From: a virus
Reading direction: 5' to 3' (one strand)
Virus record (IMG/VR): IMGVR_UViG_3300032069_000010
Coordinates: 1-64,000 of that record
Length of the DNA stretch: 64,000 nucleotides
The notes beneath the pieces are model-generated. The model did no database searches. It was not told the DNA's origin and worked only from the letters and a program-made list of their open reading frames with translations. Made by a program: the position numbers and the translations under genes. Numbering within the stretch: position 1 is the first letter of the stretch; each line of letters opens with the position of its first letter. Below are positions 1 through 64,000 of this stretch, piece after piece.

Positions 1-72
1 CTCGGAGCCCTTGTAGCACACTGTGGATAACTCTTGCTGACTACCCTCTTGCCGTTCTCCCTGGTCACTCAT
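1..72 (-). CDS. Partial small gene running off the left edge
   Basis: An ATG at 70-72 opens a minus-strand frame that stays open to the window edge (24 codons). An AGGG lies a few bases upstream, and the start is only 19 nt after the stop of the next gene, as in the rest of this operon. The visible part is polar (starts MSDQGERQEG) and not recognisable. A perfect DnaA-box match TGTGGATAA lies inside it at 22-30. Too little is visible to name it. Confidence 0.35.
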   Translation of the reverse strand, partial: MSDQGERQEGSQQELSTVCYKGSE

Positions 73-91
73 CGTGCCCTGGTTTCATATC

Positions 92-610
92 TCATTCACT
101 AATTTTCATAAAACTTTTGACAATATCCAACAAAACATCCACGAGACTATGGTTATTGATTTCTGTAAGCGATTCGATAAGCCCCGCAAATGCTTTCTTG
201 TCCCATCTTTTTGGATATTTCACGCCTTCCCATTCTGCCGACTTTAGGACTTCACTGTAATCTGGGGGATCCTCTTCCGGGTATGCCATCTTATACGTGG
301 CAACTGGATCAATCCCTCTCTTTGAACAGAAATTAAAGAAAAGCGCATGGACACAGTCGTCTATACTACCATCGCAAGCCTGCCCCAATACATAGGGCCT
401 CGGAGAGAAATGTCCCTCATTCAAATCTTTCATTACCTGCGCTAGATCATATCTTCTGTAACGCATCACCAAATGCCGAACTCCGCCCTCGGCCTTTAAT
501 AATCCATCAGCCAAATACGGATAATCACCATTTGAAAAGCGTCTATCCTTACCAACCCATATCCTAAAATCTTTGGTTTCGATGTCAGCTATTTCATCAA
601 ACATCACCAC
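92..610 (-). CDS. Hypothetical protein, 172 aa
   Basis: Not recognised. Soluble mixed alpha/beta composition, no membrane segment and no obvious catalytic motif. The frame opens with GTG GTG ATG; an AAAGGGGG Shine-Dalgarno lies a few bases before the first GTG, so the start could be any of the three (ATG at 604). It overlaps the end of the upstream small gene by about 14 nt, which suggests translational coupling. Confidence 0.7.
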   Translation of the reverse strand: MVMFDEIADIETKDFRIWVGKDRRFSNGDYPYLADGLLKAEGGVRHLVMRYRRYDLAQVMKDLNEGHFSPRPYVLGQACDGSIDDCVHALFFNFCSKRGIDPVATYKMAYPEEDPPDYSEVLKSAEWEGVKYPKRWDKKAFAGLIESLTEINNHSLVDVLLDIVKSFMKISE

Positions 611-764
611 TCTTCCCCCTTTCCCTTACAACATCCACGTTCTTCACATATCGTAACGGCGACACATTCTCCGCAGATTTGTCGGATACCTTTTCGGTAA
701 TCCAATCAATGAGAAGCTCCTCTGCGGAAGCATCCATCTCGTCGAATGTCAAAACAATCTTCAT
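597..764 (-). CDS. Hypothetical small protein, 55 aa, probably cut off from its leader by the TnpB element
   Basis: Reads MKIVLTFDEM and continues with an acidic, helical sequence. Unlike almost every other gene in this region it has no Shine-Dalgarno sequence before its ATG at 764, and a further in-frame ATG at 788 lies inside the left hairpin of the adjacent TnpB element. I infer that insertion of the element replaced its ribosome-binding site or N-terminal codons. Expression is therefore doubtful. Function unknown. Confidence 0.5.
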   Translation of the reverse strand: MKIVLTFDEMDASAEELLIDWITEKVSDKSAENVSPLRYVKNVDVVRERGKSGDV

Positions 765-836
765 AAAATTTCGGGCAGGATACCCCATCTGCTTGCAGTG
801 GGGAGGAATGCCCGTGCTCTCCTTCCAAATAGATTC

Positions 837-865
837 TTGACAATCTCAAACATTTGAGTTATACT
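837..865 (+). promoter_or_regulatory. tnpB promoter with an embedded palindrome; leaderless start
   Basis: A consensus -35 TTGACA (837-842) and a -10 TATACT (860-865) are separated by 17 nt. The spacer contains a perfect inverted repeat CTCAAA-CA-TTTGAG (845-858), a likely operator. The tnpB ATG begins at 872, only 6 nt after the -10, so transcription should start at or next to the AUG. There is no Shine-Dalgarno sequence, so the mRNA is probably leaderless. Confidence 0.75.
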
Positions 866-871
866 TAAACT

Positions 872-1987
872 ATGAAGTTGACTCTTCAAATCAAACTTCT
901 CCCGACCAAAGAACAGATACTCTCTCTTTTGGCTACCCTGAAGGCTTCCAATCTTGCCTGCAATAAGATTTCTGGGGTTGCATGGGAGAAAAGAGAATTC
1001 AATCAATTCAGACTTCACCATCTTGTTTACCGACAAATTAAGGATTCTTTGAATCTTTCCGCTCAAATGGTTGTTCGGTGTATTTCCAAGGTCGTGGATG
1101 CTTATAAACGGGACAAGAAAGCGAAGCGAATTTTTAAGCCATTGGGAGCAATTACTTATGACATCCGTATTCTTTCCTACAAAGAGAACTCTGTCTCGAT
1201 CTGGTCGGTTGATGGAAGACTGAAGGTCCCTTTCGTTTGCCATAACTCCAAATATTTTCCTTACATTAAGGGAGAAGCCGATCTCGTTCATGAAAAAGGG
1301 AAGTTCTATCTTTTTCAGACTGTGGAGGTCCCCGAAGAAGATATCAAAGAAATTGAGGAATTTATCGGGGTTGATTTTGGAATCGTGAATCTTGCAACCA
1401 CTTCTGATGGGGAATTTTTTTCGGGAGAAATGGTTGATACTGTCCGCAAGAAAATGACCAAGATCAAAAAAGCCTTGCAGAAAAGAGGCTCCAAATCTGC
1501 GAAGAGACATCTTAAGAAACTTTCTGGGAAGGAGAGACGGTTTAAGAAGCACACCAACCACACCATTGCGAAAAAGATTGTTCAAATTGCCAAAGACACC
1601 AACAAGGGTATTGCCCTTGAAAACCTGAAAGGGTTTAAGGTCTCGGTTCGGAAATCGCAAAGAGAACAATTTGGTAAATGGAGTTTTGATGAACTTAGAA
1701 AGTTTATAGATTACAAGGCACAACTGGCAGGAGTCCCTGTGGCTTTCGTTAATCCGAGAAACACCTCCAAGATGTGTTCTGAATGTGGTCATATTTCCCG
1801 TGGCAACCGAAAGTCTCAATCCGAGTTTGTCTGCCAATGTTGTGGTTTTTCTTGCCATGTCGACCTCAATGGCGCCATCAATATCGCTTCAATCGCTGCC
1901 ATAAACCGGCGAATCGCAGTCCACTCTGAATCTGTCAAGTCTCTTTCTCTTGGAACTGCAATGCCCCACAGTTCTACTGTGGGGTAG
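872..1987 (+). CDS. tnpB: TnpB RNA-guided nuclease of an IS200/IS605-type element
   Basis: 371 aa, usual length for TnpB. The three RuvC acidic positions are visible: the aspartate in GVDFGIVNLATTSDG (about residue 167), the glutamate in GIALENLKGF (about 250), and the last aspartate in DLNGAINIAS (about 335). Between the last two is the zinc finger CSECG...CQCCG. The N-terminal region begins MKLTLQIKLLPTKEQ, typical of the OrfB wedge region. TnpB proteins use an omega RNA to cut DNA at the donor site and favour retention of the element. All catalytic residues are intact, so the protein is probably active. It has its own promoter, opposed to the surrounding genes. Confidence 0.95.
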   Translation: MKLTLQIKLLPTKEQILSLLATLKASNLACNKISGVAWEKREFNQFRLHHLVYRQIKDSLNLSAQMVVRCISKVVDAYKRDKKAKRIFKPLGAITYDIRILSYKENSVSIWSVDGRLKVPFVCHNSKYFPYIKGEADLVHEKGKFYLFQTVEVPEEDIKEIEEFIGVDFGIVNLATTSDGEFFSGEMVDTVRKKMTKIKKALQKRGSKSAKRHLKKLSGKERRFKKHTNHTIAKKIVQIAKDTNKGIALENLKGFKVSVRKSQREQFGKWSFDELRKFIDYKAQLAGVPVAFVNPRNTSKMCSECGHISRGNRKSQSEFVCQCCGFSCHVDLNGAINIASIAAINRRIAVHSESVKSLSLGTAMPHSSTVG

Positions 1988-1992
1988 TTTAC

Positions 1993-2214
1993 CTATTCCT
2001 CTCCCTTCAAGAATTGTTCCGCTCCGTCCCGATCGTGGAACAAAACTTCGTTACACTCAGGACATTCAAAGTCATCATCATCGTAATCCGGGACATCCCC
2101 TTCAACAAGGACCTGAGCGTCTCCGGCTCCATCAAGCTCAAATCTCGCTCTTTGCTCAATCATGGAAAACAGCCTCAGATGGTCTATTTCAACTCCGCAT
2201 TTTGGACACTTCAT
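1993..2214 (-). CDS. Small zinc-ribbon protein, 73 aa
   Basis: Starts MKCPKCGVEIDHLRLF and ends with ECPECNEVLFHDRDGAEQF, giving two CxxC pairs about 50 residues apart that should bind one zinc. The start at 2214 is chosen because AAGGAGGG lies 5 nt upstream; a longer in-frame ATG has no such site. The stop lies 5 nt beyond the right end of the TnpB element. Specific role unknown; many small CxxC proteins occur in this region. Confidence 0.8.
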   Translation of the reverse strand: MKCPKCGVEIDHLRLFSMIEQRARFELDGAGDAQVLVEGDVPDYDDDDFECPECNEVLFHDRDGAEQFLKGEE

Positions 2215-2464
2215 CGTTCCCTCCTTTTTGATTGACTTCTTCACCTTTCTTGTCCTTCTTTTCCAACCTTTCCAGATTCACTATCTCAACAAAGAGATAA
2301 GCCCACCCCAGCAAACCTATAACTAATCCAAAAAACATGGCCCCCAAACTGCCGGCCCTCTGATGGGCAGTTGTCAATTCACCTTCTGCCGGCACGGAGA
2401 TCAAAGCCAAAAGAAACAATCCGAACATGACGCACATAGAAGCTATCAAACGTTTAGGATTCAT
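2189..2464 (-). CDS. Small membrane protein with two transmembrane helices, 91 aa
   Basis: Two hydrophobic segments are clear: about residues 5-26 (starting RLIASMCVMFGLFLLALI) and about 41-62 (GAMFFGLVIGLLGWAYLF), followed by a highly charged lysine/glutamate-rich tail. GGAGGG precedes the ATG by 6 nt. It overlaps the downstream zinc-ribbon gene by 26 nt. Function unknown. Confidence 0.75.
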   Translation of the reverse strand: MNPKRLIASMCVMFGLFLLALISVPAEGELTTAHQRAGSLGAMFFGLVIGLLGWAYLFVEIVNLERLEKKDKKGEEVNQKGGNDEVSKMRS

Positions 2465-2486
2465 TCTTTTCCCTCCGCATCATCCC

Positions 2487-3494
2487 CTACTGGATTGAGA
2501 ATAACTCTCCACTCTTTAGGTCGAGGCCTACGATTTCTATTTTCAACACATCCGTCTCCGTTATCGTTTCGGTTGTCTCATCACTCTCCACCGACTTCCT
2601 CTTCTCCTTCCTTACCGTTCCTTTAATCAGAAGGCGTTTACCATTCTTCTCGATCAACCCATCTGTCATCCCCGATGCTACAAGAATCGCCAAATGCCCT
2701 TTTCTTAACGGTGCGGCGGGCCGAATCCTCATGTTGCCATTCCTCTTGGCGATCAATTCGAATATCTCCTTATCGAATCCATCTTCCTCTACTTCCTGAA
2801 CCATCTCTTCGGGACTAACCTCAAGGTTTCTGAAATGGAAATACCTGTCAGGTAGGCTTGCAGACGGAACTGTATATAAAAGAGCCTCATCCGATAACTC
2901 AGGCACGTTCCCTGACCTGCTTTCCTCGAGCATGCGTTCAGTATCGCCATCCACCACTCCTGCGCCTTTCTTCTTCCCAAAAACCACAATCTGTTTAAAC
3001 GCTTCATATTCCCTCTCCGGAAACTTTCTGACCGCAACGTCAGTAAACCACGATGCTAAATATCTCACCATGGCTCTGTTCAAACTTCTAATGGAAATAA
3101 CCAGGACAAGGATGCCACCCGCCTGTAGCGACGGGGCGTTATGGGCAATGAACTTGTTCTCAAGGCGCCCGCCCTCGTCAAAATCGTACGGGGGATTTAA
3201 GAACAGGCAGGATATGGACCCACCTCTAATGCTTACTCTTAGGCCGTCTCCCTGGATTACCTTGCTGAGCCTCGCCTTCGCCTGCTCAGCCCTGTTCTTA
3301 TCCAGCTCAACCCCGAAGCTCTCCGCTTGCAAATGGTTTGCAAGCTGGTAAACCGCTTCCCCTGGACCACAGCACGGGTCATAAATCCTAACCTTCCCAC
3401 CCACGCCTCTAACAAGAAAGGGCTTTATCAGTTCAACTACTATTGAGGGCGTTGGAAAATAACCGAGTTTCTGTTTCGATTCTAGGCGTGCCAT
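2487..3494 (-). CDS. DUF6094-like SAM-dependent methyltransferase-fold protein
   Basis: 335 aa. The N-terminus reads KQKLGYFPTP, followed by SAM-binding motif I DPCCGPGEA (about residue 41) and the catalytic-type motif NPPYD (about 100), as in N6-adenine DNA methyltransferases. This arrangement is typical of phage and plasmid proteins annotated DUF6094, whose substrate is unproven. The rest of the protein is less conserved and lysine/glutamate-rich. It may modify phage DNA against host restriction, but no target-recognition domain is evident. AGAGGGTGAG precedes the ATG. Confidence 0.75.
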   Translation of the reverse strand: MARLESKQKLGYFPTPSIVVELIKPFLVRGVGGKVRIYDPCCGPGEAVYQLANHLQAESFGVELDKNRAEQAKARLSKVIQGDGLRVSIRGGSISCLFLNPPYDFDEGGRLENKFIAHNAPSLQAGGILVLVISIRSLNRAMVRYLASWFTDVAVRKFPEREYEAFKQIVVFGKKKGAGVVDGDTERMLEESRSGNVPELSDEALLYTVPSASLPDRYFHFRNLEVSPEEMVQEVEEDGFDKEIFELIAKRNGNMRIRPAAPLRKGHLAILVASGMTDGLIEKNGKRLLIKGTVRKEKRKSVESDETTETITETDVLKIEIVGLDLKSGELFSIQ

Positions 3495-3495
3495 C

Positions 3496-3687
3496 TCACC
3501 CTCTCTCTACCGGTTTCAGCGTTCCTTCTGCTTGCGTTAGTAGCAATTCATATCCTATCATTCGTCGCCTTACTTCTTCGGCTCCCTTTCGGTAGGCCGT
3601 CACGCAAACAAGGTCCTCACCATCATAAAGGGCAAAGTTCCTATTGCTATACTTATCGATTTTAAATCTCTCCAACAATTCTTCCAT
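3496..3687 (-). CDS. Hypothetical protein, 63 aa
   Basis: Starts MEELLERFKIDKYSNRNFA. The start at 3687 has AGGAG upstream; a longer reading from 3735 would overlap the neighbour without a ribosome site. The sequence FALYDGEDLVCVTAYRKGA suggests a small beta-rich fold followed by a helix. Its stop is 2 nt before the methyltransferase start, so they are co-translated. Function unknown. Confidence 0.7.
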   Translation of the reverse strand: MEELLERFKIDKYSNRNFALYDGEDLVCVTAYRKGAEEVRRRMIGYELLLTQAEGTLKPVERG

Positions 3688-3713
3688 TTTTATTCTCCTC
3701 TCTTTTAATGAGG

Positions 3714-4115
3714 CTACGACAAAGCCTTTGGGCATGCTTTTGAAATTGGCTTCGGCTCAAAATTCAGGTCGCGTTCAATCCCCAACCCGAAGGGGCCTTT
3801 CACGCTCTGAAGCTCGGATAATGAAAAATACCCCCACTCGTCACATTCGTCGCCAAAGATGGAAACGTAACCGTAGAAATTCATGTCCACGACCTGTCCG
3901 CCGATCTCCCCGTTCATCTTAGATGCCTCAACCTCAATAATTTCTTCCTCTCCGCTGGCACCCTTTCTCCTAATCACGTAGTACATCTCGGTTGACCACC
4001 ATGTCCCGCCACCAGACGGATTGAAAAATTTGCACACCACAATCGGGTCTTTGACATCCTCTTGACGTCCTATCTTTTTAAACTTCCCCTCAATCTCCTT
4101 ATTTATCAGCTTCAT
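3714..4115 (-). CDS. DUF2958-like protein
   Basis: 133 aa. The pattern DPIVVCKFFNPSGGGTWW in the first third and the C-terminal block WGYFSLSELQSVKGPFGLGI followed by ERDLNFEPKPIS match the DUF2958 family as I know it, common in phages and plasmids and of unknown function. The start is set at 4115 by AAGGAG 7 nt upstream. It overlaps the next upstream gene by 4 nt. Confidence 0.8.
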   Translation of the reverse strand: MKLINKEIEGKFKKIGRQEDVKDPIVVCKFFNPSGGGTWWSTEMYYVIRRKGASGEEEIIEVEASKMNGEIGGQVVDMNFYGYVSIFGDECDEWGYFSLSELQSVKGPFGLGIERDLNFEPKPISKACPKALS

Positions 4116-4297
4116 CTTCGTTCTCCTTTCTCCACTGTCCACGTCTCGGGATCCAGCGTGTGAGAATATTCAAAGTAGCTTTCCATCAAATCTCCCTCTC
4201 CATTTATGACCTTCGAGATAGCGTCCCCTGCGTCCTTCGCTTCAACTTGATACCCCTGGACATGAACCTCTCGCACGCTAACGATGAACCTATCCAT
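4112..4297 (-). CDS. Hypothetical protein, 61 aa
   Basis: Starts MDRFIVSVREVHVQGYQVEA, then KDAGDAISKVINGEGD: two beta strands and a helix typical of small phage proteins with a ferredoxin-like plan. AAAGGGGGTGATGAG lies directly before the ATG, which fixes the start at 4297. Overlaps the DUF2958-like gene by 4 nt. Function unknown. Confidence 0.75.
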   Translation of the reverse strand: MDRFIVSVREVHVQGYQVEAKDAGDAISKVINGEGDLMESYFEYSHTLDPETWTVEKGERR

Positions 4298-4301
4298 CTC
4301 A

Positions 4302-4898
4302 TCACCCCCTTTCAACCTTCAGAATCCCTTTCTTAATTGCATTTCCAACCTTTCTTTCGATTAACTGCTCGACCCCTGGCAAATATACGAGGAATCCCTT
4401 CATCCCAAACCCAAGCAACGTCTTCATGTGGCTCCCAGTCTTATCGGACACTAACCACACCCATTCCTTCCAACTCTCATGCATCGGAACCCTTATCCGA
4501 CTATTCAAGAAATGAAAAAACACTTCCGTCTCGTTCTCACCTTCCCTACACAGCACAACAGCAGACCCAAACGAATTATCTTCGCTGTCAGCCTTCGCCA
4601 AACTGCTATACATAACCATTGCGCATAGCCCCGATTGCAGTTTCTTGTAGATAGCGTGCATCTTCCCTTCGTTTGGCACGGTCACATACCATTCCCGCAT
4701 ATCCCTAACCATCTCCGCTTCTTTTGGCCCAAACCTCACTGTAACGGAACGCTTACAGACCAAGGTGCTGAAGATGGCTTGCAGGGCAACCTTCGTTCCA
4801 ACCGCTGTCATCCAGTAAATCGGATTACCACGGCTCTCTCTATCTATTACGATGCTTTTCACGTATGCAGTTACGCTGTTATTGTCGATTGTCACCAT
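4302..4898 (-). CDS. Hypothetical protein, 198 aa
   Basis: Not recognised. Mixed alpha/beta sequence without membrane segments; no metal- or nucleotide-binding motif stands out. A GAGGGGTGAGAGG run precedes the ATG. It lies 4 nt before the next start and belongs to the same operon. Confidence 0.75.
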   Translation of the reverse strand: MVTIDNNSVTAYVKSIVIDRESRGNPIYWMTAVGTKVALQAIFSTLVCKRSVTVRFGPKEAEMVRDMREWYVTVPNEGKMHAIYKKLQSGLCAMVMYSSLAKADSEDNSFGSAVVLCREGENETEVFFHFLNSRIRVPMHESWKEWVWLVSDKTGSHMKTLLGFGMKGFLVYLPGVEQLIERKVGNAIKKGILKVERG

Positions 4899-4902
4899 CC
4901 TC

Positions 4903-5127
4903 TCACCCCTCTTGTGTCTGGTCCCTCAGTTTTCCAATCGGCTCAAGATCATAACAAGCCCTTCTCTCGTTCACTTCTTCCAGGTCCATCTGCCTTTCAA
5001 CTGTATAAAAAGAAAACCCGCACTCAAGGCATTCACCCTCAACAATGTCGTGTGGTTTCCAATCCACATACGTCTCCATCGTCGCTCCGCACTTTGTGCA
5101 CGCTGCATTTCCTCTGCATCCACTCAT
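4903..5127 (-). CDS. Small zinc-ribbon protein, 74 aa
   Basis: CTKCGATME near residue 10 and CLECGFSFY near residue 33 form a compact zinc ribbon, followed by a helical tail. GAGGGGGTAATT precedes the ATG at 5127. An ACGC-N4-GCGT palindrome (5142-5153) lies just upstream, so this gene may be the first of a transcript. Function unknown. Confidence 0.75.
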   Translation of the reverse strand: MSGCRGNAACTKCGATMETYVDWKPHDIVEGECLECGFSFYTVERQMDLEEVNERRACYDLEPIGKLRDQTQEG

Positions 5128-5141
5128 AATTACCCCCTCTC

Positions 5142-5153
5142 ACGCTTATGCGT
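5142..5153. promoter_or_regulatory. ACGC-N4-GCGT palindrome (candidate operator)
   Basis: ACGCTTATGCGT has 4-bp perfect arms around TTAT, about 15 nt upstream of the start of the zinc-ribbon gene at 5127. The same minus-strand core (ACGCATAAGCGT) occurs upstream of the major capsid gene at 42113-42124, and related forms occur at 10395, 10995, 17974 and 48575. Inferred to bind a phage regulator. Confidence 0.5.
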
Positions 5154-5168
5154 AAATTCAAGGCAAAC

Positions 5169-5612
5169 TTAATCGGTGATATACGTGATTGCTTCGTCGA
5201 TGACGCTTCTCGACTTCCAATGCTCCCCATACCACCTTCCCAAGACCTTATGACCATCATCCCCGCCGGTTGTCACCACGTAGCCATTAACGATCTTCTT
5301 TTTTCCATTCCAATGCCTAAACTCATAGGCAATCACGGAATGGTCTTCAGCATACTCAAGCTTCCTGATAAATTCCTTTACGTAGTTTGGAAATTTTCCC
5401 AAAAGCCAACCAAGGTCGTACTCCTGCAGGTGACCCTTCTCATACGTGAACCCATTACATTCAATTTCATTCCTCGGCCTGACACATCCTGATAGCTGTA
5501 CGTCCCCAATCACATTCCCGCTACTGATACAATCCACCTGGCGGTTGAACGTCTTGTTTTCGGACTCAAACTTCATGCGATTTGGCGTTACCCATTCCTT
5601 CGGTCTTGCCAT
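5169..5612 (-). CDS. Hypothetical protein, 147 aa
   Basis: Starts MARPKEWVTPNRMKFESE. The start at 5612 has AAAGGGGGTGAGGTTG before it. The C-terminal half contains KKKIVNGYVVTTGGDDGHKV. No recognised family. Situated between the palindrome-bearing leader at 5128-5168 and the next upstream small gene. Confidence 0.75.
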   Translation of the reverse strand: MARPKEWVTPNRMKFESENKTFNRQVDCISSGNVIGDVQLSGCVRPRNEIECNGFTYEKGHLQEYDLGWLLGKFPNYVKEFIRKLEYAEDHSVIAYEFRHWNGKKKIVNGYVVTTGGDDGHKVLGRWYGEHWKSRSVIDEAITYITD

Positions 5613-5617
5613 CAACC

Positions 5618-5884
5618 TCACCCCCTTTCTGCAAATCTTTCAGCTTCTCTTCTTGTCAACTCCAAACATCCCTCATTTGAAAAAGATAGCGGTTTCGGAG
5701 CGCCTATCAAACCCCAATAATTTGCACATACAAATTTCTCGATCGTTATCGGACAAGCCCAATCGTTCTCGCCATGCCTCATCGCATAATAGAAGTAATC
5801 CTCTCTTGGATATTTCTCGCTTCCGGGCCTGCCCTCAAACACAATGCAATCCATGCCTCTAAACTGGACCTTCTTCCATGCCAT
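5618..5884 (-). CDS. Hypothetical protein, 88 aa
   Basis: Starts MAWKKVQFRGMDCIVFEG. An AAAGGGGGTG sequence lies about 7 nt upstream of the ATG at 5884. Contains YFYYAMRHGENDWACPI, aromatic and beta-like. Not recognised. It sits 5 nt before the next start in the operon. Confidence 0.7.
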   Translation of the reverse strand: MAWKKVQFRGMDCIVFEGRPGSEKYPREDYFYYAMRHGENDWACPITIEKFVCANYWGLIGAPKPLSFSNEGCLELTRREAERFAERG

Positions 5885-5901
5885 CACACATCACCCCCTT
5901 T

Positions 5902-6048
5902 CTACTGTTCATAAGGCTCTCCCTCAGCAAGGGCGGAACAACTCGGACACAATGGTCTAAACGGATCGTCACTACTGCCAAATGGGAAATAGACTGCCAA
6001 CTCAACTGGAAAATATTTCTCGCAATGATAACATTTGACACTTTTCAT
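5902..6048 (-). CDS. Mini zinc-ribbon protein, 48 aa
   Basis: Short reading frame starting MKSVKCYHCEKYFPVEL with a second pair in LCPSCSALAEGE. The two CxxC motifs 28 residues apart make a minimal zinc ribbon. AAGGGGGGACGAAGG immediately precedes the ATG, and its ATG overlaps the stop of the upstream gene (ATGA), which supports a real coupled gene. Role unknown. Confidence 0.75.
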   Translation of the reverse strand: MKSVKCYHCEKYFPVELAVYFPFGSSDDPFRPLCPSCSALAEGEPYEQ

Positions 6049-6221
6049 CCTTCGTCCCCCCTTCCCTTCTTCTTACCTTCTTCCATCATCAACGTTATTT
6101 GCCCACAATGAGAACAAATCCACAGGACATAACCTTTAAAGCTACCTTTCCCATTCTCCTTCTTAACCTTTGACCTCATGCAATATCTCCCCCGACATTT
6201 CGTTTCCAACTTTTCCTTCAT
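6045..6221 (-). CDS. Mini cysteine-rich protein, 58 aa
   Basis: Starts MKEKLETKCRGRYCMRSK and has a second pair in WICSHCGQITL, so a zinc ribbon is likely; the C-terminus is lysine-rich. GGAGGGCAAC precedes the ATG. Start and stop overlap its neighbours by 4 nt on both sides. Function unknown. Confidence 0.75.
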   Translation of the reverse strand: MKEKLETKCRGRYCMRSKVKKENGKGSFKGYVLWICSHCGQITLMMEEGKKKGRGDEG

Positions 6222-6379
6222 GTTGCCCTCCAGACCTGTGTTCCATAGGGGACCCGCTTACCGTTACCCCAATACTCTCTTAAATATTCCAGTAGTTCTT
6301 CCCTCGTCATCGGACCAACGGGTCCATAAGCGTACACCTGACCACGCAAATGGAAATACCATCTAAACTTTCCGGTCAT
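6218..6379 (-). CDS. Hypothetical small protein, 53 aa
   Basis: Reads MTGKFRWYFHLRGQVYAYGP and ends VPYGTQVWRAT; rich in aromatic and basic residues. A strong GGAAGGAGAGG lies 7 nt before the ATG. The stop overlaps the next ATG. No family recognised. Confidence 0.7.
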   Translation of the reverse strand: MTGKFRWYFHLRGQVYAYGPVGPMTREELLEYLREYWGNGKRVPYGTQVWRAT

Positions 6380-6402
6380 AATTATTCCTCTCCTTCCGTT
6401 TA

Positions 6403-6786
6403 CTACACATCTAACACTACTCCATCAACCCTCCTCACGTATTCAATCTCTTTCACCGATTGCTTGGTGATATAGTATCCCCACCACAGCCCATCTTCTC
6501 CCTGAAACTCAAGTAGGCAGAATCCGCCATCAGCAATGACAGAGGAGATAAATTCCGCGAGGGCATCATCGGCATAGTGCTTTGCATACCACTCGTCCAT
6601 CCCAATGGACATCCATCTAAACCCATCTTTTTCGTCGCCGACAATCCATTGATAAAAATCAAGGTATCCCTCATCATCCGTTCCCTTTGTGGCCTCAACT
6701 GCCTGGTTCCACTTTTCCATAAATTCGTCTTTGGTCATCTCAGTCTTAACCACACCACATCTTGACATCGTAGAGTAATATCCCAT
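6403..6786 (-). CDS. Hypothetical protein, 127 aa
   Basis: Starts MGYYSTMSRCGVVKTEMTKD; GAAAGGAGGTGTGAG in front of 6786 fixes the start. Acidic and tryptophan-rich, with LLEFQGEDGLWWGYYI near the C-terminus. It looks like a compact soluble protein but no family is recognised. It follows the DUF932 gene after about 107 nt that contain a weak hairpin around 6856-6886. Confidence 0.75.
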   Translation of the reverse strand: MGYYSTMSRCGVVKTEMTKDEFMEKWNQAVEATKGTDDEGYLDFYQWIVGDEKDGFRWMSIGMDEWYAKHYADDALAEFISSVIADGGFCLLEFQGEDGLWWGYYITKQSVKEIEYVRRVDGVVLDV

Positions 6787-6893
6787 CTCACACCTCCTTT
6801 CAAAATAGGGGAATAGGAATGTATTGCCCATGCACCATTCCCCGGATACACGCAAAATACGGCGTTTAAAACTTGGCGTTTTGCTGGTTAAAG

Positions 6894-7931
6894 TTATAAC
6901 TGGACAGTATCGCAGATTTGGTCAAAAGCTTTCTGCTTGAATTTAGCGGCCCCGCCGAACCAGATCGAATCAAGCTTTCTGGACAACATGGTGTCGTTCT
7001 TTCCCTTTACAGGCTGCCAGTGATCCGCAAACTCAACAGCAGCGTTCCATGTTCCCCATGCGCTTCCCTTCACACCAGGGACCTCCGTTCCCCTCCCCGT
7101 CTGCGCAAGCTCAAAGACCTTCTCGATATACTTCTTTACGCGGGGGCCAATCTCGACGTTGATCGTATCCTCAAACCCAGACAGTGACTCATCGGCCTTT
7201 ACCTTTAATGGAAATAGATTGTGGACATAGGACTTAATCTCCTGTTCGCTCATTCGGTATTCCTTTAAAGTCTTCACCACAGCATCCATCTCCCTAAAAT
7301 AATCGGTTGCCATACCCAATGCTTCTCGAGCGTCGAGAACCCTATCCATTATTCCAGACGTATGACGAACATCGAAATTCACCCTTGCGCTTTGGATGGC
7401 CACGTTCAATGTATTGGCACAAACGACTCTCACCGGGGTTGCCATCAAGACAAGCTGACGGCTTCCATCGTGGGCGTTTGATAATACAAGCCACTCTTCA
7501 ATCGGATCTTCGCTCCACCCCACATGGCCCGGCAGCTTACTCATAATCCAAATGACCTTCCCGTGTCTCAGCGATCCAGCGGTCTCATAGATGGCGTCGT
7601 ACGTTCCCACCACCTCATCGAAAAAGGCGAACGCGTCCTTGTTTTGCAGAGGCGTATACCTCTCACCAACAACCCCAAGCGGACGGGCATCCGTCTTTCG
7701 GACCACGGCGTAATAACCGGGGACCACCACCATCTTTTCAGATGGAACCGAAACCCCGCCTTCGTCTACCGTCATCCCGTCCTTTGTGAAAATCTCCTTC
7801 TTCTCCACTTCCCAATCCAGCCCTGCGGCAACGATCGCCTCCGCGCTCGTCATACAATTAAGAACTTCCGTTCCCAATCCATGCCACGGACGATCCCCGT
7901 GCCAGGCCATACTTTCCACTTCGTGTGCCAT
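6894..7931 (-). CDS. DUF932 phage/plasmid-like protein
   Basis: 345 aa. The N-terminus MAHEVESMAWHGDRPWHGLG and the central PVRVVCANTLNVAIQ segment are characteristic of the DUF932 family, found in many phages and plasmids with no agreed function. Length is normal for the family. GAAAGGAGATGGG precedes the ATG. Confidence 0.9.
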   Translation of the reverse strand: MAHEVESMAWHGDRPWHGLGTEVLNCMTSAEAIVAAGLDWEVEKKEIFTKDGMTVDEGGVSVPSEKMVVVPGYYAVVRKTDARPLGVVGERYTPLQNKDAFAFFDEVVGTYDAIYETAGSLRHGKVIWIMSKLPGHVGWSEDPIEEWLVLSNAHDGSRQLVLMATPVRVVCANTLNVAIQSARVNFDVRHTSGIMDRVLDAREALGMATDYFREMDAVVKTLKEYRMSEQEIKSYVHNLFPLKVKADESLSGFEDTINVEIGPRVKKYIEKVFELAQTGRGTEVPGVKGSAWGTWNAAVEFADHWQPVKGKNDTMLSRKLDSIWFGGAAKFKQKAFDQICDTVQL

Positions 7932-8021
7932 CTCTACCCATCTCCTTTCTTGCTCTTCGGATATATCTCCACCGGAGCAGTCAAAATGTTTTTCACCCTC
8001 ATCGCCTTAGCTATCAACTTT

Positions 8022-8414
8022 TCACAACTCCCTTGAGAACTTCACTTTAAGACGTTGCTCTCCATCCAGGGCATCAAACCTCCTGATTAGTTCTTCGATC
8101 CCGTTGCCAGCCGTTTGCTGTAACCACCCGTTAATCTCCTCTTCTGTAATGGACCAGCTATTACCCCACGCGGCAACAAACTCCCACTTGAACTCCATAT
8201 AGAACAAGTCAGCTAACTCTACTCTGCCCCTAAATACATCTTCCAGGATTGATAAAGCCAGATCAGCGGGGCCAGAACCACCATAACCAAAATTCATTCC
8301 CGTTGGCGAATGCCTGACGATATGCTTCAGTGGCTTCCCATCAACGGTTATCAATGTTTCAGATAGCGTCCTTTGCCCTGGGATAAGCCTACCCCCTGCA
8401 TACACTTTACCCAT
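8022..8414 (-). CDS. DUF6166-like protein
   Basis: 130 aa. The block FGYGGSGPADLALSILEDVF followed by FKWEFVAAWGNSWSITEEEI matches DUF6166 as I know it: a conserved GYGGSGPADLA turn and a C-terminal helix that ends in WL. The start at 8414 has GGGGAGGTGAGAAGC directly upstream; the longer open frame upstream lacks a site. Function of the family is unknown. Confidence 0.75.
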   Translation of the reverse strand: MGKVYAGGRLIPGQRTLSETLITVDGKPLKHIVRHSPTGMNFGYGGSGPADLALSILEDVFRGRVELADLFYMEFKWEFVAAWGNSWSITEEEINGWLQQTAGNGIEELIRRFDALDGEQRLKVKFSREL

Positions 8415-8445
8415 GCTTCTCACCTCCCCTTCGGTTAATCTTTTT

Positions 8446-8721
8446 TTAAGACCACCCGCGACATCCATTATAATGCGAATCGGTCTTTCTTTCGGGATGG
8501 TATTCAAAAAACGGTAACCCCCAATCGGAATCGTCATCCCTTCCACAATAGACACACACAGACCTTCTTCCTTCCAATGAAGGCTTCTCCTTCGCAATGA
8601 CTGCTGCGCCCGGGTGCAGACCGATATGGACAACGCAAACTGGATTGCCCTTACCATCATACCCCTGGGCAACACAACCACACTCCATTAATGGATGGTC
8701 AGCCAACGGATTTTTGTTCAC
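8446..8721 (-). CDS. Cysteine-rich hypothetical protein, 91 aa
   Basis: Starts with GTG at 8721 (VNKNPLADHPLMECGCVAQG), chosen because GAAAGGGGGTGAGAAAA precedes it. Cysteines and histidines (CGC, CVVH, SVCVYCGRDD, YNGC) could form two zinc sites. Overlaps the upstream gene by 23 nt. Function unknown. Confidence 0.7.
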   Translation of the reverse strand: MNKNPLADHPLMECGCVAQGYDGKGNPVCVVHIGLHPGAAVIAKEKPSLEGRRSVCVYCGRDDDSDWGLPFFEYHPERKTDSHYNGCRGWS

Positions 8722-8965
8722 TTTTCTCACCCCCTTTCGGCTTAAAATGTTTTCGATAAAAGTCAGTCTCGACGTACTCCCGAAACTCATCCTGCAGCTC
8801 CCACGAAAGATCTTCGAACTTGGCATTTGCAAAGCGGTTAAGTGCGTTTACAAAAACATCATCCTCTTGATATTCATGTCGCTCAAATAGACTCCTCATT
8901 AGGAATGAGAACCGACCAGCTAAAGACAACTCTTCCCAATCCTTTAAGACTTCGCTGAACGTCAT
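8699..8965 (-). CDS. Hypothetical helical protein, 88 aa
   Basis: Starts MTFSEVLKDWEELSLAGRFS; mostly amphipathic helix, ending in a charged tail. AAAGGGGGTAAGAG precedes the ATG. Start overlaps the stop of the upstream gene (ATGA). Not recognised. Confidence 0.75.
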   Translation of the reverse strand: MTFSEVLKDWEELSLAGRFSFLMRSLFERHEYQEDDVFVNALNRFANAKFEDLSWELQDEFREYVETDFYRKHFKPKGGEKSEQKSVG

Positions 8966-9141
8966 CTCTTACCCCCTTTCCTTTTCCTCGGCTTAACTAC
9001 CATGCCAATCTTTCTTTCGATACCGTCCTTCTGGGAGAGAACACTGTTCAAAAGACCCTTCAGCATCTCCATCGCCTCATCAATGCTGTCGGCTTCAAAA
9101 TCCTCATAGCCAAATGGCTCACTTTCAAGAAAAACTTTCAC
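8962..9141 (-). CDS. Hypothetical small protein, 59 aa
   Basis: GTG start (VKVFLESEPFGYEDFEADSI) with AAAGGGGGTGGAATAGGCG upstream. An N-terminal strand and a long helix end in a basic tail (KPRKRKGGKR). The stop overlaps the next ATG by 4 nt. Function unknown. Confidence 0.7.
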   Translation of the reverse strand: MKVFLESEPFGYEDFEADSIDEAMEMLKGLLNSVLSQKDGIERKIGMVVKPRKRKGGKR

Positions 9142-9144
9142 CGC

Positions 9145-9318
9145 CTATTCCACCCCCTTTATTTTCTCAGGACAATGCTTCCGCTTAACCCTGCACTTCA
9201 GGCACATCTCCTGCAGGACTTCAGCCTGATACCTGCGGCCTCCCTTTTTCTTTGGGCAAAAACCAGACCCACCCTCAACAACCGCGACCGGCTTCTCTCT
9301 GTAAAGATTTACTTTCAT
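9145..9318 (-). CDS. Small cysteine-rich basic protein, 57 aa
   Basis: Starts MKVNLYREKPVAVVEGGSG and contains FCPKKKGGRYQ, MCLKCRVKRKHCPE, a likely zinc-binding and possibly nucleic-acid-binding cluster. AGGGGAGAG precedes the ATG, and the start overlaps the stop of the upstream gene. Confidence 0.7.
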   Translation of the reverse strand: MKVNLYREKPVAVVEGGSGFCPKKKGGRRYQAEVLQEMCLKCRVKRKHCPEKIKGVE

Positions 9319-9530
9319 CTCTCCCCTATTCGTTCGATTTCGTCCCCACGGAAAAGTAGATTAAATTTCTTATCAGATGTTTTAATCTCTATCTCCCAAT
9401 GAAAAGGTTTCATTTCTCCCCACACCCCCAAAACAACTCCTTCCTTGCCATGCCAGATGGGTGCAACCGGCTTAACCGAAAGAACCCTTACTGTATCTCC
9501 TATCCTTATCTGATTATTTGTAAGCTTCAT
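9315..9530 (-). CDS. Small KOW/SH3-like protein, 71 aa
   Basis: Reads MKLTNNQIRIGDTVRVLSVK and then IWHGKEGVVLGVWGE, the pattern of a KOW-like beta barrel that opens with a GDxVRV strand and a KEG turn. AAGGAGGGTGGGCAA sets the start at 9530. A 20-bp palindrome (9546-9565) lies just upstream. The first codons and the palindrome-bearing leader resemble those of the gene at 9943-10335, so the two leaders look paralogous. Confidence 0.7.
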   Translation of the reverse strand: MKLTNNQIRIGDTVRVLSVKPVAPIWHGKEGVVLGVWGEMKPFHWEIEIKTSDKKFNLLFRGDEIERIGER

Positions 9531-9545
9531 TTGCCCACCCTCCTT

Positions 9546-9565
9546 GGTTGCAATCAATTGCAACC
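9546..9565. repeat. TGCAAT/ATTGCA palindrome, copy in a gene leader
   Basis: GGTTGCAATCAATTGCAACC has perfect 9-bp arms around CA. It lies 15 nt upstream of the start at 9530. Relatives occur at 10354-10370, 40944-40960 and several times in 20029-20502. Probably a binding site for a phage or host DNA-binding protein. Confidence 0.65.
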
Positions 9566-9566
9566 T

Positions 9567-9713
9567 TTATGGAAAATTACCAATAATGCCCCCCAGCTCT
9601 GTGGTGGGGAACTTTAACTCTAAAATGATAAATAAAAGCCTATAAAAAGCCGATCCCCAGACCCACAGAAGCAAAAGGCAGATCACTATCAATCCCCAGT
9701 TTTGATCATCCAT
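9567..9713 (-). CDS. Small membrane protein, 48 aa
   Basis: Reads MDDQNWGLIVICLLLLWVWG and continues as one or two hydrophobic helices. GGTGGGGGACA precedes the ATG at 9713. The last dozen codons run through a CCCC...GGGG hairpin (9591-9610) that resembles the TnpB-element right end, so the C-terminus may be derived from an insertion scar. Function unknown. Confidence 0.5.
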   Translation of the reverse strand: MDDQNWGLIVICLLLLWVWGSAFYRLLFIILELKFPTTELGGIIGNFP

Positions 9714-9930
9714 TGTCCCCCACCTTCGGAACCACACCGCAGCCCTCGTACTTGAGGTCCGCATTCGGGTTTCCATCTCGCTCACAGATCTTTCGGCGTA
9801 TCTCGTCTTCCTCAGCAGAACACTCTACGCAAAGCGTCTGCTTCGTAAAAAAGGACATTGCCCTTCCGCTATTGAGGAACTTACCGCACCTATCACAATT
9901 CTTTTGAATGAAAAAAGTGCTAATCGGCAT
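9706..9930 (-). CDS. Small zinc-ribbon protein, 74 aa
   Basis: Starts MPISTFFIQKNCDRCGKFLN and has a second pair in TLCVECSAEEDE. AGAGGTGA lies 5 nt before the ATG at 9930; a GTG three codons earlier is less well placed. Overlaps the small membrane-protein gene by 8 nt. Role unknown. Confidence 0.7.
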   Translation of the reverse strand: MPISTFFIQKNCDRCGKFLNSGRAMSFFTKQTLCVECSAEEDEIRRKICERDGNPNADLKYEGCGVVPKVGDNG

Positions 9931-9942
9931 GTCGCTCACCTC

Positions 9943-10335
9943 TCATGCAGCCTTCCGTTCCCAGATCGGGGAACTCATATCGACAAGAATCTTTTTCCTG
10001 AGGCTGCCTTCCCATTCGGCAGCTAACCCAAATGACCGCAACGCTTCTAAAATTTGCATCGCAACAAATCTTGTCTGCTTACGTCCGTTCGCCCCGATGA
10101 AGCCGATTGCTACGTCGAACCGTCTCATCACCCCGCAATAATCACACGGCACGACATAACAACCGCCTGTCAGATTTTTCTCCCGCAGGAACAGGGCGGC
10201 ATGGGAGCGGTCGCCAATCCGCAATGTAGCCCTGTTCAGTATCTTTTCATGGCGCAATCTTGTGAAGACTTTGTAGGGCAGTCTCCGATTTGTTTTGATA
10301 ATTGCGGTCAGCATCTGTTCATTTGTCAGCTTCAT
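9943..10335 (-). CDS. Hypothetical protein related to DUF6891 C-terminal region, 130 aa
   Basis: Starts MKLTNEQMLTAIIKTNRR; the CAGGAGGATGAGGAC upstream fixes the start. The end LRSFGLAAEWEGSLRKKILV resembles the segment LKKRGLKVEWNGDVGTRIRV of the DUF6891-like protein at 14008-14655. A CDYCG motif lies in the middle. A TGCAAT/ATTGCA palindrome (10354-10370) is in its leader. Function unknown. Confidence 0.7.
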   Translation of the reverse strand: MKLTNEQMLTAIIKTNRRLPYKVFTRLRHEKILNRATLRIGDRSHAALFLREKNLTGGCYVVPCDYCGVMRRFDVAIGFIGANGRKQTRFVAMQILEALRSFGLAAEWEGSLRKKILVDMSSPIWERKAA

Positions 10336-10353
10336 GTCCTCATCCTCCTGGCG

Positions 10354-10370
10354 TGCAATTGATTGCAACC
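10354..10370. repeat. TGCAAT/ATTGCA palindrome, copy in a gene leader
   Basis: TGCAATTGATTGCAACC, a near-match to the palindrome at 9546-9565 and at the same distance from a gene that starts with almost the same codons. It also lies between this minus-strand gene and the divergent plus-strand HNH promoter. Confidence 0.6.
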
Positions 10371-10386
10371 GACTCCAAAAAACATC

Positions 10387-10416
10387 TTGACAACTTACGC
10401 AATTGTGTAATAATAA
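10387..10416 (+). promoter_or_regulatory. Promoter of the HNH gene with an operator palindrome in the spacer
   Basis: -35 TTGACA (10387-10392) and -10 TAATAA (10411-10416) with an 18-nt spacer. The spacer holds TTACGCAATTGTGTAA (10395-10410), a palindrome apart from one position. A bound regulator would block the promoter. Related sites lie at 10995-11010 on the other side of the gene and at 17974-17987. Confidence 0.7.
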
Positions 10417-10439
10417 GTCGAGCTTAACCCGCCACTCAT

Positions 10440-10952
10440 ATGCAAAGCCCTAAGAAAAGAACGATTGAAAAAACTCTCTACGGGACAGTGGCTCTATATC
10501 GAGATATTTGCCCGTCATGTAAGACGCAAGCCTTTGTAATTAATGGTGAATTCGCCTGTTGTGGCCATCCATACTCATCCAAACCCGAAAGGGAAAAAAT
10601 TAAAAGAGAGACAGAAACCTTTTACCAAAGAGCGCCCATCTCATTAAAAACAAAAAATAAAATTCTTAAAGAACAAGGCTTTAAATGCATTTATTGCGGC
10701 CTACCCCTAAATTTGCGTTTTAAGGGCATTAAAAATTCCATCGTTTTTGACCACTTCATCCCATGGAACTACTCCCAAGATAGTAGGGAATATAATATAT
10801 TTGCCTCATGCTATGAATGTAACTCTCTTAAATCAGGGAAGTTTTTCGTTGATCTCATTTCCGCAAGACAATACGTCCTGACAGAAAAAGCAAAACGCAA
10901 AGGGACCTTCATGGGTGTAAGACCCTTCGGCGAAAACATTCTCGCCAAATAA
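10440..10952 (+). CDS. Free-standing HNH endonuclease
   Basis: 170 aa, one of only two plus-strand genes. The HNH domain is C-terminal: CIYCGLPLNL, then VFDHFIPWNY (first catalytic His region), then NIFASCYECNSLKSGK with the second zinc pair. The N-terminal part has another CPSCKTQAF cysteine pair. No Shine-Dalgarno sequence is obvious. It is transcribed against the surrounding operon from its own promoter and flanked by related palindromes, so it looks like an independently acquired homing-type gene. Confidence 0.85.
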   Translation: MQSPKKRTIEKTLYGTVALYRDICPSCKTQAFVINGEFACCGHPYSSKPEREKIKRETETFYQRAPISLKTKNKILKEQGFKCIYCGLPLNLRFKGIKNSIVFDHFIPWNYSQDSREYNIFASCYECNSLKSGKFFVDLISARQYVLTEKAKRKGTFMGVRPFGENILAK

Positions 10953-10994
10953 CGCCATCCAACGTGTTCAGGGATGGACGGATGGGGGCATTCA

Positions 10995-11010
10995 TTACGC
11001 AATTGGGTAG
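10995..11010. promoter_or_regulatory. TTACGCAATTG-type palindrome, degenerate copy
   Basis: TTACGCAATTGGGTAG, 43 nt after the HNH stop. It shares its first 11 bases with the operator in the HNH promoter but has a less perfect right arm. Confidence 0.4.
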
Positions 11011-11079
11011 TATTGGGATATTAAAAAAGGCCCATCTCTTGTTTACGCCCCAGTAGAGCGTTGAAAACGGGCTCATTTG

Positions 11080-12255
11080 TCACTGAGGAGTGGAAAGTTT
11101 GCAGTTCCGCCTACGGGCAACCAGCATTTTCTCCACCCGTTCCCGAATTTTAGGCCACCACCGTTTAAAATCCTCTCTGCATTCATTGAGCGTCTTCCCC
11201 CTTCGTTTCGCCCATGCTTCAAGACACAAATTCCACCAGAAAGAGTCCTCGACCATGCTATCGCACCACGCTGAGCCTAAATTGAACCATAATTCCATAC
11301 TCACATACTCGCCCATGCTCTCATCTTGAAACATCTTTCTAATTTGATAATGAGCAATCTTACCAATTGAGGTGTGCATATCCCAGCAATAAGAAGGAAT
11401 CTCTTCCGCTGCTTCTACCTCTTCCTCTTTGGGGACCTCTTCAAGCTCTATCGGCTCTACTTTCGTGACACATGCCAGATACGCCGCCACGAATAGCAAC
11501 GTCTTGTCCCCCGACATTCCCCCGAACTTTGACCTTCTCCTCGCAGTCCTAACGATCTCCCCGGCAAACTCGTTATCCCCGTATTGGAACAATCCCCAAA
11601 AAGTCTCCGGGTCAGTTTCGATCAGATCCAACTTCTTTCGGATCGCCATCCACCCGTTGAAAATAGCCATCCTTTCGGGATCTTTAATCAACTTCTTTGG
11701 ATTTTCTTTGAGCTTCTCGCATTTATCAGCGAGGATATTTAGCCCCTCAGCTTCCTTATTTTTGGGGTGAGTCGCCACGTTGCATAATAGGCGCCATAAG
11801 TCCTCTCGACTCGGCTCTGGCCATGAAAGCTGACCAGCTATGCCGGTGTATAAAAATGATTCTTCGGCGGCCAAGATAGGAAGGCGCCATAATATCCACT
11901 TCGGCTCAGTTTCCCACAATTTTGAAAATGAGAGTTTTAAAAGGGGAAGGTTACCCCTTCTCAATGCCTTTTGGATTGCGGACTTATACCCGGACAAGTC
12001 TTCCTTGATCAATCCAAGCTCCTGTTTCTTTTGAGAAATGTGTTTGCAATCCCTCTTTGGCTTATCAGATTTCATGATTCTTTCGGTAAAAAAGTAGCAG
12101 GTGCATGTCCACCGCGACCCCTCTCTTCGGACCTTGTACCTCGTCATAGGGTCTGTCCATGACGGAACGTCCCATTCCTGCACCACCTTTTCCTTCTTTC
12201 CATTCTTCTCTGGTTTCGGCTCAGGCTCAAACCCTTTGAAGGCATCCTGTTTCAC
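11080..12255 (-). CDS. SWIM zinc-finger domain protein
   Basis: 391 aa with a GTG start. Residues about 25-75 contain the SWIM signature: WTCTCYFFTE (CxC) and, 17 residues on, RDCKHIS (CxH), preceded by the strand YKVRREGSRW. SWIM domains bind DNA or protein and occur in many mobile-element proteins. The remaining ~300 residues are helical, acidic and not recognised. It is the first gene of an operon with a strong promoter at 12293-12321. Confidence 0.8.
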   Translation of the reverse strand: MKQDAFKGFEPEPKPEKNGKKEKVVQEWDVPSWTDPMTRYKVRREGSRWTCTCYFFTERIMKSDKPKRDCKHISQKKQELGLIKEDLSGYKSAIQKALRRGNLPLLKLSFSKLWETEPKWILWRLPILAAEESFLYTGIAGQLSWPEPSREDLWRLLCNVATHPKNKEAEGLNILADKCEKLKENPKKLIKDPERMAIFNGWMAIRKKLDLIETDPETFWGLFQYGDNEFAGEIVRTARRRSKFGGMSGDKTLLFVAAYLACVTKVEPIELEEVPKEEEVEAAEEIPSYCWDMHTSIGKIAHYQIRKMFQDESMGEYVSMELWFNLGSAWCDSMVEDSFWWNLCLEAWAKRRGKTLNECREDFKRWWPKIRERVEKMLVARRRNCKLSTPQ

Positions 12256-12292
12256 TGTCTTTTATTCCCCCTTTCTGTTCATTGTTAAAATA

Positions 12293-12321
12293 AAACTATC
12301 ACGGACAAAATGAAATGTCAA
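12293..12321 (-). promoter_or_regulatory. Sigma70-type promoter for the SWIM-protein operon
   Basis: On the minus strand TTGACA (12316-12321) and TAGTTT (12293-12298) are 17 nt apart, 38 nt upstream of the GTG at 12255. Confidence 0.7.
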
Positions 12322-12335
12322 GTAATATTAATGAC

Positions 12336-12539
12336 TTACGTCTCTTGCCCCCCATCCCTTCCTTTCTTCAGGCGTGGCCGACAGGACGGATTCTCCTCAG
12401 AATGCCCACCATTGAGATAATGAACTCGTTCTGCCGCCCCTTCAGCGGAATCATGGTCGCTGTCGGGATGCCATTTACCATTAGGAGAATAAAATCCCAC
12501 CGTAAACAGGCCCTTTTCAGGTTCGATATAAACATACAT
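12336..12539 (-). CDS. Hypothetical protein, 67 aa
   Basis: Starts MYVYIEPEKGLFTVGFYSPN and continues with HDSAEGAAERVHYLNGG. GAAAGGGGGTGAGAAAA sets the start at 12539. Strand-strand-helix layout resembling small phage proteins of unknown function. Confidence 0.75.
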   Translation of the reverse strand: MYVYIEPEKGLFTVGFYSPNGKWHPDSDHDSAEGAAERVHYLNGGHSEENPSCRPRLKKGRDGGQET

Positions 12540-12580
12540 ATTTTTCTCACCCCCTTTCTTCCCGTCTGACCGATTTTGTA

Positions 12581-12733
12581 TTAAGAAAAATACTCCTTCA
12601 GCCAATCGATTAATCTTTCCCTTGTCCTAAAAGAATGGGCTATCAGCATACCAAACCGGAAAGCCTCCCATCCGGCCCGTTCCCTCACGATTTCAATTTC
12701 CATTCTGTTTAAAAATTCGCTGTCTCCTTTCAT
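12581..12733 (-). CDS. Hypothetical helical protein, 50 aa
   Basis: Starts MKGDSEFLNRMEIEIVRERA and ends IDWLKEYFS; a helix-rich mini-protein. AAGGAGGGCGGGAC lies directly before the ATG. Function unknown. Confidence 0.7.
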   Translation of the reverse strand: MKGDSEFLNRMEIEIVRERAGWEAFRFGMLIAHSFRTRERLIDWLKEYFS

Positions 12734-12745
12734 GTCCCGCCCTCC

Positions 12746-13273
12746 TTAACGTCCTGTATATTCCTTGATCGACCTCCTCAAGATCAGCTCGACCATCTCC
12801 ATATCGTCCAAACTGTAATCACCAACCATCGGCCAAAAACTTTGCCCATCTCTCCAAAGATGAACCGTGTCGCCACCATACCCTTTCAGGTCAGCGGAAC
12901 ACAGAAGCTGTGGATACTCAGCGTTGCCCACATTGCGGTTCTGCCACACTTTACACTCTTCCCCAAAATGAGCTCTCAGGTTTTTCGTCAGCAGTTCGAG
13001 AAACCCCTTGTCTTCCTTTGGGTAAATCCACGCTGACTCTTGCATCCATTCTTTTATCGGTCGGCCAACTACTTCCTTCGGATAGCAGAGCGCTCCGCAC
13101 TCGGGGCACTCTCCTGACGGGACAACCCCCCCTGGCTCAACCCGTTGAAAATAATCCTTCACTTCACAGAGCATTCCACGCTTCCATTCCTTCTCGCAGT
13201 TACCACAAACATCGATCGGCTCAATCTCCTCGTTCGTGATCAGTGCAAACCTCGGGTAAACCTTAACTGTCAT
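12746..13273 (-). CDS. Hypothetical zinc-ribbon protein, 175 aa
   Basis: Starts MTVKVYPRFALITNEEIEPI, then DVCGNCEKEWKRGMLC and SGECPECGALCY, giving two cysteine pairs near residues 22 and 55. The C-terminal half (FLELLTKNLRAHFGEECKVW onward) has an alternating strand-helix pattern. The start at 13273 is set by AGAAAGGAG. Function unknown. Confidence 0.75.
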   Translation of the reverse strand: MTVKVYPRFALITNEEIEPIDVCGNCEKEWKRGMLCEVKDYFQRVEPGGVVPSGECPECGALCYPKEVVGRPIKEWMQESAWIYPKEDKGFLELLTKNLRAHFGEECKVWQNRNVGNAEYPQLLCSADLKGYGGDTVHLWRDGQSFWPMVGDYSLDDMEMVELILRRSIKEYTGR

Positions 13274-13523
13274 TGGCTTTCTCCTTTCTGCTTTTCGCTC
13301 TTCGCTCAATCTTAATGCCAAACTCTTCCCCCCACGATTGGATATGCATTACCACATCGCTCGCCACCGCCTTGTCCCTGCACCGCTTCTCAAGAACAAA
13401 GACGTGGCCGTCGTCCTCTACTACAACGGCATCGCTGAACCTGTTATGAAACCGTGGCCCATACCCATAACCAGACTCATAATCACATGGCTCCTTTCTT
13501 TCTTTCCATCTGACTACTACCAT
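13263..13523 (-). CDS. Hypothetical protein, 86 aa
   Basis: Starts MVVVRWKERKEPCDYESG; GGGAAAGGGGGTGAAAGGG in front fixes 13523. Contains AVVVEDDGHVFVLEKRCRDK, a beta hairpin, then a helix. The end overlaps the next start by 11 nt. Not recognised. Confidence 0.7.
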   Translation of the reverse strand: MVVVRWKERKEPCDYESGYGYGPRFHNRFSDAVVVEDDGHVFVLEKRCRDKAVASDVVMHIQSWGEEFGIKIERRAKSRKEKANDS

Positions 13524-13552
13524 CCCTTTCACCCCCTTTCCCGTTCCCGTGC

Positions 13553-13993
13553 TTACATCTCGCAAACCCAACTACTTTCATCTCGGCGTGTCGTTTGGAT
13601 AGTCGGCTTGCAATTGGAGTTTGGCGTAGCTGGCCCGATAGTTACCGAAAACTCACCGCCGTTTTCCCCTGTCCATACCCATTCCGGCTCAGACTTGCCA
13701 GGCTCAACCCATGTCTTCATGGACTTCTTAAGCTTTCGGACGCAGGTCCTTCTTACAACCATTGCGGCAACCCTTCTTGCCTCAGCCGTATCTTTGCAAG
13801 AAATATTGACGTACCCACGAGCATCAATATCGACCGAAGGCATCATGCCGAGTTTCAAAAACCCTTGATCGATCTTTGAACAGAACTTCTTAATGGTTTT
13901 CGACTTTTCCCTTGCTTCGCCTATTCTTCCCCTGTACATTTTTATTACCCGCTTCAGGTCTTCCTCATAACGCCTTGCTAATTCCATGCTCAT
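13553..13993 (-). CDS. Hypothetical protein with N-terminal coiled coil, 146 aa
   Basis: Starts MSMELARRYEEDLKRVIKMY, a long charged helix (to about residue 35), followed by VDIDARGYVNISCKD and a C-terminal strand-rich part. AAAGGGGGTCT precedes a double ATG at 13993-13996. Function unknown. Confidence 0.7.
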   Translation of the reverse strand: MSMELARRYEEDLKRVIKMYRGRIGEAREKSKTIKKFCSKIDQGFLKLGMMPSVDIDARGYVNISCKDTAEARRVAAMVVRRTCVRKLKKSMKTWVEPGKSEPEWVWTGENGGEFSVTIGPATPNSNCKPTIQTTRRDESSWVCEM

Positions 13994-14007
13994 CATAGAC
14001 CCCCTTT

Positions 14008-14655
14008 CTACCGGACCTCGTACCCGGCTTCTTCCAGGGCATTCATGCAGGTTGCAACCGCGTGGCTGTAATCGCCCTTCGTACACTCCCCAAGCACCTG
14101 GCTGATCTTCTCCTGCGGAACCCCCGCATCCCTCAAGGCTCGTTTTGTGTTCCCCATAATCGCAAATACATTACCGTCCCACTTACCCGTCACCATGAGG
14201 ACCTTCTTCTTCGGTTTGGAAATGGCATCAGACCCCACATTCGTGGGTTGAGTCAGATCAACCCGGATCCTTGTACCGACATCACCGTTCCATTCCACTT
14301 TCAACCCGCGCTTCTTAAGCGTCTCAACGACCATCTTCCCGACTTCTTCGTTCGTAAGGCCAACTTTCCCATGGACATTCGAATCCAAATCACCGTAAGC
14401 AAGGTACAGATTGCCACGCAATCTAATGTCTTCCTCGTCTTGATGATGCCAGAACACACAGCCCTTCACCTTCGCTGCCTTCTCTTTTGACACCTTCGAT
14501 ACACTGTCGGCGATCGCCGAACCAGCACAGTTCTGGCAGCACATGAAGTTCGTTCTCGCTATCAATCCTTGCCTTCGCAGATCAGCGAACGACTTGACCA
14601 ACAACTTCCTGTTGCCCTCAACGTTCTCCATACCTTCAAATCTTCTCGTTCTCAT
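14008..14655 (-). CDS. DUF6891-like protein with extra C-terminal domain
   Basis: 215 aa. The first ~130 residues match DUF6891 as I know it: FADLRRQGLIARTNFMCCQN followed by a CAG, then NLYLAYGDLD and LKKRGLKVEWNGDVGTRIRV. The C-terminal ~60 residues (GNVFAIMGNTKRALRDAGVP ... LGECTKGDYSHAVATC) form a separate helical domain common in small phage proteins. AAAGGGGGTAAAAA precedes the ATG. Function unknown. Confidence 0.7.
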   Translation of the reverse strand: MRTRRFEGMENVEGNRKLLVKSFADLRRQGLIARTNFMCCQNCAGSAIADSVSKVSKEKAAKVKGCVFWHHQDEEDIRLRGNLYLAYGDLDSNVHGKVGLTNEEVGKMVVETLKKRGLKVEWNGDVGTRIRVDLTQPTNVGSDAISKPKKKVLMVTGKWDGNVFAIMGNTKRALRDAGVPQEKISQVLGECTKGDYSHAVATCMNALEEAGYEVR

Positions 14656-14670
14656 TTTTTACCCCCTTTC

Positions 14671-14955
14671 TTAATCGAGCACATCTTCATCTTCGTGCCC
14701 GCATCCCAAACATCGGTATCTAATGAAAATACATTCCGGCCCCACTTTCTTCGACCAAACACGAATAACCATGCTCTTCCCGCACTCAAAACACTTGCTA
14801 CCGTGGAGCTTTCTTCCATGGCCAAACGCCTCGTTTAAAAGCGCTTGCTTTTCAATCTCGGCCCAAATCTTCTTTCCAAAATTGCCTTTCTTGAGAACCA
14901 CAACTTTTTCCTCGACAACTAATTCAACCTCGCTTAGTCCGACCGATTTAATCAT
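14671..14955 (-). CDS. Zinc-ribbon protein, 94 aa
   Basis: The C-terminal half holds KCFECGKSMVIRVW and RYRCLGCGHEDED, a two-CxxC ribbon; the N-terminal half is a charged helix and strands. AAAGGAGTATGG precedes the ATG. Role unknown. Confidence 0.75.
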   Translation of the reverse strand: MIKSVGLSEVELVVEEKVVVLKKGNFGKKIWAEIEKQALLNEAFGHGRKLHGSKCFECGKSMVIRVWSKKVGPECIFIRYRCLGCGHEDEDVLD

Positions 14956-14970
14956 CCACCATACTCCTTT

Positions 14971-15159
14971 CTACGAATTCATCTCCTCGAGCAATTTCTC
15001 CAGATCTTTCGCAGCCGTCGCATACGCCGTTGCCTTTCCATCGCTCGAGCTCTTACTCGTTACGTTTGCCTCACGCTCACCGTCTTCCTTCCACTCTCTT
15101 GCTCTATCCCGAAAATGCGTCTGCAAACCCAACAACTTGTGATACTCCTTCCCTGTCAT
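14971..15159 (-). CDS. Hypothetical helical protein, 62 aa
   Basis: Starts MTGKEYHKLLGLQTHFRDRA; almost entirely helical, ending DLEKLLEEMNS. AAAGGAGGTGAGACGG before 15159 fixes the start (the in-frame GTG at 15168 is part of the ribosome site). A strong leader hairpin (15191-15235) lies about 30 nt upstream. Confidence 0.75.
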   Translation of the reverse strand: MTGKEYHKLLGLQTHFRDRAREWKEDGEREANVTSKSSSDGKATAYATAAKDLEKLLEEMNS

Positions 15160-15394
15160 CCGTCTCACCTCCTTTCATAAAAGCAGTTTCGGGACGCGGT
15201 CGATGGTCGGCTCATGGGGTGAGCAACCGCGTCCCTACTCCTGCGGGGGCAACTTTCATTCAGGTGTGACTGTCGGGTAATATAAAGATATAGGCTCCCA
15301 TGCGATACCTCGTTTACGGGCCAATTACTTGACCGTCACCACCATTGAAAACCCCGTTAATGGGATAGCTCAGGTCGAGTTCTCTGCGAGCTGA
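15160..15394. other. Intergenic leader with structured elements
   Basis: 235 nt without a gene. It holds a perfect 10-bp-stem hairpin (15191-15235) next to the downstream gene and, at 15300-15360, a stretch resembling 11035-11070: both contain a CTCGTTTACG-like block and TTGAAAAC, framed by CCCAT or GCCC and GGG. No convincing promoter could be placed. Confidence 0.5.
15191..15235 (-). ncRNA. Strong leader hairpin (structured RNA candidate)
   Basis: GGGACGCGGT (15191-15200) pairs perfectly with ACCGCGTCCC (15226-15235). The loop contains a second stem CTCA/TGAG around GGGG (15211-15223). There is no U-tract, so it is not a simple terminator. It lies 31-75 nt upstream of the start at 15159, in the 5' leader on the minus strand. 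Confidence 0.5.
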
Positions 15395-15976
15395 CTACGC
15401 AGCCTTCTTCGTGACCTCTGAGCCTGTCGCCTCTGCTCGATTGGCGCCTGTCGGTTTTCCCTTGTGAACCAGGGTTCCGGGGACTTTCCAGTTCTTTCCT
15501 TCAACATCGATCTTGACTTTCCCGTTTGACTTGATCTTGATTACTTTGCCTTCGATCAGCTTCGACCCTTTTTTGAACCACACCACGTTTCCGGCCTTAA
15601 AGCCTTCAGTCGCTTTCTTGCAGGCCTCGAGGTAAACTCCCTTCCAGTGCTTCTGCAGTGCTCTTGCGACTGCTTTCAAGTTCTCAAGGTCGGTCACCTT
15701 CTGGATGGACACAACAAGGCCTTTCACTGCTTCCGGCACTGGCTTTGCTGTGAACGGCGCAACCTTCTGCTTGTCTGCCTTCCCCTTCTTGCCCTCGGCG
15801 GACTTCTTCGGGACAGCTTTCGCCTTTTCGGTCTTCCCGTTCGTGGCCTCGGCCTTCGTGCTTCCATTCCCGTTTTTCTTTTCATCAACCATCTTTCGGT
15901 TCTCTTCCGCTATCCTCTCTAAATCAGCGGACTCGCTTCCATTCGTCTTTCCGTTTTTCTTTCCGTTCTCTTCCAT
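15395..15976 (-). CDS. KOW/SH3-like protein with a lysine-rich N-terminal tail
   Basis: 193 aa. Residues 1-75 are low-complexity (asparagine, lysine, glutamate); a helical segment (VARALQKHWKGVYLEACKKA) follows; residues about 130-175 form a KOW-like barrel (FKAGNVVWFKKGSKLIEGKV). The same helix-plus-barrel plan occurs in the next two larger genes, so these are paralogues. The basic tail and barrel suggest nucleic-acid or ribosome/RNA-polymerase binding, unproven. CGAAAGGAGAACGCA precedes the ATG. Confidence 0.65.
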   Translation of the reverse strand: MEENGKKNGKTNGSESADLERIAEENRKMVDEKKNGNGSTKAEATNGKTEKAKAVPKKSAEGKKGKADKQKVAPFTAKPVPEAVKGLVVSIQKVTDLENLKAVARALQKHWKGVYLEACKKATEGFKAGNVVWFKKGSKLIEGKVIKIKSNGKVKIDVEGKNWKVPGTLVHKGKPTGANRAEATGSEVTKKAA

Positions 15977-16019
15977 TGCGTTCTCCTTTCGTTTAAAGGC
16001 TAAATTGGTAAAAGGTTAA

Positions 16020-16679
16020 TCACTGAACTACCGCTTCTGCCGGCCTTGCCTCACCCCCTTTCTCGGTTGCCCGCCCAACTCTCCACCGCTTCGAGTCAGG
16101 CTGAAGATATTCTTTCGGGACCGTTCCTTTCGTTACCTTCCTCACTGGCATCACCACTCTCTCTTTGTTCGGATCCCACGGTTCTGTGTCGATCACCAGC
16201 TTCCTCGACTTCAGCCTGACCACCCGCCCCGCATGAACTATGCTCTTCTTCCGCCACCAAACATCATCCCCTGGCTTGAACTCCTTGACCATTCTGATTT
16301 CCTCGAGACCGTATAGCTTTTTGTACCAGCGGCTGGCCATTCGGGATACCTTCTTCGCAACCTTCACGTCCCTGACCTGCCCGATCAGCGTCACCCAATT
16401 TGGAACCTCAACCCCGTTCGTAATCTTAAAGCTGTCCTCGACATCCTTTTTTATGATGGGGATTTTATCGACCCTCTTCCATCCCCCTTTCCTCTTCCTT
16501 CTCTCATCTGCGAGAGGCAATCCGAAATTCTGCTTCTGCCCTGTCAGCTCCGCATCCGACATCGTGACCGTCCTGCCTGTCATCCTATGCTTCCGCTTCC
16601 TCTTGAACACTACCGCAGGCACCAATCCTTCCTTTTCCCTCAGCCTTTCCTTCGTCCTCTTTAATTCTGATTTCGACAT
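16020..16679 (-). CDS. KOW/SH3-like paralogue, 219 aa
   Basis: Starts MSKSELKRTKERLREKEG. The C-terminal third has FKPGDDVWWRKKSIVHAGRV and then RLKSRKLVIDTEPW, aligned in layout with the barrels of the flanking paralogues. The N-terminal half is basic. AAAGGGGGCACGAAG sets the start at 16679. Function unknown. Confidence 0.65.
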   Translation of the reverse strand: MSKSELKRTKERLREKEGLVPAVVFKRKRKHRMTGRTVTMSDAELTGQKQNFGLPLADERRKRKGGWKRVDKIPIIKKDVEDSFKITNGVEVPNWVTLIGQVRDVKVAKKVSRMASRWYKKLYGLEEIRMVKEFKPGDDVWWRKKSIVHAGRVVRLKSRKLVIDTEPWDPNKERVVMPVRKVTKGTVPKEYLQPDSKRWRVGRATEKGGEARPAEAVVQ

Positions 16680-16700
16680 CTTCGTGCCCCCTTTCAAGGA

Positions 16701-16868
16701 TTATGCTAACCTTTTGGATACCACCGACCCGTACTTAACCTCTCTTCTTGCCGTTGCCTTCTCAACCGCCTCCTCCATCGAAGGAGCCTCTACCTCCACG
16801 ATTACCTTGTTCCATGCTATTTTGTAATAGCCGCTAATCCTGCTTTTGAAGGAAATCCTCCACTTCAT
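16701..16868 (-). CDS. Hypothetical small protein, 55 aa
   Basis: Reads MKWRISFKSRISGYYKIAWN, then VIVEVEAPSMEEAVEKATAR: strand-strand-helix. AAAGGGGGATGAGAG precedes the ATG. Function unknown. Confidence 0.7.
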   Translation of the reverse strand: MKWRISFKSRISGYYKIAWNKVIVEVEAPSMEEAVEKATARREVKYGSVVSKRLA

Positions 16869-16884
16869 CTCTCATCCCCCTTTC

Positions 16885-17214
16885 TTACTCTGCCTTTTTT
16901 AGCAAAGACCAACTCACATTCCAATTGGCCTGCGTTGGCCAACCTACATCTACAACTGTTCCTACGACAACTTTTGCCGTCCGATCAGACTTCTTAATAA
17001 TCGTCCCTTGCATGGGTTTTCCGTGCCTCCCGGCGAATTGAACCTTGTCTCCCACCTTAAACCCAATGGAAATTTCCATCTCGATAATTTTCCCCCGGTG
17101 CTTAAGCACCGAATTAACTTGCTCCCAAACCCTGCTCAGATCATCCTGAGTCTTGATGGTCTCGACAGCATTTACCAAATGACTTAACGTAATTCCAATT
17201 TTTACCTTATCCAT
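16885..17214 (-). CDS. KOW/SH3-like paralogue, 109 aa
   Basis: Starts MDKVKIGITLSHLVNAVETI; a helical N-terminus leads into GFKVGDKVQFAGRHGKPMQG and TIIKKSDRTAKVVVGTV, a KOW-like barrel. It is the shortest of the three paralogues. AGAAAGGGGAATAGGGAAG sets the start at 17214. Confidence 0.7.
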   Translation of the reverse strand: MDKVKIGITLSHLVNAVETIKTQDDLSRVWEQVNSVLKHRGKIIEMEISIGFKVGDKVQFAGRHGKPMQGTIIKKSDRTAKVVVGTVVDVGWPTQANWNVSWSLLKKAE

Positions 17215-17314
17215 CTTCCCTATTCCCCTTTCTGTGCTCCCAAAATATAGAGAAGATAAAAACTCCATACAGCGACAGCACCGATAACAACACAATCAAA
17301 ACGTACTTTGTCAT
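17207..17314 (-). CDS. Small single-pass membrane protein, 35 aa
   Basis: Reads MTKYVLIVLLSVLSLYGVFI, one transmembrane helix, with a short basic C-terminus. GAAAGGTGGATGCA precedes the ATG. It overlaps both neighbours by a few bases, as coupled genes do. Function unknown. Confidence 0.65.
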   Translation of the reverse strand: MTKYVLIVLLSVLSLYGVFIFSIFWEHRKGNREDG

Positions 17315-17823
17315 TGCATCCACCTTTCGACCACCTTCTCATTTTCTACCCATTCCTGATACGCCCAATTCATCTCCGCCTTCCATGTTTCGTCGAACAC
17401 TTCATCCACTCTCCAATACTTGCACCGCCTGGCCACCTCTTCTTCTATCTTCTTCCGCAGCCACGGCTTCTCGGTCTGCCTGGCCTCATCTAACAGCCTT
17501 ACAACCAAACAGTCTCCATCAAGGATTGGAAAAACGCCGCCCTTAAAAATGATGGCTCGGATTTCCCCCTGTCTGACTTTCTCTTTCAGTTCTTCCTCTT
17601 CCTGTCTCCGGAATTCAATCGCCTGCGTGCGCTGCCACCACTTCCTTCGCCTTTCCTTATCCCATCTCATCTCCCGTTCCGCAAAGCATCTGGGTGGGGA
17701 TAAATAAAGGTTAGCGGGCACCTCAATCGTCTTCCCGTTTACTGGATGGACAATTACCAGCTTATCGCCCCGCTTTTCGACCACTTTCACCATCACTCCG
17801 GTTTCGATGTTCATCATTCTCAT
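17311..17823 (-). CDS. Hypothetical protein, 170 aa
   Basis: Starts MRMMNIETGVMVKVVEKRGD and KLVIVHPVNGKTIEVPANLY, a beta-rich N-terminus, then a long charged helical region rich in Arg, Glu and Trp. AAAGGGGGTGAAAGC precedes the ATG, which overlaps the stop of the upstream gene. Not recognised. Confidence 0.75.
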   Translation of the reverse strand: MRMMNIETGVMVKVVEKRGDKLVIVHPVNGKTIEVPANLYLSPPRCFAEREMRWDKERRRKWWQRTQAIEFRRQEEEELKEKVRQGEIRAIIFKGGVFPILDGDCLVVRLLDEARQTEKPWLRKKIEEEVARRCKYWRVDEVFDETWKAEMNWAYQEWVENEKVVERWMQ

Positions 17824-17954
17824 GCTTTCACCCCCTTTTGCCTTGGGTCCTTCCCCGTCTCCTTGATTTCATTGACCACCCATCCCGGGCACCGGCCTTC
17901 CTTGTCCCGAAACCCACCACAATGTTTCTTTAACCTGCATTTCTTACAATTCAT
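17820..17954 (-). CDS. Mini cysteine-rich protein, 44 aa
   Basis: Reads MNCKKCRLKKHCGGFRDKEG, then RCPGWVVNE: four cysteines, likely one zinc. AAGGGGGTGAAAGC precedes the ATG. It is the first gene after the promoter at 18050-18078, with an ACGC-type half-palindrome (17974-17987) in the leader. Confidence 0.7.
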   Translation of the reverse strand: MNCKKCRLKKHCGGFRDKEGRCPGWVVNEIKETGKDPRQKGVKA

Positions 17955-17973
17955 GCTTTCACCCCCTTCCCGA

Positions 17974-17987
17974 CCACAATTGCGTAA
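17974..17987. promoter_or_regulatory. CAATTGCGTAA operator-like site
   Basis: CCACAATTGCGTAA; its reverse complement starts TTACGCAATTGTGG, the same left arm as the palindrome in the HNH promoter (10395-10410). It lies 20 nt upstream of the start at 17954. Confidence 0.45.
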
Positions 17988-18049
17988 ATTATGGGTAAAT
18001 TTTTTTGAGTTGATTTAAGGTTCAAAGTGCTTTGTTTTCGCATACTTAA

Positions 18050-18078
18050 ATCCTATCCCTGTCATTTTTAAATGTCAA
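18050..18078 (-). promoter_or_regulatory. Sigma70-type promoter
   Basis: Minus strand TTGACA (18073-18078), 17 nt, TAGGAT (18050-18055). The -35 overlaps the stop region of the gene at 18075. It would drive the operon starting at 17954. Confidence 0.65.
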
Positions 18079-18281
18079 GAGTTTTTCGTTGCAGCTTTTA
18101 CGACCTGATGCCCCCAATTCGTCAGCGTCCAGTCAATGTCAACCATCAACTGTGCGAGCCGGGGATTGGTCGCCTTCAGTTCTTCTAACTGGTCAGACCC
18201 ATTGGCTTCCTTCTTTAACCGCTGTCTAATAATGATGGAGAGGTTAAGGACTTCCTGAAATGAGATTGTATTCGCCGCCAC
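18075..18281 (-). CDS. Hypothetical helical protein, 68 aa
   Basis: GTG start (VAANTISFQEVLNLSIIIRQ) with AAAGGGGGTGAGCTAAAG upstream. Two to three helices. It has its own promoter (18344-18372) and is followed at its very end by the next promoter. Function unknown. Confidence 0.7.
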   Translation of the reverse strand: MAANTISFQEVLNLSIIIRQRLKKEANGSDQLEELKATNPRLAQLMVDIDWTLTNWGHQVVKAATKNS

Positions 18282-18343
18282 CTTTAGCTCACCCCCTTTC
18301 TTATCCGCTTTTTGTGTTAAGTGCTTGATTTCTCATTAACTTC

Positions 18344-18372
18344 ACACTAACGCTGACATCATTCTATGTCAA
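18344..18372 (-). promoter_or_regulatory. Sigma70-type promoter
   Basis: Minus strand TTGACA (18367-18372), 17 nt, TAGTGT (18344-18349), about 63 nt upstream of the GTG at 18281. Confidence 0.65.
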
Positions 18373-18620
18373 GATTTTTTCATAAGGTTCGCCTGTTTGT
18401 GAAAAGAATTATTTAGCTTTTAAAGTTTGCGTAGTCCGTAGAGGTTTGGCACTTTTTTTGTCATGGGGTTCGGTGAGCAGGTGGGTAGGATAGTAAAAGG
18501 CAGTTCTGAATCAAGCGGTTTACAGCGAAATACTGCTTTTAGATTAACTGTGTAGTTTTAATGGGTTAACTGTTTCGGCCTAATTTCATTAAGGGGTTCG
18601 TCCAGACCTCCCAGACCGCC

Positions 18621-18653
18621 AGCTAAAATCAACTTTATACGGGCTTTTTAGCT
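18621..18653. terminator. Inverted repeat, possible terminator after the toxin gene
   Basis: AGCTAAAA (18621-18628) and TTTTTAGCT (18645-18653) are complementary across a 16-nt loop. AT-rich stem without a GC clamp, so only a weak terminator; it lies just beyond the toxin stop on the minus strand. Confidence 0.35.
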
Positions 18654-18688
18654 TGGTTCTATGCTGGGTACTATCCCGCGATCTTCTG

Positions 18689-19129
18689 TCAGGTGTGCTT
18701 TTTTAGAGATGGGCAGACCGTGTGGTTGGGATCCCACCACAGAATTTTTAATATATTTTGATCTCTAATACCCCAAACACGGTTTTTTCCAGTTAGATGT
18801 AGGGAGATTAATTCATCTATATCGTCCTGTTTAAGCTCTTTAAGACGCTTTCGTGCTCCAGGGCACATTTTTGAAATCTCTACTGCATGATTATTTCGGT
18901 TTAGAATCTCAGACCATTTCATTGTTTCAAAGTCTGACATTTTTTTTAAAATATCGTCAAAGATTGAACGGGTAATTTGTTTCCATCCCCAAAATCCTTC
19001 CTTGTCAATGATCCTTATATGCCAAGAAATTAGGTCAAGGATCTTTTCCGCTTTTTCTCCCCCCCTGGGGGATTTTTTTTCTGGTGGAGTTTCTTTATGG
19101 GATGGTTGTTTAGGTGGTTGTTTAGGCAT
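18689..19129 (-). CDS. Putative toxin paired with a Panacea antitoxin
   Basis: 146 aa. The N-terminus is proline/lysine-rich (MPKQPPKQPSHKETPP). The core KWSEILNRNNHAVEISKM, KRLKELKQDDIDELISLHL, TGKNRVWGIRDQNILKILWW and DPNHTVCPSLKKHT matches a widespread small-protein family, with the LWWDPxHxVxPxxKxHT ending, usually encoded beside an antitoxin; I recall it as a predicted toxin, mechanism uncertain. It is 6 nt downstream of the Panacea-domain gene in the same operon, antitoxin first. Confidence 0.65.
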   Translation of the reverse strand: MPKQPPKQPSHKETPPEKKSPRGGEKAEKILDLISWHIRIIDKEGFWGWKQITRSIFDDILKKMSDFETMKWSEILNRNNHAVEISKMCPGARKRLKELKQDDIDELISLHLTGKNRVWGIRDQNILKILWWDPNHTVCPSLKKHT

Positions 19130-19135
19130 TAAAAA

Positions 19136-19576
19136 TCAAGATTCAGGTAGGAGACTACTATAATATTCTATCATTGAAGCATGAGTGATAACCCTATTCC
19201 CACGTTCATTTTCAGACATTCCCGCGCGAGCTTTACGCCAAGGATCTTCCATGTGAGTAAGATCACTCAGCCATTGAGAACTTCTTTCGCAGTAATATTT
19301 AAGAACTGCCATAACAGTTTCTCTTTGCTTCTTAATTAATTTTTCTGGTCTTCCCTGACAAATAGAAGCAACCTTAAATCTTCCCTTGTGTAGATCAAAG
19401 AGTTCTCGCACTACAGGTCCATTTGCCCAAGCTTCAATTTTTTCTGGAAACAAAGGCTTTTCATCCCACACAAGAGACCACGCTTGGCAATAATATACGA
19501 GTTTTTGTAGTTTCATCGCTGTCATCGATCCGCATTTACGAAGGATGAATTCGGCAACATCATAGACATTTACCAT
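19136..19576 (-). CDS. Panacea-domain (DUF4065, SocA-like) antitoxin
   Basis: 146 aa. MVNVYDVAEFILRKCGSMTA, MKLQKLVYYCQAWSLVW, IEAWANGPVVRELFDLHKG and the C-terminal HMEDPWRKAR are the hallmarks of the Panacea/SocA family (DUF4065). These proteins neutralise many unrelated toxins. The start is set at 19576 because AAAGGAGG is 8 nt upstream; the ATG two codons earlier is too close. Its own promoter is probably at 19634-19662. Confidence 0.85.
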   Translation of the reverse strand: MVNVYDVAEFILRKCGSMTAMKLQKLVYYCQAWSLVWDEKPLFPEKIEAWANGPVVRELFDLHKGRFKVASICQGRPEKLIKKQRETVMAVLKYYCERSSQWLSDLTHMEDPWRKARAGMSENERGNRVITHASMIEYYSSLLPES

Positions 19577-19633
19577 TTTCATTTCCTCCTTTCTGTGATC
19601 GAATAGTGGTTTTGTTTTGTTTTAATCCAATAC

Positions 19634-19662
19634 ATAATTAAATAGATAAATTTATTTGTCAA
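19634..19662 (-). promoter_or_regulatory. Likely promoter of the toxin-antitoxin operon
   Basis: Minus strand TTGACA (19657-19662) and AATTAT (19634-19639) 17 nt apart in very AT-rich sequence, about 58 nt upstream of the antitoxin start. The -10 is weak. Confidence 0.5.
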
Positions 19663-19744
19663 GGTTCATTTTTGTACATCTCCCAATTCCTGATTTAAGT
19701 CCAAGCTATTAATGAGCCATATTCGTGCCAATTTTAACATTAAA

Positions 19745-19888
19745 TCAATACGCTACCCTATACTGGTCTCGATCATCAGGGGATGGAGAGGTCCCGCTGT
19801 TCCTCAATCCACGTACCGCGCCGACCACCAAACTACGCAACTCGCCAAATTCAAAAACTTCAATTCTTCGGTCTTCTAGTTCTTTCAT
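19745..19888 (-). CDS. Possible small protein, 47 aa
   Basis: Reads MKELEDRRIEVFEFGELRSL and continues VVGAVRGLRNSG; composition is protein-like. The only ribosome-site candidate (AAGG) touches the ATG, so translation is uncertain. It follows two direct copies of TACTAAAGAGATTAATA (minus strand, about 19895-19932) and a TATAAT at 19933-19938. Confidence 0.35.
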   Translation of the reverse strand: MKELEDRRIEVFEFGELRSLVVGAVRGLRNSGTSPSPDDRDQYRVAY

Positions 19889-20626
19889 CCTTATTAGTAT
19901 ATTAATCTCTTTAGTATATTAATCTCTTTAGTATTATATATAGCGCATGCCGACTCGGACATTGGAGAGGATGGGTAAGTTGACAATTAAAAAAATATGC
20001 AGTTTGAAATTATTAGGTTTTTCGTTTATGCAAGGTGATTGCAAGTAAACGATTTGTCGATTGCAATTTGGTTGGATTTTTATACAGTTTTTAAGCTATT
20101 GGAATAATTCAGTTTTCATGTAATTTCAATTTTGCAAATAATTGCACCAAATCTGCAATTGATTGCAAAAAAGTGTTGAAAACCTGTGGAATTCTGTGGA
20201 AATGCTGTGGAATGTTGATTGCAAAGCTAATTGTATTAAAAGTGCAACGAGTTGCAATTTGATTGCATAAGGGAAGGATCGGAGTTTTTCCTAATTTCTT
20301 GAAATTCTTTGGCTTAAAAAATCATAAAAGCAATAATAATTATAGCAAGTTATATTTGTGAAAAATTTGAATAATGCAATTAATTGCAATTGCTGGAAAC
20401 TCATTTAAGCAGTTGAAATGATTCTATTTTAAACATAATTTTTAATATCCATAAAAAGACAATTTTTCTATAATATCCAAATGCTTTATGCAAATAATTG
20501 CAAGTAAAATTGACTATTTTATTGAAGTTTCTTATTTCCACAGTTTTTTAAAAAAATGTGGAAAAGTCATTTAAACGATTGGGATGATTTAGATTTAACA
20601 AAATATTCCACATCAAGACCATAGGC
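19889..20626. other. AT-rich gene-free block: candidate replication or partition locus
   Basis: About 740 nt with no supported gene and markedly higher AT than its surroundings. It carries at least seven TGCAA/TTGCA palindromes (20029, 20132, 20154, 20243, 20253, 20375, 20489), three CTGTGGAA boxes (20184, 20194, 20205) that resemble DnaA boxes, several other TTCCACA/TGTGGAA sequences, and a 22-nt imperfect direct repeat (20401-20422 and 20567-20588). Such iteron-like clusters mark origins or centromere-like sites. No initiator gene is visible nearby. Confidence 0.55.
20029..20502. repeat. Cluster of TGCAA-N-TTGCA palindromes
   Basis: Copies: 20029-20043 TGCAAGGTGATTGCA; 20132-20146 TTGCAAATAATTGCA; 20154-20167 TGCAATTGATTGCA; 20243-20256 TGCAACGAGTTGCA; 20253-20267 TGCAATTTGATTGCA; 20375-20388 TGCAATTAATTGCA; 20489-20502 TGCAAATAATTGCA. 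Spacing is irregular, so they are more like protein-binding sites than tandem repeats. Confidence 0.7.
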
Positions 20627-20791
20627 TTATTTTTCTTCGATCTTTTCAAGTTCCTTCTGTAGATTCGATAGCTCAATCGTCGCAATCGTCCGCTCTTTCT
20701 CCGCTTCCATCGCCTGCCTTGAAGCGTCGAGAAGTTTTAATATACTTTTCTTCATCTCCAGGCTTATCTCCTGGACAGACCGCGTCGCCAT
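20627..20791 (-). CDS. Small coiled-coil protein, 54 aa
   Basis: Reads MATRSVQEISLEMKKSILKL and then a long charged helix ending NLQKELEKIEEK. Weak AAGGG upstream. Follows the gene at 20805 closely. Possibly a structural or assembly accessory; unknown. Confidence 0.6.
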   Translation of the reverse strand: MATRSVQEISLEMKKSILKLLDASRQAMEAEKERTIATIELSNLQKELEKIEEK

Positions 20792-20804
20792 CCATACAAA
20801 CCCT

Positions 20805-21299
20805 TCACTTTTGGCTACCGTTGTTAAGCAGGTCCTTCTTTAGCCCAGCAACGATTTCGATAAGCTTTCTCTGAAGGTTCGCACTAAACTCACCAAACTG
20901 GGCAGCAATAAGCTCATGGTGGTGAGTAAATTTTTCGTCTACCATTCTGGCAAACGTAGCGGCAGCCCTTGACGTGACCTTATCGCAAATCTCATCATGG
21001 TCCTTAGATAACATTGGTCCACCTCTTTCAAATAAAGCGTTTCTCCAATCGAAAAAATCTTTTATCTTACAATTTAATGACCCCGAGCACTTAGACTGCT
21101 TATCATCACAATATTTAAAGAAAATATCTCTCGTAACGATCCCCCCCTGCTTGTCAATTCCACCTTTCCACCCATCCCACTGATTCATCCATCTCTTTAT
21201 AAACCAGCCGACAATGAGCGCAAGCCCAGAGACCATACTCAGCACAATTTCCCAAACCAAACCCCAATCAACCACCTGCTGAATTACTGGATCGCCCAT
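20805..21299 (-). CDS. Membrane-anchored hypothetical protein, 164 aa
   Basis: One transmembrane helix at about residues 13-35 (VWEIVLSMVSGLALIVGWFI), then a soluble helical region with four cysteines in KYCDDKQSKCSGSLNCKIKD. AAAGGAAATGAA precedes the ATG. It ends the late tail operon, a position where membrane or lysis accessories occur, but the function is not known. Confidence 0.7.
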   Translation of the reverse strand: MGDPVIQQVVDWGLVWEIVLSMVSGLALIVGWFIKRWMNQWDGWKGGIDKQGGIVTRDIFFKYCDDKQSKCSGSLNCKIKDFFDWRNALFERGGPMLSKDHDEICDKVTSRAAATFARMVDEKFTHHHELIAAQFGEFSANLQRKLIEIVAGLKKDLLNNGSQK

Positions 21300-21311
21300 T
21301 TCATTTCCTTT

Positions 21312-22394
21312 CTATGGATTTGTTACCGTAGGAGTTCCGAACGCTTCTGCTGAACCGATCGCAGACGGACTAATTGTCACAGAACCACGCTGTATGACAG
21401 GACTCCCAAACGCTTCTGCTGAACCGATCGCAAACGGACCAATCGGAATCTCCTCATAATCCTGGCTAATACTAACCAACATCCTTGAACTCTCCATTGC
21501 TCTACCCACAACCTGCCTGATATGTCCAGCTTCAGTTGGCGGATCGAGAGTAATCTCACCCTCAGTATCAGACAAATAATATCTTTTATTAACTACTAAA
21601 CCTGCAAACCCATCCATTGGTCCAAAAAGCTGAACCTCTCCATTTATCGGATGGCTTACTTTCACAAACCCAATCGCAGCCTTTTTATAATCTGTTGCAC
21701 TCGCAAGGCCAAAAACTCCTAAATACAAATAAGCAGCCTTGCACGCTGCTAAATTTCCAGTATCAACATTTCTTAAAACCACCTCTCCCTGGTTAAGAAT
21801 CGAGATTACTTGATTTACATCCTCTGCATCAACAAGCGACCCCCTACCATCATATTCAGCAAAAACCGTTTTCCCTGCATCTGATGAATGGAAAGTAATC
21901 TTCCCATTTGAATAATTAACAAGAAACTCTTTTGTAGTAATAGGAATGGTTTGAACTTCATTCCAGAACTCGGCAGTGAAATCCCATCGGTCATCGAGAT
22001 TGAAATCTTGTCCTGAACCACCATAAAACTGAATAGTTACACCAAGCCCAAGGGTAATTGGTTCAGAAACAAGAATCGGAACTAACGTAGTATTCCAAAT
22101 CAATCCCCCCGTATCTGACCACTTAAACGTTGCGGTTTCAATCTCACCTGCCGTATCAATTTGGACTCTAAAATTTTTTGTGTCTATCCCAACAAATGAT
22201 CCTCCGCTTAAGCAACTTCCTGACCCAGTTCCTGTTTTCACAGTCGGAGATATTCTTCTAAGCTTAACCTCTGCAAAAGAATCTGGTACTTCTTCGAGTC
22301 TTGTTTTAAAGGGAGAAGACGATGGAATCGTAATCTGCTCATCCGTTATTGAAATATTTATGTCTCTTTCGTCAACCTGAATTTTTAGAGCCAT
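21312..22394 (-). CDS. Tail fibre/structural protein with two AIGSAEAFG repeats
   Basis: 360 aa. Beta-rich N-terminal two thirds with FKWSDTGG and ATDYKKAAIGFVKVSHPING motifs, then two C-terminal copies of AIGSAEAFG (about residues 322-354) that match the repeat of the long fibre at 43898-47356. TAAGGAGTTATT precedes the ATG. Likely part of the distal tail, inferred from the repeat and position. Confidence 0.65.
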   Translation of the reverse strand: MALKIQVDERDINISITDEQITIPSSSPFKTRLEEVPDSFAEVKLRRISPTVKTGTGSGSCLSGGSFVGIDTKNFRVQIDTAGEIETATFKWSDTGGLIWNTTLVPILVSEPITLGLGVTIQFYGGSGQDFNLDDRWDFTAEFWNEVQTIPITTKEFLVNYSNGKITFHSSDAGKTVFAEYDGRGSLVDAEDVNQVISILNQGEVVLRNVDTGNLAACKAAYLYLGVFGLASATDYKKAAIGFVKVSHPINGEVQLFGPMDGFAGLVVNKRYYLSDTEGEITLDPPTEAGHIRQVVGRAMESSRMLVSISQDYEEIPIGPFAIGSAEAFGSPVIQRGSVTISPSAIGSAEAFGTPTVTNP

Positions 22395-22403
22395 AATAAC
22401 TCC

Positions 22404-25400
22404 TTACCATTGTTTATCATCACCACGCAAAGGTGGCGAAGATGAGAACCCAAGTAATGCTAACGCATTCCACATCGCATTACTTAACACATAAGCCCTA
22501 TAAACACGCTTATCAGGATGAACTTCAATTAGATTTCCGCTATCAGAGTATATCCCCTCGCTAAACATAAATCGTCCATAGGGGAAAAACATCTCTAACT
22601 CAAACAACAAACTAAGGAGAAAATACTTTGTCGTAACAGCAGTTTCTGGAACAAGCAGTTTGAAAAAAAGTGACTTTTTTGAATGCGTGAACATCGGCCC
22701 AAAATCAACAACTGTACTTGGATAAAGTGCTATCCAGGTTCCACCATCAACCTTTACGCTCAACCACCCATTTTCAAGAATCTCTTTCCCGAGCGCATTT
22801 GTGGTTCCAGCCAATATCCTAAATTCAAGGTTTTCAACGAAAGGCAATTTCTGATAACGCCCATACCAAAGTTCAAGCTCCCCGGTGTAACGCTCAACTC
22901 CATGTCTTACCCAATCCTCTTCTATAGTCAGCGCGTCGGCATCATACTTGTTGGGTTCATAGAGTTCTATCTTAGCAAACCCGCTTCTTGTTAGAGACGA
23001 CTCCCATTCTACAAAGAAACTATACTGCACCGTCTCCATCACTGTCCCAAATAAAGACTCAGCATTAATCTCAACGCTTACTGTCTGTTCGTAGCTGAAA
23101 TCAGGATGGCTAACTTCGATATAATACTCCGCTGGATTACCGCTATAGCTAAACTCTGGATCTACATAATCATATTCAACGCCATTGATTTTTACTCTGA
23201 CCGTTGAAATATCAACCCCATCACTACCAAAACCAGTCCCACAAATATTAAAACAAACCTTTTGGTTTCGCAGGACCAAAGTTTCACCAGGATGGGGACT
23301 CCTCGCTCTTACTGCTAACGGTTGAGGAAAACACAAGGTTGCATCTCCGAAAGCTTCCATAGAGCTAATTCCAGATGGAACAACTACTAAAAGCATAAGT
23401 TTCACAATTGTATTGCCAAAAATCTCAGCAGAATCTATCCCCGAAGGCAAAACTAACAGGGCATCCCAAACCGTTGGATTGCCAAGTGTCTCAATAGAAC
23501 CTATCCCTGAAATAATAATTGCCACAGAACCAGGAACAACTAATAGATTTCCAAAAACCTCCGCAGAACTGATCCCCGATGGATACAATATCAAGGCACC
23601 GCCAATAACCGTAGGACTGCCAAAATTTTCAGCAGAACTAATCCCGGAAGAATATATAGCTAAAATTAAAAAAATGTCGACAGTAATCCTGCTTGCATAG
23701 ATGGGGTCATTCAGGACATTTGTGCTAATGGTCTGGGCAGTATCAGGCATTGTCAAAGCAGAACCTATAGCTCTATAGGCTCCCGTGACAGTTGACCCAG
23801 CAATATCAACAGGTATTCCATTGGGATCTCTCTGTAGTTTAGCTGAATCATTAATATCTGAGGACGAATTTATTTCGTGATAGTAATCATCAGCCACCCC
23901 CGACCATTCGCCAGGATCAAAATACGTATCATAGTCTTTTAATCCAATCGAACCTTCATTCTTATTAATTAAAAGGTATTCTGCTTGGAGCTTATTAAAA
24001 ACATTATCCTTTAATCCCCTTTGAATTCTGCCTGTGAAGTTTCCACTCGATGCATATACATAATCAGCATCCTGACAAACTCCATAAGGAGTGTTTGTAC
24101 CGACGTTTAAATTACTAAAGGCCCCTCCCAGAGCCCACTCCATTTCATAATTTAGGACAATCTCAGAAAATTTACGAATTCTTTCGACTCCCCTTTCATT
24201 TTGGTAATTAATACCAAAAATATAAATAAATTTGTCATCATCACACATTGAGAACGGATATTTAATATATTTTAAGGGGTGTTCAAAATAATAGTAAATA
24301 CTGTCTTCGAAATGAACTTTTGACCATCTTTCTACATACACAGGATCATAGGTTCCAATTAAATAAACAAATTCCGAATCTTCACAAATATCCTTGTGCC
24401 CGCTCCAGCCATCCCTTGTGTAATGAAGACCAGTAAAATCAGATTTATCAATCCTAACGATAAATCCAGGATTAATTGTGTCCAAGCAACCCCACACATA
24501 ATTTCCTTCACCCGTGATTCCTGTAATATTGTTTTTCCCCGTATTTAAGGTCTTTGTTACATGTGTTCCACTAAAATCCGCTTTGGAAATTCGTGCTATT
24601 TTCGAGGGGCTGACGCTCAAAGCGACATAAACATAAGATAAGTCCTGACAGATATCTACGCCATTAGTTTCCCCAAAATCAAGGGTTTTGTATATCGGCG
24701 TTCCAGTAAAATTCGATTTGGCAATCCGTGCTATCACGGCAGGAGAACTATTATTTGAACAGACATAAACATAATCAGCGTCATCGCATATCCCGTAGGC
24801 GTTATTTAGCGATGAAAGAATAACGGTGATAGTGTCAGTGAAATTGGATTTGTTGACCCTTACTACCTTACCAGGAGATTCATCAATTGCTATGTAAATG
24901 TAGTCTGCATCTACACAAGTTTTCCTGACATTAATATTGGAAAGGGAATTCGTCTCAACATTCTTCATGAAATAGGAGTGTTTGACCACTATTTTTGCTG
25001 AATAAATGCTATAGGACGTTTGACCCTTAAGAGTAACAAGCCACGTTACCACCCTATAGTTTCTTCCATTCGTAGGGAAAAAAGAATACCTAACTCTATC
25101 AGGGACTTGGCTACAAAGATTCTGGGTTTCGAAAACAGAATGCCAATTTTGGAAGTTCCCATCGTCTTCCTCAAGGAAACCCTGAACAAATTTACTATTT
25201 GAATTAACAATCATATAACAAAGATCAAGAAAGAACTCTGGTGTCCCAGAGAATTTGGAGCTATCATAATGCCAATATTTAGGATGATCTAATGGTATGG
25301 TAGGCCAAGCATATTCATTGACTTTGCCCCTCTCATCGCTTCCAATTTCTATCTGCGTTTCAGACAGAACAAATCCGGCTGACGATTCTTGAACAATGAT

Positions 25401-25751
25401 AATACGTGCAGAAAGCACCTGGACATCTGAGGCCTTTCCTGGAGCTATTCTTATAATGTACTCTGTTTCCCCTGCTGGGGGATTAAAGGATGAAGAACGG
25501 AATCTTGTAAAAGCCGTTGTATTCGCTGGGATAGAGCAAGTGGCATCATCCGTGACCGTCCCGAGTCTTCGCAAGGTAATGGCATTAGCCGTAGTCGTAT
25601 TTATATTTTTGGATACTACCTCAAAGTAATAAATAACTGTCCCGCTAAAAGATCTGGTATCAAGTAAAACTATGGCTTCAGAATCTTTCCCCTGGACTGT
25701 ACTGCTCAGAATTGCATCAATAATATTAATTTCTTGCCTAATCTTAGTCAT
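22404..25751 (-). CDS. Large tail protein: beta-propeller plus SAEAFG repeats, 1115 aa
   Basis: Residues about 260-570 contain repeated blades of the form DADYVYVxxxxxPxxIxRIxKxxFTG (for example CDDADYVYVCSNNSSPAVIA), a beta-propeller pattern. Residues about 680-800 hold five SGISSAEAFG-type repeats shared with the long fibre. The C-terminal ~250 residues form another domain. Such proteins are receptor-binding or fibre components. AAAGGGTTAA precedes the ATG. Confidence 0.7.
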   Translation of the reverse strand: MTKIRQEINIIDAILSSTVQGKDSEAIVLLDTRSFSGTVIYYFEVVSKNINTTTANAITLRRLGTVTDDATCSIPANTTAFTRFRSSSFNPPAGETEYIIRIAPGKASDVQVLSARIIIVQESSAGFVLSETQIEIGSDERGKVNEYAWPTIPLDHPKYWHYDSSKFSGTPEFFLDLCYMIVNSNSKFVQGFLEEDDGNFQNWHSVFETQNLCSQVPDRVRYSFFPTNGRNYRVVTWLVTLKGQTSYSIYSAKIVVKHSYFMKNVETNSLSNINVRKTCVDADYIYIAIDESPGKVVRVNKSNFTDTITVILSSLNNAYGICDDADYVYVCSNNSSPAVIARIAKSNFTGTPIYKTLDFGETNGVDICQDLSYVYVALSVSPSKIARISKADFSGTHVTKTLNTGKNNITGITGEGNYVWGCLDTINPGFIVRIDKSDFTGLHYTRDGWSGHKDICEDSEFVYLIGTYDPVYVERWSKVHFEDSIYYYFEHPLKYIKYPFSMCDDDKFIYIFGINYQNERGVERIRKFSEIVLNYEMEWALGGAFSNLNVGTNTPYGVCQDADYVYASSGNFTGRIQRGLKDNVFNKLQAEYLLINKNEGSIGLKDYDTYFDPGEWSGVADDYYHEINSSSDINDSAKLQRDPNGIPVDIAGSTVTGAYRAIGSALTMPDTAQTISTNVLNDPIYASRITVDIFLILAIYSSGISSAENFGSPTVIGGALILYPSGISSAEVFGNLLVVPGSVAIIISGIGSIETLGNPTVWDALLVLPSGIDSAEIFGNTIVKLMLLVVVPSGISSMEAFGDATLCFPQPLAVRARSPHPGETLVLRNQKVCFNICGTGFGSDGVDISTVRVKINGVEYDYVDPEFSYSGNPAEYYIEVSHPDFSYEQTVSVEINAESLFGTVMETVQYSFFVEWESSLTRSGFAKIELYEPNKYDADALTIEEDWVRHGVERYTGELELWYGRYQKLPFVENLEFRILAGTTNALGKEILENGWLSVKVDGGTWIALYPSTVVDFGPMFTHSKKSLFFKLLVPETAVTTKYFLLSLLFELEMFFPYGRFMFSEGIYSDSGNLIEVHPDKRVYRAYVLSNAMWNALALLGFSSSPPLRGDDKQW

Positions 25752-25759
25752 TTAACCCT

Positions 25760-27613
25760 TTATTCAAATAATCCCATATTGGGGTCTTTTCTTAATTCCG
25801 GAGCATAAACGATGCCCATAATACCCTCTGGTGCAATCCCCAACTTCGCAGCCAAACCACTTTCTATTCTTTCCCCGTCTAAATAAATAATGGGGTGGAA
25901 TCCATCTGCGGCTCCCGAAATTAGACTCTGAATCAATTTGTCTCCTTCAGAATAAATCCACCCATACTCTATCCACTCATTTTCTCGTGTTAAAGCAAAT
26001 TCTTCATAGGGGGAATAAAAATAATATGGATTGCTCTGGCCTTCATGAGACCTTGAGCCAGAATCTTTTACATATCCTTCGGCTTCCGACCAATGACCAT
26101 CAAGATTCGCTGAAACTTGGCTGCCATTCTTTTTGTGTTGGCAAAATATTTGGTTATTCCTAACGAAGGGGAATCTCATTACACTAAGATCGAGCATCGG
26201 CGTCCAGTCAACACTTTCAGTATCTTCAACCGTTTCTTCAACTGTTTTATAAGACTGTGCATTCTCATCCCATTGTTTTGTATATGTATAATACAAATGC
26301 TTATTTGTGCTCCTCGAAAAAGAATCATAGACTTTGGCAAAATGGCTGCTTTCAGCAGCGGCATTCCCTGACATGATTTCATCAAGAGTAAGGTGGTATC
26401 TCATTGTCGGGTGTTCTGGGGGGCCACCCAAGTTTTCTTCTGTATAAACCCCTTGCTGCGTTCCGCTTGCGCCAATATCGTAAAGGATATAGTCCATAAC
26501 CAGCTTTTTGCCATCAGATTTGATATACCATCTTTTTCCATTCTGGGAATAGGCAAAATTAGCGCTTTGGTTATACGGAAACTCATTTAATTTCCAAACA
26601 CCACCATTACTATTTGAAGTCAATTCATCATACCAACTCCCTTCCCATACCTCTGTTTCTATATTCAACCTCTTGTAAAGTTTTGGCTGTTCTCCTGACG
26701 ACGCAACCCAACCCGTAAGATCATGATTTGTTAGTTCATAAAGGATGTTCGGATACCAAGAAGTATTTGCTTTGCCTACATTCACTTCAGCCCAACAATA
26801 AAAATAACCGTCTGCCGATACAAAAAGTCCATTCTCCCAATTCGTATCTACACTTTTAATCAAAACTATTTCCCCATCTTTAAATTGGAAGACTTTCAGA
26901 AGACTTTCGTTTGCATTGTGATAATAAATTTTATTTCCATTAACATTGAACCCAGCAGACCATCCATAAGCCCACCAATCATCTTCATCGCAATCAATGT
27001 AATAATATCTTCCGGAATCAATATCGAAAACGTAAAAATATACAGGATTGGTCGGATAACCTGGACCAGGGTCAGATCCGCCATCGGAAAGATAGCTGTA
27101 ATTTTCGTATTCAGGCGGCGGCCCCTCAAACTTCAAATGAAGATTCAATTTGAATCCCAAACCAATAATGTAGATATTTTTCGTTTCCGATAGTCCACCG
27201 CTCTCATAAAGATACTCAAACGGGACACAGCAGTAAATAAAGGGGTAATAAGCACCATAGGCTTGGGTATTAATATTAAATCCATTCCCAATGGCATCTT
27301 TTTCAACAAAATCACCGCCAATGAATTCATTAGACTTTATTAGCGTAAATTTCATTACGTTAGCCTTAAGATAAAAAACTAAATAATCAAAAAACTCTTC
27401 CGATAACTTCATCACTTTTTCTGGCTCTTCTTCAACTGGGGCGCTGACCCTCTTCTTAAATATTGGTAAATACCGCCTGCTATCCTTATCGAATACGGTC
27501 AAAACATTGTCACCAACACGAAAATTGCCCTCAATCACAAGGCCCTTTCTTGTCATAAAGCAACCAGCCCCTATTTCACTAATAACCTCGTCGTGTCCAA
27601 ACACTTGTCTCAC
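25760..27613 (-). CDS. Tail-associated hypothetical protein, 617 aa
   Basis: GTG start overlapping the stop of the upstream gene. Starts VRQVFGHDEVISEIGAGCFM and VIEGNFRVGDNVLTVFDKDS; the rest is rich in Tyr, Asn, Gly and beta strands, as in receptor-binding tail proteins. No enzymatic motif seen. Flanked by tail genes. Confidence 0.65.
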   Translation of the reverse strand: MRQVFGHDEVISEIGAGCFMTRKGLVIEGNFRVGDNVLTVFDKDSRRYLPIFKKRVSAPVEEEPEKVMKLSEEFFDYLVFYLKANVMKFTLIKSNEFIGGDFVEKDAIGNGFNINTQAYGAYYPFIYCCVPFEYLYESGGLSETKNIYIIGLGFKLNLHLKFEGPPPEYENYSYLSDGGSDPGPGYPTNPVYFYVFDIDSGRYYYIDCDEDDWWAYGWSAGFNVNGNKIYYHNANESLLKVFQFKDGEIVLIKSVDTNWENGLFVSADGYFYCWAEVNVGKANTSWYPNILYELTNHDLTGWVASSGEQPKLYKRLNIETEVWEGSWYDELTSNSNGGVWKLNEFPYNQSANFAYSQNGKRWYIKSDGKKLVMDYILYDIGASGTQQGVYTEENLGGPPEHPTMRYHLTLDEIMSGNAAAESSHFAKVYDSFSRSTNKHLYYTYTKQWDENAQSYKTVEETVEDTESVDWTPMLDLSVMRFPFVRNNQIFCQHKKNGSQVSANLDGHWSEAEGYVKDSGSRSHEGQSNPYYFYSPYEEFALTRENEWIEYGWIYSEGDKLIQSLISGAADGFHPIIYLDGERIESGLAAKLGIAPEGIMGIVYAPELRKDPNMGLFE

Positions 27614-27810
27614 GATGGATCTCCAATTAAAATCTTAATATGCTTACATCCCATCCACGGGATCAAAAGACCTGCAGAACCTTGACAACCCGAATCAATA
27701 CTGTTTGCCCCCATAATGATGCCATCGGTATAACTCATACCCTTGCCGAATCCACTGCTTATTCTTGCAAGTTTTTCCGCTTTTTCTTTCTCTATCTTCC
27801 TTCTATTCAT
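27610..27810 (-). CDS. Hypothetical protein, 66 aa
   Basis: Reads MNRRKIEKEKAEKLARISSG, a basic helix, then a glycine-rich segment ending ILIGDPS. GGAAAGGTG lies 8 nt before the ATG inside the previous gene, and both ends overlap neighbours by about 4 nt. Small conserved tail-operon gene; function unknown. Confidence 0.65.
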   Translation of the reverse strand: MNRRKIEKEKAEKLARISSGFGKGMSYTDGIIMGANSIDSGCQGSAGLLIPWMGCKHIKILIGDPS

Positions 27811-29723
27811 GATGACAACACCTTTCCTTGAACAACGATTCTCGTAATCATGGAAGGCGATTCAGCTTCTTTCGTTTTTTGCCAGCTCACAATTTTCCCA
27901 TCGGTAACGGAAACGGATGGGATCTGCGCCGCCTTTCCAATGTTTACCTCACCAAACTCAACCGGCCAACCAATATCAACATCCATATCCCCTGGGATAA
28001 CATACTCTCTCTCAACGGTTTCTTCATAATCAACGACCTCTTTTTTTAAGTCACCGAGGATGGCTTCTGCATCATCCCACGAAATTATATTCGGATTGCT
28101 TATAATTACTGCGGGAACATCCATGGGGGTCATCTCGTCAGACGGAATTGACTCGGCGTAAATATGGCTCCTACGGCACGATTTTGGATATTTTGGGACT
28201 CTTCCCATAATTCGCTGAGTCGTATTTGACCTAACCTCGTCACCTTGTTTTCTTCGAAGGCCGGCAGGCGTTCTTCTATAAACTGCTTTTTCGTAAACAT
28301 CCTTGGTTAATTGTCTATACCTTGTTTCGGTTTCTTCAACGATCAACCTCTGTATTGCAGATGCGATGGGCCACATCATATCGGCCAGGTTTAACTCGAT
28401 ATAAGTAATATCTGTATAAAGACCCAAACCACTCTGAAGCACAAGAACATCGGTCTCTCTCGTCATATATTCAACCAACAGATTTCCATTTTTACCATAA
28501 ACCTTTGAATTAACTATCACGTCAGTTTTTCTCTTATATCTCCTAACTGGATAACCAGGGAAGTCAACAATCAGCCATGTCCACTTACTTATTGTCTGTT
28601 CTGATGATTTCTCCCTTGGTTTATCATACTCCTCACTTAAATAGTCGTACTCATTATTTGTAACTGAATCTAAAACGGTGAACTCTTCACCCATACCTTC
28701 TATCGGCACCCATGTCCCAACTTCATGCGTTGATAATAAAGCTTTCCTGTTCCCATGTGGATCTAACAAAATTGTCTCTGTTCGGGTTACCTTATCAATC
28801 CTGGGATTTTTCATTGGGACAGTAAACGACATTGGCACGTTATCTGTCGTCGTTTTTTCCCCAGTATCTTTATTTACGACTTCCCTTGTTCCCTTAACAT
28901 TAATTGTCATGTATTGTTGCGTTGCCCGCGCCGATTCCGTCGTAAGCGTAGCATTTTTTTCCGGGTGAACATTGCCCTTTTCCTTTGCCCTATTCCAAGC
29001 TCCTAACCCACCCTGGACCTTCAGATAACTCACCCTGCTGTCGTAATTAAAAATTTCTCTTTGAGTAAAATTCTCTATCTTATCCAACGATACTAACCCA
29101 CTTCTTAAAGGCTTATTGAGAATATAAATTATCCCATCATCTACAAAAATGGTTGGCTTTAAAAAATTTACAATCGAAACAATCACATCAAAATACGAAG
29201 ACTGAACGTCTGCCTGCACCTGTCTTAACCAGTAAGAACGAACGTTACAGACGACCTCTAATCCAACTTTCTGAGCTAAATAAGCAATAACCTCGCCGCT
29301 TGCCCATCCACCTTCCAGCGTCCTGTCATCACATATCTTTATTAGCGGTATATAATCCATTCCCGAATAATCCACCGCACCAGAATCATTTTGGTTTGCA
29401 ATCTCAAAATCATCTTTCTCCGATTCCGTCATAGACATAAACATCAACGTTTTTGGCGGAGCTTTTCTAATAACGTCTGCCACTTTTGAGACCCCGCCTA
29501 TCACGGTCTGGTAACCCTTGGGGCCAGAATTATACTCCCGTGTCGTCACAAACCCATTTATTCCTCTTATCGTTATGTCAGACCCGGGCGGATAGCCAGC
29601 CTCAACGCTCGGCAGTGTGAGCGAGAAATCTTCTCCAGCGGATTCTTTAGCTCGACTGATTACATAATCAGATACAGGCGTGATTCCGAATGATAATTCC
29701 TTAATATCAACCAATCGACTCAT
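27807..29723 (-). CDS. Baseplate hub-like tail protein, 638 aa
   Basis: Starts MSRLVDIKELSFGITPVSDY. The N-terminal half (SDITIRGINGFVTTREYNSG, FDVIVSIVNFLKPTIFVDDG, IIYILNKPLRSG) resembles the beta-rich hub proteins (gpP/gpD-like) encoded after the tape measure. Near the C-terminus is VPGDMDVDIGWPVEFG-like sequence. Its ATG overlaps the tape-measure stop. Exact family not certain. Confidence 0.55.
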   Translation of the reverse strand: MSRLVDIKELSFGITPVSDYVISRAKESAGEDFSLTLPSVEAGYPPGSDITIRGINGFVTTREYNSGPKGYQTVIGGVSKVADVIRKAPPKTLMFMSMTESEKDDFEIANQNDSGAVDYSGMDYIPLIKICDDRTLEGGWASGEVIAYLAQKVGLEVVCNVRSYWLRQVQADVQSSYFDVIVSIVNFLKPTIFVDDGIIYILNKPLRSGLVSLDKIENFTQREIFNYDSRVSYLKVQGGLGAWNRAKEKGNVHPEKNATLTTESARATQQYMTINVKGTREVVNKDTGEKTTTDNVPMSFTVPMKNPRIDKVTRTETILLDPHGNRKALLSTHEVGTWVPIEGMGEEFTVLDSVTNNEYDYLSEEYDKPREKSSEQTISKWTWLIVDFPGYPVRRYKRKTDVIVNSKVYGKNGNLLVEYMTRETDVLVLQSGLGLYTDITYIELNLADMMWPIASAIQRLIVEETETRYRQLTKDVYEKAVYRRTPAGLRRKQGDEVRSNTTQRIMGRVPKYPKSCRRSHIYAESIPSDEMTPMDVPAVIISNPNIISWDDAEAILGDLKKEVVDYEETVEREYVIPGDMDVDIGWPVEFGEVNIGKAAQIPSVSVTDGKIVSWQKTKEAESPSMITRIVVQGKVLSS

Positions 29724-32050
29724 CAAGATTCTCCCACCGCTGACCGCACCTCTTCCCGTAACTCATCTGGTTCACCCCACGTCTGTCCTTTGGGCGTTCT
29801 CTCTCCCCGGGTCTCCCTTGCTAACTGATTCGCTATATCCTGGAGATACGCCGTATTTTTGTTAATGCTTCCCAGGCTTTCACTGTCCCCTTCGGCACGT
29901 TTCTCTTCTTTCTCCATTTGTTTCAACATTGCCTCGAGTGACTTGTTCATATATTCCTGAGCTTTGAAAAAGTCACCCTTGCCCATAGCAATTCCAAACA
30001 TTTCCTGATAAGCTTTCCCAGCAACCCCATACTCTTTTTTCTCCGTGGCAACGCCAAGAACACCGGTGAGCATCTTCTCGCGCTCAACGCCAAATCCTTC
30101 CATTCGATACCCTTTCTCTTCTCCTATATCCCTCTTTTTGACATAAGCCCGCCAATCCTCTGTCGTTATAGCTCCATATTCCCACTTCTCACGCATCGCC
30201 ATGCTTTCCCTCAGTCGCCTTGTCTCTATATCATAAGGACTCTCCACTTCCTCGCGTCCAGCAAGAGCGCCAGCCATCGTCTTCCAAGATTGGTAATATC
30301 CAAATTTCTGTTCCGGCTTCATTACGAATGGCTCCGGTTCTTTCCACTCAGCCCCCATAGCTTCAGCTTCCGCCTTGCTCTTGGGCGTCCAGAGCGGCCT
30401 CTTCATCCATCTCTCAACCTCGCCTGGTTCGTGTTTAATCTCAAGCCCTCTGCGAAGAGTTTCTTCTTCCCAAATTTTATCGAAAGTTTTCAGTCCGGCA
30501 ACAAACCGCCTAGCGCTTTCTTCCAGTTTCTTAAAAACAAAATCCTTATCTTCCTTGGAAGGAACATACTTCTCAGCTTCCTCGATTTTCCTCTTCGCAC
30601 CCCATATCGTATCGGCAGCCGCTTCCATTGCGTTAGCCAGGTCGCCAACGCCCTCAATGGCAACGCCAATGATTTCGGCATAACCTTGAAGCGCTGGCCC
30701 TGCCATCGCTCCGATGGCTGCTCCTTTTGGTCCACCCATGGCATATCCAACCGCAGCGCCACCAGCCGCCTCAATTCCAACAGCCTTAAGGGGATTCTCC
30801 ACGCGGTATGATGCCATCGTCTTTTCCACACCAGCCATGGCGCTTCCTATGGCAGGCAATAAAACCTCTGTAAATGCAGTGACCGCAGTTTGCGCTACAA
30901 ATTTAAACGTAGCCTTCAACGCATTCCCGAGAGGCTCCTTGGCCACTTCCCATGCCCTCATTAATTCTTCCTTGGCGTTTTCCCAGACTTTTTTCAAAGC
31001 GTCAGCCAAACCACTCAAAGAAGAAATTCCTTCCCAGTCAATGCCTTTCGTAAAAACACCCGCAATCCTATCTGCAACGCTTTCCAGGAAGGAATTAATC
31101 TGTTCGGTCCATTTCTGGACTTTGTCGGACTTTAAAAATCTATCAATCGAATCGTTCAGTTTAAGCAGATAATCCACAACTTTTTGGTAAATTCCAGTCT
31201 TTCCGAGACGGTCCAACCACATCTCGTATTTATCTTTCACGTTTCCCATCTGAATTCCAAGGTTCTTCGCCGCCATTGCCATCGTATCAGCGCCGACAAA
31301 TTCGTCTGTCCATGCCTTCAATGCCTTTATTGCTTCCTGCGGAGAAGCTTTCATCTGCTCCATCGTCATGTTTGCGCTACGAGCAATCGATGCGACAGGC
31401 ACATCAAACCTGAACTGAAGGCTTCTCCAGTTCCCGGCAAGGGCCTCACGTATTGCCATCATAGCTCCAACAACGCCCTGTTCCGGTCTCATCGTAAGCA
31501 TGCCCTGAATGATGTTCATGAAGTCTTTCATCAGCCTTACATCGCCTTCCATTAGGCCAATTTTAGTTGCGGGGATAAAAGCAAGGGACTGCATCGACTG
31601 CATGACATCTCTATACATAGCAGGATATTCAGCAGCATACTCCTTGGCAAACGTGGATACCTTCGTCACTGCATCCCAGCTTTTCAACGCACCATACAGC
31701 GAAATCTCCATCTGTTGAAAACCTTCCGTGGTCTTCAACATGGATGTCGTCCATTTTGTAAAGCTTGACACTACAACACCGCCTACAACCGCAGATAGAG
31801 CGCCAACTACGGTGGTAACGGCACCTACGACCGCGACGAGGCGACCAAGGCCGGAAACAGCTTCCGAAGCCCCGCCCTTCATGGTCGTGAAAAGAGACGC
31901 CGTATCCTGTTCGGCTTTCTTAGCGCTTTCCGACATTGGACGGAACCATTGTCCACCGCCGTAAATTCGTGTGGTGCCTTCTAACTCGAGAAGCTCGGAC
32001 TTAATCTTTTGGAAACCGCTTGATTCGTACTTTACGGTAATATCGCCCAT
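29723..32050 (-). CDS. Tape measure protein
   Basis: 775 aa. Starts MGDITVKYESSGFQKIKSEL; a hydrophobic stretch at about residues 65-98 (VAVVGAVTTVVGALSAVVGG), a conserved-looking EGFQQMEISLYGALKSWDAV region, a second alanine/glycine-rich region near 400-460 (AAGGAAVGYAMGGPKGAAIG), and long charged helices. This composition and position after the chaperones are typical. At roughly 1.5 angstrom per residue it would give a tail of about 115 nm. The start codon is 13 nt downstream of a solitary CRISPR-like repeat. Confidence 0.85.
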   Translation of the reverse strand: MGDITVKYESSGFQKIKSELLELEGTTRIYGGGQWFRPMSESAKKAEQDTASLFTTMKGGASEAVSGLGRLVAVVGAVTTVVGALSAVVGGVVVSSFTKWTTSMLKTTEGFQQMEISLYGALKSWDAVTKVSTFAKEYAAEYPAMYRDVMQSMQSLAFIPATKIGLMEGDVRLMKDFMNIIQGMLTMRPEQGVVGAMMAIREALAGNWRSLQFRFDVPVASIARSANMTMEQMKASPQEAIKALKAWTDEFVGADTMAMAAKNLGIQMGNVKDKYEMWLDRLGKTGIYQKVVDYLLKLNDSIDRFLKSDKVQKWTEQINSFLESVADRIAGVFTKGIDWEGISSLSGLADALKKVWENAKEELMRAWEVAKEPLGNALKATFKFVAQTAVTAFTEVLLPAIGSAMAGVEKTMASYRVENPLKAVGIEAAGGAAVGYAMGGPKGAAIGAMAGPALQGYAEIIGVAIEGVGDLANAMEAAADTIWGAKRKIEEAEKYVPSKEDKDFVFKKLEESARRFVAGLKTFDKIWEEETLRRGLEIKHEPGEVERWMKRPLWTPKSKAEAEAMGAEWKEPEPFVMKPEQKFGYYQSWKTMAGALAGREEVESPYDIETRRLRESMAMREKWEYGAITTEDWRAYVKKRDIGEEKGYRMEGFGVEREKMLTGVLGVATEKKEYGVAGKAYQEMFGIAMGKGDFFKAQEYMNKSLEAMLKQMEKEEKRAEGDSESLGSINKNTAYLQDIANQLARETRGERTPKGQTWGEPDELREEVRSAVGES

Positions 32051-32063
32051 CTATCACTCCATT

Positions 32064-32096
32064 GTTTCAATCCACGCTCCTATACGGGGAAGCGAC
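32064..32096 (-). CRISPR. Solitary type I-C CRISPR-like repeat in the tape-measure leader
   Basis: 33 nt. On the minus strand it begins GTCGC and ends GTGGATTGAAAC, the conserved ends of type I-C repeats. Between them CGC(U)UCC pairs with GGAGCG, one bulged U explaining the extra base over the usual 32. There is no second adjacent repeat, no spacer and no cas gene. It fills most of the 52-nt gap between two genes, its 3' end 13 nt before the tape-measure ATG (AATGGAGTGATAG between). Confidence 0.85.
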
Positions 32097-32102
32097 AAAC
32101 TT

Positions 32103-32669
32103 CTATGCCCTGCCCATCTTTGTTTCCTCATCTATTTCGATGAGAATCCGGTCAAGCCGTCCTTCGGCTCGAAGCTTATCCAAATACCATTCAGGCGGGC
32201 TTGCATCAGAATCTTGCCATCCAGGTGGGTAAAGTTTTGACCTCTTGATGTCGATCATGATCATCTTTTTTACGTGGTCTAACGTAAACGGTATCTTTTT
32301 CGTTTGCGCCTGCTTATAGAAAAACCACAACTTATCGTTCATCGAACATCGCTTGGCCACGATGCCATACTTCCCAAGACAAGAATCGGCTCGCCCTTTA
32401 TCCCATCTTTTCTCTGGCGCCATCTTTGACCAAAACCGTTTCGAAACGGCAATCTTCCCTGCCACCTGAGAATAATCAAAATATTCGATGTCGTATGGGA
32501 ATGCATAAAGAGGATCTTGCAGCCACCGTTCGGCCATTTTCTTTTTACTATCTCTATCCTTTTTGGCTTTCGGATCGTACCCCCACTGAACCATTGCCTG
32601 ACGTTCCATCTCTTTAAAGATTCTCCTCTGCATGTAATACCAATACATCCGGACCAACGGCCTCGTCAT
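32103..32669 (-). CDS. Tail assembly chaperone, downstream frame (gpT-like), reached by frameshift
   Basis: The ATG at 32669 has no Shine-Dalgarno sequence, and the frame is open upstream without a stop through the end of the previous gene (to about 32845). A slippery heptamer A AAT TTC in the previous gene's phase (32822-32828) would move ribosomes into this frame, giving a fusion of about 390 aa. This is the layout of lambda gpG/gpGT-type chaperones that bind the tape measure. Contains MQRRIFKEMERQAMVQWGYD and a long helical, basic sequence. Confidence 0.7.
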   Translation of the reverse strand: MTRPLVRMYWYYMQRRIFKEMERQAMVQWGYDPKAKKDRDSKKKMAERWLQDPLYAFPYDIEYFDYSQVAGKIAVSKRFWSKMAPEKRWDKGRADSCLGKYGIVAKRCSMNDKLWFFYKQAQTKKIPFTLDHVKKMIMIDIKRSKLYPPGWQDSDASPPEWYLDKLRAEGRLDRILIEIDEETKMGRA

Positions 32670-32731
32670 TTTGGTCTGGATGTATTCTCTGCTATATCCA
32701 TACTGATGGGCAAAGGCTTCGTAAATTTCGC

Positions 32732-33280
32732 CTAAGCTGGGGTAGGTTCGGTCTTCTGGGTCTTCTCCTCTGTCCCTGCTGAGGGCGCCTTCCCCATCCC
32801 TATCATCCCCAGCAGTTTCTGGAAATTTTCTTGGCTTTCCTTGGGAAGCCCTTCACTGCTGAAGTTTTGCAGATAGAAGACCGCTGCAACGTGTTTCAAT
32901 TGAAGAAGCGTGAGCTTACTTTTTACTTCCTCGACAGGAAGGTCAAGAATCATGTGAATCCATTCGGGGACCTTTCCGCCCCCAATAATCGATTCAATAG
33001 GAGATCTTCTCATGTCAGAGAGCGTCTCCTTGTCTACTGGACATTCTTCGATCTTTTTTCCAACAGCATTTTTGACTACCTTTCCGCATTTCGGACACTT
33101 CCGGTCGGGGTTGAAAATATCATCGAAATATAGTGCGATGTCTTTCGACACCAGCTCTAACTGGCCTTCCCATAACGGGTAAAGCTCGTACGCCTTTTCT
33201 CCAATCACAATAATTCGTTTATTTTGTTCTGGTAACAATACTGCCAATTCATCCGGCACAGGAACTTCTTTTGCACCCAT
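32732..33280 (-). CDS. Tail assembly chaperone, upstream frame (gpG-like)
   Basis: 182 aa. Starts MGAKEVPVPDELAVLLPEQN; a zinc-ribbon-like CPKCGKVVKNAVGKKIEECP lies in the middle. Helical C-terminus ends KTQKTEPTPA. The A AAT TTC slippery site is 33 codons before the stop and in the right phase for a -1 shift into the next frame. Position between the tube-like gene and the tape measure supports the chaperone call. Confidence 0.7.
   Translation of the reverse strand: MGAKEVPVPDELAVLLPEQNKRIIVIGEKAYELYPLWEGQLELVSKDIALYFDDIFNPDRKCPKCGKVVKNAVGKKIEECPVDKETLSDMRRSPIESIIGGGKVPEWIHMILDLPVEEVKSKLTLLQLKHVAAVFYLQNFSSEGLPKESQENFQKLLGMIGMGKAPSAGTEEKTQKTEPTPA
32822..32828 (-). promoter_or_regulatory. Candidate -1 ribosomal frameshift site A AAT TTC
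   Basis: The zero-frame codons are GAA AAT TTC CAG, so the heptamer fits X XXY YYZ exactly. The -1 frame is open from a TGA just upstream of the site to the stop at 32103. Confidence 0.6.
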
Positions 33281-33343
33281 CGTCGTCTCCTCTTCCGGAG
33301 CTTAGGGGAAGCCATCTTCCCCTTCTCGCCCCTTCATTAAAGG

Positions 33344-34219
33344 TTATGCAATCGTGACCTTTGCAGTCCAACCAAGCGCGCTCTCGTTGACCTTCACCAT
33401 CCCGGCAGCATCTTTCGCCACCACGCAGATGAAATAATCACCAGCAGTCAAGGTCGCTAGCTCCATCGTTGATTCGTTGAAATACTGGGTGAGGTTCACG
33501 TTCGTTGAAGCCAGGCTTGCCGCCCTGTCTGCCACCGACGGAAGATCGTTCGGCTCGATTACCGACGGCTGATTATCTACCTTAAAAGCGTAGATGTCGT
33601 AATACTGAATGACTACATCGCTCGGCTTTGTCCAACTGACATTGATTCCGCTAGCCACCGTTCCCGTTGCGGTCACTCCGGTCGGTGTGGTCGGTTTTTC
33701 AAGCTGTGCCTTAATCCCCAACTGGCTGTTCTCGCCAAGCGGAGACGCAAAGGAATTCGCCTGCTGGACAATCCACCCGACTTTGCAATCCACACCGAGA
33801 GCTCCTTCGCCCGTAGCTGGAATGGTAAAGTCGGCGCCAACCGCAGTCGGGATAAACCAATCTTTCATCGACCCATACTTATCCATCACAATGCATGGGA
33901 CATTTGCCACAAACCCCTGAACGTTGGCCGCAGGCGTAACGCTCAGCGTGACGCCATTCGCTGTGAAAGCGGTATCAATTAATGACTGAACGATGTTCCT
34001 TCGGATTCCAGAAGGTCTCCCATCAAGAAGATCCGCAATCAGATCGTCGATATTCTCCATAATCGACTGCGCCCCCGATGCGGTCGCCTTTAAGAAAAAG
34101 TTTTCCGTGGCCCCCTCTTCGGTATCGACCCGGTAGCGCTCAATATCCACGGCCACCTGAGTGGTTACCTGCGCCCCTGTGACAGGGTTCGTATACTCTA
34201 CTGAAATATTCTTTGACAT
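33344..34219 (-). CDS. Tail tube-like protein with C-terminal fibronectin III-like domain
   Basis: 291 aa. Starts MSKNISVEYTNPVTGAQVTT. The C-terminal ~110 residues (KPTTPTGVTATGTVASGINV, SWTKPSDVVIQYYDIYAF) form a fibronectin type III-like repeat, common at the end of major tail proteins. It is immediately upstream of the chaperones, the usual place of the tube gene. AAAGGAGAAGGAAA precedes the ATG. Confidence 0.65.
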   Translation of the reverse strand: MSKNISVEYTNPVTGAQVTTQVAVDIERYRVDTEEGATENFFLKATASGAQSIMENIDDLIADLLDGRPSGIRRNIVQSLIDTAFTANGVTLSVTPAANVQGFVANVPCIVMDKYGSMKDWFIPTAVGADFTIPATGEGALGVDCKVGWIVQQANSFASPLGENSQLGIKAQLEKPTTPTGVTATGTVASGINVSWTKPSDVVIQYYDIYAFKVDNQPSVIEPNDLPSVADRAASLASTNVNLTQYFNESTMELATLTAGDYFICVVAKDAAGMVKVNESALGWTAKVTIA

Positions 34220-34237
34220 TTTCCTTCTCCTTTCTTT

Positions 34238-34522
34238 TTAAGATGAAACATGCCTTTGCATATTGATTTGGGCGTTGTAGAGATCGAGCGCCTCATGAAT
34301 CGCTGTTCTGCTAACATCTCCGACAATCACCCACCCATCGACGGCTTCGGCTTCTTTCGCCTCAATTTCAGATTGAAGCTCCGCCGTCGTTATCCAGTAA
34401 AACCGATACACTTTTCTCTCGATAAACCCCAACTCCTGAACGACAGATTCACCGTCAATCGTCGGCAGTTCGGTTCGTCTCTTCGTCTTAAAGGGCTTAT
34501 CAAAAACGGTTGAATAAGCCAT
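34238..34522 (-). CDS. Hypothetical tail-operon protein, 94 aa
   Basis: Starts MAYSTVFDKPFKTKRRTELP; contains RKVYRFYWITTAELQSEIEA and a C-terminal helix. GTAGGAGCTAAGG lies directly before the ATG, and the solitary CRISPR-like repeat ends 15 nt upstream. Function unknown. Confidence 0.7.
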   Translation of the reverse strand: MAYSTVFDKPFKTKRRTELPTIDGESVVQELGFIERKVYRFYWITTAELQSEIEAKEAEAVDGWVIVGDVSRTAIHEALDLYNAQINMQRHVSS

Positions 34523-34537
34523 CCTTAGCTCCTACGC

Positions 34538-34569
34538 GTTTCAATCCACGCGCCCACATGGGGCGCGAC
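34538..34569 (-). CRISPR. Solitary type I-C CRISPR-like repeat in a tail-gene leader
   Basis: 32 nt, the canonical type I-C length. On the minus strand it begins GTCGCGCCCC and ends GCGTGGATTGAAAC; CGCGCCC and GGGCGCG form a perfect 7-bp stem around CATGT. From memory it differs from the Pseudomonas I-C repeat only in the loop. No neighbouring repeat, spacer or cas gene. The stem sequence differs from that at 32064-32096 but pairing is kept. Confidence 0.9.
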
Positions 34570-34587
34570 GACAAAAAAATGCTTCTC

Positions 34588-35325
34588 TTATGGCGTTGCA
34601 GACGAATCATAGATTTCTACGGTTTCCTCTACGTTCGCCTTGTCTGTTCCGTTAAGAGTCGTCGTCCTAGTGAGCTTGTACCAATCACTAATCGCATCAA
34701 GCTCGACTTCCGTGAACAACTGCGGGCTTATCATGTTCTGCTGAGCATTTGCCACCGTGTTGCCGATATACTTTGTCAGCTCAACCGTGAACTTCTGCCA
34801 ATCCGTCACGCTCTTGCTTACTTCGACACGGCTCACGTAAAGGCCACTCTCCTGGATTGCAGGTGAATCTCCTACCGCAGGCTTAATCAGCACTTCTCCT
34901 GCATACGTATTTCCTCTATCAGCAGGTTGCATCCCCGCAGGCGGATCACCTCTCCCGTTGATCGTGATCGTAATCTTCTTCCGAAAGAAAATAAGCCCAT
35001 TTGCATAGGTGAGCTTATCCCCAAGGGCAGGGGACGTTTCAGGCTGAGTTGCAATCATGTGCGGAGTTGTGCACTGCTCTTCTTCAGCCATCGTCACTGT
35101 ATCCAACGGAACGCCAAGACTATTCCGTGTCGGATCGTCAGACTTGCCAATCCCATAAGTCTGAGCGCAAAACGATGGATTCCCTCTTCTCAGGTTATCA
35201 GTAAACTTCAAGGAGAAAATATCGGTCTCGAATCCATCCCGAAATTCCAACTGGTCAGTCAAAAAGCCATGCGTTTCAGCTTCAACCGAACCTGCTGCGC
35301 CGAATTTGGGCCACGCTGCACACAT
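34588..35325 (-). CDS. Structural protein, probably tail, 245 aa
   Basis: Starts MCAAWPKFGAAGSVEAETHG, beta-rich, with KKITITINGRGDPPAGMQPA and a C-terminal threonine-rich segment. AGGAGGGATTTACT precedes the ATG. The start lies inside the end of the upstream HNH gene (67-nt overlap). A second tube-like or neck protein is possible; family not recognised. Confidence 0.6.
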   Translation of the reverse strand: MCAAWPKFGAAGSVEAETHGFLTDQLEFRDGFETDIFSLKFTDNLRRGNPSFCAQTYGIGKSDDPTRNSLGVPLDTVTMAEEEQCTTPHMIATQPETSPALGDKLTYANGLIFFRKKITITINGRGDPPAGMQPADRGNTYAGEVLIKPAVGDSPAIQESGLYVSRVEVSKSVTDWQKFTVELTKYIGNTVANAQQNMISPQLFTEVELDAISDWYKLTRTTTLNGTDKANVEETVEIYDSSATP

Positions 35326-36122
35326 AGTAAATCCCTCCTTTCCAATAAATTCTGGAAATAGCTCTTCCAGTATTCCCTGTTTTTATTAACTTTGACGTTA
35401 CAACTAAGGCATAACGTCACCAAATTTTGGGGATCACAATTCTCTTTCTTGTAATCGATGTGATGGAGCCCTAAACCCTTGAACTGCTTCTTCCCACAAA
35501 GTTGGCATGTAAAATCATCTCTCCTTTTTATCTTATTCTTGAGACTGCCGTTAAACTCAGGCGTGTATGGCAAAAAAGATACACCACCGAGCCATACGGG
35601 CGACTTTTCACCACTCATTCCATACATTGGGTTCTTCTCGCCACTAACTCTCTCAGAATATTGCCTTCTTTGCTCATCAGTTAAATTAAAACTCACACCA
35701 AGTTTATTCCCACCCTTATAGCCAGGCTTCCTCCACAGCTTCTTCACAGAAGCACTTACTTTCCCTGCAAGCGTGCGGACCCTTTCATCATTATCTTTTG
35801 TTTTGCCAGCATTCCAAGGAACTTGTCCAGTTTTCTTCCCTTTATTCCATGCTGGTTTTCCACCAAACCTTGATCGTCTTGTTCTTTCTTCTTTGGCGGT
35901 TCTCTCCTCTGGTGTCATCGCGGCACGTAACCGGTTCCTTTTCCGTCTGGCCCACTCCACCTTATATTCCCTTTGATCAATCGTTCTTCGGGCAAGACCA
36001 TGCTTCACACCGTTATGCCCGTGAATGAATCTGTAAGGCTCGCCCTTAACCATCCCCTTACTTGGACGGTTTCTTTTTGCAATCGGGGCCGGTTTTCCAC
36101 ACCCGCATTCACATAGCTTCAT
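35259..36122 (-). CDS. HNH homing endonuclease with NUMOD3 motifs
   Basis: 287 aa. NUMOD3-type repeats are visible (WNKGKKTGQVPWNAGKTK; GEKNPMYGMSGEKSPVW), followed by an HNH domain: CQLCGKKQFKGLGLHHIDYK and then NLVTLCLSCNVKVNKN. N-terminal MKLCECGCGKPAPIAKRN adds another zinc-like cluster. It is inserted between two structural genes and overlaps both, replacing their spacing. Typical free-standing homing gene of a phage. Confidence 0.9.
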   Translation of the reverse strand: MKLCECGCGKPAPIAKRNRPSKGMVKGEPYRFIHGHNGVKHGLARRTIDQREYKVEWARRKRNRLRAAMTPEERTAKEERTRRSRFGGKPAWNKGKKTGQVPWNAGKTKDNDERVRTLAGKVSASVKKLWRKPGYKGGNKLGVSFNLTDEQRRQYSERVSGEKNPMYGMSGEKSPVWLGGVSFLPYTPEFNGSLKNKIKRRDDFTCQLCGKKQFKGLGLHHIDYKKENCDPQNLVTLCLSCNVKVNKNREYWKSYFQNLLERRDLLCVQRGPNSAQQVRLKLKRMAF

Positions 36123-36595
36123 GGCAAAACTGATTCTCTCCAAACATAGACGTTAAATTCAATCGCTTGCACGTTCACTGTCTCGCCGGCAGCTTCTGGC
36201 AGTGGGCGTGAACCGCGATACCTTGGAATCAGCACGTTTCCAGTCGGTATGGGGTTATTTTCATCATTACTAAAATCGAGCAGGTCAATCGTATCGACAT
36301 TCAATTCCTCTTGGACCTCGTCAACCATCTTGGAAAGCTCAACCCCATACCTGTCCTTCTCTATGATCGTGTTGCAATTAATTTGCAAAAGACTCACGCT
36401 GAAAATCCCAGGACCAACCCTCAACCAATAAATGTCAATCCACTTCCAGTAATCAGTCACCTTCTGCGCAATCCGTTGCTGAAGCGTTTCGTCCCCAGGC
36501 GCCGAATAGTTGACATAGTAGTTAGCTGAAAGGCGTTCCCAGACAAACTTGTTAAAACTCCTTTTGATATTCAGCTCACGGTCTTTTGCAAGCAT
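36119..36595 (-). CDS. Tail-completion-like protein, 158 aa
   Basis: Starts MLAKDRELNIKRSFNKFVWE. Position after the gp10-like gene and before tube genes, and length, fit a tail terminator; sequence alone is not decisive. AAGGGGTTTTA precedes the ATG, which overlaps the stop of the small gene upstream. Confidence 0.55.
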   Translation of the reverse strand: MLAKDRELNIKRSFNKFVWERLSANYYVNYSAPGDETLQQRIAQKVTDYWKWIDIYWLRVGPGIFSVSLLQINCNTIIEKDRYGVELSKMVDEVQEELNVDTIDLLDFSNDENNPIPTGNVLIPRYRGSRPLPEAAGETVNVQAIEFNVYVWRESVLP

Positions 36596-36774
36596 TAAAA
36601 CCCCTTAGCTCTTAACTCCTCGAAAATGGCTCCAAACTTTTCTGTCTGAAACTTAATCTTTTCAAAAGCATCCTCGGTGCCATAAATCCCTCTTTCGTGG
36701 AGTCGGATTATTGCATCAATAGTTAAATACAAGCTCCTCAATTCACCCGCCCATTCAATAAACTGCTTAACCAA
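36595..36774 (-). CDS. Small helical protein, 59 aa (TTG start)
   Basis: A frame with good helical composition (VKQFIEWAGELRSLYLTIDA ... EKFGAIFEELRAKGF) fills the gap between two connector genes. The best start is a TTG at 36772-36774, 9 nt after GGGAG; there is no in-frame ATG near the beginning. Its stop overlaps the next ATG, which supports translation. Confidence 0.5.
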   Translation of the reverse strand: MVKQFIEWAGELRSLYLTIDAIIRLHERGIYGTEDAFEKIKFQTEKFGAIFEELRAKGF

Positions 36775-36800
36775 TTCATGAAACTCCCTAAAAACTTAAT

Positions 36801-37250
36801 TCAACCCCAAACGTCCCTGATATTATTTAGAAGCCTTTCCGCAATCTCCTTGGCAGACTTATCAAGATCATCCTGTGTAAGCCTTACAAACCCTAACGGC
36901 TTCGTCCCTGGATGAAAAACCCTATGAGCAAAAATCGTCTCTCCATCAATTTCAAACTTCAATGCTCCGCCTTCCTTCGCCTCGATAACGTGAGGTCGTG
37001 TCCCAAACTCAAGATACGTTACTTCTTTCTCCTTACCATCAGGGCTAATCTCCCAAACAATTGCATCCTGCGCCTTGTGATAGTGAATCGTCCACGAATC
37101 AGACGTTTTGCCTGTTTTCCTTGGCGTTCTTGCCGCAATAACTGTCAAAAAATACGTGGCAAGGGCATACGCTTGAGTCTCGGCGACAGAAAAAAGTCTC
37201 AATGTTCTTCTGATCTTTTCCTGCAACTCTCTCGTCTCAACACTTATCAA
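36801..37250 (-). CDS. HK97 gp10-like head-tail joining protein
   Basis: 149 aa. The central TPRKTGKTSDSWTIHY and then YLEFGTRPHVIEAKEGGALK are hallmarks of the HK97-gp10 family. Length is normal. Overlaps the upstream gene by 4 nt. Acts at the head-tail interface. Confidence 0.85.
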   Translation of the reverse strand: MISVETRELQEKIRRTLRLFSVAETQAYALATYFLTVIAARTPRKTGKTSDSWTIHYHKAQDAIVWEISPDGKEKEVTYLEFGTRPHVIEAKEGGALKFEIDGETIFAHRVFHPGTKPLGFVRLTQDDLDKSAKEIAERLLNNIRDVWG

Positions 37251-37657
37251 ACTGCCCTCGCAATCACAGTGCTACGCCCAATATCCACATCTGAATACCG
37301 AGTCTGTGTGACCTTGTACGTCTTCCCTTGATACAAGATTTCATCCGTATCCTTCACTTCCTCATAAAAAATAAACATCATGTCGGTCAGCTCAATTTTC
37401 CCCCTGCTCGCCATCACTTCCCTTGTGCTAACCCTCGAAACGTAAACATCGAGATCGGCAAGGTTAGGCGCCAATTCAGTAGTAGGCTCAATGCCGAGAT
37501 CTGGTCTTCCTTCCAGAGTAACAGTATACCGTAGAATATCCGCCTTTTTATTAAACTGAATGCTCCTCAATACGTCCCAGCCTCTTCTGAGCAACGTCCC
37601 AACTTCAATCGCTTGTTCTTCGCTCAGCCCATCGTTCGTTTCGGGAACTTTCCCCAT
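37247..37657 (-). CDS. Head-closure/neck-like protein, 136 aa
   Basis: Starts MGKVPETNDGLSEEQAIEVG. Its place between the adaptor-like and gp10-like genes suggests a head-closure (stopper) protein; the C-terminal DEILYQGKTYKVTQTRYSDV resembles the conserved DxVxxxGxxYxVxxV pattern of that group. Inferred mainly from context. Confidence 0.6.
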   Translation of the reverse strand: MGKVPETNDGLSEEQAIEVGTLLRRGWDVLRSIQFNKKADILRYTVTLEGRPDLGIEPTTELAPNLADLDVYVSRVSTREVMASRGKIELTDMMFIFYEEVKDTDEILYQGKTYKVTQTRYSDVDIGRSTVIARAV

Positions 37658-37660
37658 GGC

Positions 37661-38374
37661 CTACCCCACTATAAAAACAGACCCGCTAAATTTCTTCTCG
37701 AACCGCTCCTTAAAATTCTGAGCTTCTTTCATTAGCGAATCAGACGTTGCGCCAAACGACACTGACTCTCCATATCCAGAAACGGACTGAATCTCATTTC
37801 CTTTTTTGCTTGCCATCATCTCTTTGGCTTCGCCCTTAGCCCACAGAAGGACAGTATCAACCTCATCTTCAGGGATACTCGACGCCGTATGGCGCTTCGT
37901 CCAAAGAAAATAAACTTTCTGCACCTGTGATGGCGCTGGAATCAATGTCAAAATCTTCTCTGACTGACTGTACTCAAAATCACCTTCGAACATCCGTTTA
38001 TACTGTTCCAGACGTTGTATATACTGCGTCCAGAGTGACGGATTTTCAAAAAGGCTTAACCCTTCAAGCCTTCCCAACGAAGCAGTCTCGGGCCAATGCT
38101 CCTCTGAAACAAACTCACAATTAACCGAGTAAAAAACATCCTTCACCTTGATAATCCGTTCCTTAGCAGACAAGTCATACGTCGCTACGTCTTTCGTTGT
38201 CATAAGCGAGTCTAGGACCTTAATTGGCTTATATTTTGAGAATTCCCTGATAGCGCTCTCGATAGCATCGTTAGCCTGCTCCTCATTAAATTGCGTCAGC
38301 GTAGGATTCCCAATCTGCCTTCTAAGCTTATCCCTTAACTCTTCAAATTTGGATTCATCAATGGTTATTGCCAT
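37661..38374 (-). CDS. Head-tail adaptor-like protein, 237 aa
   Basis: Starts MAITIDESKFEELRDKLRRQ and continues with helices of the kind found in gp6/gp15-type adaptors (NDAIESAIREFSKYKPIKVL). A strand-rich middle (FEYSQSEKILTLIPAPSQVQ) precedes a helical end. Position downstream of the capsid genes supports a connector. Overlaps its upstream neighbour by 17 nt. Confidence 0.6.
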   Translation of the reverse strand: MAITIDESKFEELRDKLRRQIGNPTLTQFNEEQANDAIESAIREFSKYKPIKVLDSLMTTKDVATYDLSAKERIIKVKDVFYSVNCEFVSEEHWPETASLGRLEGLSLFENPSLWTQYIQRLEQYKRMFEGDFEYSQSEKILTLIPAPSQVQKVYFLWTKRHTASSIPEDEVDTVLLWAKGEAKEMMASKKGNEIQSVSGYGESVSFGATSDSLMKEAQNFKERFEKKFSGSVFIVG

Positions 38375-38696
38375 TTAACATCTCCTTCTCTTTCACAAGG
38401 ATTGCATCGAGCACATCCTGATTCGTTTCCTCTTGCCCAAGCTTATCCAAATCCTCAAGGCTTGAAGCGACCCTAACTTGGGCAAGCTTTCTACGGATCT
38501 TCTTCCCTTCATCGACGTCAGCCAAAAGCCTGGCCCGCTCCTTCTCCTTATTGATAAGAGCCCTTACATCCAATATCCCGCTCATATCTTCGACGTAACT
38601 TTCTCCGGCCTTTAATTGAATCGGATTAAAGTGTCTGTCATAAAACACCTGGGTGATTTTCGTCTCGTTCTTAAAAACTCTTGTCTTCGTCGCCAT
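38358..38696 (-). CDS. Hypothetical virion-associated protein, 112 aa
   Basis: Starts MATKTRVFKNETKITQVFYD, a beta-rich N-terminus with RHFNPIQLKAGESYVEDM, then a long charged helix. Encoded with the connectors. Function unknown. Confidence 0.65.
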   Translation of the reverse strand: MATKTRVFKNETKITQVFYDRHFNPIQLKAGESYVEDMSGILDVRALINKEKERARLLADVDEGKKIRRKLAQVRVASSLEDLDKLGQEETNQDVLDAILVKEKEMLNGNNH

Positions 38697-38701
38697 TTTG
38701 C

Positions 38702-39343
38702 TTACCTCCTTGAGAAGATTTTATTTCCATACGTCTCAAATACTTGCACATATCCAAACCTGCCAAAGATTTCTCCATACTCAATGGTCTCTTCCCGTTG
38801 GGCAACATCAATTTGATAATGCTCCCAAAGCGGCCTTTCCCTCTCAACCACAATTACTCTCGGTCTATAACTGCTCCCCTCGAGAAGGTTTTTTATTATC
38901 CTGTAATCCAGTCCTTCCGTGTCTACAGACAGCAAGTCAAAATCGATCGGAACCCGTTCCTCATCCAGAACATCGGGCAATGTTCTCGTCACAATCTCTT
39001 TTTTCCCCTGGGATTCTTGCTCAAAAACTAAGGAACTCTGTCCTGGCGTTTCGTGTATATATCCTGTCGCAACTCCCCTCGAGTCGGCTATCGCAATATT
39101 CAGGATCTTGATGTTTTTTCTTTCTTTCACTGCCTCTCTCAACGGATTCCAAAAAACTTCAATTGGCATTGGCTCAATTAAAAGACCTCCCCAATTGTCG
39201 GACACAATCAAGTCGTAAGTATTTGACAGCTCAATTCCAAAAGCCCCCACATCGACAAACAATTTGTATTTCGGGGCCACTCCGTCAAAGTACTTTCTCA
39301 GAAAATTTCCTTCTCCAAACTCGCTATGATCAATCTCATTCAT
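38702..39343 (-). CDS. FkbM-family methyltransferase
   Basis: 213 aa. LFVDVGAFGIELSNTYDLIV with GGLLIEPMP (SAM pocket and acidic loop), then IDFDLLSVDTEGLDYRIIKN, the FkbM signature. FkbM enzymes O-methylate small molecules and sugars. It overlaps the next methyltransferase by 1-4 nt and follows a glycosyltransferase, so a role in methylating a glycan on virion or host surface is inferred. Confidence 0.85.
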   Translation of the reverse strand: MNEIDHSEFGEGNFLRKYFDGVAPKYKLFVDVGAFGIELSNTYDLIVSDNWGGLLIEPMPIEVFWNPLREAVKERKNIKILNIAIADSRGVATGYIHETPGQSSLVFEQESQGKKEIVTRTLPDVLDEERVPIDFDLLSVDTEGLDYRIIKNLLEGSSYRPRVIVVERERPLWEHYQIDVAQREETIEYGEIFGRFGYVQVFETYGNKIFSRR

Positions 39344-39855
39344 CACGTTCTCCTTATCACAATCTCAAAACTGTACTTATCCACGTGAGCACTTTCATAA
39401 ACAACTACACACGAAACGCCCAGGGATGAAAGTACCCGCTTTACGTAATCCAAGCTGAAATTTGAAACCTTGTGCGCCTTGTTATAACCCTGCCCCGTCA
39501 ATCTACAGTGATCTCTATACTTCTGTTCATCAGGACAATACAGGATCAAAAACCCACCCGGCTTGATAACCCTTAGCCATTCCATTAATACAGGGCCAGT
39601 CTCTCCTTCTGGAAAATCTTCAAGCAGATGGGACGAATAAACATAGTCCAGCACCCCATCTTTGAACCAATATAAATTCCTGGCATCTCCGTGGAGATTC
39701 TGTGCACTATCTCCCATTTTGGCATAGGGAATATCCAAATCTACTGTAATTGCACCTGGCACAATCGGGTCTCCCCCAAATCCTATGTCCAATCCATCGC
39801 CGGCACAAAACTCTTTAAGCCTTTCTCTGCATTTGCTTGATTCAGATGGACACAA
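39343..39855 (-). CDS. Class I SAM methyltransferase
   Basis: 170 aa. GLDIGFGGDP (motif I, shortened), VDLDIP acidic strand end, DYVYSSHLLEDFPEGETGPV and EWLRVIKPGGFLILYCPDEQ are typical of the UbiE/type-11 group. The start is probably TTG at 39855 with GTGGAG 8 nt upstream. Lies 12 nt after the glycosyltransferase stop in the same operon. Confidence 0.8.
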   Translation of the reverse strand: MCPSESSKCRERLKEFCAGDGLDIGFGGDPIVPGAITVDLDIPYAKMGDSAQNLHGDARNLYWFKDGVLDYVYSSHLLEDFPEGETGPVLMEWLRVIKPGGFLILYCPDEQKYRDHCRLTGQGYNKAHKVSNFSLDYVKRVLSSLGVSCVVVYESAHVDKYSFEIVIRRT

Positions 39856-39867
39856 TTTTCATCTCCA

Positions 39868-40905
39868 CTACGAAAACACGAGCCTCGAAAGTCCTGTTTT
39901 TATCTCCTGAATAATTCTCTCTGTGTCCGACTTCCTTAGGCAATCAACGGTTCCTTTACACCGGGTCTGTCTTCCAAAGCAAGACTCACAGCCAACCATC
40001 TCTGCCAGGTCGATCGAGTGATAATTTCTATGATGAGCCATCTTCTCTTTAGCCCTCGTATGTCCAAACATGGCAATAATCGGAGTCTTTGTGCAGTGGG
40101 CAATCCATAAAGCACCACTATCCATCGTTATGGCAACGTCAGCGCTGTCTATAAGCGCAGCAGCTTCATGGAAGGTCGTCTGTCCGGCAAGATTGCAAAT
40201 ACCTTTTACTTTAATGTCTTGCTTGAAATTGTGGATCATAACCACCGAACAAACCTTCGACAGTTCGTCGGCTATCCTTATTACCTTCTCTAAAGGAAAA
40301 CTATTAAACCACATCGCTCCAGATAGTTGCATAACAGCGACAGGCCTTCCATTTTCCCTACGCGTCTCAACGATCGTTTTTGCCCAGTTTTTTTCGACAT
40401 CACTGTACGGGAGCGAAAAGATTGGTTCCTTCGGAACAGGCCAACCGACAAAATCGCAGTTAATATCCAACCTGTGTTTATAGCTATAGGCATCCCCGGC
40501 GTGGTCCTTTTCAACGACGCCATCCAGATAATACCCGACGTCATAACGCTGGAACTGGACGCTATTTTTCCCGATCGTCTTCACCAAATCCCAATACTTA
40601 AAAAGGCTCAAAAACCCATCAGCGGTAGCAAGCACCACCTTGCTCTCCGGATAGGCTTCTTTCAACGAATTGATAAGGGGAGTTAAAACGAGAATGTCGC
40701 CGAGCGCGTAGGTTCTCCACAGACAAATGGTGGCATCTGGATTCCGCCGCATGAATTCATCAAGGCGCACCCCATCGGAAAGACTCGGCAGATGAATGGA
40801 TGCCACTGCCTCATCGTCAAAACAAAAACGTGGAAACACGGTTACCGGCTCCATGCTTGGGAACCGATAAAATACTTCTACTAACTTTGACGCATTGAAT
40901 CTCAT
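39868..40905 (-). CDS. Glycosyltransferase family 9-like protein
   Basis: 345 aa. N-terminal Rossmann region GDILVLTPLINSLKEAYPES followed by KVVLATADG; C-terminal donor-site region DSADVAITMDSGALWIAHCT then KTPIIAMFG, matching heptosyltransferase-type GT9. A cysteine cluster GCESCFGRQTRCKG is near the end, as in many GT9 proteins. GTGTGGAGGTAACG fixes the start at 40905. Probably glycosylates virion proteins or a host glycan; substrate unknown. Confidence 0.85.
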   Translation of the reverse strand: MRFNASKLVEVFYRFPSMEPVTVFPRFCFDDEAVASIHLPSLSDGVRLDEFMRRNPDATICLWRTYALGDILVLTPLINSLKEAYPESKVVLATADGFLSLFKYWDLVKTIGKNSVQFQRYDVGYYLDGVVEKDHAGDAYSYKHRLDINCDFVGWPVPKEPIFSLPYSDVEKNWAKTIVETRRENGRPVAVMQLSGAMWFNSFPLEKVIRIADELSKVCSVVMIHNFKQDIKVKGICNLAGQTTFHEAAALIDSADVAITMDSGALWIAHCTKTPIIAMFGHTRAKEKMAHHRNYHSIDLAEMVGCESCFGRQTRCKGTVDCLRKSDTERIIQEIKTGLSRLVFS

Positions 40906-40921
40906 CGTTACCTCCACACCC

Positions 40922-40991
40922 AAGATAAGGGAGCAGGGCGAGCTGCAATCAATTGCAACCCACAGCCCACCCTGCTCGGGGGGATTATCTT
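40922..40991 (-). terminator. Nested hairpin after the capsid gene
   Basis: Three nested inverted repeats centred on the same point: AAGATAA/TTATCTT (40922-40928 with 40985-40991), CAGGG-containing GAGCAGGG/CCCTGCTC (about 40931-40938 with 40972-40979), and TGCAAT/ATTGCA (40944-40957). It starts at the capsid stop codon. No U-tract follows, so it may act as an mRNA stabiliser or weak terminator that lowers expression of the glycosyltransferase genes. Confidence 0.55.
40944..40960. repeat. TGCAAT/ATTGCA palindrome downstream of the capsid gene
   Basis: TGCAATCAATTGCAACC, same motif as at 9546-9565 and in the 20-kb block; here it forms the tip of the nested hairpin after the capsid gene. Confidence 0.6.
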
Positions 40992-42081
40992 ACGATGAGA
41001 TCAATGTTACCGTTGCGAAACAGTCGCCGTTCACGCACTTCTTTGCAAACCGGCTCATCATGCCCCTTACAGGCTGCATCGTGTTTGGATCGATCAAGAG
41101 CGGAGTCGTATACAAGGGGATGTACGGAGCATAGACATACCCCGTATCAAGCCAGGAAGCGCCCTTGAAGCCGAGAAGCATCTTGTTTCCCTGGAACCAG
41201 GGGTGTTTATAGACAACGAACCGATTCTTCAGAACGCCGAACCTATGGATGCCGATATTGAAGACTGCATCATCCACCGTCTCTTCGAGCTTGAACCCTT
41301 CCAGCTTCTCAAGACGGGTGCAGACATCGGAATCAGCCACGATCCAGGTGGCGTTCCGATATCTCTTCTTGAAAATCATGTTGTTTCCATCCACGATGGC
41401 GTCATACAAGGTTGCCTTATAGACCTTCGGGTCGAGATTCGTCCAAGGAGCTTCAGCAGGAGCATTGATATTCCAGTTCACATTCCCCGCGGTGGCGTTC
41501 GTAACCATATCATCGATGAGGATCATGTCAACTTCTCTGATAATTTCATCTGAGAGGACGATCATCAGTTCATCCTCAGCATTCAGCCCATGGTAAGCCT
41601 TCAGGTCCTGCTGGGCTTCGATCGTCCATTTCGCCTTGAGCGCCTTTTCCTCGGCATCCACGGCTACAGACGAAATATCGAAATTGACTTCAGCAACCTC
41701 CCCCGTCTCAGGAGTTCTGTCTGCATAATTCTTCGCCGCGTTACCTTTCTGATCGAGCCTGTCACCTGCTGTGATTGACCCCTTTGCGGTTCCATATTTG
41801 AAATCAAGGAAGAATACCTTCCCGGTTGGTTGCGTCATCGGCTGGACAGAGCAGAGGGTCTGTGCAATCAGCTTGGGAAAGATTCTCCGGATCATGGGGA
41901 ATGCGAACGTTGTAAATGGCCCCACGTTAGTCATGAAAGATGTCTCACTCAACGCCCTCTGCATATTATCCAGAAGGACCTCACATTGAAGGCGCTTCTC
42001 TGTATCCAAACCTTCGGTCAGATAAGTCCATTTCTTTTGCCTCTCGGCATTCTCTTCAATCAAATATTTTCTTGGGTCCAT
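40990..42081 (-). CDS. Major capsid protein, T4 gp23-like
   Basis: 363 aa. FAFPMIRRIFPKLIAQTLCS followed by VQPMTQPTGKVFFLDFKYG is the conserved N-arm and E-loop region of gp23-type capsid proteins. The N-terminus contains TYLTE-GLDT (residues 19-27), which matches the LxE|G/A site cut by T4-type prohead proteases, so maturation probably removes 23 residues. AAAGGAGGAATTTCCAAT precedes the ATG. Confidence 0.9.
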   Translation of the reverse strand: MDPRKYLIEENAERQKKWTYLTEGLDTEKRLQCEVLLDNMQRALSETSFMTNVGPFTTFAFPMIRRIFPKLIAQTLCSVQPMTQPTGKVFFLDFKYGTAKGSITAGDRLDQKGNAAKNYADRTPETGEVAEVNFDISSVAVDAEEKALKAKWTIEAQQDLKAYHGLNAEDELMIVLSDEIIREVDMILIDDMVTNATAGNVNWNINAPAEAPWTNLDPKVYKATLYDAIVDGNNMIFKKRYRNATWIVADSDVCTRLEKLEGFKLEETVDDAVFNIGIHRFGVLKNRFVVYKHPWFQGNKMLLGFKGASWLDTGYVYAPYIPLYTTPLLIDPNTMQPVRGMMSRFAKKCVNGDCFATVTLISS

Positions 42082-42112
42082 ATTGGAAATTCCTCCTTTC
42101 TCAAAAGTTTTT

Positions 42113-42124
42113 ACGCTTATGCGT
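42113..42124. promoter_or_regulatory. ACGC-N4-GCGT palindrome upstream of the capsid gene
   Basis: ACGCTTATGCGT, identical to 5142-5153. It lies 32 nt upstream of the capsid ATG and just after the terminator at 42140-42184, so it is placed to control a capsid-gene promoter. Confidence 0.55.
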
Positions 42125-42139
42125 GGTTAAAAAGGGTAA

Positions 42140-42184
42140 AAAAGCCTGAGCAGTCCCCAACGTGAGGGACATTCCCAGGCTTTT
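42140..42184 (-). terminator. Rho-independent terminator between protease-scaffold and capsid genes
   Basis: AAAAGCCTG/CAGGCTTTT outer stem (42140-42148, 42176-42184) with an inner GTCCC/GGGAC stem, followed on the minus strand by a T-run (TTTTTTAC). It lies 39 nt after the protease-scaffold stop. Confidence 0.85.
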
Positions 42185-42222
42185 CTTCTTCGTCGTCTTG
42201 CCTGTTAAACCTGCGCTGTTAT

Positions 42223-42906
42223 TTAGGCGCTGGCACCCTTCTCAAGAATTCCAGCAAGAGCCCTCTGACGCTTCTGCTCAGAGGTCAAAACCTCTTCCTG
42301 CTTATCCTCGTTCAAGACCTTTCCTCTTCCCTTTTCCTGATCATCAGGCCTCCTCTGGTCGAGAAGCTTCTTGATATATGCCTCTTCTTCTACCACCTTC
42401 GTGTCGACTTCTTCAACGGTCTTGCAGGAACTGAGCCTTTCAACCAGAATCTTCTCGTGCTCTTTGCCGGCCGTGACCTCCTCGATTTTCTTCTTTACCT
42501 TCTCTTTCGTCTCAGCGGCCTTCTTCTCATACTCGATTTGCTCTTTAAGAACCTTATTCTCTCCCTTCAATGTCTCGATCTCGCTTTCCATAGCGGCAAC
42601 CTTCTCTTCGGAATCATCTTCGTCATCCTCACCTGCGCTCTCGGAGACGTAGGGCTTGATCAGCTTCCCAATTTCCGTAAATGTGCCAATCATGGCCTGA
42701 AAATCATCGGAGCTCTTAATCTCTTCGATGACTTCCTTTTTAATTTCCTCTTCCTTGGCTTCGACTTCTTTCAGGATTCGAGAATCAAACTCCTTCTGAA
42801 GGATCTCTTTGACTTCCTTTTCCTTCTGCTCCATAGCCTCTTTGGCAAGCTGTTCACAAAGTTCGGGATATGCCTTCTTCAACTCCTCAACGTTTTTAAT
42901 TTCCAT
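42223..42906 (-). CDS. Nested scaffold protein from an internal start
   Basis: Inside the protease-scaffold gene an ATG at 42906 (MEIKNVEELKKAYPELCEQL) is preceded by GAAAGGAGG with a 10-nt gap, as strong as any in the operon. It would make a separate 227-aa coiled-coil scaffold in the same frame, as in lambda Nu3 inside C. Linker sequence before it (KTKGGSSS) looks like a domain junction. Confidence 0.65.
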   Translation of the reverse strand: MEIKNVEELKKAYPELCEQLAKEAMEQKEKEVKEILQKEFDSRILKEVEAKEEEIKKEVIEEIKSSDDFQAMIGTFTEIGKLIKPYVSESAGEDDEDDSEEKVAAMESEIETLKGENKVLKEQIEYEKKAAETKEKVKKKIEEVTAGKEHEKILVERLSSCKTVEEVDTKVVEEEAYIKKLLDQRRPDDQEKGRGKVLNEDKQEEVLTSEQKRQRALAGILEKGASA

Positions 42907-43539
42907 ACTCGATGAACCTCCTTTCGTTTTTTGTGTTTCACAGACTTCCTGCTTGCAGCCATCACATGGACCGCATTCTAAAATGTTTACCACTTCCACC
43001 TGCTCAGTAACTTGAGTGACCACGGCATCCTTCGTCGACTGCCCAATCACAAAATCAAACGTCTTTAGCGTCAAATCCTCTTGAACAATGTCCGCCATCT
43101 TCCCTTGCCAATTGCCCTTTAGAACAGAACCAAAGGCTCTGCTCGAAAGTCCAATCTTGCCGCCAGCTCGAATAATCTCCTGCAAATTTTTTCCGCCAGG
43201 CTCGGTATTTAAAATGGTCGCCTCTCCAAAATAAACCTTTCTCCCATCAAGCACCCCTTTCTCAATTCCAGTCAGCATGGCAGCGGTATTCTTGATCGTT
43301 GATTTCCCGTCTCCTGGATGATCAGCTTCACCATAAACGCTATTCTCCGCCATCATAGGTTTCAGCTTCTCGATCTCGCGGTCAAGAATATACTCACGAT
43401 ACACACGCCCATTACCATTTATTTCGTCTGCAACGGTAAAAATTCCTTTCACCCGCATTCTTCCACCATTTTTTGCAGAAGCTTCTTCGAGAATGGTAAA
43501 GGCAACCGGCATCGTCTCGATCAATAATTCCTTCTCCAC
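42223..43539 (-). CDS. Prohead protease fused to scaffold, T4 gp21-like
   Basis: 438 aa. The protease domain (about 1-200) shows VADEINGNGRVYREYIL, GEADHPGDGKSTIKNTAAML (catalytic-type His) and IGLSSRAFGSVLKG (Ser), as in the gp21-type serine protease fold. A cysteine-rich linker (CGPCDGCKQEVC) leads to a coiled-coil scaffold (about 210-438). GGGAGGTGATTGGAA favours the GTG at 43539 over the TTG at 43545. Cleaves capsid and core proteins during head maturation. Confidence 0.85.
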   Translation of the reverse strand: MEKELLIETMPVAFTILEEASAKNGGRMRVKGIFTVADEINGNGRVYREYILDREIEKLKPMMAENSVYGEADHPGDGKSTIKNTAAMLTGIEKGVLDGRKVYFGEATILNTEPGGKNLQEIIRAGGKIGLSSRAFGSVLKGNWQGKMADIVQEDLTLKTFDFVIGQSTKDAVVTQVTEQVEVVNILECGPCDGCKQEVCETQKTKGGSSSMEIKNVEELKKAYPELCEQLAKEAMEQKEKEVKEILQKEFDSRILKEVEAKEEEIKKEVIEEIKSSDDFQAMIGTFTEIGKLIKPYVSESAGEDDEDDSEEKVAAMESEIETLKGENKVLKEQIEYEKKAAETKEKVKKKIEEVTAGKEHEKILVERLSSCKTVEEVDTKVVEEEAYIKKLLDQRRPDDQEKGRGKVLNEDKQEEVLTSEQKRQRALAGILEKGASA

Positions 43540-43557
43540 TTCCAATCACCTCCCTTC

Positions 43558-43887
43558 TTAATTGAGATCAGCACTAATCAGAATCTTTATGTAGCCCTGG
43601 TTCGGGAACGTCTCCTTCAATCCGCTATTAAACTCGACCTCAAATTCCCCGTAAAACTCTCCACATATATCAGTATCACCAGCCTGCCAAGAATAATAAA
43701 CATTACCATTGGTCAGTGCTCCCTCGATCGACGCACCACTGTTCACCTTCGCAACCGCGCTCCCAACCGGGAACATATTAAATCTCACGTTCGCACCAGT
43801 CAGATCAACAACAGAACCGTCTACATTTTTTAGCGTCGCCTGCAAATTCGGTAGCCTATCGCCACGCTTGACATAAAAATCAGCCAT
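43558..43887 (-). CDS. BppU N-terminal-like baseplate protein, 109 aa
   Basis: Starts MADFYVKRGDRLPNLQATLK, then NVDGSVVDLTGANVRFNMFP and CGEFYGEFEVEFNSGLKETF ending GYIKILISADL, the Ig-like fold pattern of BppU/baseplate upper proteins. Located beside the long fibre gene. Structural role in the tail tip inferred. Confidence 0.75.
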   Translation of the reverse strand: MADFYVKRGDRLPNLQATLKNVDGSVVDLTGANVRFNMFPVGSAVAKVNSGASIEGALTNGNVYYSWQAGDTDICGEFYGEFEVEFNSGLKETFPNQGYIKILISADLN

Positions 43888-43897
43888 CACCTACCTC

Positions 43898-46800
43898 CTA
43901 CGCAGCCTTTTTAATGTCCACCTTTACTTTCCCATCATTCATTAGCACCGCTCTGTTCATGCCAGTCATAAGCACCGCCACGAGTCTATGGCTAAATAAG
44001 TTCGTAGGATTCCATCCAACTCGACCAAATCCAAACATCTCTCCGGTTTCGATACCTATAGGAACGAACCAACCCTCTCCTCCCAGCACAGGAAGGCCAA
44101 ATAACTCCATACTTTCTATTCCAACTACGTGAATATATCCAACAATCTTGTTAACACCAAACGTTTCTCCAGAACTGATCCCAGCAGGAACAATCAACAA
44201 TTTTAAAGCAGGCTGCCCAAAAGCCTCTTGGCTGGCAATCCCCTGTGCATAAATAAAAACTTCTCCAACAAAAATCTGTGGGGCGCCAAAAATCTCACTG
44301 CTCGAAATTGCGGTTACGTGAATGATAAAAACAAACCTGGCACTTCCAAACGCTTCTTCAGACGATATGCCAACAGCTACTACGTAAACACACAATCTTG
44401 CATTACCGAAAGCTTCTACAGACGCAATCCCTGTTGGTAGAATCGTCACGGCACCAGTTTGGACAGCCGCATTTCCGAACACCTCGGCGCTCCCTATACC
44501 AGACGGCTGGATAAACTGCTCAGCACCACCTATTTGGATCGTCGGATTCCCAAACGCTTCTTGGGAACCGATTTCAGGGACAACAACCTGAAGATTTAGC
44601 TTCGCTGACCCAAACGCTTCCTGCGTCCCGATACCAGACGCCACAATGAACATCTGGATCATTAATGTCCCAAATACTTCACTTGACCCAATCGCAGAGG
44701 GCAAGATCGACACTGCACCCGGTTGAATATTGGCAGAGCCAAATATTTCCCCAGAAACTATCGCAGACGGAAGAATCGTAACCGCACCACCCTCGATGGT
44801 AGGATTACCGAATGCCTCAGTAGTGGCTATCCCTGTAACCAAAACAAAAAGTGTTAGCTTTGCAGAGCCAAATGCTTCTGCCGAATCGATAGCAACCGGG
44901 AAAATCGTCAAGTTAACTTTGGCTGTTCCAAAAACTTCTAATGAACTAATTTCTACGGGCAGGATATTTAAGGCAAGCTTCGCGGTGCCAAAGCCTTCCT
45001 CAGAAGAAATACTGGAAGGATAAACACTAACAGCGCCGAGCTGGATCACTGCACTACCAAATACCTCAGTGCTATCAACACCAATCGGGATTATCTTCAG
45101 GTTGACCTTTGCAGACCCAAACGCCTCACCACTTGTAATGCTGACAGGGATAACCGTCACCGCACCAGGCAAAACAACGACCGTTCCAAACACTTCGACG
45201 CCCGCTATCCCGGACGGCACAATCTTCAAATTCAACTGATGCGTTCCAAATGCTTCAGCGGTCGCTACGCCTGACGGTTGAATAAATTGAGCAACCCCAC
45301 CCAAATAAACATTCGCATTCCCAAAGGCTTCCTGGGAACTGATTCCAGAAGCAACAATCTGAAGATTTAACTTCGGAGACCCAAAACTCTCCCCACTTCC
45401 AATACCAGACCCAATAATAAACATCTGAATTTTGGAAGCGCCAAATGCTTCACCCGAACCTACCCCAGAAGGTAGTATTATCACGGTGCCAGGCAAAACC
45501 GAAACTGAACCAAGCTGCTCAGCACTAACGATACCCGTTGGTAAAACATTAACAGATCCAGGCAAAACCGAAGCTGTGCCGAAAAGCTCTCCAGTTGAAA
45601 TACCCGAAGGGAAAAGAATTAAATTCAGTTTCGCAGAACCAAATGTCTCAACAGAACCTATCCCGGAAGGAAGAATCGATACCGAACCAGGCTGGACTGT
45701 GGCAGCGCCAAAAACCTCTGCGCTTCCAACACTGGTTGGCAACAATGTTACTGAACCTGGCTGGATCGTCGCTGAACCAAAAACCTCTGATGTAGAGATA
45801 CCAGAAGGAACAACCTTTAAAATCAGCTTTGCAGACCCGAATGATTCGGCAGACGCAATGCCAGAAGGATAAATCGTCAAAGCACCCGCTTGAATCGTGG
45901 CGGCGCCGAAAGCCTCAGTAGAACTAATCCCTGAAGGAATTATTGTAGCGCCACTAAGCTGGACTGTAGGATTGCCGAACGCCTCGGCGCTTGTTATTCC
46001 TGATGGATATATAAAAGAGGAGTAATATTCTTGCGTTGGTGGAGTAAAACCAGAAGTCCATCTTGCTATTCCTTTGGAAAATCTGAATTCATCTATCCAA
46101 CCATTAAGGGGATTAGAAGCGTATTCCCCTGTCCTTCCAACAGAGAACTTATAATTAGAACTGATTAAGGTGTAGCCACCAACACCCATCAAACCACGTT
46201 GAACTCCATCTATAAATATTTTAAGATTTGTTCCATCTCTCACACAGGCGATGTGGTGCCACAAGCTATCGGTAATTGCAACGTCTGATGCAAGTTCATA
46301 ATAACCGGATTCTGTATTTAGTGCCCAAAAATTGAATTTATTATCAGCAGAAAAGAACAACCAGAAAGGTGCGCTATCTGGGTACGAACTCCCGCTCTGT
46401 CCAGTTACATACTGTACCGTTCCGAATGCTCCACGCTTTATCCAAAAATCTACAGTAAAATCTCCGGATAGCACATCAAAATCATCAGAGTCCGGAGTAT
46501 CAATCCAGTCCCCCGTCCCATCAAATAATGCGCTTGCTCCACCAAACTCAGATTGTGCTGTATCGATTTGGGCATTACCATAGGGTGTCCATGTATGTGA
46601 GCCGCCTATCCCATCGTCAATAAAATTCGTTGAGCCATCGGCTCCATTCAAATGAAGAAGAGATTTAGTTAAGATATCGTTGCCGCCAGGACCTAAACCG
46701 CCGCCCTGAATTGTAAGGCCACCAAATGCCTCAGCGCTTGCTATCCCTGATGGAAGTAGATAAATGCCTGCTGTCCAGGTAGGGGTATCGATCTTCTCGG

Positions 46801-47356
46801 CAATCCCTTCATTGTGAACCCAATAGACATCCGCAGCATTGTTACCACCCGAAACTTCCGCATACCACTCAATTTCAAGAAATAGATACTCGTTGCTTAA
46901 TATAATTTCAGAAGCGCTATTCCATGTAATTGTCCCTGTCTGATACTGATTGGCTGCAGTGAAGCCAATTTGTGTTGATGACCGCCACCCAGGAGTTAGC
47001 TGCGTCGCACCTGAGCCATCCGCATTTGTGCTTTTCCACAATCTAAATTTGATATATCCTTTTTGAGCATAGTAATTGTCGCATTTAACTTTAAACGCAA
47101 GCACCCAGTTTCCGGCGCTAAACTTCCCCTGGAGTGCATTAATTGACCGATACCCCAATGCTCCAAAAGCGGTTGGCTCAGTAACAAAAGTAGCGTAAGC
47201 TTGTTGTGTATCAGGCTTGTAAGGTGAGGCGAGATAAGTTTTTTTGTCAACAGTCCAACCCTGAGCTTCATCTAAGCTGGCGGGAGCGGATTCGGCCAAC
47301 TGTTCATACGTTAAAGCATATCCAGATATGTCTGTGTCTGATAAATAATAAATCAT
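43898..47356 (-). CDS. Long tail fibre: LamG-like domain plus about 32 SAEAFG repeats
   Basis: 1152 aa. Residues ~1-200 beta-rich; ~230-440 a LamG/concanavalin-like domain (FGGASALFDGTGDWIDTPDS, SLWHHIACVRDGTNLKIFID, WIDEFRFSKGIARW); then about 32 copies of a repeat with core GISSxEAFG, in two unit lengths of 20 and 23 residues (the longer adds PGAVTIL-type sequence). A final ~60-residue end follows. The ATG overlaps the previous stop. Likely a beta-solenoid shaft carrying a sugar-binding head. Confidence 0.8.
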   Translation of the reverse strand: MIYYLSDTDISGYALTYEQLAESAPASLDEAQGWTVDKKTYLASPYKPDTQQAYATFVTEPTAFGALGYRSINALQGKFSAGNWVLAFKVKCDNYYAQKGYIKFRLWKSTNADGSGATQLTPGWRSSTQIGFTAANQYQTGTITWNSASEIILSNEYLFLEIEWYAEVSGGNNAADVYWVHNEGIAEKIDTPTWTAGIYLLPSGIASAEAFGGLTIQGGGLGPGGNDILTKSLLHLNGADGSTNFIDDGIGGSHTWTPYGNAQIDTAQSEFGGASALFDGTGDWIDTPDSDDFDVLSGDFTVDFWIKRGAFGTVQYVTGQSGSSYPDSAPFWLFFSADNKFNFWALNTESGYYELASDVAITDSLWHHIACVRDGTNLKIFIDGVQRGLMGVGGYTLISSNYKFSVGRTGEYASNPLNGWIDEFRFSKGIARWTSGFTPPTQEYYSSFIYPSGITSAEAFGNPTVQLSGATIIPSGISSTEAFGAATIQAGALTIYPSGIASAESFGSAKLILKVVPSGISTSEVFGSATIQPGSVTLLPTSVGSAEVFGAATVQPGSVSILPSGIGSVETFGSAKLNLILFPSGISTGELFGTASVLPGSVNVLPTGIVSAEQLGSVSVLPGTVIILPSGVGSGEAFGASKIQMFIIGSGIGSGESFGSPKLNLQIVASGISSQEAFGNANVYLGGVAQFIQPSGVATAEAFGTHQLNLKIVPSGIAGVEVFGTVVVLPGAVTVIPVSITSGEAFGSAKVNLKIIPIGVDSTEVFGSAVIQLGAVSVYPSSISSEEGFGTAKLALNILPVEISSLEVFGTAKVNLTIFPVAIDSAEAFGSAKLTLFVLVTGIATTEAFGNPTIEGGAVTILPSAIVSGEIFGSANIQPGAVSILPSAIGSSEVFGTLMIQMFIVASGIGTQEAFGSAKLNLQVVVPEIGSQEAFGNPTIQIGGAEQFIQPSGIGSAEVFGNAAVQTGAVTILPTGIASVEAFGNARLCVYVVAVGISSEEAFGSARFVFIIHVTAISSSEIFGAPQIFVGEVFIYAQGIASQEAFGQPALKLLIVPAGISSGETFGVNKIVGYIHVVGIESMELFGLPVLGGEGWFVPIGIETGEMFGFGRVGWNPTNLFSHRLVAVLMTGMNRAVLMNDGKVKVDIKKAA
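44060..46010 (-). repeat. DNA encoding the 20/23-residue fibre repeats
   Basis: About 30 consecutive units of 60 or 69 nt, each coding a variant of GISSxEAFG; adjacent units diverge at the third codon positions but keep the protein core. Shorter runs occur at 23340-23680 (five units) and 21330-21430 (two units). Confidence 0.75.
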
Positions 47357-47658
47357 TATGGAACGATGTTTTCCCCAATTTTTTGGTATTCATTAAGGTT
47401 AAAAATACCATGTGCTCCCTTATTCAACCAAGTTTTCAATTGATTATAACCCTCAATAAGCTGTGCGGAAGACTCAGGCGTTCCAAATCCTCTCTGAGCA
47501 ACAAACTCTGAGCCGCCAACTAATTGAAATACTATTCTTATCTGATCCCCTTGATTGGGCGTGTCGTCCCCTACCATGTAAAACCTCACGACATTATCAA
47601 GGTTAATTAAATTCGAGTAACTATATGACGGATCATTAACTCTCGCTTTAACCCACAT
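47356..47658 (-). CDS. Hypothetical tail protein, 100 aa
   Basis: Starts MWVKARVNDPSYSYSNLINL, followed by VGDDTPNQGDQIRIVFQLVG: beta-rich. AAAGGAGGTGATTGGA fixes the start at 47658. Overlaps the fibre start. Function unknown. Confidence 0.7.
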   Translation of the reverse strand: MWVKARVNDPSYSYSNLINLDNVVRFYMVGDDTPNQGDQIRIVFQLVGGSEFVAQRGFGTPESSAQLIEGYNQLKTWLNKGAHGIFNLNEYQKIGENIVP

Positions 47659-47694
47659 TCCAATCACCTCCTTTAGATTCAATCTATTTTCAAC

Positions 47695-47931
47695 TCAAAT
47701 CAATCCCTCTTTACGCCATTGGACCACATAGCCACAAATCTCCGGTAGATCACATGCTTGGTGCAGTTGCATTGGGATGTCACATTCTGGGCGACCAAAT
47801 TCTGCTCTCTTACCATAAATCAAACAGGTCTTCATGTCTTCAGCCAAGTGCTCACATTTATCTTGTGGGTTATTCCCTTTCCAATCCCAACAACACATTC
47901 CACACATAGTACAAAAACTTTCTCTTTCCAT
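47695..47931 (-). CDS. Cysteine-cluster protein (YkgJ/CxxCxxCC-like), 78 aa
   Basis: MERESFCTMCGMCCWDWKGN contains CxxCxxCC, and later KCEHLAEDMKTCLIYGKRAE and GRPECDIPM supply more cysteines, the pattern of YkgJ-type zinc or iron-sulfur proteins. GAAGGGTAGCGTA precedes the ATG. An unusual gene to find among tail genes; role unknown. Confidence 0.7.
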   Translation of the reverse strand: MERESFCTMCGMCCWDWKGNNPQDKCEHLAEDMKTCLIYGKRAEFGRPECDIPMQLHQACDLPEICGYVVQWRKEGLI

Positions 47932-47989
47932 TACGCTACCCTTCTAAATTCCCATAATGCCCGAAATGACACGTGTAAGTTGGACAAAT

Positions 47990-48136
47990 TTAGAGCGGAA
48001 CATCGGACACTCCTATCCCTTGCAGGTCCTTGTGTCCGGTGTTCCAAAACTCCAAATTCTCGGGACGGTTGCTATCACGCTTACCGTTCTTGTGATAGAC
48101 ACGCTCATGTGACTTTGAACTTCTGTTGTTCTTATA
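47990..48136 (-). pseudogene. HNH endonuclease remnant
   Basis: A start-less frame reads SHERVYHKNGKRDSNRPENL followed by EFWNTGHKDLQG: the second half of an AP2/HNH homing nuclease (VHHKNGxxxNxRPENLEFW). The N-terminal zinc and first histidine region is missing and the frame ends soon after. It directly follows the stop of the gene at 48132, so it looks like the eroded remains of a homing gene. Confidence 0.7.
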
Positions 48137-48545
48137 ACTTGAAAATCTTATTGGCCGCGTTATCCCATTGCACTGTTATGTCTCCGCCATTCGGAGTCAC
48201 GGGCAACCCAGTTGCAGTGTCGATATAAGCGATCAGAGGCGATGTAGCCTCAACCCCGGTATCTTTATAGATGACCAATGCTTCAGATGGATCACCTGTC
48301 ACCGCAGGAAAGGTCACATCATTAGCATCTACGACTCCTAACGCCGGGTCCAGAAGTGTCAGTGCAGCAATCGCCACTCTCGCTAATGCCGGGACATCAG
48401 ATAGAAATTCGTGCGTATCGATCAACACTGTGTAATCAGCAGCATCAACCAGTATCACTTTAATCGTGTCTCCACCGGTTGCCTTCCAATGAATATCACC
48501 TTGTGCAAACTTGTTTCTTCCTTTACCATAAAGTTGATTAGCCAT
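48132..48545 (-). CDS. Phage structural protein, 137 aa
   Basis: Starts MANQLYGKGRNKFAQGDIHW, then KVILVDAADYTVLIDTHEFL; this N-terminal pattern is common to small virion proteins annotated as conserved phage structural proteins (decoration or tail-tip). AAGGAGGTAAAGAAC precedes the ATG; a perfect palindrome lies at 48575-48590 upstream. Precise role unknown. Confidence 0.7.
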   Translation of the reverse strand: MANQLYGKGRNKFAQGDIHWKATGGDTIKVILVDAADYTVLIDTHEFLSDVPALARVAIAALTLLDPALGVVDANDVTFPAVTGDPSEALVIYKDTGVEATSPLIAYIDTATGLPVTPNGGDITVQWDNAANKIFKL

Positions 48546-48574
48546 GTTCTTTACCTCCTTTTAAGTTAAGTTTG

Positions 48575-48590
48575 ATACGCAAAAGCGTAT
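48575..48590. promoter_or_regulatory. ATACGC-AAAA-GCGTAT palindrome
   Basis: Perfect 6-bp arms around AAAA, 30 nt upstream of the gene starting at 48545; same core ACGC-N4-GCGT as at 5142 and 42113. Placed between the lysis-gene stops and the structural gene start. Confidence 0.6.
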
Positions 48591-48609
48591 TCTATGAACA
48601 AAAAAATTC

Positions 48610-49044
48610 CTAAAACGCCAGCCCAATTGCAACACCAAGAATCACGGTCCCAACCAGGCCAACCTTTTCCCAAAACACCTTTTTGTCCAACTGCTTCCGA
48701 AGCTTCTCATTCTGTTCGGAATATCGATCAGCCAGCCTCTCTTCTGCCTTCGCCATCTCTTGATAAAACTCCGTCCGCTCAACCTGGATCTTCCTTCTCT
48801 CCTCGCTAATCTCCAGAAGCGAATCCTTCATCTTTAGCTGCTCCTTGAGATTCGTTACCTCTTCCCTTAGATCGGCGTTCTCTTTTCGCAATAACGGAGC
48901 CTCTTTCCACGTTTGAAAGAGTTCACCCGAGTCGCGCTGATCAGTCCAAACCCCATACTCAACGGGGCTTGGGGGAGACAGTGGCTGACTTGATGCCACT
49001 CTTGCGAAACTCAGTAACAATGCCATCAACAGAATCGGGAACAA
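48610..49044 (-). CDS. Spanin-like or lysis accessory protein with signal and C-terminal helix
   Basis: About 144 aa from a TTG at 49044 (AAGGAGAGGG about 10 nt upstream). N-terminus FPILLMALLLSFARVASSQP is signal-like, without a lipobox cysteine; then a proline-rich segment, a long coiled coil (EERRKIQVERTEFYQEMAKA), and a C-terminal hydrophobic helix (VGLVGTVILGVAIGLAF). It overlaps the upstream gene by 86 nt in another frame, as spanin pairs do. Confidence 0.55.
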   Translation of the reverse strand: MFPILLMALLLSFARVASSQPLSPPSPVEYGVWTDQRDSGELFQTWKEAPLLRKENADLREEVTNLKEQLKMKDSLLEISEERRKIQVERTEFYQEMAKAEERLADRYSEQNEKLRKQLDKKVFWEKVGLVGTVILGVAIGLAF

Positions 49045-49348
49045 CGATAGCTTCCCTCTCCTTCTTATATTGGGCAATCCTCGTTTCAAGGATGCTGACC
49101 TCCTTTTGTTTCTTTTTTAGCCTATCGTTCAGGCTATTGATTTGACCCTTATAATCTTTCTCTTTAGTTTGCCAAATCGTCTCAAGCGAATCACGTTCAC
49201 CCATTAATTGCTGAACGGTTGCCTTGGCCTCTTCCAACTTTTTTTCAAGATCCCTCGTCGACACTCCACCACTCCCAAGATAATAGCCACCACCTATCAA
49301 AATGACGGCTATTACCGCTCCAATTATTAACTTCCACTTCAAGAGCAT
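48959..49348 (-). CDS. i-spanin-like protein, 129 aa
   Basis: Starts MLLKWKLIIGAVIAVILIGG (membrane anchor), then a long periplasmic coiled coil (STRDLEKKLEEAKATVQQLM ... KKKQKEVSILETRIAQYK), the plan of Rz-type inner-membrane spanins. Overlapping partner frame lies downstream. Encoded with the muramidase and holin candidate. Its ATG overlaps the previous stop. Confidence 0.65.
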   Translation of the reverse strand: MLLKWKLIIGAVIAVILIGGGYYLGSGGVSTRDLEKKLEEAKATVQQLMGERDSLETIWQTKEKDYKGQINSLNDRLKKKQKEVSILETRIAQYKKEREAIVVPDSVDGIVTEFRKSGIKSATVSPKPR

Positions 49349-49479
49349 CACTGTACCCCTGTTTTCTTGTGGAAAATCTTATCCCACAGCTTTCCAAATG
49401 AAACCTTAAGCTGCTCCTTGTATTTATGAACATATACGCCGGCAGCAAACGAAACCACAATCAATATAATCGTCCTCAT
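49348..49479 (-). CDS. Small membrane protein, 43 aa
   Basis: Reads MRTIILIVVSFAAGVYVHKY, one transmembrane helix, then a basic amphipathic tail (KVSFGKLWDKIFHKK). AAGGAGGATTCGC precedes the ATG. Sits in the lysis cluster; possible holin or antiholin, unproven. Confidence 0.65.
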   Translation of the reverse strand: MRTIILIVVSFAAGVYVHKYKEQLKVSFGKLWDKIFHKKTGVQ

Positions 49480-49490
49480 GCGAATCCTCC

Positions 49491-49763
49491 TTATGGAAAT
49501 TTTGCCGAACCCGAAGATGCGTCTCCCTCTCCGTACCTCCTGTAGTTATACTCTGTGTAGGACTTGAAGCCTCTGTAACCAAGCCATATCCCCATTGACC
49601 CTAAGTAAAGGGTAGAGTAGTTGCCACCAAGATCCTTCCAACAACTCCTAATCGTTTCGTTAAAGAAACCAGCGAGAAGCAGGATCATTGTCATAGCAGT
49701 AAAAACAAAGCTCACAGCCCACCCCTGGATGGCACCATCTTTTATGATTTCCAGTTTCTTCAT
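49491..49763 (-). CDS. Holin candidate, 90 aa
   Basis: Starts MKKLEIIKDGAIQGWAVSFV; two hydrophobic helices (about 14-35 and 52-68: STLYLGSMGIWLGYRG) and a charged C-terminus. It ends inside the lysis cluster and its start overlaps the muramidase stop. Consistent with a class II-type holin by size and topology; no conserved family motif. Confidence 0.6.
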   Translation of the reverse strand: MKKLEIIKDGAIQGWAVSFVFTAMTMILLLAGFFNETIRSCWKDLGGNYSTLYLGSMGIWLGYRGFKSYTEYNYRRYGEGDASSGSAKFP

Positions 49764-50176
49764 AGATCCATCTCCCTGGCTGCCCTCCACAAATCCATAA
49801 CCCTATTGATCCAGCCAAAAATAAACTGAGGGTACTGTTTCTTAAGCGACATATACCTCTCAAGTCTGAAAAATATATAATCCTGCCATCCTTTTGCATC
49901 AGCGAGAAGAACATTAGCCCGTCCCGTCCCCATATTTACCGCCGTATCGAAAACCACCATATCAAGCGGCTCGGGAAGATTACCGCATCCAGTAGCATCC
50001 CAGTACTCTTTCCTATAAATTTCTTTGGCATCATCCAGGGTCAGGTTCTTAATATCCACATCTGGGTGTGCCCTCTTTGAGATTCCGTACTTCGTCTCTC
50101 CTCCGGGGTCGCTCGGATTGTTGGAGTACCCACCCTCCCATTTCAGGCTAAATTCAATGGCACTTTCGAAGCTCAT
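49760..50176 (-). CDS. GH108 muramidase (endolysin)
   Basis: 138 aa. The N-terminal SLKWEGGYSNNPSDPGGETK followed by YGISKRAHP is the GH108 signature, with the catalytic glutamate in WEGG (residue about 14). DMVVFDTAVNMGTGRANVLL is also typical. Cleaves peptidoglycan at lysis. It is somewhat shorter than many family members, which carry a C-terminal peptidoglycan-binding extension. GGGGGGTGA precedes the ATG. Confidence 0.92.
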   Translation of the reverse strand: MSFESAIEFSLKWEGGYSNNPSDPGGETKYGISKRAHPDVDIKNLTLDDAKEIYRKEYWDATGCGNLPEPLDMVVFDTAVNMGTGRANVLLADAKGWQDYIFFRLERYMSLKKQYPQFIFGWINRVMDLWRAAREMDL

Positions 50177-50295
50177 TCACCCCCCATCTCCATGTCGTAG
50201 GCTTCCTTACACTCAGCCTTGATAGACTTCTTCTCGCTGTCGGTAAACTCCTCAGAATCGTCAACCATTTTTAGAATGTCATCTAAAATGCTCAT
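50173..50295 (-). CDS. Small acidic protein, 40 aa
   Basis: Reads MSILDDILKMVDDSEEFTDS and ends EAYDMEMGGE. AAAGGAGGTAAGCT precedes the ATG and the stop overlaps the muramidase start. Possibly a translational-coupling leader or lysis regulator; unknown. Confidence 0.65.
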   Translation of the reverse strand: MSILDDILKMVDDSEEFTDSEKKSIKAECKEAYDMEMGGE

Positions 50296-50352
50296 AGCTT
50301 ACCTCCTTTCTTTCTACTTTATGCCAAATACGACAGCCTCACTAGGACGCCC

Positions 50353-51249
50353 TTACATTGTCGCAACCCACCTGCGCCCACTGGCTTTAACAACACCAGC
50401 TAAATCCTTGGCCCTCTGTTGCAAGCTGATTGCAACATGCATGGCTGCACGATTTTCTTTCCCCGAAAGCCCCTTAGCCTTAGTAATGGCTGCCCTTCTC
50501 ATCCCCTCAAGGGCGCCAACTTGCCTGTTAGTCTTTAGAGCAAATGAAGACATACCAGCCTGTTTGGCCTTCGGGACATAGTTCTCTTTGTACTTCTGAA
50601 TCCCATGTTTCAGAACAGCGACCTTTTGATTGTCAGTCAGCTTTTTATATTCGGACGTCTTCAGGCCACCAGATTTATCGTAGAACGTGCTGGCATGGAC
50701 ACCGGGCTTGACCATATGGGCAGAGATGCCAGCAGCCTTTATTGCTTTACTCATCATCACGTCTGTTTCCTTGCCTGCCTTCTTTGCACCTGGCCCATGC
50801 GTATAATCGACACTAAATGTCATTTTGTCCCGAAATTTCGCACCACTGATTGAAATTTTACCCTCGGGAGTTTTAAAAGTAGATTCCAAAAAACCAAATT
50901 TATTAACTCCCCCACTTCGTGAGATTTCTTTAAATCCCCTACTTTTTAAATAGCTTGAAATTTGTCTATCTAACTTCTCGGCTTTTTCCTTCGAAATAAA
51001 AGTTCTTGCCTCGGCTATTGCATGGCCATACTTTGGCTCCAAATGTATTAACTGTAGACCATATCGCTTTGCAATATTACTTATGGATGCCCGCGCTTCG
51101 CTGCCACCACCCTTTCCGCCGCCACCTAACGAACCGCCTCTATGCCCAGGCCTGCCCTTATGTCCCCAGTTACCCGAACCCGCACCGCCTTCAAAAAGGC
51201 TCGCCTTAACCTCAGAGACAATGCTCTTAACAAACTCTTGATTGACCAT
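50353..51249 (-). CDS. Head-effector family protein A, 298 aa
   Basis: Starts MVNQEFVKSIVSEVKASLFE, an amphipathic helix ending LFE (residues 18-20), then GGAGSGNWGHKGRPGHRGGS. The rest (about 60-298) is basic and alpha/beta, with KFRDKMTFSVDYTHGPGAKK and FALKTNRQVGALEGMRRAAI; no enzymatic family recognised. GGAGGTGCGAA before 51249 fixes the start. The LFE-GG junction matches the T4-type prohead protease site, so packaging into the head and cleavage are inferred. Confidence 0.75.
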   Translation of the reverse strand: MVNQEFVKSIVSEVKASLFEGGAGSGNWGHKGRPGHRGGSLGGGGKGGGSEARASISNIAKRYGLQLIHLEPKYGHAIAEARTFISKEKAEKLDRQISSYLKSRGFKEISRSGGVNKFGFLESTFKTPEGKISISGAKFRDKMTFSVDYTHGPGAKKAGKETDVMMSKAIKAAGISAHMVKPGVHASTFYDKSGGLKTSEYKKLTDNQKVAVLKHGIQKYKENYVPKAKQAGMSSFALKTNRQVGALEGMRRAAITKAKGLSGKENRAAMHVAISLQQRAKDLAGVVKASGRRWVATM

Positions 51250-51262
51250 TTCGCACCTCCGA

Positions 51263-51946
51263 TTAGACAATAAACAACCCACCCTTAATCTCTTCCGCCC
51301 ACTCCTTTACAAGGAACTTCACTTGCTTCTCAAGTTCTGTGGCAACGCCAAGTTTTACTTCATCTCCCTCGAGACGCCACTCAATCTCAAAATGTCGGCC
51401 AGGAATTTCACGATCGTCTGAGGAAACAAAAACCTTTTTGGGAAATGTTGACACGATTTCAGGGTACTTTCCATAAAGCTGGCTATCAACCAGAGCCTTA
51501 CGAATCTTATCTCTCAGATCTTCGAAGCTACCTTTCATGTTATAAAGGCTACCGTTTGACGCAGCTACTACTTTTTGCTCCGCAATACCCATTTTTTTCC
51601 TCCTTTTTACCATCACTGACCCCCAACATTTTTCAGTCACTCTTGGGGCAATGTTGGCAATCATCGTAGTCTCCTTCACTTCTTTTTTTTCAGCCTTCCC
51701 AGGCTCAAACGAAATCGGCTTAATCTTATGCTTTTTGAGCCATGCCTTCGCCTGAGCAACCGTGAACTTGTCCATATTGAAACGATACGTCTGCGCAGTC
51801 ATCGGACCATTTGGTCCATCTTTCTTCAACTTTCCGGTAATCAGATTAATCCCTGGCTTAATCTCGATCGTGGCCCACGTTTTGTCACCATCGAGAAAAT
51901 CATCCGGATCCTTCACCCTGCCGCTATGCCAATTTGTTAGAGGCAT
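51263..51946 (-). CDS. Head-associated hypothetical protein, 227 aa
   Basis: Starts MPLTNWHSGRVKDPDDFLDG. The segment FTVAQAKAWLKKHKIKPISF is a helical motif found in several phage head-region proteins (for example XkdF-like). A different C-terminal domain follows (DLRDKIRKALVDSQLYGKYP, HFEIEWRLEGDEVKLGVA). It lacks the helix-LxE-GG module of its neighbours. GGGGGTGAGAAAA precedes the ATG. Confidence 0.65.
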   Translation of the reverse strand: MPLTNWHSGRVKDPDDFLDGDKTWATIEIKPGINLITGKLKKDGPNGPMTAQTYRFNMDKFTVAQAKAWLKKHKIKPISFEPGKAEKKEVKETTMIANIAPRVTEKCWGSVMVKRRKKMGIAEQKVVAASNGSLYNMKGSFEDLRDKIRKALVDSQLYGKYPEIVSTFPKKVFVSSDDREIPGRHFEIEWRLEGDEVKLGVATELEKQVKFLVKEWAEEIKGGLFIV

Positions 51947-52154
51947 TTTTCTCACCCCCAAAATTGAATATTGCTTTTACTTCTAAAGGTTCAGACCAAA
52001 GCTCAAACTTCATCTTTCCAACAATCCCGTCATAAACCGGCATAGAGATATTGCCTTGCACTCCGCCCTCTACAAGCTTCCGAATCGCGACTAACGTCTC
52101 ATCCAGAATCTGTTTCTTCTCTTCCGGCGTCTTATGCTCTTTCCTGAAGCCCAT
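51924..52154 (-). CDS. Small partner-type protein, 76 aa
   Basis: Starts MGFRKEHKTPEEKKQILDET, helical, then strands (GNISMPVYDGIVGKMKFELW). GTGGAGGGCAAG precedes the ATG at 52154. It sits between two effector-family genes and lacks their signal; possibly a chaperone or immunity partner, by position only. Confidence 0.6.
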   Translation of the reverse strand: MGFRKEHKTPEEKKQILDETLVAIRKLVEGGVQGNISMPVYDGIVGKMKFELWSEPLEVKAIFNFGGEKNASNKLA

Positions 52155-52167
52155 CTTGCCCTCCACG

Positions 52168-52500
52168 CTATCGATAAATTTTACTAACGATCTTCCGCCC
52201 GACAAAAATATTAGCCAACCTCTTCAATATCTTTACTGGATTACCAGACGTGGCAACCTCAACATTTCGCATAGTCCGAGCGGCTCTCCACAGCTTTCCG
52301 CTAAGTTTAGGAATTCGTATGCTACCCCCCTGGCCCTTCAGCAACGCCCTCGCAATCGATCTACCTTTGGTAGGAAGGCTCCCACCTTTTCTTCCGGGGC
52401 GGCCCTTATGTCCCCAATTACCCGAGCCAGCCCCGCCCTCAAATAGACTCGCAAGAATGTCAGCGGAAATATCTTTCACGATTGCGTAATTTTCAGACAT
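52168..52500 (-). CDS. Head-effector family protein B (short), 110 aa
   Basis: Starts MSENYAIVKDISADILASLF and E21, then GGAGSGNWGHKGRPGRKGGS, the same module as its neighbours. After it only about 70 basic residues follow (ARALLKGQGGSIRIPKLSGK), with no recognisable effector. It may be a minimal DNA-binding internal protein or a truncated effector. Confidence 0.7.
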   Translation of the reverse strand: MSENYAIVKDISADILASLFEGGAGSGNWGHKGRPGRKGGSLPTKGRSIARALLKGQGGSIRIPKLSGKLWRAARTMRNVEVATSGNPVKILKRLANIFVGRKIVSKIYR

Positions 52501-52510
52501 AAAAATACCC

Positions 52511-52780
52511 CTACACGGTCGTCACGTCAGATGCCCGTAAATAAGGATTTCCGTAACGGAATTTCAGCATCGATAAAAATTTTTCGCCATCCTTTGGAAA
52601 ATACTTTTTTACTTTCCGTTGCGTGTAATCCTTGATGCCATATTCGGTCAGCTCGTCAAGGATCGACTTCGGCGTTTCACCAACCGCAATCATTTTCTTA
52701 CCATTCCAAACAATCGACCCTACTGCAACGTCGCCGTCCTTCTTAAAATCGTATTCGTAGAAAACAACCTTCGCAGCCAT
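52511..52780 (-). CDS. Small partner-type protein, 89 aa
   Basis: Starts MAAKVVFYEYDFKKDGDVAV; then PKSILDELTEYGIKDYTQRK and KYFPKDGEKFLSMLKFRYGN. Layout resembles the small protein at 55078-55332 (strands, helix, KPGE/KDGE turn, helix). It overlaps the end of the kinase-like gene by 61 nt, suggesting a linked function. GTGGAGGGGTTGGG precedes the ATG. Confidence 0.65.
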   Translation of the reverse strand: MAAKVVFYEYDFKKDGDVAVGSIVWNGKKMIAVGETPKSILDELTEYGIKDYTQRKVKKYFPKDGEKFLSMLKFRYGNPYLRASDVTTV

Positions 52781-53895
52781 CCCAACCCCTCCACTAAACC
52801 TTTCACTTTATCTGGTGTATAGCCATGCTTTTCAGTCCATGGCTTGTGCCACTCAAATCGTTCCTTCGGAAAATATTTCATGTTTACCAATTCGGCGGCT
52901 CTATCAAACGTCTTTTTCGCAAAAGACGGGTTACTCATCATCGAAGCCAGTCTCTTCTCGAGAGCCGGCCTATTCGAAAGCAATCTCTTGACGGCAGCCT
53001 TAACTTCCATCGGAATGGGCCTATCTTCCACCATTGGAATCGTTGACGATACGATCTTATCAGACTTCCAGAACGTCAGCGCATTATCGATTGCCCACGT
53101 CTTACCGTTCTTGTCAACAACATAATTCCCTGGATGTCTGTCCTGGTTTCCGATGATAAAATCGAAAGCAGTGATCTTCGCCATATCGAGATACTTAAAC
53201 TTTCCCCCCGCAGCAATATGCTTTGACCCAATCTCCCCTTCAACAAAGTGCATCACACTGCCTTTCTCTTTCCCTTTGCCCCTTCCAACATCCACTTCTC
53301 TGTAAACAACAGGCGGAACAACACCAAAACCAAGCATCTTGTCGAACTCGTACGCAGCTACTTCCTTCCGCGCTCGGTTGTCCATCGTCTTAAAAACGCC
53401 CTTGCGTCCATCCACATCCATGACAAAGGTTGGCGTGACCCCACCACCAAGACTTTTTACGTTTGAGATAGCGCCTGTCGTAAGATCCTTCTGCACTTTC
53501 ATCTGGATCTCAGTCTTAAGCCCTACAGATGAAACCACCTTGCTGGCACTCGGTCCAACCTTCGTTGATGCAACTGCGCTGCCAACACTCAATCCAGCCT
53601 TCGTCAAAGCCCTCTGATAGCGATCTTCAGGCTGCCCAGGATACTTGCCCTTAACATACGAAAGCGCTTGAGCGGGATCGGCAATGCCCTTGCTTCTTAT
53701 CCTAATTGCCATCTCGCGTGAATAAACTCGCTTCTCATTTCCCGCAACGTGAGCAGAGATACCGCCGCCTCTTCCGGGCAGCGACCCACCACGCATACCA
53801 GGCCGTCCCTTATGACCAAAATGACCGCTACCTGGACCTCCCTCGAAGAGTCCAGTTATGGTTTCGCTCGCAATGTCTTTAATGACACAATACAT
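52720..53895 (-). CDS. Head-effector family protein C: kinase-like domain, 391 aa
   Basis: Starts MYCVIKDIASETITGLFE (LFE at 16-18), then GGPGSGHFGHKGRPGMRGGS. A second shared domain follows (ALSYVKGKYPGQPEDRYQRA). Residues about 130-320 are kinase-like: VFKTMDNRARKEVAAYEFDK (lysine/glutamate), FDFIIGNQDRHPGNYVVDKN (catalytic-loop D, H, N) and TWAIDNALTF (metal-binding D), as in HipA/PI3-4-kinase-like folds. A phosphotransferase injected with the DNA is inferred. Confidence 0.75.
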   Translation of the reverse strand: MYCVIKDIASETITGLFEGGPGSGHFGHKGRPGMRGGSLPGRGGGISAHVAGNEKRVYSREMAIRIRSKGIADPAQALSYVKGKYPGQPEDRYQRALTKAGLSVGSAVASTKVGPSASKVVSSVGLKTEIQMKVQKDLTTGAISNVKSLGGGVTPTFVMDVDGRKGVFKTMDNRARKEVAAYEFDKMLGFGVVPPVVYREVDVGRGKGKEKGSVMHFVEGEIGSKHIAAGGKFKYLDMAKITAFDFIIGNQDRHPGNYVVDKNGKTWAIDNALTFWKSDKIVSSTIPMVEDRPIPMEVKAAVKRLLSNRPALEKRLASMMSNPSFAKKTFDRAAELVNMKYFPKERFEWHKPWTEKHGYTPDKVKGLVEGLGWLRRLFSTNTILRRTATLQ

Positions 53896-53897
53896 AT

Positions 53898-54053
53898 TCA
53901 CTTCTTCTTCCCTGTCTCAGGAATGGAAATGATCTTGCGAAGTCCCGCAAGGATTCCATCTTCGTTATCCAGCAACTCCTTATGGAACTCAGCAGAATCC
54001 TTATCTACAAACTTCTTATCTTTACGCAGCTTTAATAACTTCCCCGGCTTCAC
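53898..54053 (-). CDS. Small protein paralogous to the zincin N-terminus, 51 aa
   Basis: GTG start (VKPGKLLKLRKDKKFVDKDS), GAGGAGGAAGGTAA upstream. The block DKDSAEFHKELLDNEDGIL is nearly the same as DKDSAEFHRELLDIEDAIL in the zincin-domain protein at 55329-56087, but the gene stops before the helix-LxE-GG module. Probably a duplicated N-terminal domain kept as a separate protein. Confidence 0.7.
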   Translation of the reverse strand: MKPGKLLKLRKDKKFVDKDSAEFHKELLDNEDGILAGLRKIISIPETGKKK

Positions 54054-55091
54054 TTACCTTCCTCCTCGCCATAAAATTCTGAAACGCCATGAGGCTCTTC
54101 GACCCAGGCGTCAAATTAAACACGGCATTATACGAACCATAATGGTTTATCAGATAATCCTTCCCGAGCTTATTACCATTATGCTCAAAAGCCGCAATCT
54201 CCCACGAATGCTTGAACGTCATATCACCAGGATCAACGCCCTTTCCTTTAAGAAAATCCTTGAATAGAATGTCTGCATCGGCCCGATAACCTCTAAAATC
54301 AAACCCCATAATCGCCCAGGCATATCTCCCGATTCCTGCTCCACCATTCGCAAGGAGACCAATCTTCTCAACGCCAGCCGCCTGTGCATGTTTTAAAACA
54401 GCATTAATAATATTCCCGCCTAACCCTGTTCCTTGAAAGTTCTTATCCATAAAGAACCCATCAATATACCCGCTCTTCGAACGTGCTCCAAACTAAAACT
54501 AACGCTACCAACCCTCTTCCCTTCTTTCTGAAATCCAACGCTAAATTGACCAGCGTTAGCGGAAACGTTAGCGTTCAAACCATGCCCCTGAGCAACAGAT
54601 TGGATTGTCTCACTCAATCTGTTCCATACTTCCCCAACCTCACTGCCCGTTCTTGGTGCGGTCGTCAGAGCAGTGATCGGCTTCGAAAATCCTTGAGTCG
54701 CCACTGCATACCGCGGTTGTGTCCTTGAAATGGTCAATGCTTGCATGGGCTTTACCGATACGACAGACAATATCTTGTCATAGCTAAACCCCGCCTTCCT
54801 TAACGCTCTTCCATATCTGTCCTCTGTCTGCCCCGGGAACCTCATTCTTAATCTATTTGTAGCAGACCTAATTTCCGTATAACGTCCTCTTTGCATCCTT
54901 GTGCTTAAATATCTTCCCATCTGAGAAGATGTGACCCGCCGTTGGCTTACACCATGGGCGCTTACCGTTCCACCCAGCGAACCGCCCCTATGCCCAGGTC
55001 GGCCTTTATGCCCCCAATGGCCAGAACCGGGGCCACCTTCAAGAATCTCAGACGCCAAATCTTTGATTAACGCATACTCAGCCAACAACAT
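54022..55091 (-). pseudogene. Head-effector family protein D: acetyltransferase-like, frameshifted
   Basis: The first frame (54420-55091) starts MLLAEYALIKDLASEILE (ILE at 16-18) with GGPGSGHWGHKGRPGHRGGS and the KYPGQPEDRY-type domain (RMRFPGQTEDRYGRALRKAG). It ends just as an acetyltransferase-like domain begins; the second frame (54022-54450) continues with MDKNFQGTGLGGNIINAV and AWAIMGFDFRGYRADADIL, matching the C-terminus of the protein at 56080. Reading across needs a -1 shift near 54467, where GCGGG could have lost one G. Mutation, assembly error or recoding are all possible. Confidence 0.7.
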
Positions 55092-55332
55092 CTAACCCCA
55101 TTTCCTCAAGCGTATCGATTACTGCATCAGGATAACCAGGCTCGCCAGGTTTAACCAAAACAAATCCGTCTGCAATAATTCCTTTTATCTTTTTTGCAAC
55201 TCTTTTCTTTAACTCTTTTCCGATAAGACCATTGATTTTCGGCAATTCCGAATCAATTTTCACCGCATCACCATCAACAACTAACGTGACCACCTTAATC
55301 CCACTGCTGTCAACTCCATATAGCATTTTCAT
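55078..55332 (-). CDS. Small partner-type protein, 84 aa
   Basis: Starts MKMLYGVDSSGIKVVTLVVD; then DGDAVKIDSELPKINGLIGK and GFVLVKPGEPGYPDAVIDTL. Strand-strand-helix-helix, similar in layout to 52511-52780. Overlaps both neighbouring effector genes by a few bases. Function unknown. Confidence 0.65.
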   Translation of the reverse strand: MKMLYGVDSSGIKVVTLVVDGDAVKIDSELPKINGLIGKELKKRVAKKIKGIIADGFVLVKPGEPGYPDAVIDTLEEMGLDVVG

Positions 55333-56087
55333 TTTTCAAAAAACTCCTTCATAACTGCGGCAACACCGGGGGCCTTACTTTTAAGAAAATTTCCGACCAA
55401 CACATGATGCGCATACGCCTCTGCAAACCCTTCTTCCATATCTGTCTTACCATAATTTGAAACGCTTCCTGTGCTTGCATTCGAATCCCACACTTTTTTC
55501 TTCCACATCCCAGCGCCACGAATTGAATGAGCAAATTCGTGGAGAATCGTTGCCTGGCTACTTCTGGGAGACAAAACCATTTCGCCGCTATTGTGATCAT
55601 AGAACGCATCACACTCAAAACCTTTCTGGCTCTTATCACCAGACCTCAAAAAATAAAGCTTATTAACTTCTTTTTGGCTATTCATAACCGTTATCGCCTT
55701 GATACCGCTTTTTTTAAAATGCTTATCTGGCACCAAACTTAAAGCTTTATAAAGGTTACTCTTCTCGCTCATGGAGGCGCTAACCATAACCTTTCTTCTA
55801 ACCGCCCAATCACCAACTCCATGGGGGGCCACCCTGCCAACTGGTAGGCTACCACCCCTATGACCAGGCCGTCCCTTGTGACCAAAATTACCAGAGCCGG
55901 GACCGCCTTCAAAAAACAACTCCCCTCTAACTTTCTCCAACACCTCACTGACAATTCTTCGCTTTTCTTTGAATCGCTTCGGCAGTTGATCCAACCCATC
56001 CAAGATTGCATCCTCAATATCAAGCAACTCACGGTGAAACTCCGCTGAATCCTTATCCCAAAATTTAGCCGCTTGATTTTTACCCAT
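55329..56087 (-). CDS. Head-effector family protein E: zincin metallopeptidase-like, 252 aa
   Basis: Starts MGKNQAAKFWDKDSAEFHRE; a longer N-terminal helix region leads to RGELFFE (residue 60) and GGPGSGNFGHKGRPGHRGGS. The C-terminal domain has ILHEFAHSIRG (HExxH at 183-187) and DMEEGFAEAYAHH, a third-ligand glutamate pattern of gluzincins. GGAAGGTTGCTA precedes the ATG, which overlaps the previous stop. Likely a packaged protease. Confidence 0.75.
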   Translation of the reverse strand: MGKNQAAKFWDKDSAEFHRELLDIEDAILDGLDQLPKRFKEKRRIVSEVLEKVRGELFFEGGPGSGNFGHKGRPGHRGGSLPVGRVAPHGVGDWAVRRKVMVSASMSEKSNLYKALSLVPDKHFKKSGIKAITVMNSQKEVNKLYFLRSGDKSQKGFECDAFYDHNSGEMVLSPRSSQATILHEFAHSIRGAGMWKKKVWDSNASTGSVSNYGKTDMEEGFAEAYAHHVLVGNFLKSKAPGVAAVMKEFFEK

Positions 56088-59000
56088 TAGCAACCTTCCG
56101 TTTAGATATAAAATTCTTGAAGACCTCTGATCCAAGAGAGCCTTTTGAAACATTGAGGTCGGCAAGATAGGACCATACATTCTTCGAATCCAGGAAAAAC
56201 TCCTTCCCCAATTTCCGTCCATCAGAAGACCGATAGGAAGCAACATCCCACGAATGCGGGAAACTCTTTTCGCCCAAAGAGATTCCCTTCTTCTCGGCCC
56301 ATTTCTTAAATCTACTTTCAATTGATTTACCTTCAAGCAGGTCACGATAATCAAACCCCATTACGGCCCATGCGTAACGTCCAACTCCATCAAGCCCGCC
56401 ATTCGCCAAAAGGAATACCTTTGCCACTTTTGAAGAACGCGCATAGTTAACGATTTGTTCAACCACATCACCACCAAGTCCAGTATTCTGAAAAGCCTTA
56501 TCCATAAAAAAGCTATCCAAATATACATCATCAAACTCAGGTCTTAATTTAAAATGCAACCTTCCGACTTGCTTTCCACTATTGTAAAACTTTACCATCG
56601 CGTTATTCCCCTTGGGAAAAGAGCCGCCAAACTTAATTTCGAAACCATGTTTTTCGCTAATCTCTTTGATCTTTCCTGCAATATCTGTATTTTCTTTGGA
56701 AACATCGGCAGTCCTCAATTTATTTCCACTTTTTGCCTTCGGCAATCCAAGTTCGGGGCCAACTTTCGGACTTGCCGCAATGCCAGCGCCACCCATTCCA
56801 GCTTTCGTTATCGCCCTACCATACCGATCCTCGGGCTGTCCGGGATACTTCCGCTTCAAATATGTCATAGCCTCGCCAGAATTGGTAATGCCCTTTTGTC
56901 TTAGGCGACCCGCCATACGACTCGAAGAAACACTTGGAACCTCATGTGCGGAAACTCCACCCTTGCCGCCACCGGGTAGACTGCCACCGCGATGTCCAGG
57001 GCGACCTGCGTGCCCCCAATTGCCACTACCTGGACCGCCTTCAAGTATGGCATGGATTGATTCACCCGCAATAACATTTATTAACTTGCCGAAAGACTCA
57101 TGCATACGTAGCTTCTTCTTCGTCTTGGCTATTCTCATCCAGTAAATATCGTCGGCATTGCGATCTATCACGACCAAATCCATTTTCCTGGCCTTCGCCT
57201 CTTCGACGTTCTTCTTAGACTCTTTTCCAAGTCCTGCAAACCTTTTAACTATACTTACCTCTCTTGGCTTGGGAGAAATGACCACAAACTCCTTTTGATT
57301 CTGAAACGGAAACATGGTATGATGTACAAGAATATCATCTCGTTTCACTCTGCCCTCTAAAACAGCAGCTTGGCCAAGACTAAACGTTCCAAATTCGTCT
57401 GCGACCTTTCGTTCTGTGGTCCACGATGACAGTGGATTTGACGCCACCAAAGCCTTCACTCCGGCCGCTTTGCTCGTAAGTTCTTCGACACCAGTCCCGC
57501 GATAAAGCGTCAAGTCATTCGACCCAGGATACACCACATCCATCACCTGTCTATTAACCGCTTTAAGAGTACGAATATAGGTCATCGCCAGTGCTTCGTT
57601 GCCTGTTATGCGCTCACTAAACAGGGCGTGGGCGCTCCGGAGTACTTCTTCTTTTGGATAATACATCTTGCCACCATAAATCTTCCGCGCATGATCAGCA
57701 AGGGCAAGACCTATCTCTGGGGTCTTTCCGCTGGTCCATTCCTTACGGAAATACATATGAACGGTTCCCATATCCGAGGCCCTAAAGGCATGGTCCATCA
57801 ACTCGGCAAAATCCTGATCGTCCTTTCCTTTAGAACCAACCTTTTTTATTTCCGCCTTCATTTCATCGCTCAGTTCCGGTAAAGACGATCTTTTTCCATC
57901 CACAAAATCCTGAACGCCTACAAGATAATCCTTCCCAAACATATTAACAGCACGAAGTCTTTCAGCAGCTCCCTCGCCCTTAGTCTTACGTAGCAAGCCC
58001 TCGTCTACGGTCTTGTATATAATGTTTCTTCTCAGAAACTCCGCTTGCCCTGGTTCGTGTTTTCCTACCGCGTCCCAAACTAAATGCACCTGATCATTCC
58101 GCGAAGCCCACAATGCTTCTGACGAAACATTATCATCCAGATCCGCCACCATGAATATCGCATCAGACGACGATAGCTTCTTGAGTTCACGCATCCTTTC
58201 TGATGAGCTTTTCAACGCCATGATTTCGCTTACATGCTTCGGGACTGGACCAAGCCCTTCCGCAGTCGTCGTGCTTGTCTCAACAGATTTTCCTCCCAAC
58301 GATTTACCAGCAGCAGAGGGAGATACCGGTCCTTTAACATTCCTAACCTTGGATGCAGTTTGTGATGCAACTTTCGGACTTGCCGCAATGCCAGCGCCAC
58401 CCATTCCAGCTTTCGTTATCGCCCTACCATACCGATCCTCGGGCTGTCCGGGATACTTTCGCTTCAAATATGTCATAGCCTCGCCAGAATTGGTAATGCC
58501 CTTTTGTTTTAGGCGACCCGCCATACGACTCGAAGAAACACTTGGAACCTCATGTGCGGAAACTCCACTTTTGCCACCTCCAGGCAGACTGCCACCACGA
58601 TGTCCTGGGCGACCTTTGTGGCCCCAGTTACCAGAACCGGCGCCGCCTTCGAGAAGCAATTCTTTCTTAACCTCATCGACGATCGACTCAACAAATTTCA
58701 CCTTCTGCATCTGACCGCCCGGCACATAATAAATCTTGTGCTTCTCCATGAAGTCAATCATGTCGGCGTTCAGGTCGCGACGCATCCTTATAAATTCTTT
58801 CTTCTGATCACCACTTGTGGCGCTGATCATTCCTCTAAGTCGATCAATCTCGGATGACATTTGACCAAGCTTGTCACGTTCATTGTCAGACGGTAGGCGA
58901 TAACCTTGAGGCGGGACAACCAGCTTCGGACCTTTAATGACGTACATCTCTGGCGCTGGCTTTTCTTCAGCATAGGCAAACTCTAAAAAACACCTACAAT

Positions 59001-59649
59001 TCGAAAGGCACTCGGTTGTGCCATCCTTCGGAACGAATGGCAAATTCTTCTTAGTATAAGGACTTCCAGCGGCAGCACGAATACAAGAATCACAATGTTT
59101 TGCATCTCGGAGATGCCATACTATACGCACATAATCAGGGGAACCTTCCACCTGTCCGTGAAAATAAACCCCATCCAGCGTCTCAATATACATCGAGAGC
59201 CGATCTTCAAGCTCCATGACAAACTCGTTATTCTTAATGTCATCAACGAACTTACCGAGATAACCAAACTCTTCGGCCTCGGCGCCTTTCAACCACGTCT
59301 TATCCTGTTCCCAAATCCCGAACGGATTCCCAACAGACCTTACTCCCAATCCGTAAGCCTTCTCCCATGCGCCCTTGATTTCGGAGCGCCACATCTCTTC
59401 CATCACCTCATTAGTGATTTCTCCTCTTTGATAAGAACCAAGGATTCCAAACAGGGCATCCTTAAACTCTTCCTTTAGGCTACCGTAATCGGAGACAGCC
59501 TGTGCAATCATCTTCTTGTCCAGATTCGCACGCAGACTTCCTATCAACCTAACAAGCGTGGACATGAGAATCGCCTTCTCGTTGGCAAACGTTCTCCGGC
59601 CACCAAATGATTTGCCTTCTGTCAAGTTGCAAGCTAATTGCAAACTCAT
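56080..59649 (-). CDS. MuF-like minor head protein fused to ADP-ribosyltransferase and acetyltransferase-like effectors
   Basis: 1189 aa. Residues ~1-230: MuF-type head domain (YVRIVWHLRDAKHCDSCIRA, TTECLSNCRCFLEFAYAEEK). ~318-425: helix, LLE (332-334), GG...GHKGRPGHRGGS and the KYPGQPEDRY domain. ~680-800: ART domain with R717 (LTLYRGTG), SSWTTERKVADEF (STS) and FQNQKEFVV (QxE). ~855-960: second copy of the signal (ILE at 868-870) and KYPGQPEDRY domain. ~970-1189: acetyltransferase-like (MDKAFQNTGLGGDVVEQI). A later ATG at 59565 with AGAAGG upstream is an alternative start. Confidence 0.85.
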   Translation of the reverse strand: MSLQLACNLTEGKSFGGRRTFANEKAILMSTLVRLIGSLRANLDKKMIAQAVSDYGSLKEEFKDALFGILGSYQRGEITNEVMEEMWRSEIKGAWEKAYGLGVRSVGNPFGIWEQDKTWLKGAEAEEFGYLGKFVDDIKNNEFVMELEDRLSMYIETLDGVYFHGQVEGSPDYVRIVWHLRDAKHCDSCIRAAAGSPYTKKNLPFVPKDGTTECLSNCRCFLEFAYAEEKPAPEMYVIKGPKLVVPPQGYRLPSDNERDKLGQMSSEIDRLRGMISATSGDQKKEFIRMRRDLNADMIDFMEKHKIYYVPGGQMQKVKFVESIVDEVKKELLLEGGAGSGNWGHKGRPGHRGGSLPGGGKSGVSAHEVPSVSSSRMAGRLKQKGITNSGEAMTYLKRKYPGQPEDRYGRAITKAGMGGAGIAASPKVASQTASKVRNVKGPVSPSAAGKSLGGKSVETSTTTAEGLGPVPKHVSEIMALKSSSERMRELKKLSSSDAIFMVADLDDNVSSEALWASRNDQVHLVWDAVGKHEPGQAEFLRRNIIYKTVDEGLLRKTKGEGAAERLRAVNMFGKDYLVGVQDFVDGKRSSLPELSDEMKAEIKKVGSKGKDDQDFAELMDHAFRASDMGTVHMYFRKEWTSGKTPEIGLALADHARKIYGGKMYYPKEEVLRSAHALFSERITGNEALAMTYIRTLKAVNRQVMDVVYPGSNDLTLYRGTGVEELTSKAAGVKALVASNPLSSWTTERKVADEFGTFSLGQAAVLEGRVKRDDILVHHTMFPFQNQKEFVVISPKPREVSIVKRFAGLGKESKKNVEEAKARKMDLVVIDRNADDIYWMRIAKTKKKLRMHESFGKLINVIAGESIHAILEGGPGSGNWGHAGRPGHRGGSLPGGGKGGVSAHEVPSVSSSRMAGRLRQKGITNSGEAMTYLKRKYPGQPEDRYGRAITKAGMGGAGIAASPKVGPELGLPKAKSGNKLRTADVSKENTDIAGKIKEISEKHGFEIKFGGSFPKGNNAMVKFYNSGKQVGRLHFKLRPEFDDVYLDSFFMDKAFQNTGLGGDVVEQIVNYARSSKVAKVFLLANGGLDGVGRYAWAVMGFDYRDLLEGKSIESRFKKWAEKKGISLGEKSFPHSWDVASYRSSDGRKLGKEFFLDSKNVWSYLADLNVSKGSLGSEVFKNFISKRKVANG
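56761..56961. repeat. Direct repeat copy 1 inside the MuF effector gene
   Basis: About 200 nt nearly identical (two or three differences seen) to 58369-58569. The distance is 1608 nt, exactly 536 codons, so recombination between copies would delete the ADP-ribosyltransferase and one signal while keeping the frame. Confidence 0.8.
58369..58569. repeat. Direct repeat copy 2 inside the MuF effector gene
   Basis: Partner of 56761-56961; codes the KYPGQPEDRY domain and the start of the signal. High nucleotide identity, including silent positions, indicates a recent duplication or gene conversion. Confidence 0.8.
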
Positions 59650-62600
59650 CAGTTAAGCTCCAAATCAACCAAATCCCGCAACGTCTCTACCAGATTCATC
59701 ATCTGCAACGTCACGATATGAAAACCATCAGACCTATCTAATCCGTCACTTCCATCTTCCTTCTTAGAAACCATCTCTTTAGGGTTCAGGCCACCCACCT
59801 GCGGAGTCGTCATTCCTGTCGCCCCGGCAGCCCTCAGTGACGGCGTTGTTGCTTTTTTGGGGGATGGTGAGGTAAGGGGTGCAGGTTTATCTTTTAATAC
59901 GGCTGCAATTTCTTCATCGGACAGACCAAGAAAACTTCGGAGAATGAACTCATCGCCAAGGATCTGCATGTCCACCCGATATATCTTGGCAACCTCTGCC
60001 TTCAGCTTTTCCATCGTCCATTTCCGCATCTCGTCAACCATGGAAATGGGTGCGAATAAAATCTGATACATGCCCTCAACCGGAACGATCCCCTGCAGAA
60101 TGAGATGATAATTAAATAACTGCGAAAGTCCATTTCTTAAGCCCTTCCGAATCCTCCCAACCGTCCTTGCAAACTGAATGTCCTCTTCAACGATCGTTGA
60201 ATTATGAACAAGCACTCCACCTGTCCCCGCATCGCAAACGAAGAAATTATGTAGCGATTCGACTGTTATATCTCCTGTATCTTCCGGTTCTTTGATTTCA
60301 CGGACGCTTACTATGCGATGGTTTGGTAATGGAATCAACCCTGCACGGAATTTATTCCCCCAAGTGTTGGAGCATCTTATTGAACAAAACTTTCTCGGTC
60401 TATATCGTTTTGTAGAAAATATATCACCACAGAATATACATACAGCCATTATTCTCTTTAACTGACCAATATGTTTACACCTCTTACTGCAATACTTCTT
60501 CCTTTCAAGTTTGGAAGGCATGACTAACATTTCTTTCCCGCATACTTCACATAATTTCTTAATTCCGCCAACACCCCTAGCCTCAACGCTTCTTTTCCCA
60601 GCACACTGTCTAGAACACACAACCTTCTTTTTCCTAGAAAGTGGCACTGTGAATTTAGTCCCACATGTCAAGCATTCTTTTGTTATGAAAGTTGTCTGCG
60701 GATATCTATCAGCACGTGGATCATTACTCGCCTTTGTAACGCCTTTGTTCCAAGGACCGTGTTCATTCCTAAATTCATTAAGTTTCTTAAATCTATCAGT
60801 TTTATGAGTAGAAAGATGATCTTCAAAAGATAACAAAATTAAATTTTTTGGGTCGTTATTCCTCCTATTCCTATCCGCATGATGAATATTTGGTCTTGGA
60901 ATTTTTGATAATTCATCGGCATAGGAAATTTCTGCAACTCTTTGGTGGGTTAGAACTACACCACCCCAAGGATCGTATATTTTTTCATAGCCGTTGTAAG
61001 ACTTGGATTTCCTTATGGACCTTCGCAACGGCATTAATTGTTGTCCGCGTTTAAGGTCAACAGCATTAGCAACTGAACCATCTAACAGAAACCATTTGTG
61101 TTCTGGGGTGCATCTAATTTTTGTCCCATCGTCCAACTTTACTTCAACAACATCTGCCATTCTTTTAGTTACTCCAGCCCATATTACTTTCCCTGGAACA
61201 ATCATTTTCTTTTCTTTATCCCATGAGTATACGTAAGGCAGAAATCCACTTTTTTCATATTCGTCAATTATTTCTCTAAGAGTCTGTATTTTGTCGTCTA
61301 GACATGGAATTCGTGTATCCAAACCAAGACACTTTGCCTTCACGTCCTTTTCAAGGCCCACAAAAGCCTTCGGGACCTTCAACCCTGCAAACAGCTTCGT
61401 TTGGAAATGCTCAACGTCCCGTATATTGCCAAGATTCGTAGCCCCCTGGAGAACTCCTACATCAGCCTTCGATTCTTTCGTTACCCCAACATAGAAATCC
61501 TCCTCTGCCGTGAGGGGATTCTGAGCGGTCTCAAGTTTCCCTGTCAGCGGATTTATTAACCTCTTCTTCTTGAACTCGTTTTTGACCTTCTTTATGTAGT
61601 CCTCGCGTTCCTCCTTATCCATTCCCTCCACATCGACCAGAATCTTATATCTCAACTGCGACCTGGTCAGCCTGGAAATAACCATACCATCTTCCATTAG
61701 CTGCAACTGCTTATAGACTCGACGGATCGACTTCATCACGCTCTCGCCATACATCTTCTTCATTCCGCCATTTTTCCAATGGATGATCTGCCAGGGCTCA
61801 AACTCAGCAACTGTAACCCCAGTCATTTCATCCTTTTGGACGTATGGCTTTTCTTTCACCCTTCCATACTCATCAACATTCTTAAACATCGTGTATGGTT
61901 CGAGATTCTTTAACCGGACAATCAGGCCTTTATCATTGACCACATTTTCATCAAAATCGTCGCCCATCTTAGCCATCGCCCTGGCGGTATCCCAAATCAT
62001 CTCCTTAACTTTCGTCCTCTCGATTATCTCGTTGATGATATTCTGAACCCTTATATCCTTCGCCTTGACCTCGAATGGGTCGCCAGCTTCATTCCGGTCT
62101 TTCGTCGCGTTATCCGCATAAAGGTCAAGGGAATTGTGGACAAAAAACCCTTCGCAAGCAAAATTACGATAACCTGGCACCGAAAGATCGTAGACATCCT
62201 CTTTTCCGGCGTACTCTATCTTTAGAACACAATGATTCAGCGCCATCCTCTGAGTGCTGAACATTTCAACCCTTCTCCTTTTAGCCGTGGCGTAGCTGAC
62301 ATTAAAATATCGTGCTGCATCAGCAACAGTGCCACCATTACTCAATATCTCCGCCATTTGGGACTTATCCAGAAAGATTTTTCTTCTTTGATTCGCCTCG
62401 GCTAAAGCCATCCGCCACTTTTCTGGTTTTTTTACGCCAGTCCTCTGATCAGATAGTAATTTTCTGGCCTCATCGCTGAACCTATTCCCTTTGGCAAAAG
62501 AATTCCCACACATTCTTGTTGATTGAATAAGCCTTTCTTCTTGTGTCCAAACATGTGTTGGAATTTTTCCTCCATGCTTCTTCCTTGTATTCCTGAAATG

Positions 62601-63326
62601 AATATCGCCATGTTCATTCTTAGATAGAACCTCAATGTTATCGGGGTGGTCATTCAGCTTGTTGAAATCTATATGATGAACCGCGACGTCTCTATTTGGG
62701 TATAAACCGTATTTGTAAAGGGCCGACAACCGGTACACAAACCCCCACCTTTTCCTAGCGTTATAATCCTCATCGGGTTGGAAAACCTGTTTATACCCAG
62801 ACCTACCAATCCTCATATAAAAAGGCATTAGTGAATCATACGGTTTCAGTTCGTCAACTCTTTTATAAGACCCATCTCTCATCATAAACGGGTGATTTCC
62901 AGTCGCCCTTATAATGCGGCCATCATCAAGACTCACATCAAAAACATCCTTGTTTTCTCCGGTCTTAACGGCACCCCCGTTGGTCTTTGCGAGGCAGATC
63001 TTTTTCGAGCAATGATCGTAGGTAAAAACGACAACATCACCCCTGGAGCACAGATCTTTGATGCGAACAGGTCCATCAATTGTCTGGATAAGGGTATTCC
63101 CACCCAAACACGTGCTGATTTCAGGATACTCCTCGTCCATCAACACATAATCTCCGTACTTTGCCTTCCGTGTCCTTTCTAACTGAACCTGCTTGTAGTA
63201 ATACGATGCCACACTGACATCGAGACTACTTTCCGTCGTCTCCTCTCTGCGTGCTGGCCTCTCCGCTGTCTTATGGAAAATAGAACTAATCTTATCAATC
63301 AATGGGATATTTACCTTGACTTCCAT
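59649..63326 (-). CDS. Portal protein, T4 gp20-like, interrupted by two inteins
   Basis: 1225 aa precursor. Removing residues 73-398 and 666-1042 leaves 522 aa, close to T4 gp20 (524). Host segments read YGDYVLMDEEYPEIST then SLDLYADNATKDRNEA, and FVGLEKDVKAK then STIVEEDIQFARTVGR, matching the gp20 family at conserved positions. The portal forms the dodecameric DNA channel and starts head assembly. RBS is weak (TTAGGAT). A terminator lies upstream at 63372-63413; the terminase expected before it is not visible. Confidence 0.92.
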   Translation of the reverse strand: MEVKVNIPLIDKISSIFHKTAERPARREETTESSLDVSVASYYYKQVQLERTRKAKYGDYVLMDEEYPEISTCLGGNTLIQTIDGPVRIKDLCSRGDVVVFTYDHCSKKICLAKTNGGAVKTGENKDVFDVSLDDGRIIRATGNHPFMMRDGSYKRVDELKPYDSLMPFYMRIGRSGYKQVFQPDEDYNARKRWGFVYRLSALYKYGLYPNRDVAVHHIDFNKLNDHPDNIEVLSKNEHGDIHFRNTRKKHGGKIPTHVWTQEERLIQSTRMCGNSFAKGNRFSDEARKLLSDQRTGVKKPEKWRMALAEANQRRKIFLDKSQMAEILSNGGTVADAARYFNVSYATAKRRRVEMFSTQRMALNHCVLKIEYAGKEDVYDLSVPGYRNFACEGFFVHNSLDLYADNATKDRNEAGDPFEVKAKDIRVQNIINEIIERTKVKEMIWDTARAMAKMGDDFDENVVNDKGLIVRLKNLEPYTMFKNVDEYGRVKEKPYVQKDEMTGVTVAEFEPWQIIHWKNGGMKKMYGESVMKSIRRVYKQLQLMEDGMVISRLTRSQLRYKILVDVEGMDKEEREDYIKKVKNEFKKKRLINPLTGKLETAQNPLTAEEDFYVGVTKESKADVGVLQGATNLGNIRDVEHFQTKLFAGLKVPKAFVGLEKDVKAKCLGLDTRIPCLDDKIQTLREIIDEYEKSGFLPYVYSWDKEKKMIVPGKVIWAGVTKRMADVVEVKLDDGTKIRCTPEHKWFLLDGSVANAVDLKRGQQLMPLRRSIRKSKSYNGYEKIYDPWGGVVLTHQRVAEISYADELSKIPRPNIHHADRNRRNNDPKNLILLSFEDHLSTHKTDRFKKLNEFRNEHGPWNKGVTKASNDPRADRYPQTTFITKECLTCGTKFTVPLSRKKKVVCSRQCAGKRSVEARGVGGIKKLCEVCGKEMLVMPSKLERKKYCSKRCKHIGQLKRIMAVCIFCGDIFSTKRYRPRKFCSIRCSNTWGNKFRAGLIPLPNHRIVSVREIKEPEDTGDITVESLHNFFVCDAGTGGVLVHNSTIVEEDIQFARTVGRIRKGLRNGLSQLFNYHLILQGIVPVEGMYQILFAPISMVDEMRKWTMEKLKAEVAKIYRVDMQILGDEFILRSFLGLSDEEIAAVLKDKPAPLTSPSPKKATTPSLRAAGATGMTTPQVGGLNPKEMVSKKEDGSDGLDRSDGFHIVTLQMMNLVETLRDLVDLELN
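60201..61331 (-). mobile_element. Intein 2 of the portal, with HNH and zinc-ribbon endonuclease region
   Basis: 377 aa from C666 (CLGLDTRIPCLDDKI) to N1042 (GTGGVLVHN), then Ser. Splicing blocks visible: IRCTPEHKWFLLDGS and the C-terminal LHNFFVCDAGTGG. HNH motif PNIHHADRNRRNNDPKNLIL. Three CxxC...C zinc ribbons (CLTCGTKF, CEVCGKEM, CIFCGDIF) follow, a long DNA-binding region. Inserted in a highly conserved portal segment. Confidence 0.93.
62133..63110 (-). mobile_element. Intein 1 of the portal, with HNH endonuclease and helix-turn-helix
   Basis: 326 aa from C73 (CLGGNTLIQTIDGPVRI) to N398 (GFFVHN), then Ser. Block B GRIIRATGNHPFMMRDG; HNH motif VAVHHIDFNKLNDHPDNIEV; a helix-turn-helix MAEILSNGGTVADAARYFNV. 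C-terminal block YDLSVPGYRNFACEGFFVHN. All splicing residues present, so it should be active. Confidence 0.93.
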
Positions 63327-63615
63327 ATCCTAATCTTTCGAGGACCTTTCCGTTCCTTTATCAGATCTACATAAAAAATAGGCGCCCCTATTGGCTTTTG
63401 AGCCAGGGTGCCTGCCGGGATGGGAGGAAATAGAGATAAATTTTTATCATCTCATACAAATGTACCCTAACTGTCAGAAATTAAAAGGTTTGTCAATCAG
63501 ATAAAAAATACTGATGTCACATCTGCTATTAAATAGCACAAAAATTAACTGCCTCGATCAAGATTTGACCTGATAGATAATCTCAAAACAAATCTTGACT
63601 CCTGATCCAGTGCTG
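63327..63615. other. Non-coding stretch upstream of the portal
   Basis: No supported gene. Contains the terminator at 63372-63413, a possible weak minus-strand promoter (TTGACA at about 63490) without a good -10, and a 10-bp inverted repeat TCAAGATTTG/CAAATCTTGA (63568-63599) that forms the 3' exon side of the group II intron. Confidence 0.5.
63372..63413 (-). terminator. Rho-independent terminator upstream of the portal
   Basis: Coaxial stems AGGCGCCC/GGGTGCCT (63380-63387, 63406-63413; one G-U) and TGGCT/AGCCA with a 4-nt loop, followed on the minus strand by ATTTTTTAT. It should end a transcript coming from beyond the right edge. Confidence 0.8.
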
Positions 63616-64000
63616 GTCGGGTAGACCTGAGCGGCTACCCATTCAGCCCCTCCACAGATTCGGACATGCAGATTTCCCGCATCCGGCTCCTCAGATTACG
63701 GATTCGCTGCTCAACGATAAATTGAGTGCACCACAAACTGCTGATGGAAGAGGATACCGCTTTAGGATGTAATCGAACCGATCCCACGTCATGTTAGACT
63801 GTTGAGAAGGACGATTAAGCCATTTGTGCTCATAAGGAAATCGTGACAGGGCTGATTCATTTCCCATGGTCCCATCATACTCGAAATGCCCTGCCTTTGG
63901 GTGTTCCGGTGAGAGATAAGGATTTAGTTACCATTACAGGGAAGATCGGTTTCCGTATAAGAGGAGTGAAGACGATTGAATATTTCCTGGCTGAGGAAAT
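63616..64000 (-). mobile_element. 3' end of a group II intron
   Basis: Minus strand. Domain V is recognisable at 63657-63689: GAGCCGGATGCGG, GAAA, then TCTGCATGTCCGAATC, with the AGC triad and a two-base bulge. Domain VI follows (GGGTAG/CTACCC stem), ending CTACCCGAC at 63616, the typical intron 3' end with a branch-point A seven bases before it. The intron extends past the right edge. Confidence 0.8.
63691..63926 (-). pseudogene. Degraded C-terminus of a group II intron reverse transcriptase
   Basis: The frame ending at 63691 reads AGHFEYDGTMGNESALSRF, PYEHKWLNRPSQQSNMTWDR, FDYILKRYPLP, aligning with the maturase C-terminal pattern GHFxYYGVxGNxxSLxRF and WLNRRSQRxSMTWxxFxxLL and YPLP. A short deletion before KWLNR and an in-frame TAA upstream (about 63927) show that it is broken here. 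The canonical RRSQ is RPSQ. Confidence 0.7.

Follow-up and report, generated by a model that had tools for sequence, protein, structure and literature searches.

Why would a phage carry, in the operon for its structural proteins, two single sequences that look like CRISPR repeats? The record concerned (IMG/VR record IMGVR_UViG_3300032069_000010) is a viral contig whose genes include those for a T4-like capsid, portal, and prohead protease, and the window analyzed here is its first 64,000 nucleotides. An earlier note had placed one single type I-C repeat at each of two positions on the minus strand of this window and had proposed that they are candidate RNA anti-CRISPRs (Racrs). We found both repeats exactly there (Table 1) with both fixed ends intact, each carrying GTCGC at the 5' end and GTGGATTGAAAC at the 3' end. 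This 12-mer has two exact occurrences in the window and, when up to one mismatch is allowed, three matches against 0.49 expected; the reversed two-part repeat pattern, used as a control, has no match in the window. Repeat 1 forms a 7-pair hairpin followed by the 11-nt 3' part UGGAUUGAAAC, and repeat 2 a 6-pair hairpin, including one U-G pair, followed by an identical 11-nt 3' part. A covariance model trained on viral solitary repeats scored repeat 1, whose sequence is part of the model, at 52.3 bits (E 9e-12) and repeat 2, whose sequence lies outside it, at 35.7 bits (E 4e-7). Nothing further fell below E 0.6 in the window, and the 64,748-base record holds two confident matches. Both hairpins do pair, as had been claimed, and repeat 1 folds at -14 kcal/mol. 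That of repeat 2, at -6.9 kcal/mol, barely beats shuffled sequences (z -0.69); it is weak in isolation, and the repeat may refold with its flanking sequence.

Are these repeats truly solitary? Pattern and covariance searches of the window found no second repeat near either one, and no CRISPR array was found in the phage. No cas family appears among the Pfam matches (25 of 27 matched families covered) or the PADLOC matches of the scanned window proteins. The reported lack of spacers, arrays, and cas genes is borne out by these searches. Each repeat is a full-length, solitary, intergenic repeat match with a preserved hairpin and no cas association, as expected of a solitary repeat unit; for repeat 2, the full-length match rests on the 35.7 bits and both fixed ends, without an exact match. 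At least two repeats around a spacer would make a mini-CRISPR array, and neither repeat is part of such an arrangement.

Table 1. Repeats, adjoining genes, and other features of the window.
Feature	Position	Strand	Remark
Repeat 1, solitary type I-C repeat (32 nt)	34538..34569	minus	GTCGCGCCCCATGTGGGCGCGTGGATTGAAAC, read 34569-34538
Repeat 2, solitary type I-C repeat (33 nt)	32064..32096	minus	GTCGCTTCCCCGTATAGGAGCGTGGATTGAAAC, read 32096-32064
245-aa protein without family match, upstream of repeat 1	34588..35325	minus	78-79% identical in both relatives
94-aa protein without family match, downstream of repeat 1	34238..34522	minus	same place in repeat-less relatives
188-aa protein without family match, upstream of repeat 2	32103..32669	minus	
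775-aa tail protein, tape-measure-like, downstream of repeat 2	29723..32050	minus	phrog_1047 (tail)
HNH homing endonuclease with NUMOD3 motif	35259..36143	minus	overlaps start of the 245-aa gene upstream of repeat 1
1152-aa tail protein	43898..47356	minus	eight stretches match phrog_13352 repeats
T4-like portal gene, 1225 aa	59649..63326	minus	HNH-type insertions at two separate places (residues about 73-350 and 768-993)
Group II intron-like domain	63616..63691	minus	35.5 bits, below Rfam cut-off; resembles sites in three Syntrophales genomes

Leftward ORFs make up 89 of the 93 called, and the repeats occupy gaps of a leftward structural operon, where each follows a stop codon and precedes the ribosome-binding site of the gene after it. 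For repeat 1 the upstream stop codon is 18 nt away and the next ATG 15 nt, for repeat 2 the corresponding distances are 6 nt and 13 nt, and 2.4 kb separate the two. Intergenic gaps amount to about 6% of the window, and the chance that both repeats would fall inside them is about 0.004; both repeats are also in sense within the operon. A promoter scan gave nothing above chance before either repeat; their sense orientation in a one-directional operon makes it likely that they are expressed as RNA. The description of their sites as tail-gene leaders holds for repeat 2 in that a tape-measure-like ORF follows it (the protein has an 83% identical relative in L122), but the sites are gaps between genes of one operon, and the ORF after repeat 1 has no family match. 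The 245-aa protein is a probable structural protein, judging by its place in the tail operon. No acr gene was recognized adjoining the repeats, and the 94-aa gene is probably a structural or assembly gene rather than an acr gene, because relatives without the repeat have it at the same position.

Several further features of the window concern mobile elements and other gene families (Table 1). The two insertions in the portal gene suggest inteins or nested homing elements; an intein splicing domain is present among the window proteins and is probably located in this gene. Window proteins also match the DRAT-like ADP-ribosyltransferase (5e-6) and SocA/Panacea antitoxin (3e-16) families.

We next consider whether the repeats are fixed parts of this operon. 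Two viral contigs (L123 and L124) have the operon in common with the window: IMGVR 3300001580_001418, with about 81% DNA identity over 6 kb, and IMGVR 3300031749_000457, with about 66-70% DNA identity. Alignment to the 245-aa protein gave no relatives beyond the same two contigs, and no named phage was found to be DNA-related to the operon. Neither relative has a recognizable repeat anywhere. At site 1, the 81% relative has about 20 unrelated bases instead of the repeat and the other relative has nothing; at site 2, the former has 11 unrelated bases and the latter a shorter gap. The closer of the two nevertheless retains the ribosome-binding sites and start codons. Because two phages with the same operon lack both repeats, these are removable insertions, not fixed parts of gene control, and their absence argues against a fixed housekeeping role. 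With three genomes compared, it is simplest to assume that the window's lineage gained them, and loss in the lineages of the two relatives may have occurred instead. The hairpin and handle are not conserved in these related phages, and loss from close relatives, which the earlier note had named beforehand as grounds for giving up its proposal, finds a match in the absence of both repeats from the two closest relatives. We do not count this absence as refuting decoys, because counter-defence elements are expected to come and go rapidly. For testing, the most useful new fact is that close relatives differ in the presence of the repeats: with two different I-C mimics in one structural operon and relatives without them, gain or loss can be dated and the phages tested in pairs.

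Where could the repeats have come from? The exact 32-mer of repeat 1 is present in four genome contigs, one of which, from the Bacteroidales, has five copies in an array, and the same repeat with one loop base changed is common in arrays of many lineages, including Syntrophales. Exact copies of repeat 1 were not found in other viral contigs, and none of 84,980 genomes contains an exact copy of repeat 2, which resembles another repeat type than that of repeat 1. Comparison with the repeats of these genomes, a check that the earlier note had advised for candidate hosts, yields an exact counterpart for repeat 1 and none for repeat 2. The note had also taken the two differing yet pairing stems as a sign of selection. 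That argument is weak: repeat 1 is identical to one array repeat, and the two stems are probably separate borrowings from two source array repeats. Because they look inherited from these sources, they do not provide independent evidence of selection.

In the search for a host, none of 1,101 unique I-C spacers matched the phage. Eight genomes with the same repeat were also searched for capsid genes, and about 150 Syntrophales and 99 genomes of the order to which the Bacteroidales contig belongs were searched for DNA matches; no spacer or prophage match was found in these candidate host lineages. Among the DNA matches, those that stood out were mainly repeat 1 and a short one at the group II intron-like site, which is a weak pointer to a host lineage.

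Is the arrangement peculiar to this phage? A strict I-C pattern scan of viral contigs gave at least 119 stretches, most with one match, and at least 96 solitary repeats from other viral contigs after arrays and duplicates were removed. Solitary I-C repeats are common in viral contigs. The listed solitary repeats together with the window's two comprise 93 distinct sequences, and the first variable stem pair forms in 88 of these, versus 40 with shuffled partners, among the matches listed. Among the same matches, 26 equal-length repeats have compensatory changes in 27 cells versus 7 in shuffles and a covariation of 0.467 versus 0.157; these 26 sequences, used for the pair count and the model, were hand-picked from 32-nt solitary repeats, and the 93-sequence count is independent of that choice. 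The hairpin is kept by compensatory changes across the class, and it is for the class only that selection on the hairpin is shown.

The class also resembles the window in its setting. Among the matches listed, 27 of 97 have a ribosome-site plus ATG motif within 75 nt downstream on the repeat's strand, as against 6 with the antisense arrangement (p 0.0003), a count that uses these motifs and not gene calls; genes near the 96 viral repeats were called simply as the longest ORFs, and counts of repeats "inside a gene" are not to be trusted. Several of the listed phages carry 2-4 solitary I-C repeats. The neighbors, again among the matches listed, include terminase, portal, head protease, polymerase, and recombination genes, and they differ widely from phage to phage. 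Paired, leader-placed repeats next to late genes are a recurring pattern, not one peculiar to the window's phage, and the setting is not as new as had been supposed.

One feature of the class is not present in the window. Among the matches listed, AAAC directly follows 12 of 97 solitary I-C-type repeats, versus 11 of 1,101 array spacers (p 3e-8). Examples come from eight viral contigs, and some have (AAAC)2-5 followed by AAGC, in one case (L193) even with a different stem. Such a tract is possibly an unstructured dummy spacer for Cas7, or a product of slippage. No AAAC extension follows either of the window's repeats.

We consider it probable that the two repeats are Racr-like RNA anti-CRISPR decoys located in untranslated gaps of a late polycistronic mRNA. 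Solitary repeat units act as RNA anti-CRISPRs for types I-C, I-E, I-F, and V-A (PMC10651486), and in type I-C, Cas5c processes the repeat and, together with Cas7, forms a clamp on the 5' handle from which assembly is nucleated (PMC7684278). From this cutting and this clamp we infer that a fragment downstream of an I-C repeat would carry the handle and could nucleate a dead complex. In a host with an I-C system, Cas5c would recognize the hairpin in the phage mRNA and cut at its 3' base, as in normal pre-crRNA, so that the downstream mRNA would then start with a genuine I-C 5' handle. Cas5c would remain on this handle and nucleate Cas7 along a sequence useless as a guide, and abundant late transcripts would draw Cas5c and Cas7 away from crRNA complexes. 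A site after the stop codon and ahead of the ribosome site would allow operon-driven expression without a promoter of its own, with neither gene disturbed.

The classification as candidate Racrs, which had been proposed from the start, has good support from the sequence and structure of the repeats, from their sense orientation in intergenic gaps, and from the literature (PMC10651486). The same paper cautions that some solitary repeats may serve other roles. Several points tell against decoys: late expression would follow early interference, no acr gene was recognized next to the repeats, the hairpin of repeat 2 is weak and may refold with its flanks, an exact array counterpart of repeat 2 is lacking, and both relatives manage without the repeats. 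In addition, the search for phage-matching spacers was negative, and a cognate I-C system in the host is an assumption of the decoy reading.

Alternatively, the repeats could serve host-dependent mRNA processing or regulation, which we regard as unlikely. Cas5c would cut the late mRNA before the tail genes, or Cas proteins would cover the ribosome-binding site, and translation would then depend on the CRISPR state of the host. The short distance of both repeats from a start codon and the mostly sense orientation of start-adjoining viral I-C repeats fit this idea, but the same genes are present in both relatives without the repeats, so that such control is not needed, and neighboring genes vary widely among phages. 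A coupled version, which we likewise think doubtful, would turn the phage's late mRNAs into CRISPR traps: it would have Cas5c-cut structural-gene mRNA start with an I-C handle and acquire a Cas7 coat over the ribosome-binding site, joining tail-gene translation to CRISPR titration and making late output depend on the Cas state of the host.

The presence-absence polymorphism, together with the weak stem of repeat 2 and its lack of an exact array match, would also be expected if the repeats were relics, functionless debris left by a lost array or by recombination with arrays of the host. We judge this improbable, as two different repeats lie 2.4 kb apart with their fixed ends intact, each of them in sense and within a gap, and compensatory stems are kept across the class. 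It is very unlikely that each repeat and the mRNA following it form a one-spacer guide, that is, a crRNA targeting sibling phages without a repeat at the site. Mini-arrays of archaeal viruses mediate such conflicts (PMC6858448, PMC11656645), and the sequence downstream of the repeats is partly common to the repeat-less L123, but a second repeat is lacking. The motif of type I-C is TTC. The L123 sites are preceded instead by GAT and CTT and have several mismatches. Although the repeats are short G+C-rich hairpins in gaps, a transcription terminator or a chance repeat-like leader hairpin can be set aside with little hesitation, as neither stem is followed by a T run or was called in a terminator scan and the complete I-C ends are matched exactly, which goes far beyond what chance would give. 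The mini-array, terminator, and array-relic readings all rank below the decoy reading.

How do these candidate decoys compare with known systems? Virus-borne mini-CRISPR arrays likewise bring repeats of the host type into a virus that lacks cas genes, but they have at least two repeats around spacers, of which the window has none (PMC6858448). The 2,103 viral solitary repeat units listed in PMC10651486 share with the window's repeats a solitary, intergenic position and their mimicry of host repeats. RacrIC1, from a Bifidobacterium pseudocatenulatum prophage, is also a solitary I-C repeat in a phage genome without an array or cas genes (PMC10651486). It lies 11 nt downstream of acrIC5, on a bicistronic mRNA with a protein gene, and its inhibition was measured, whereas the window's candidate decoys are two different repeats in gaps of a structural operon with late structural genes as neighbors. 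An operon setting as such is not novel, given this bicistronic precedent. RacrIF1 resembles the window's repeats in being an intergenic solitary repeat that mimics host repeats, but its active product lies upstream of the Cas6f cut, is held by Cas6f and Cas7f, and has its own promoter (PMC10651486). Type I-C lacks Cas6, so the active part in this type is more likely the downstream mRNA, which would bear the handle. The many viral I-C repeats found in sense in leaders suggest that the mRNA itself carries the decoy, which in turn suggests a possible mechanistic difference from the type I-F case.
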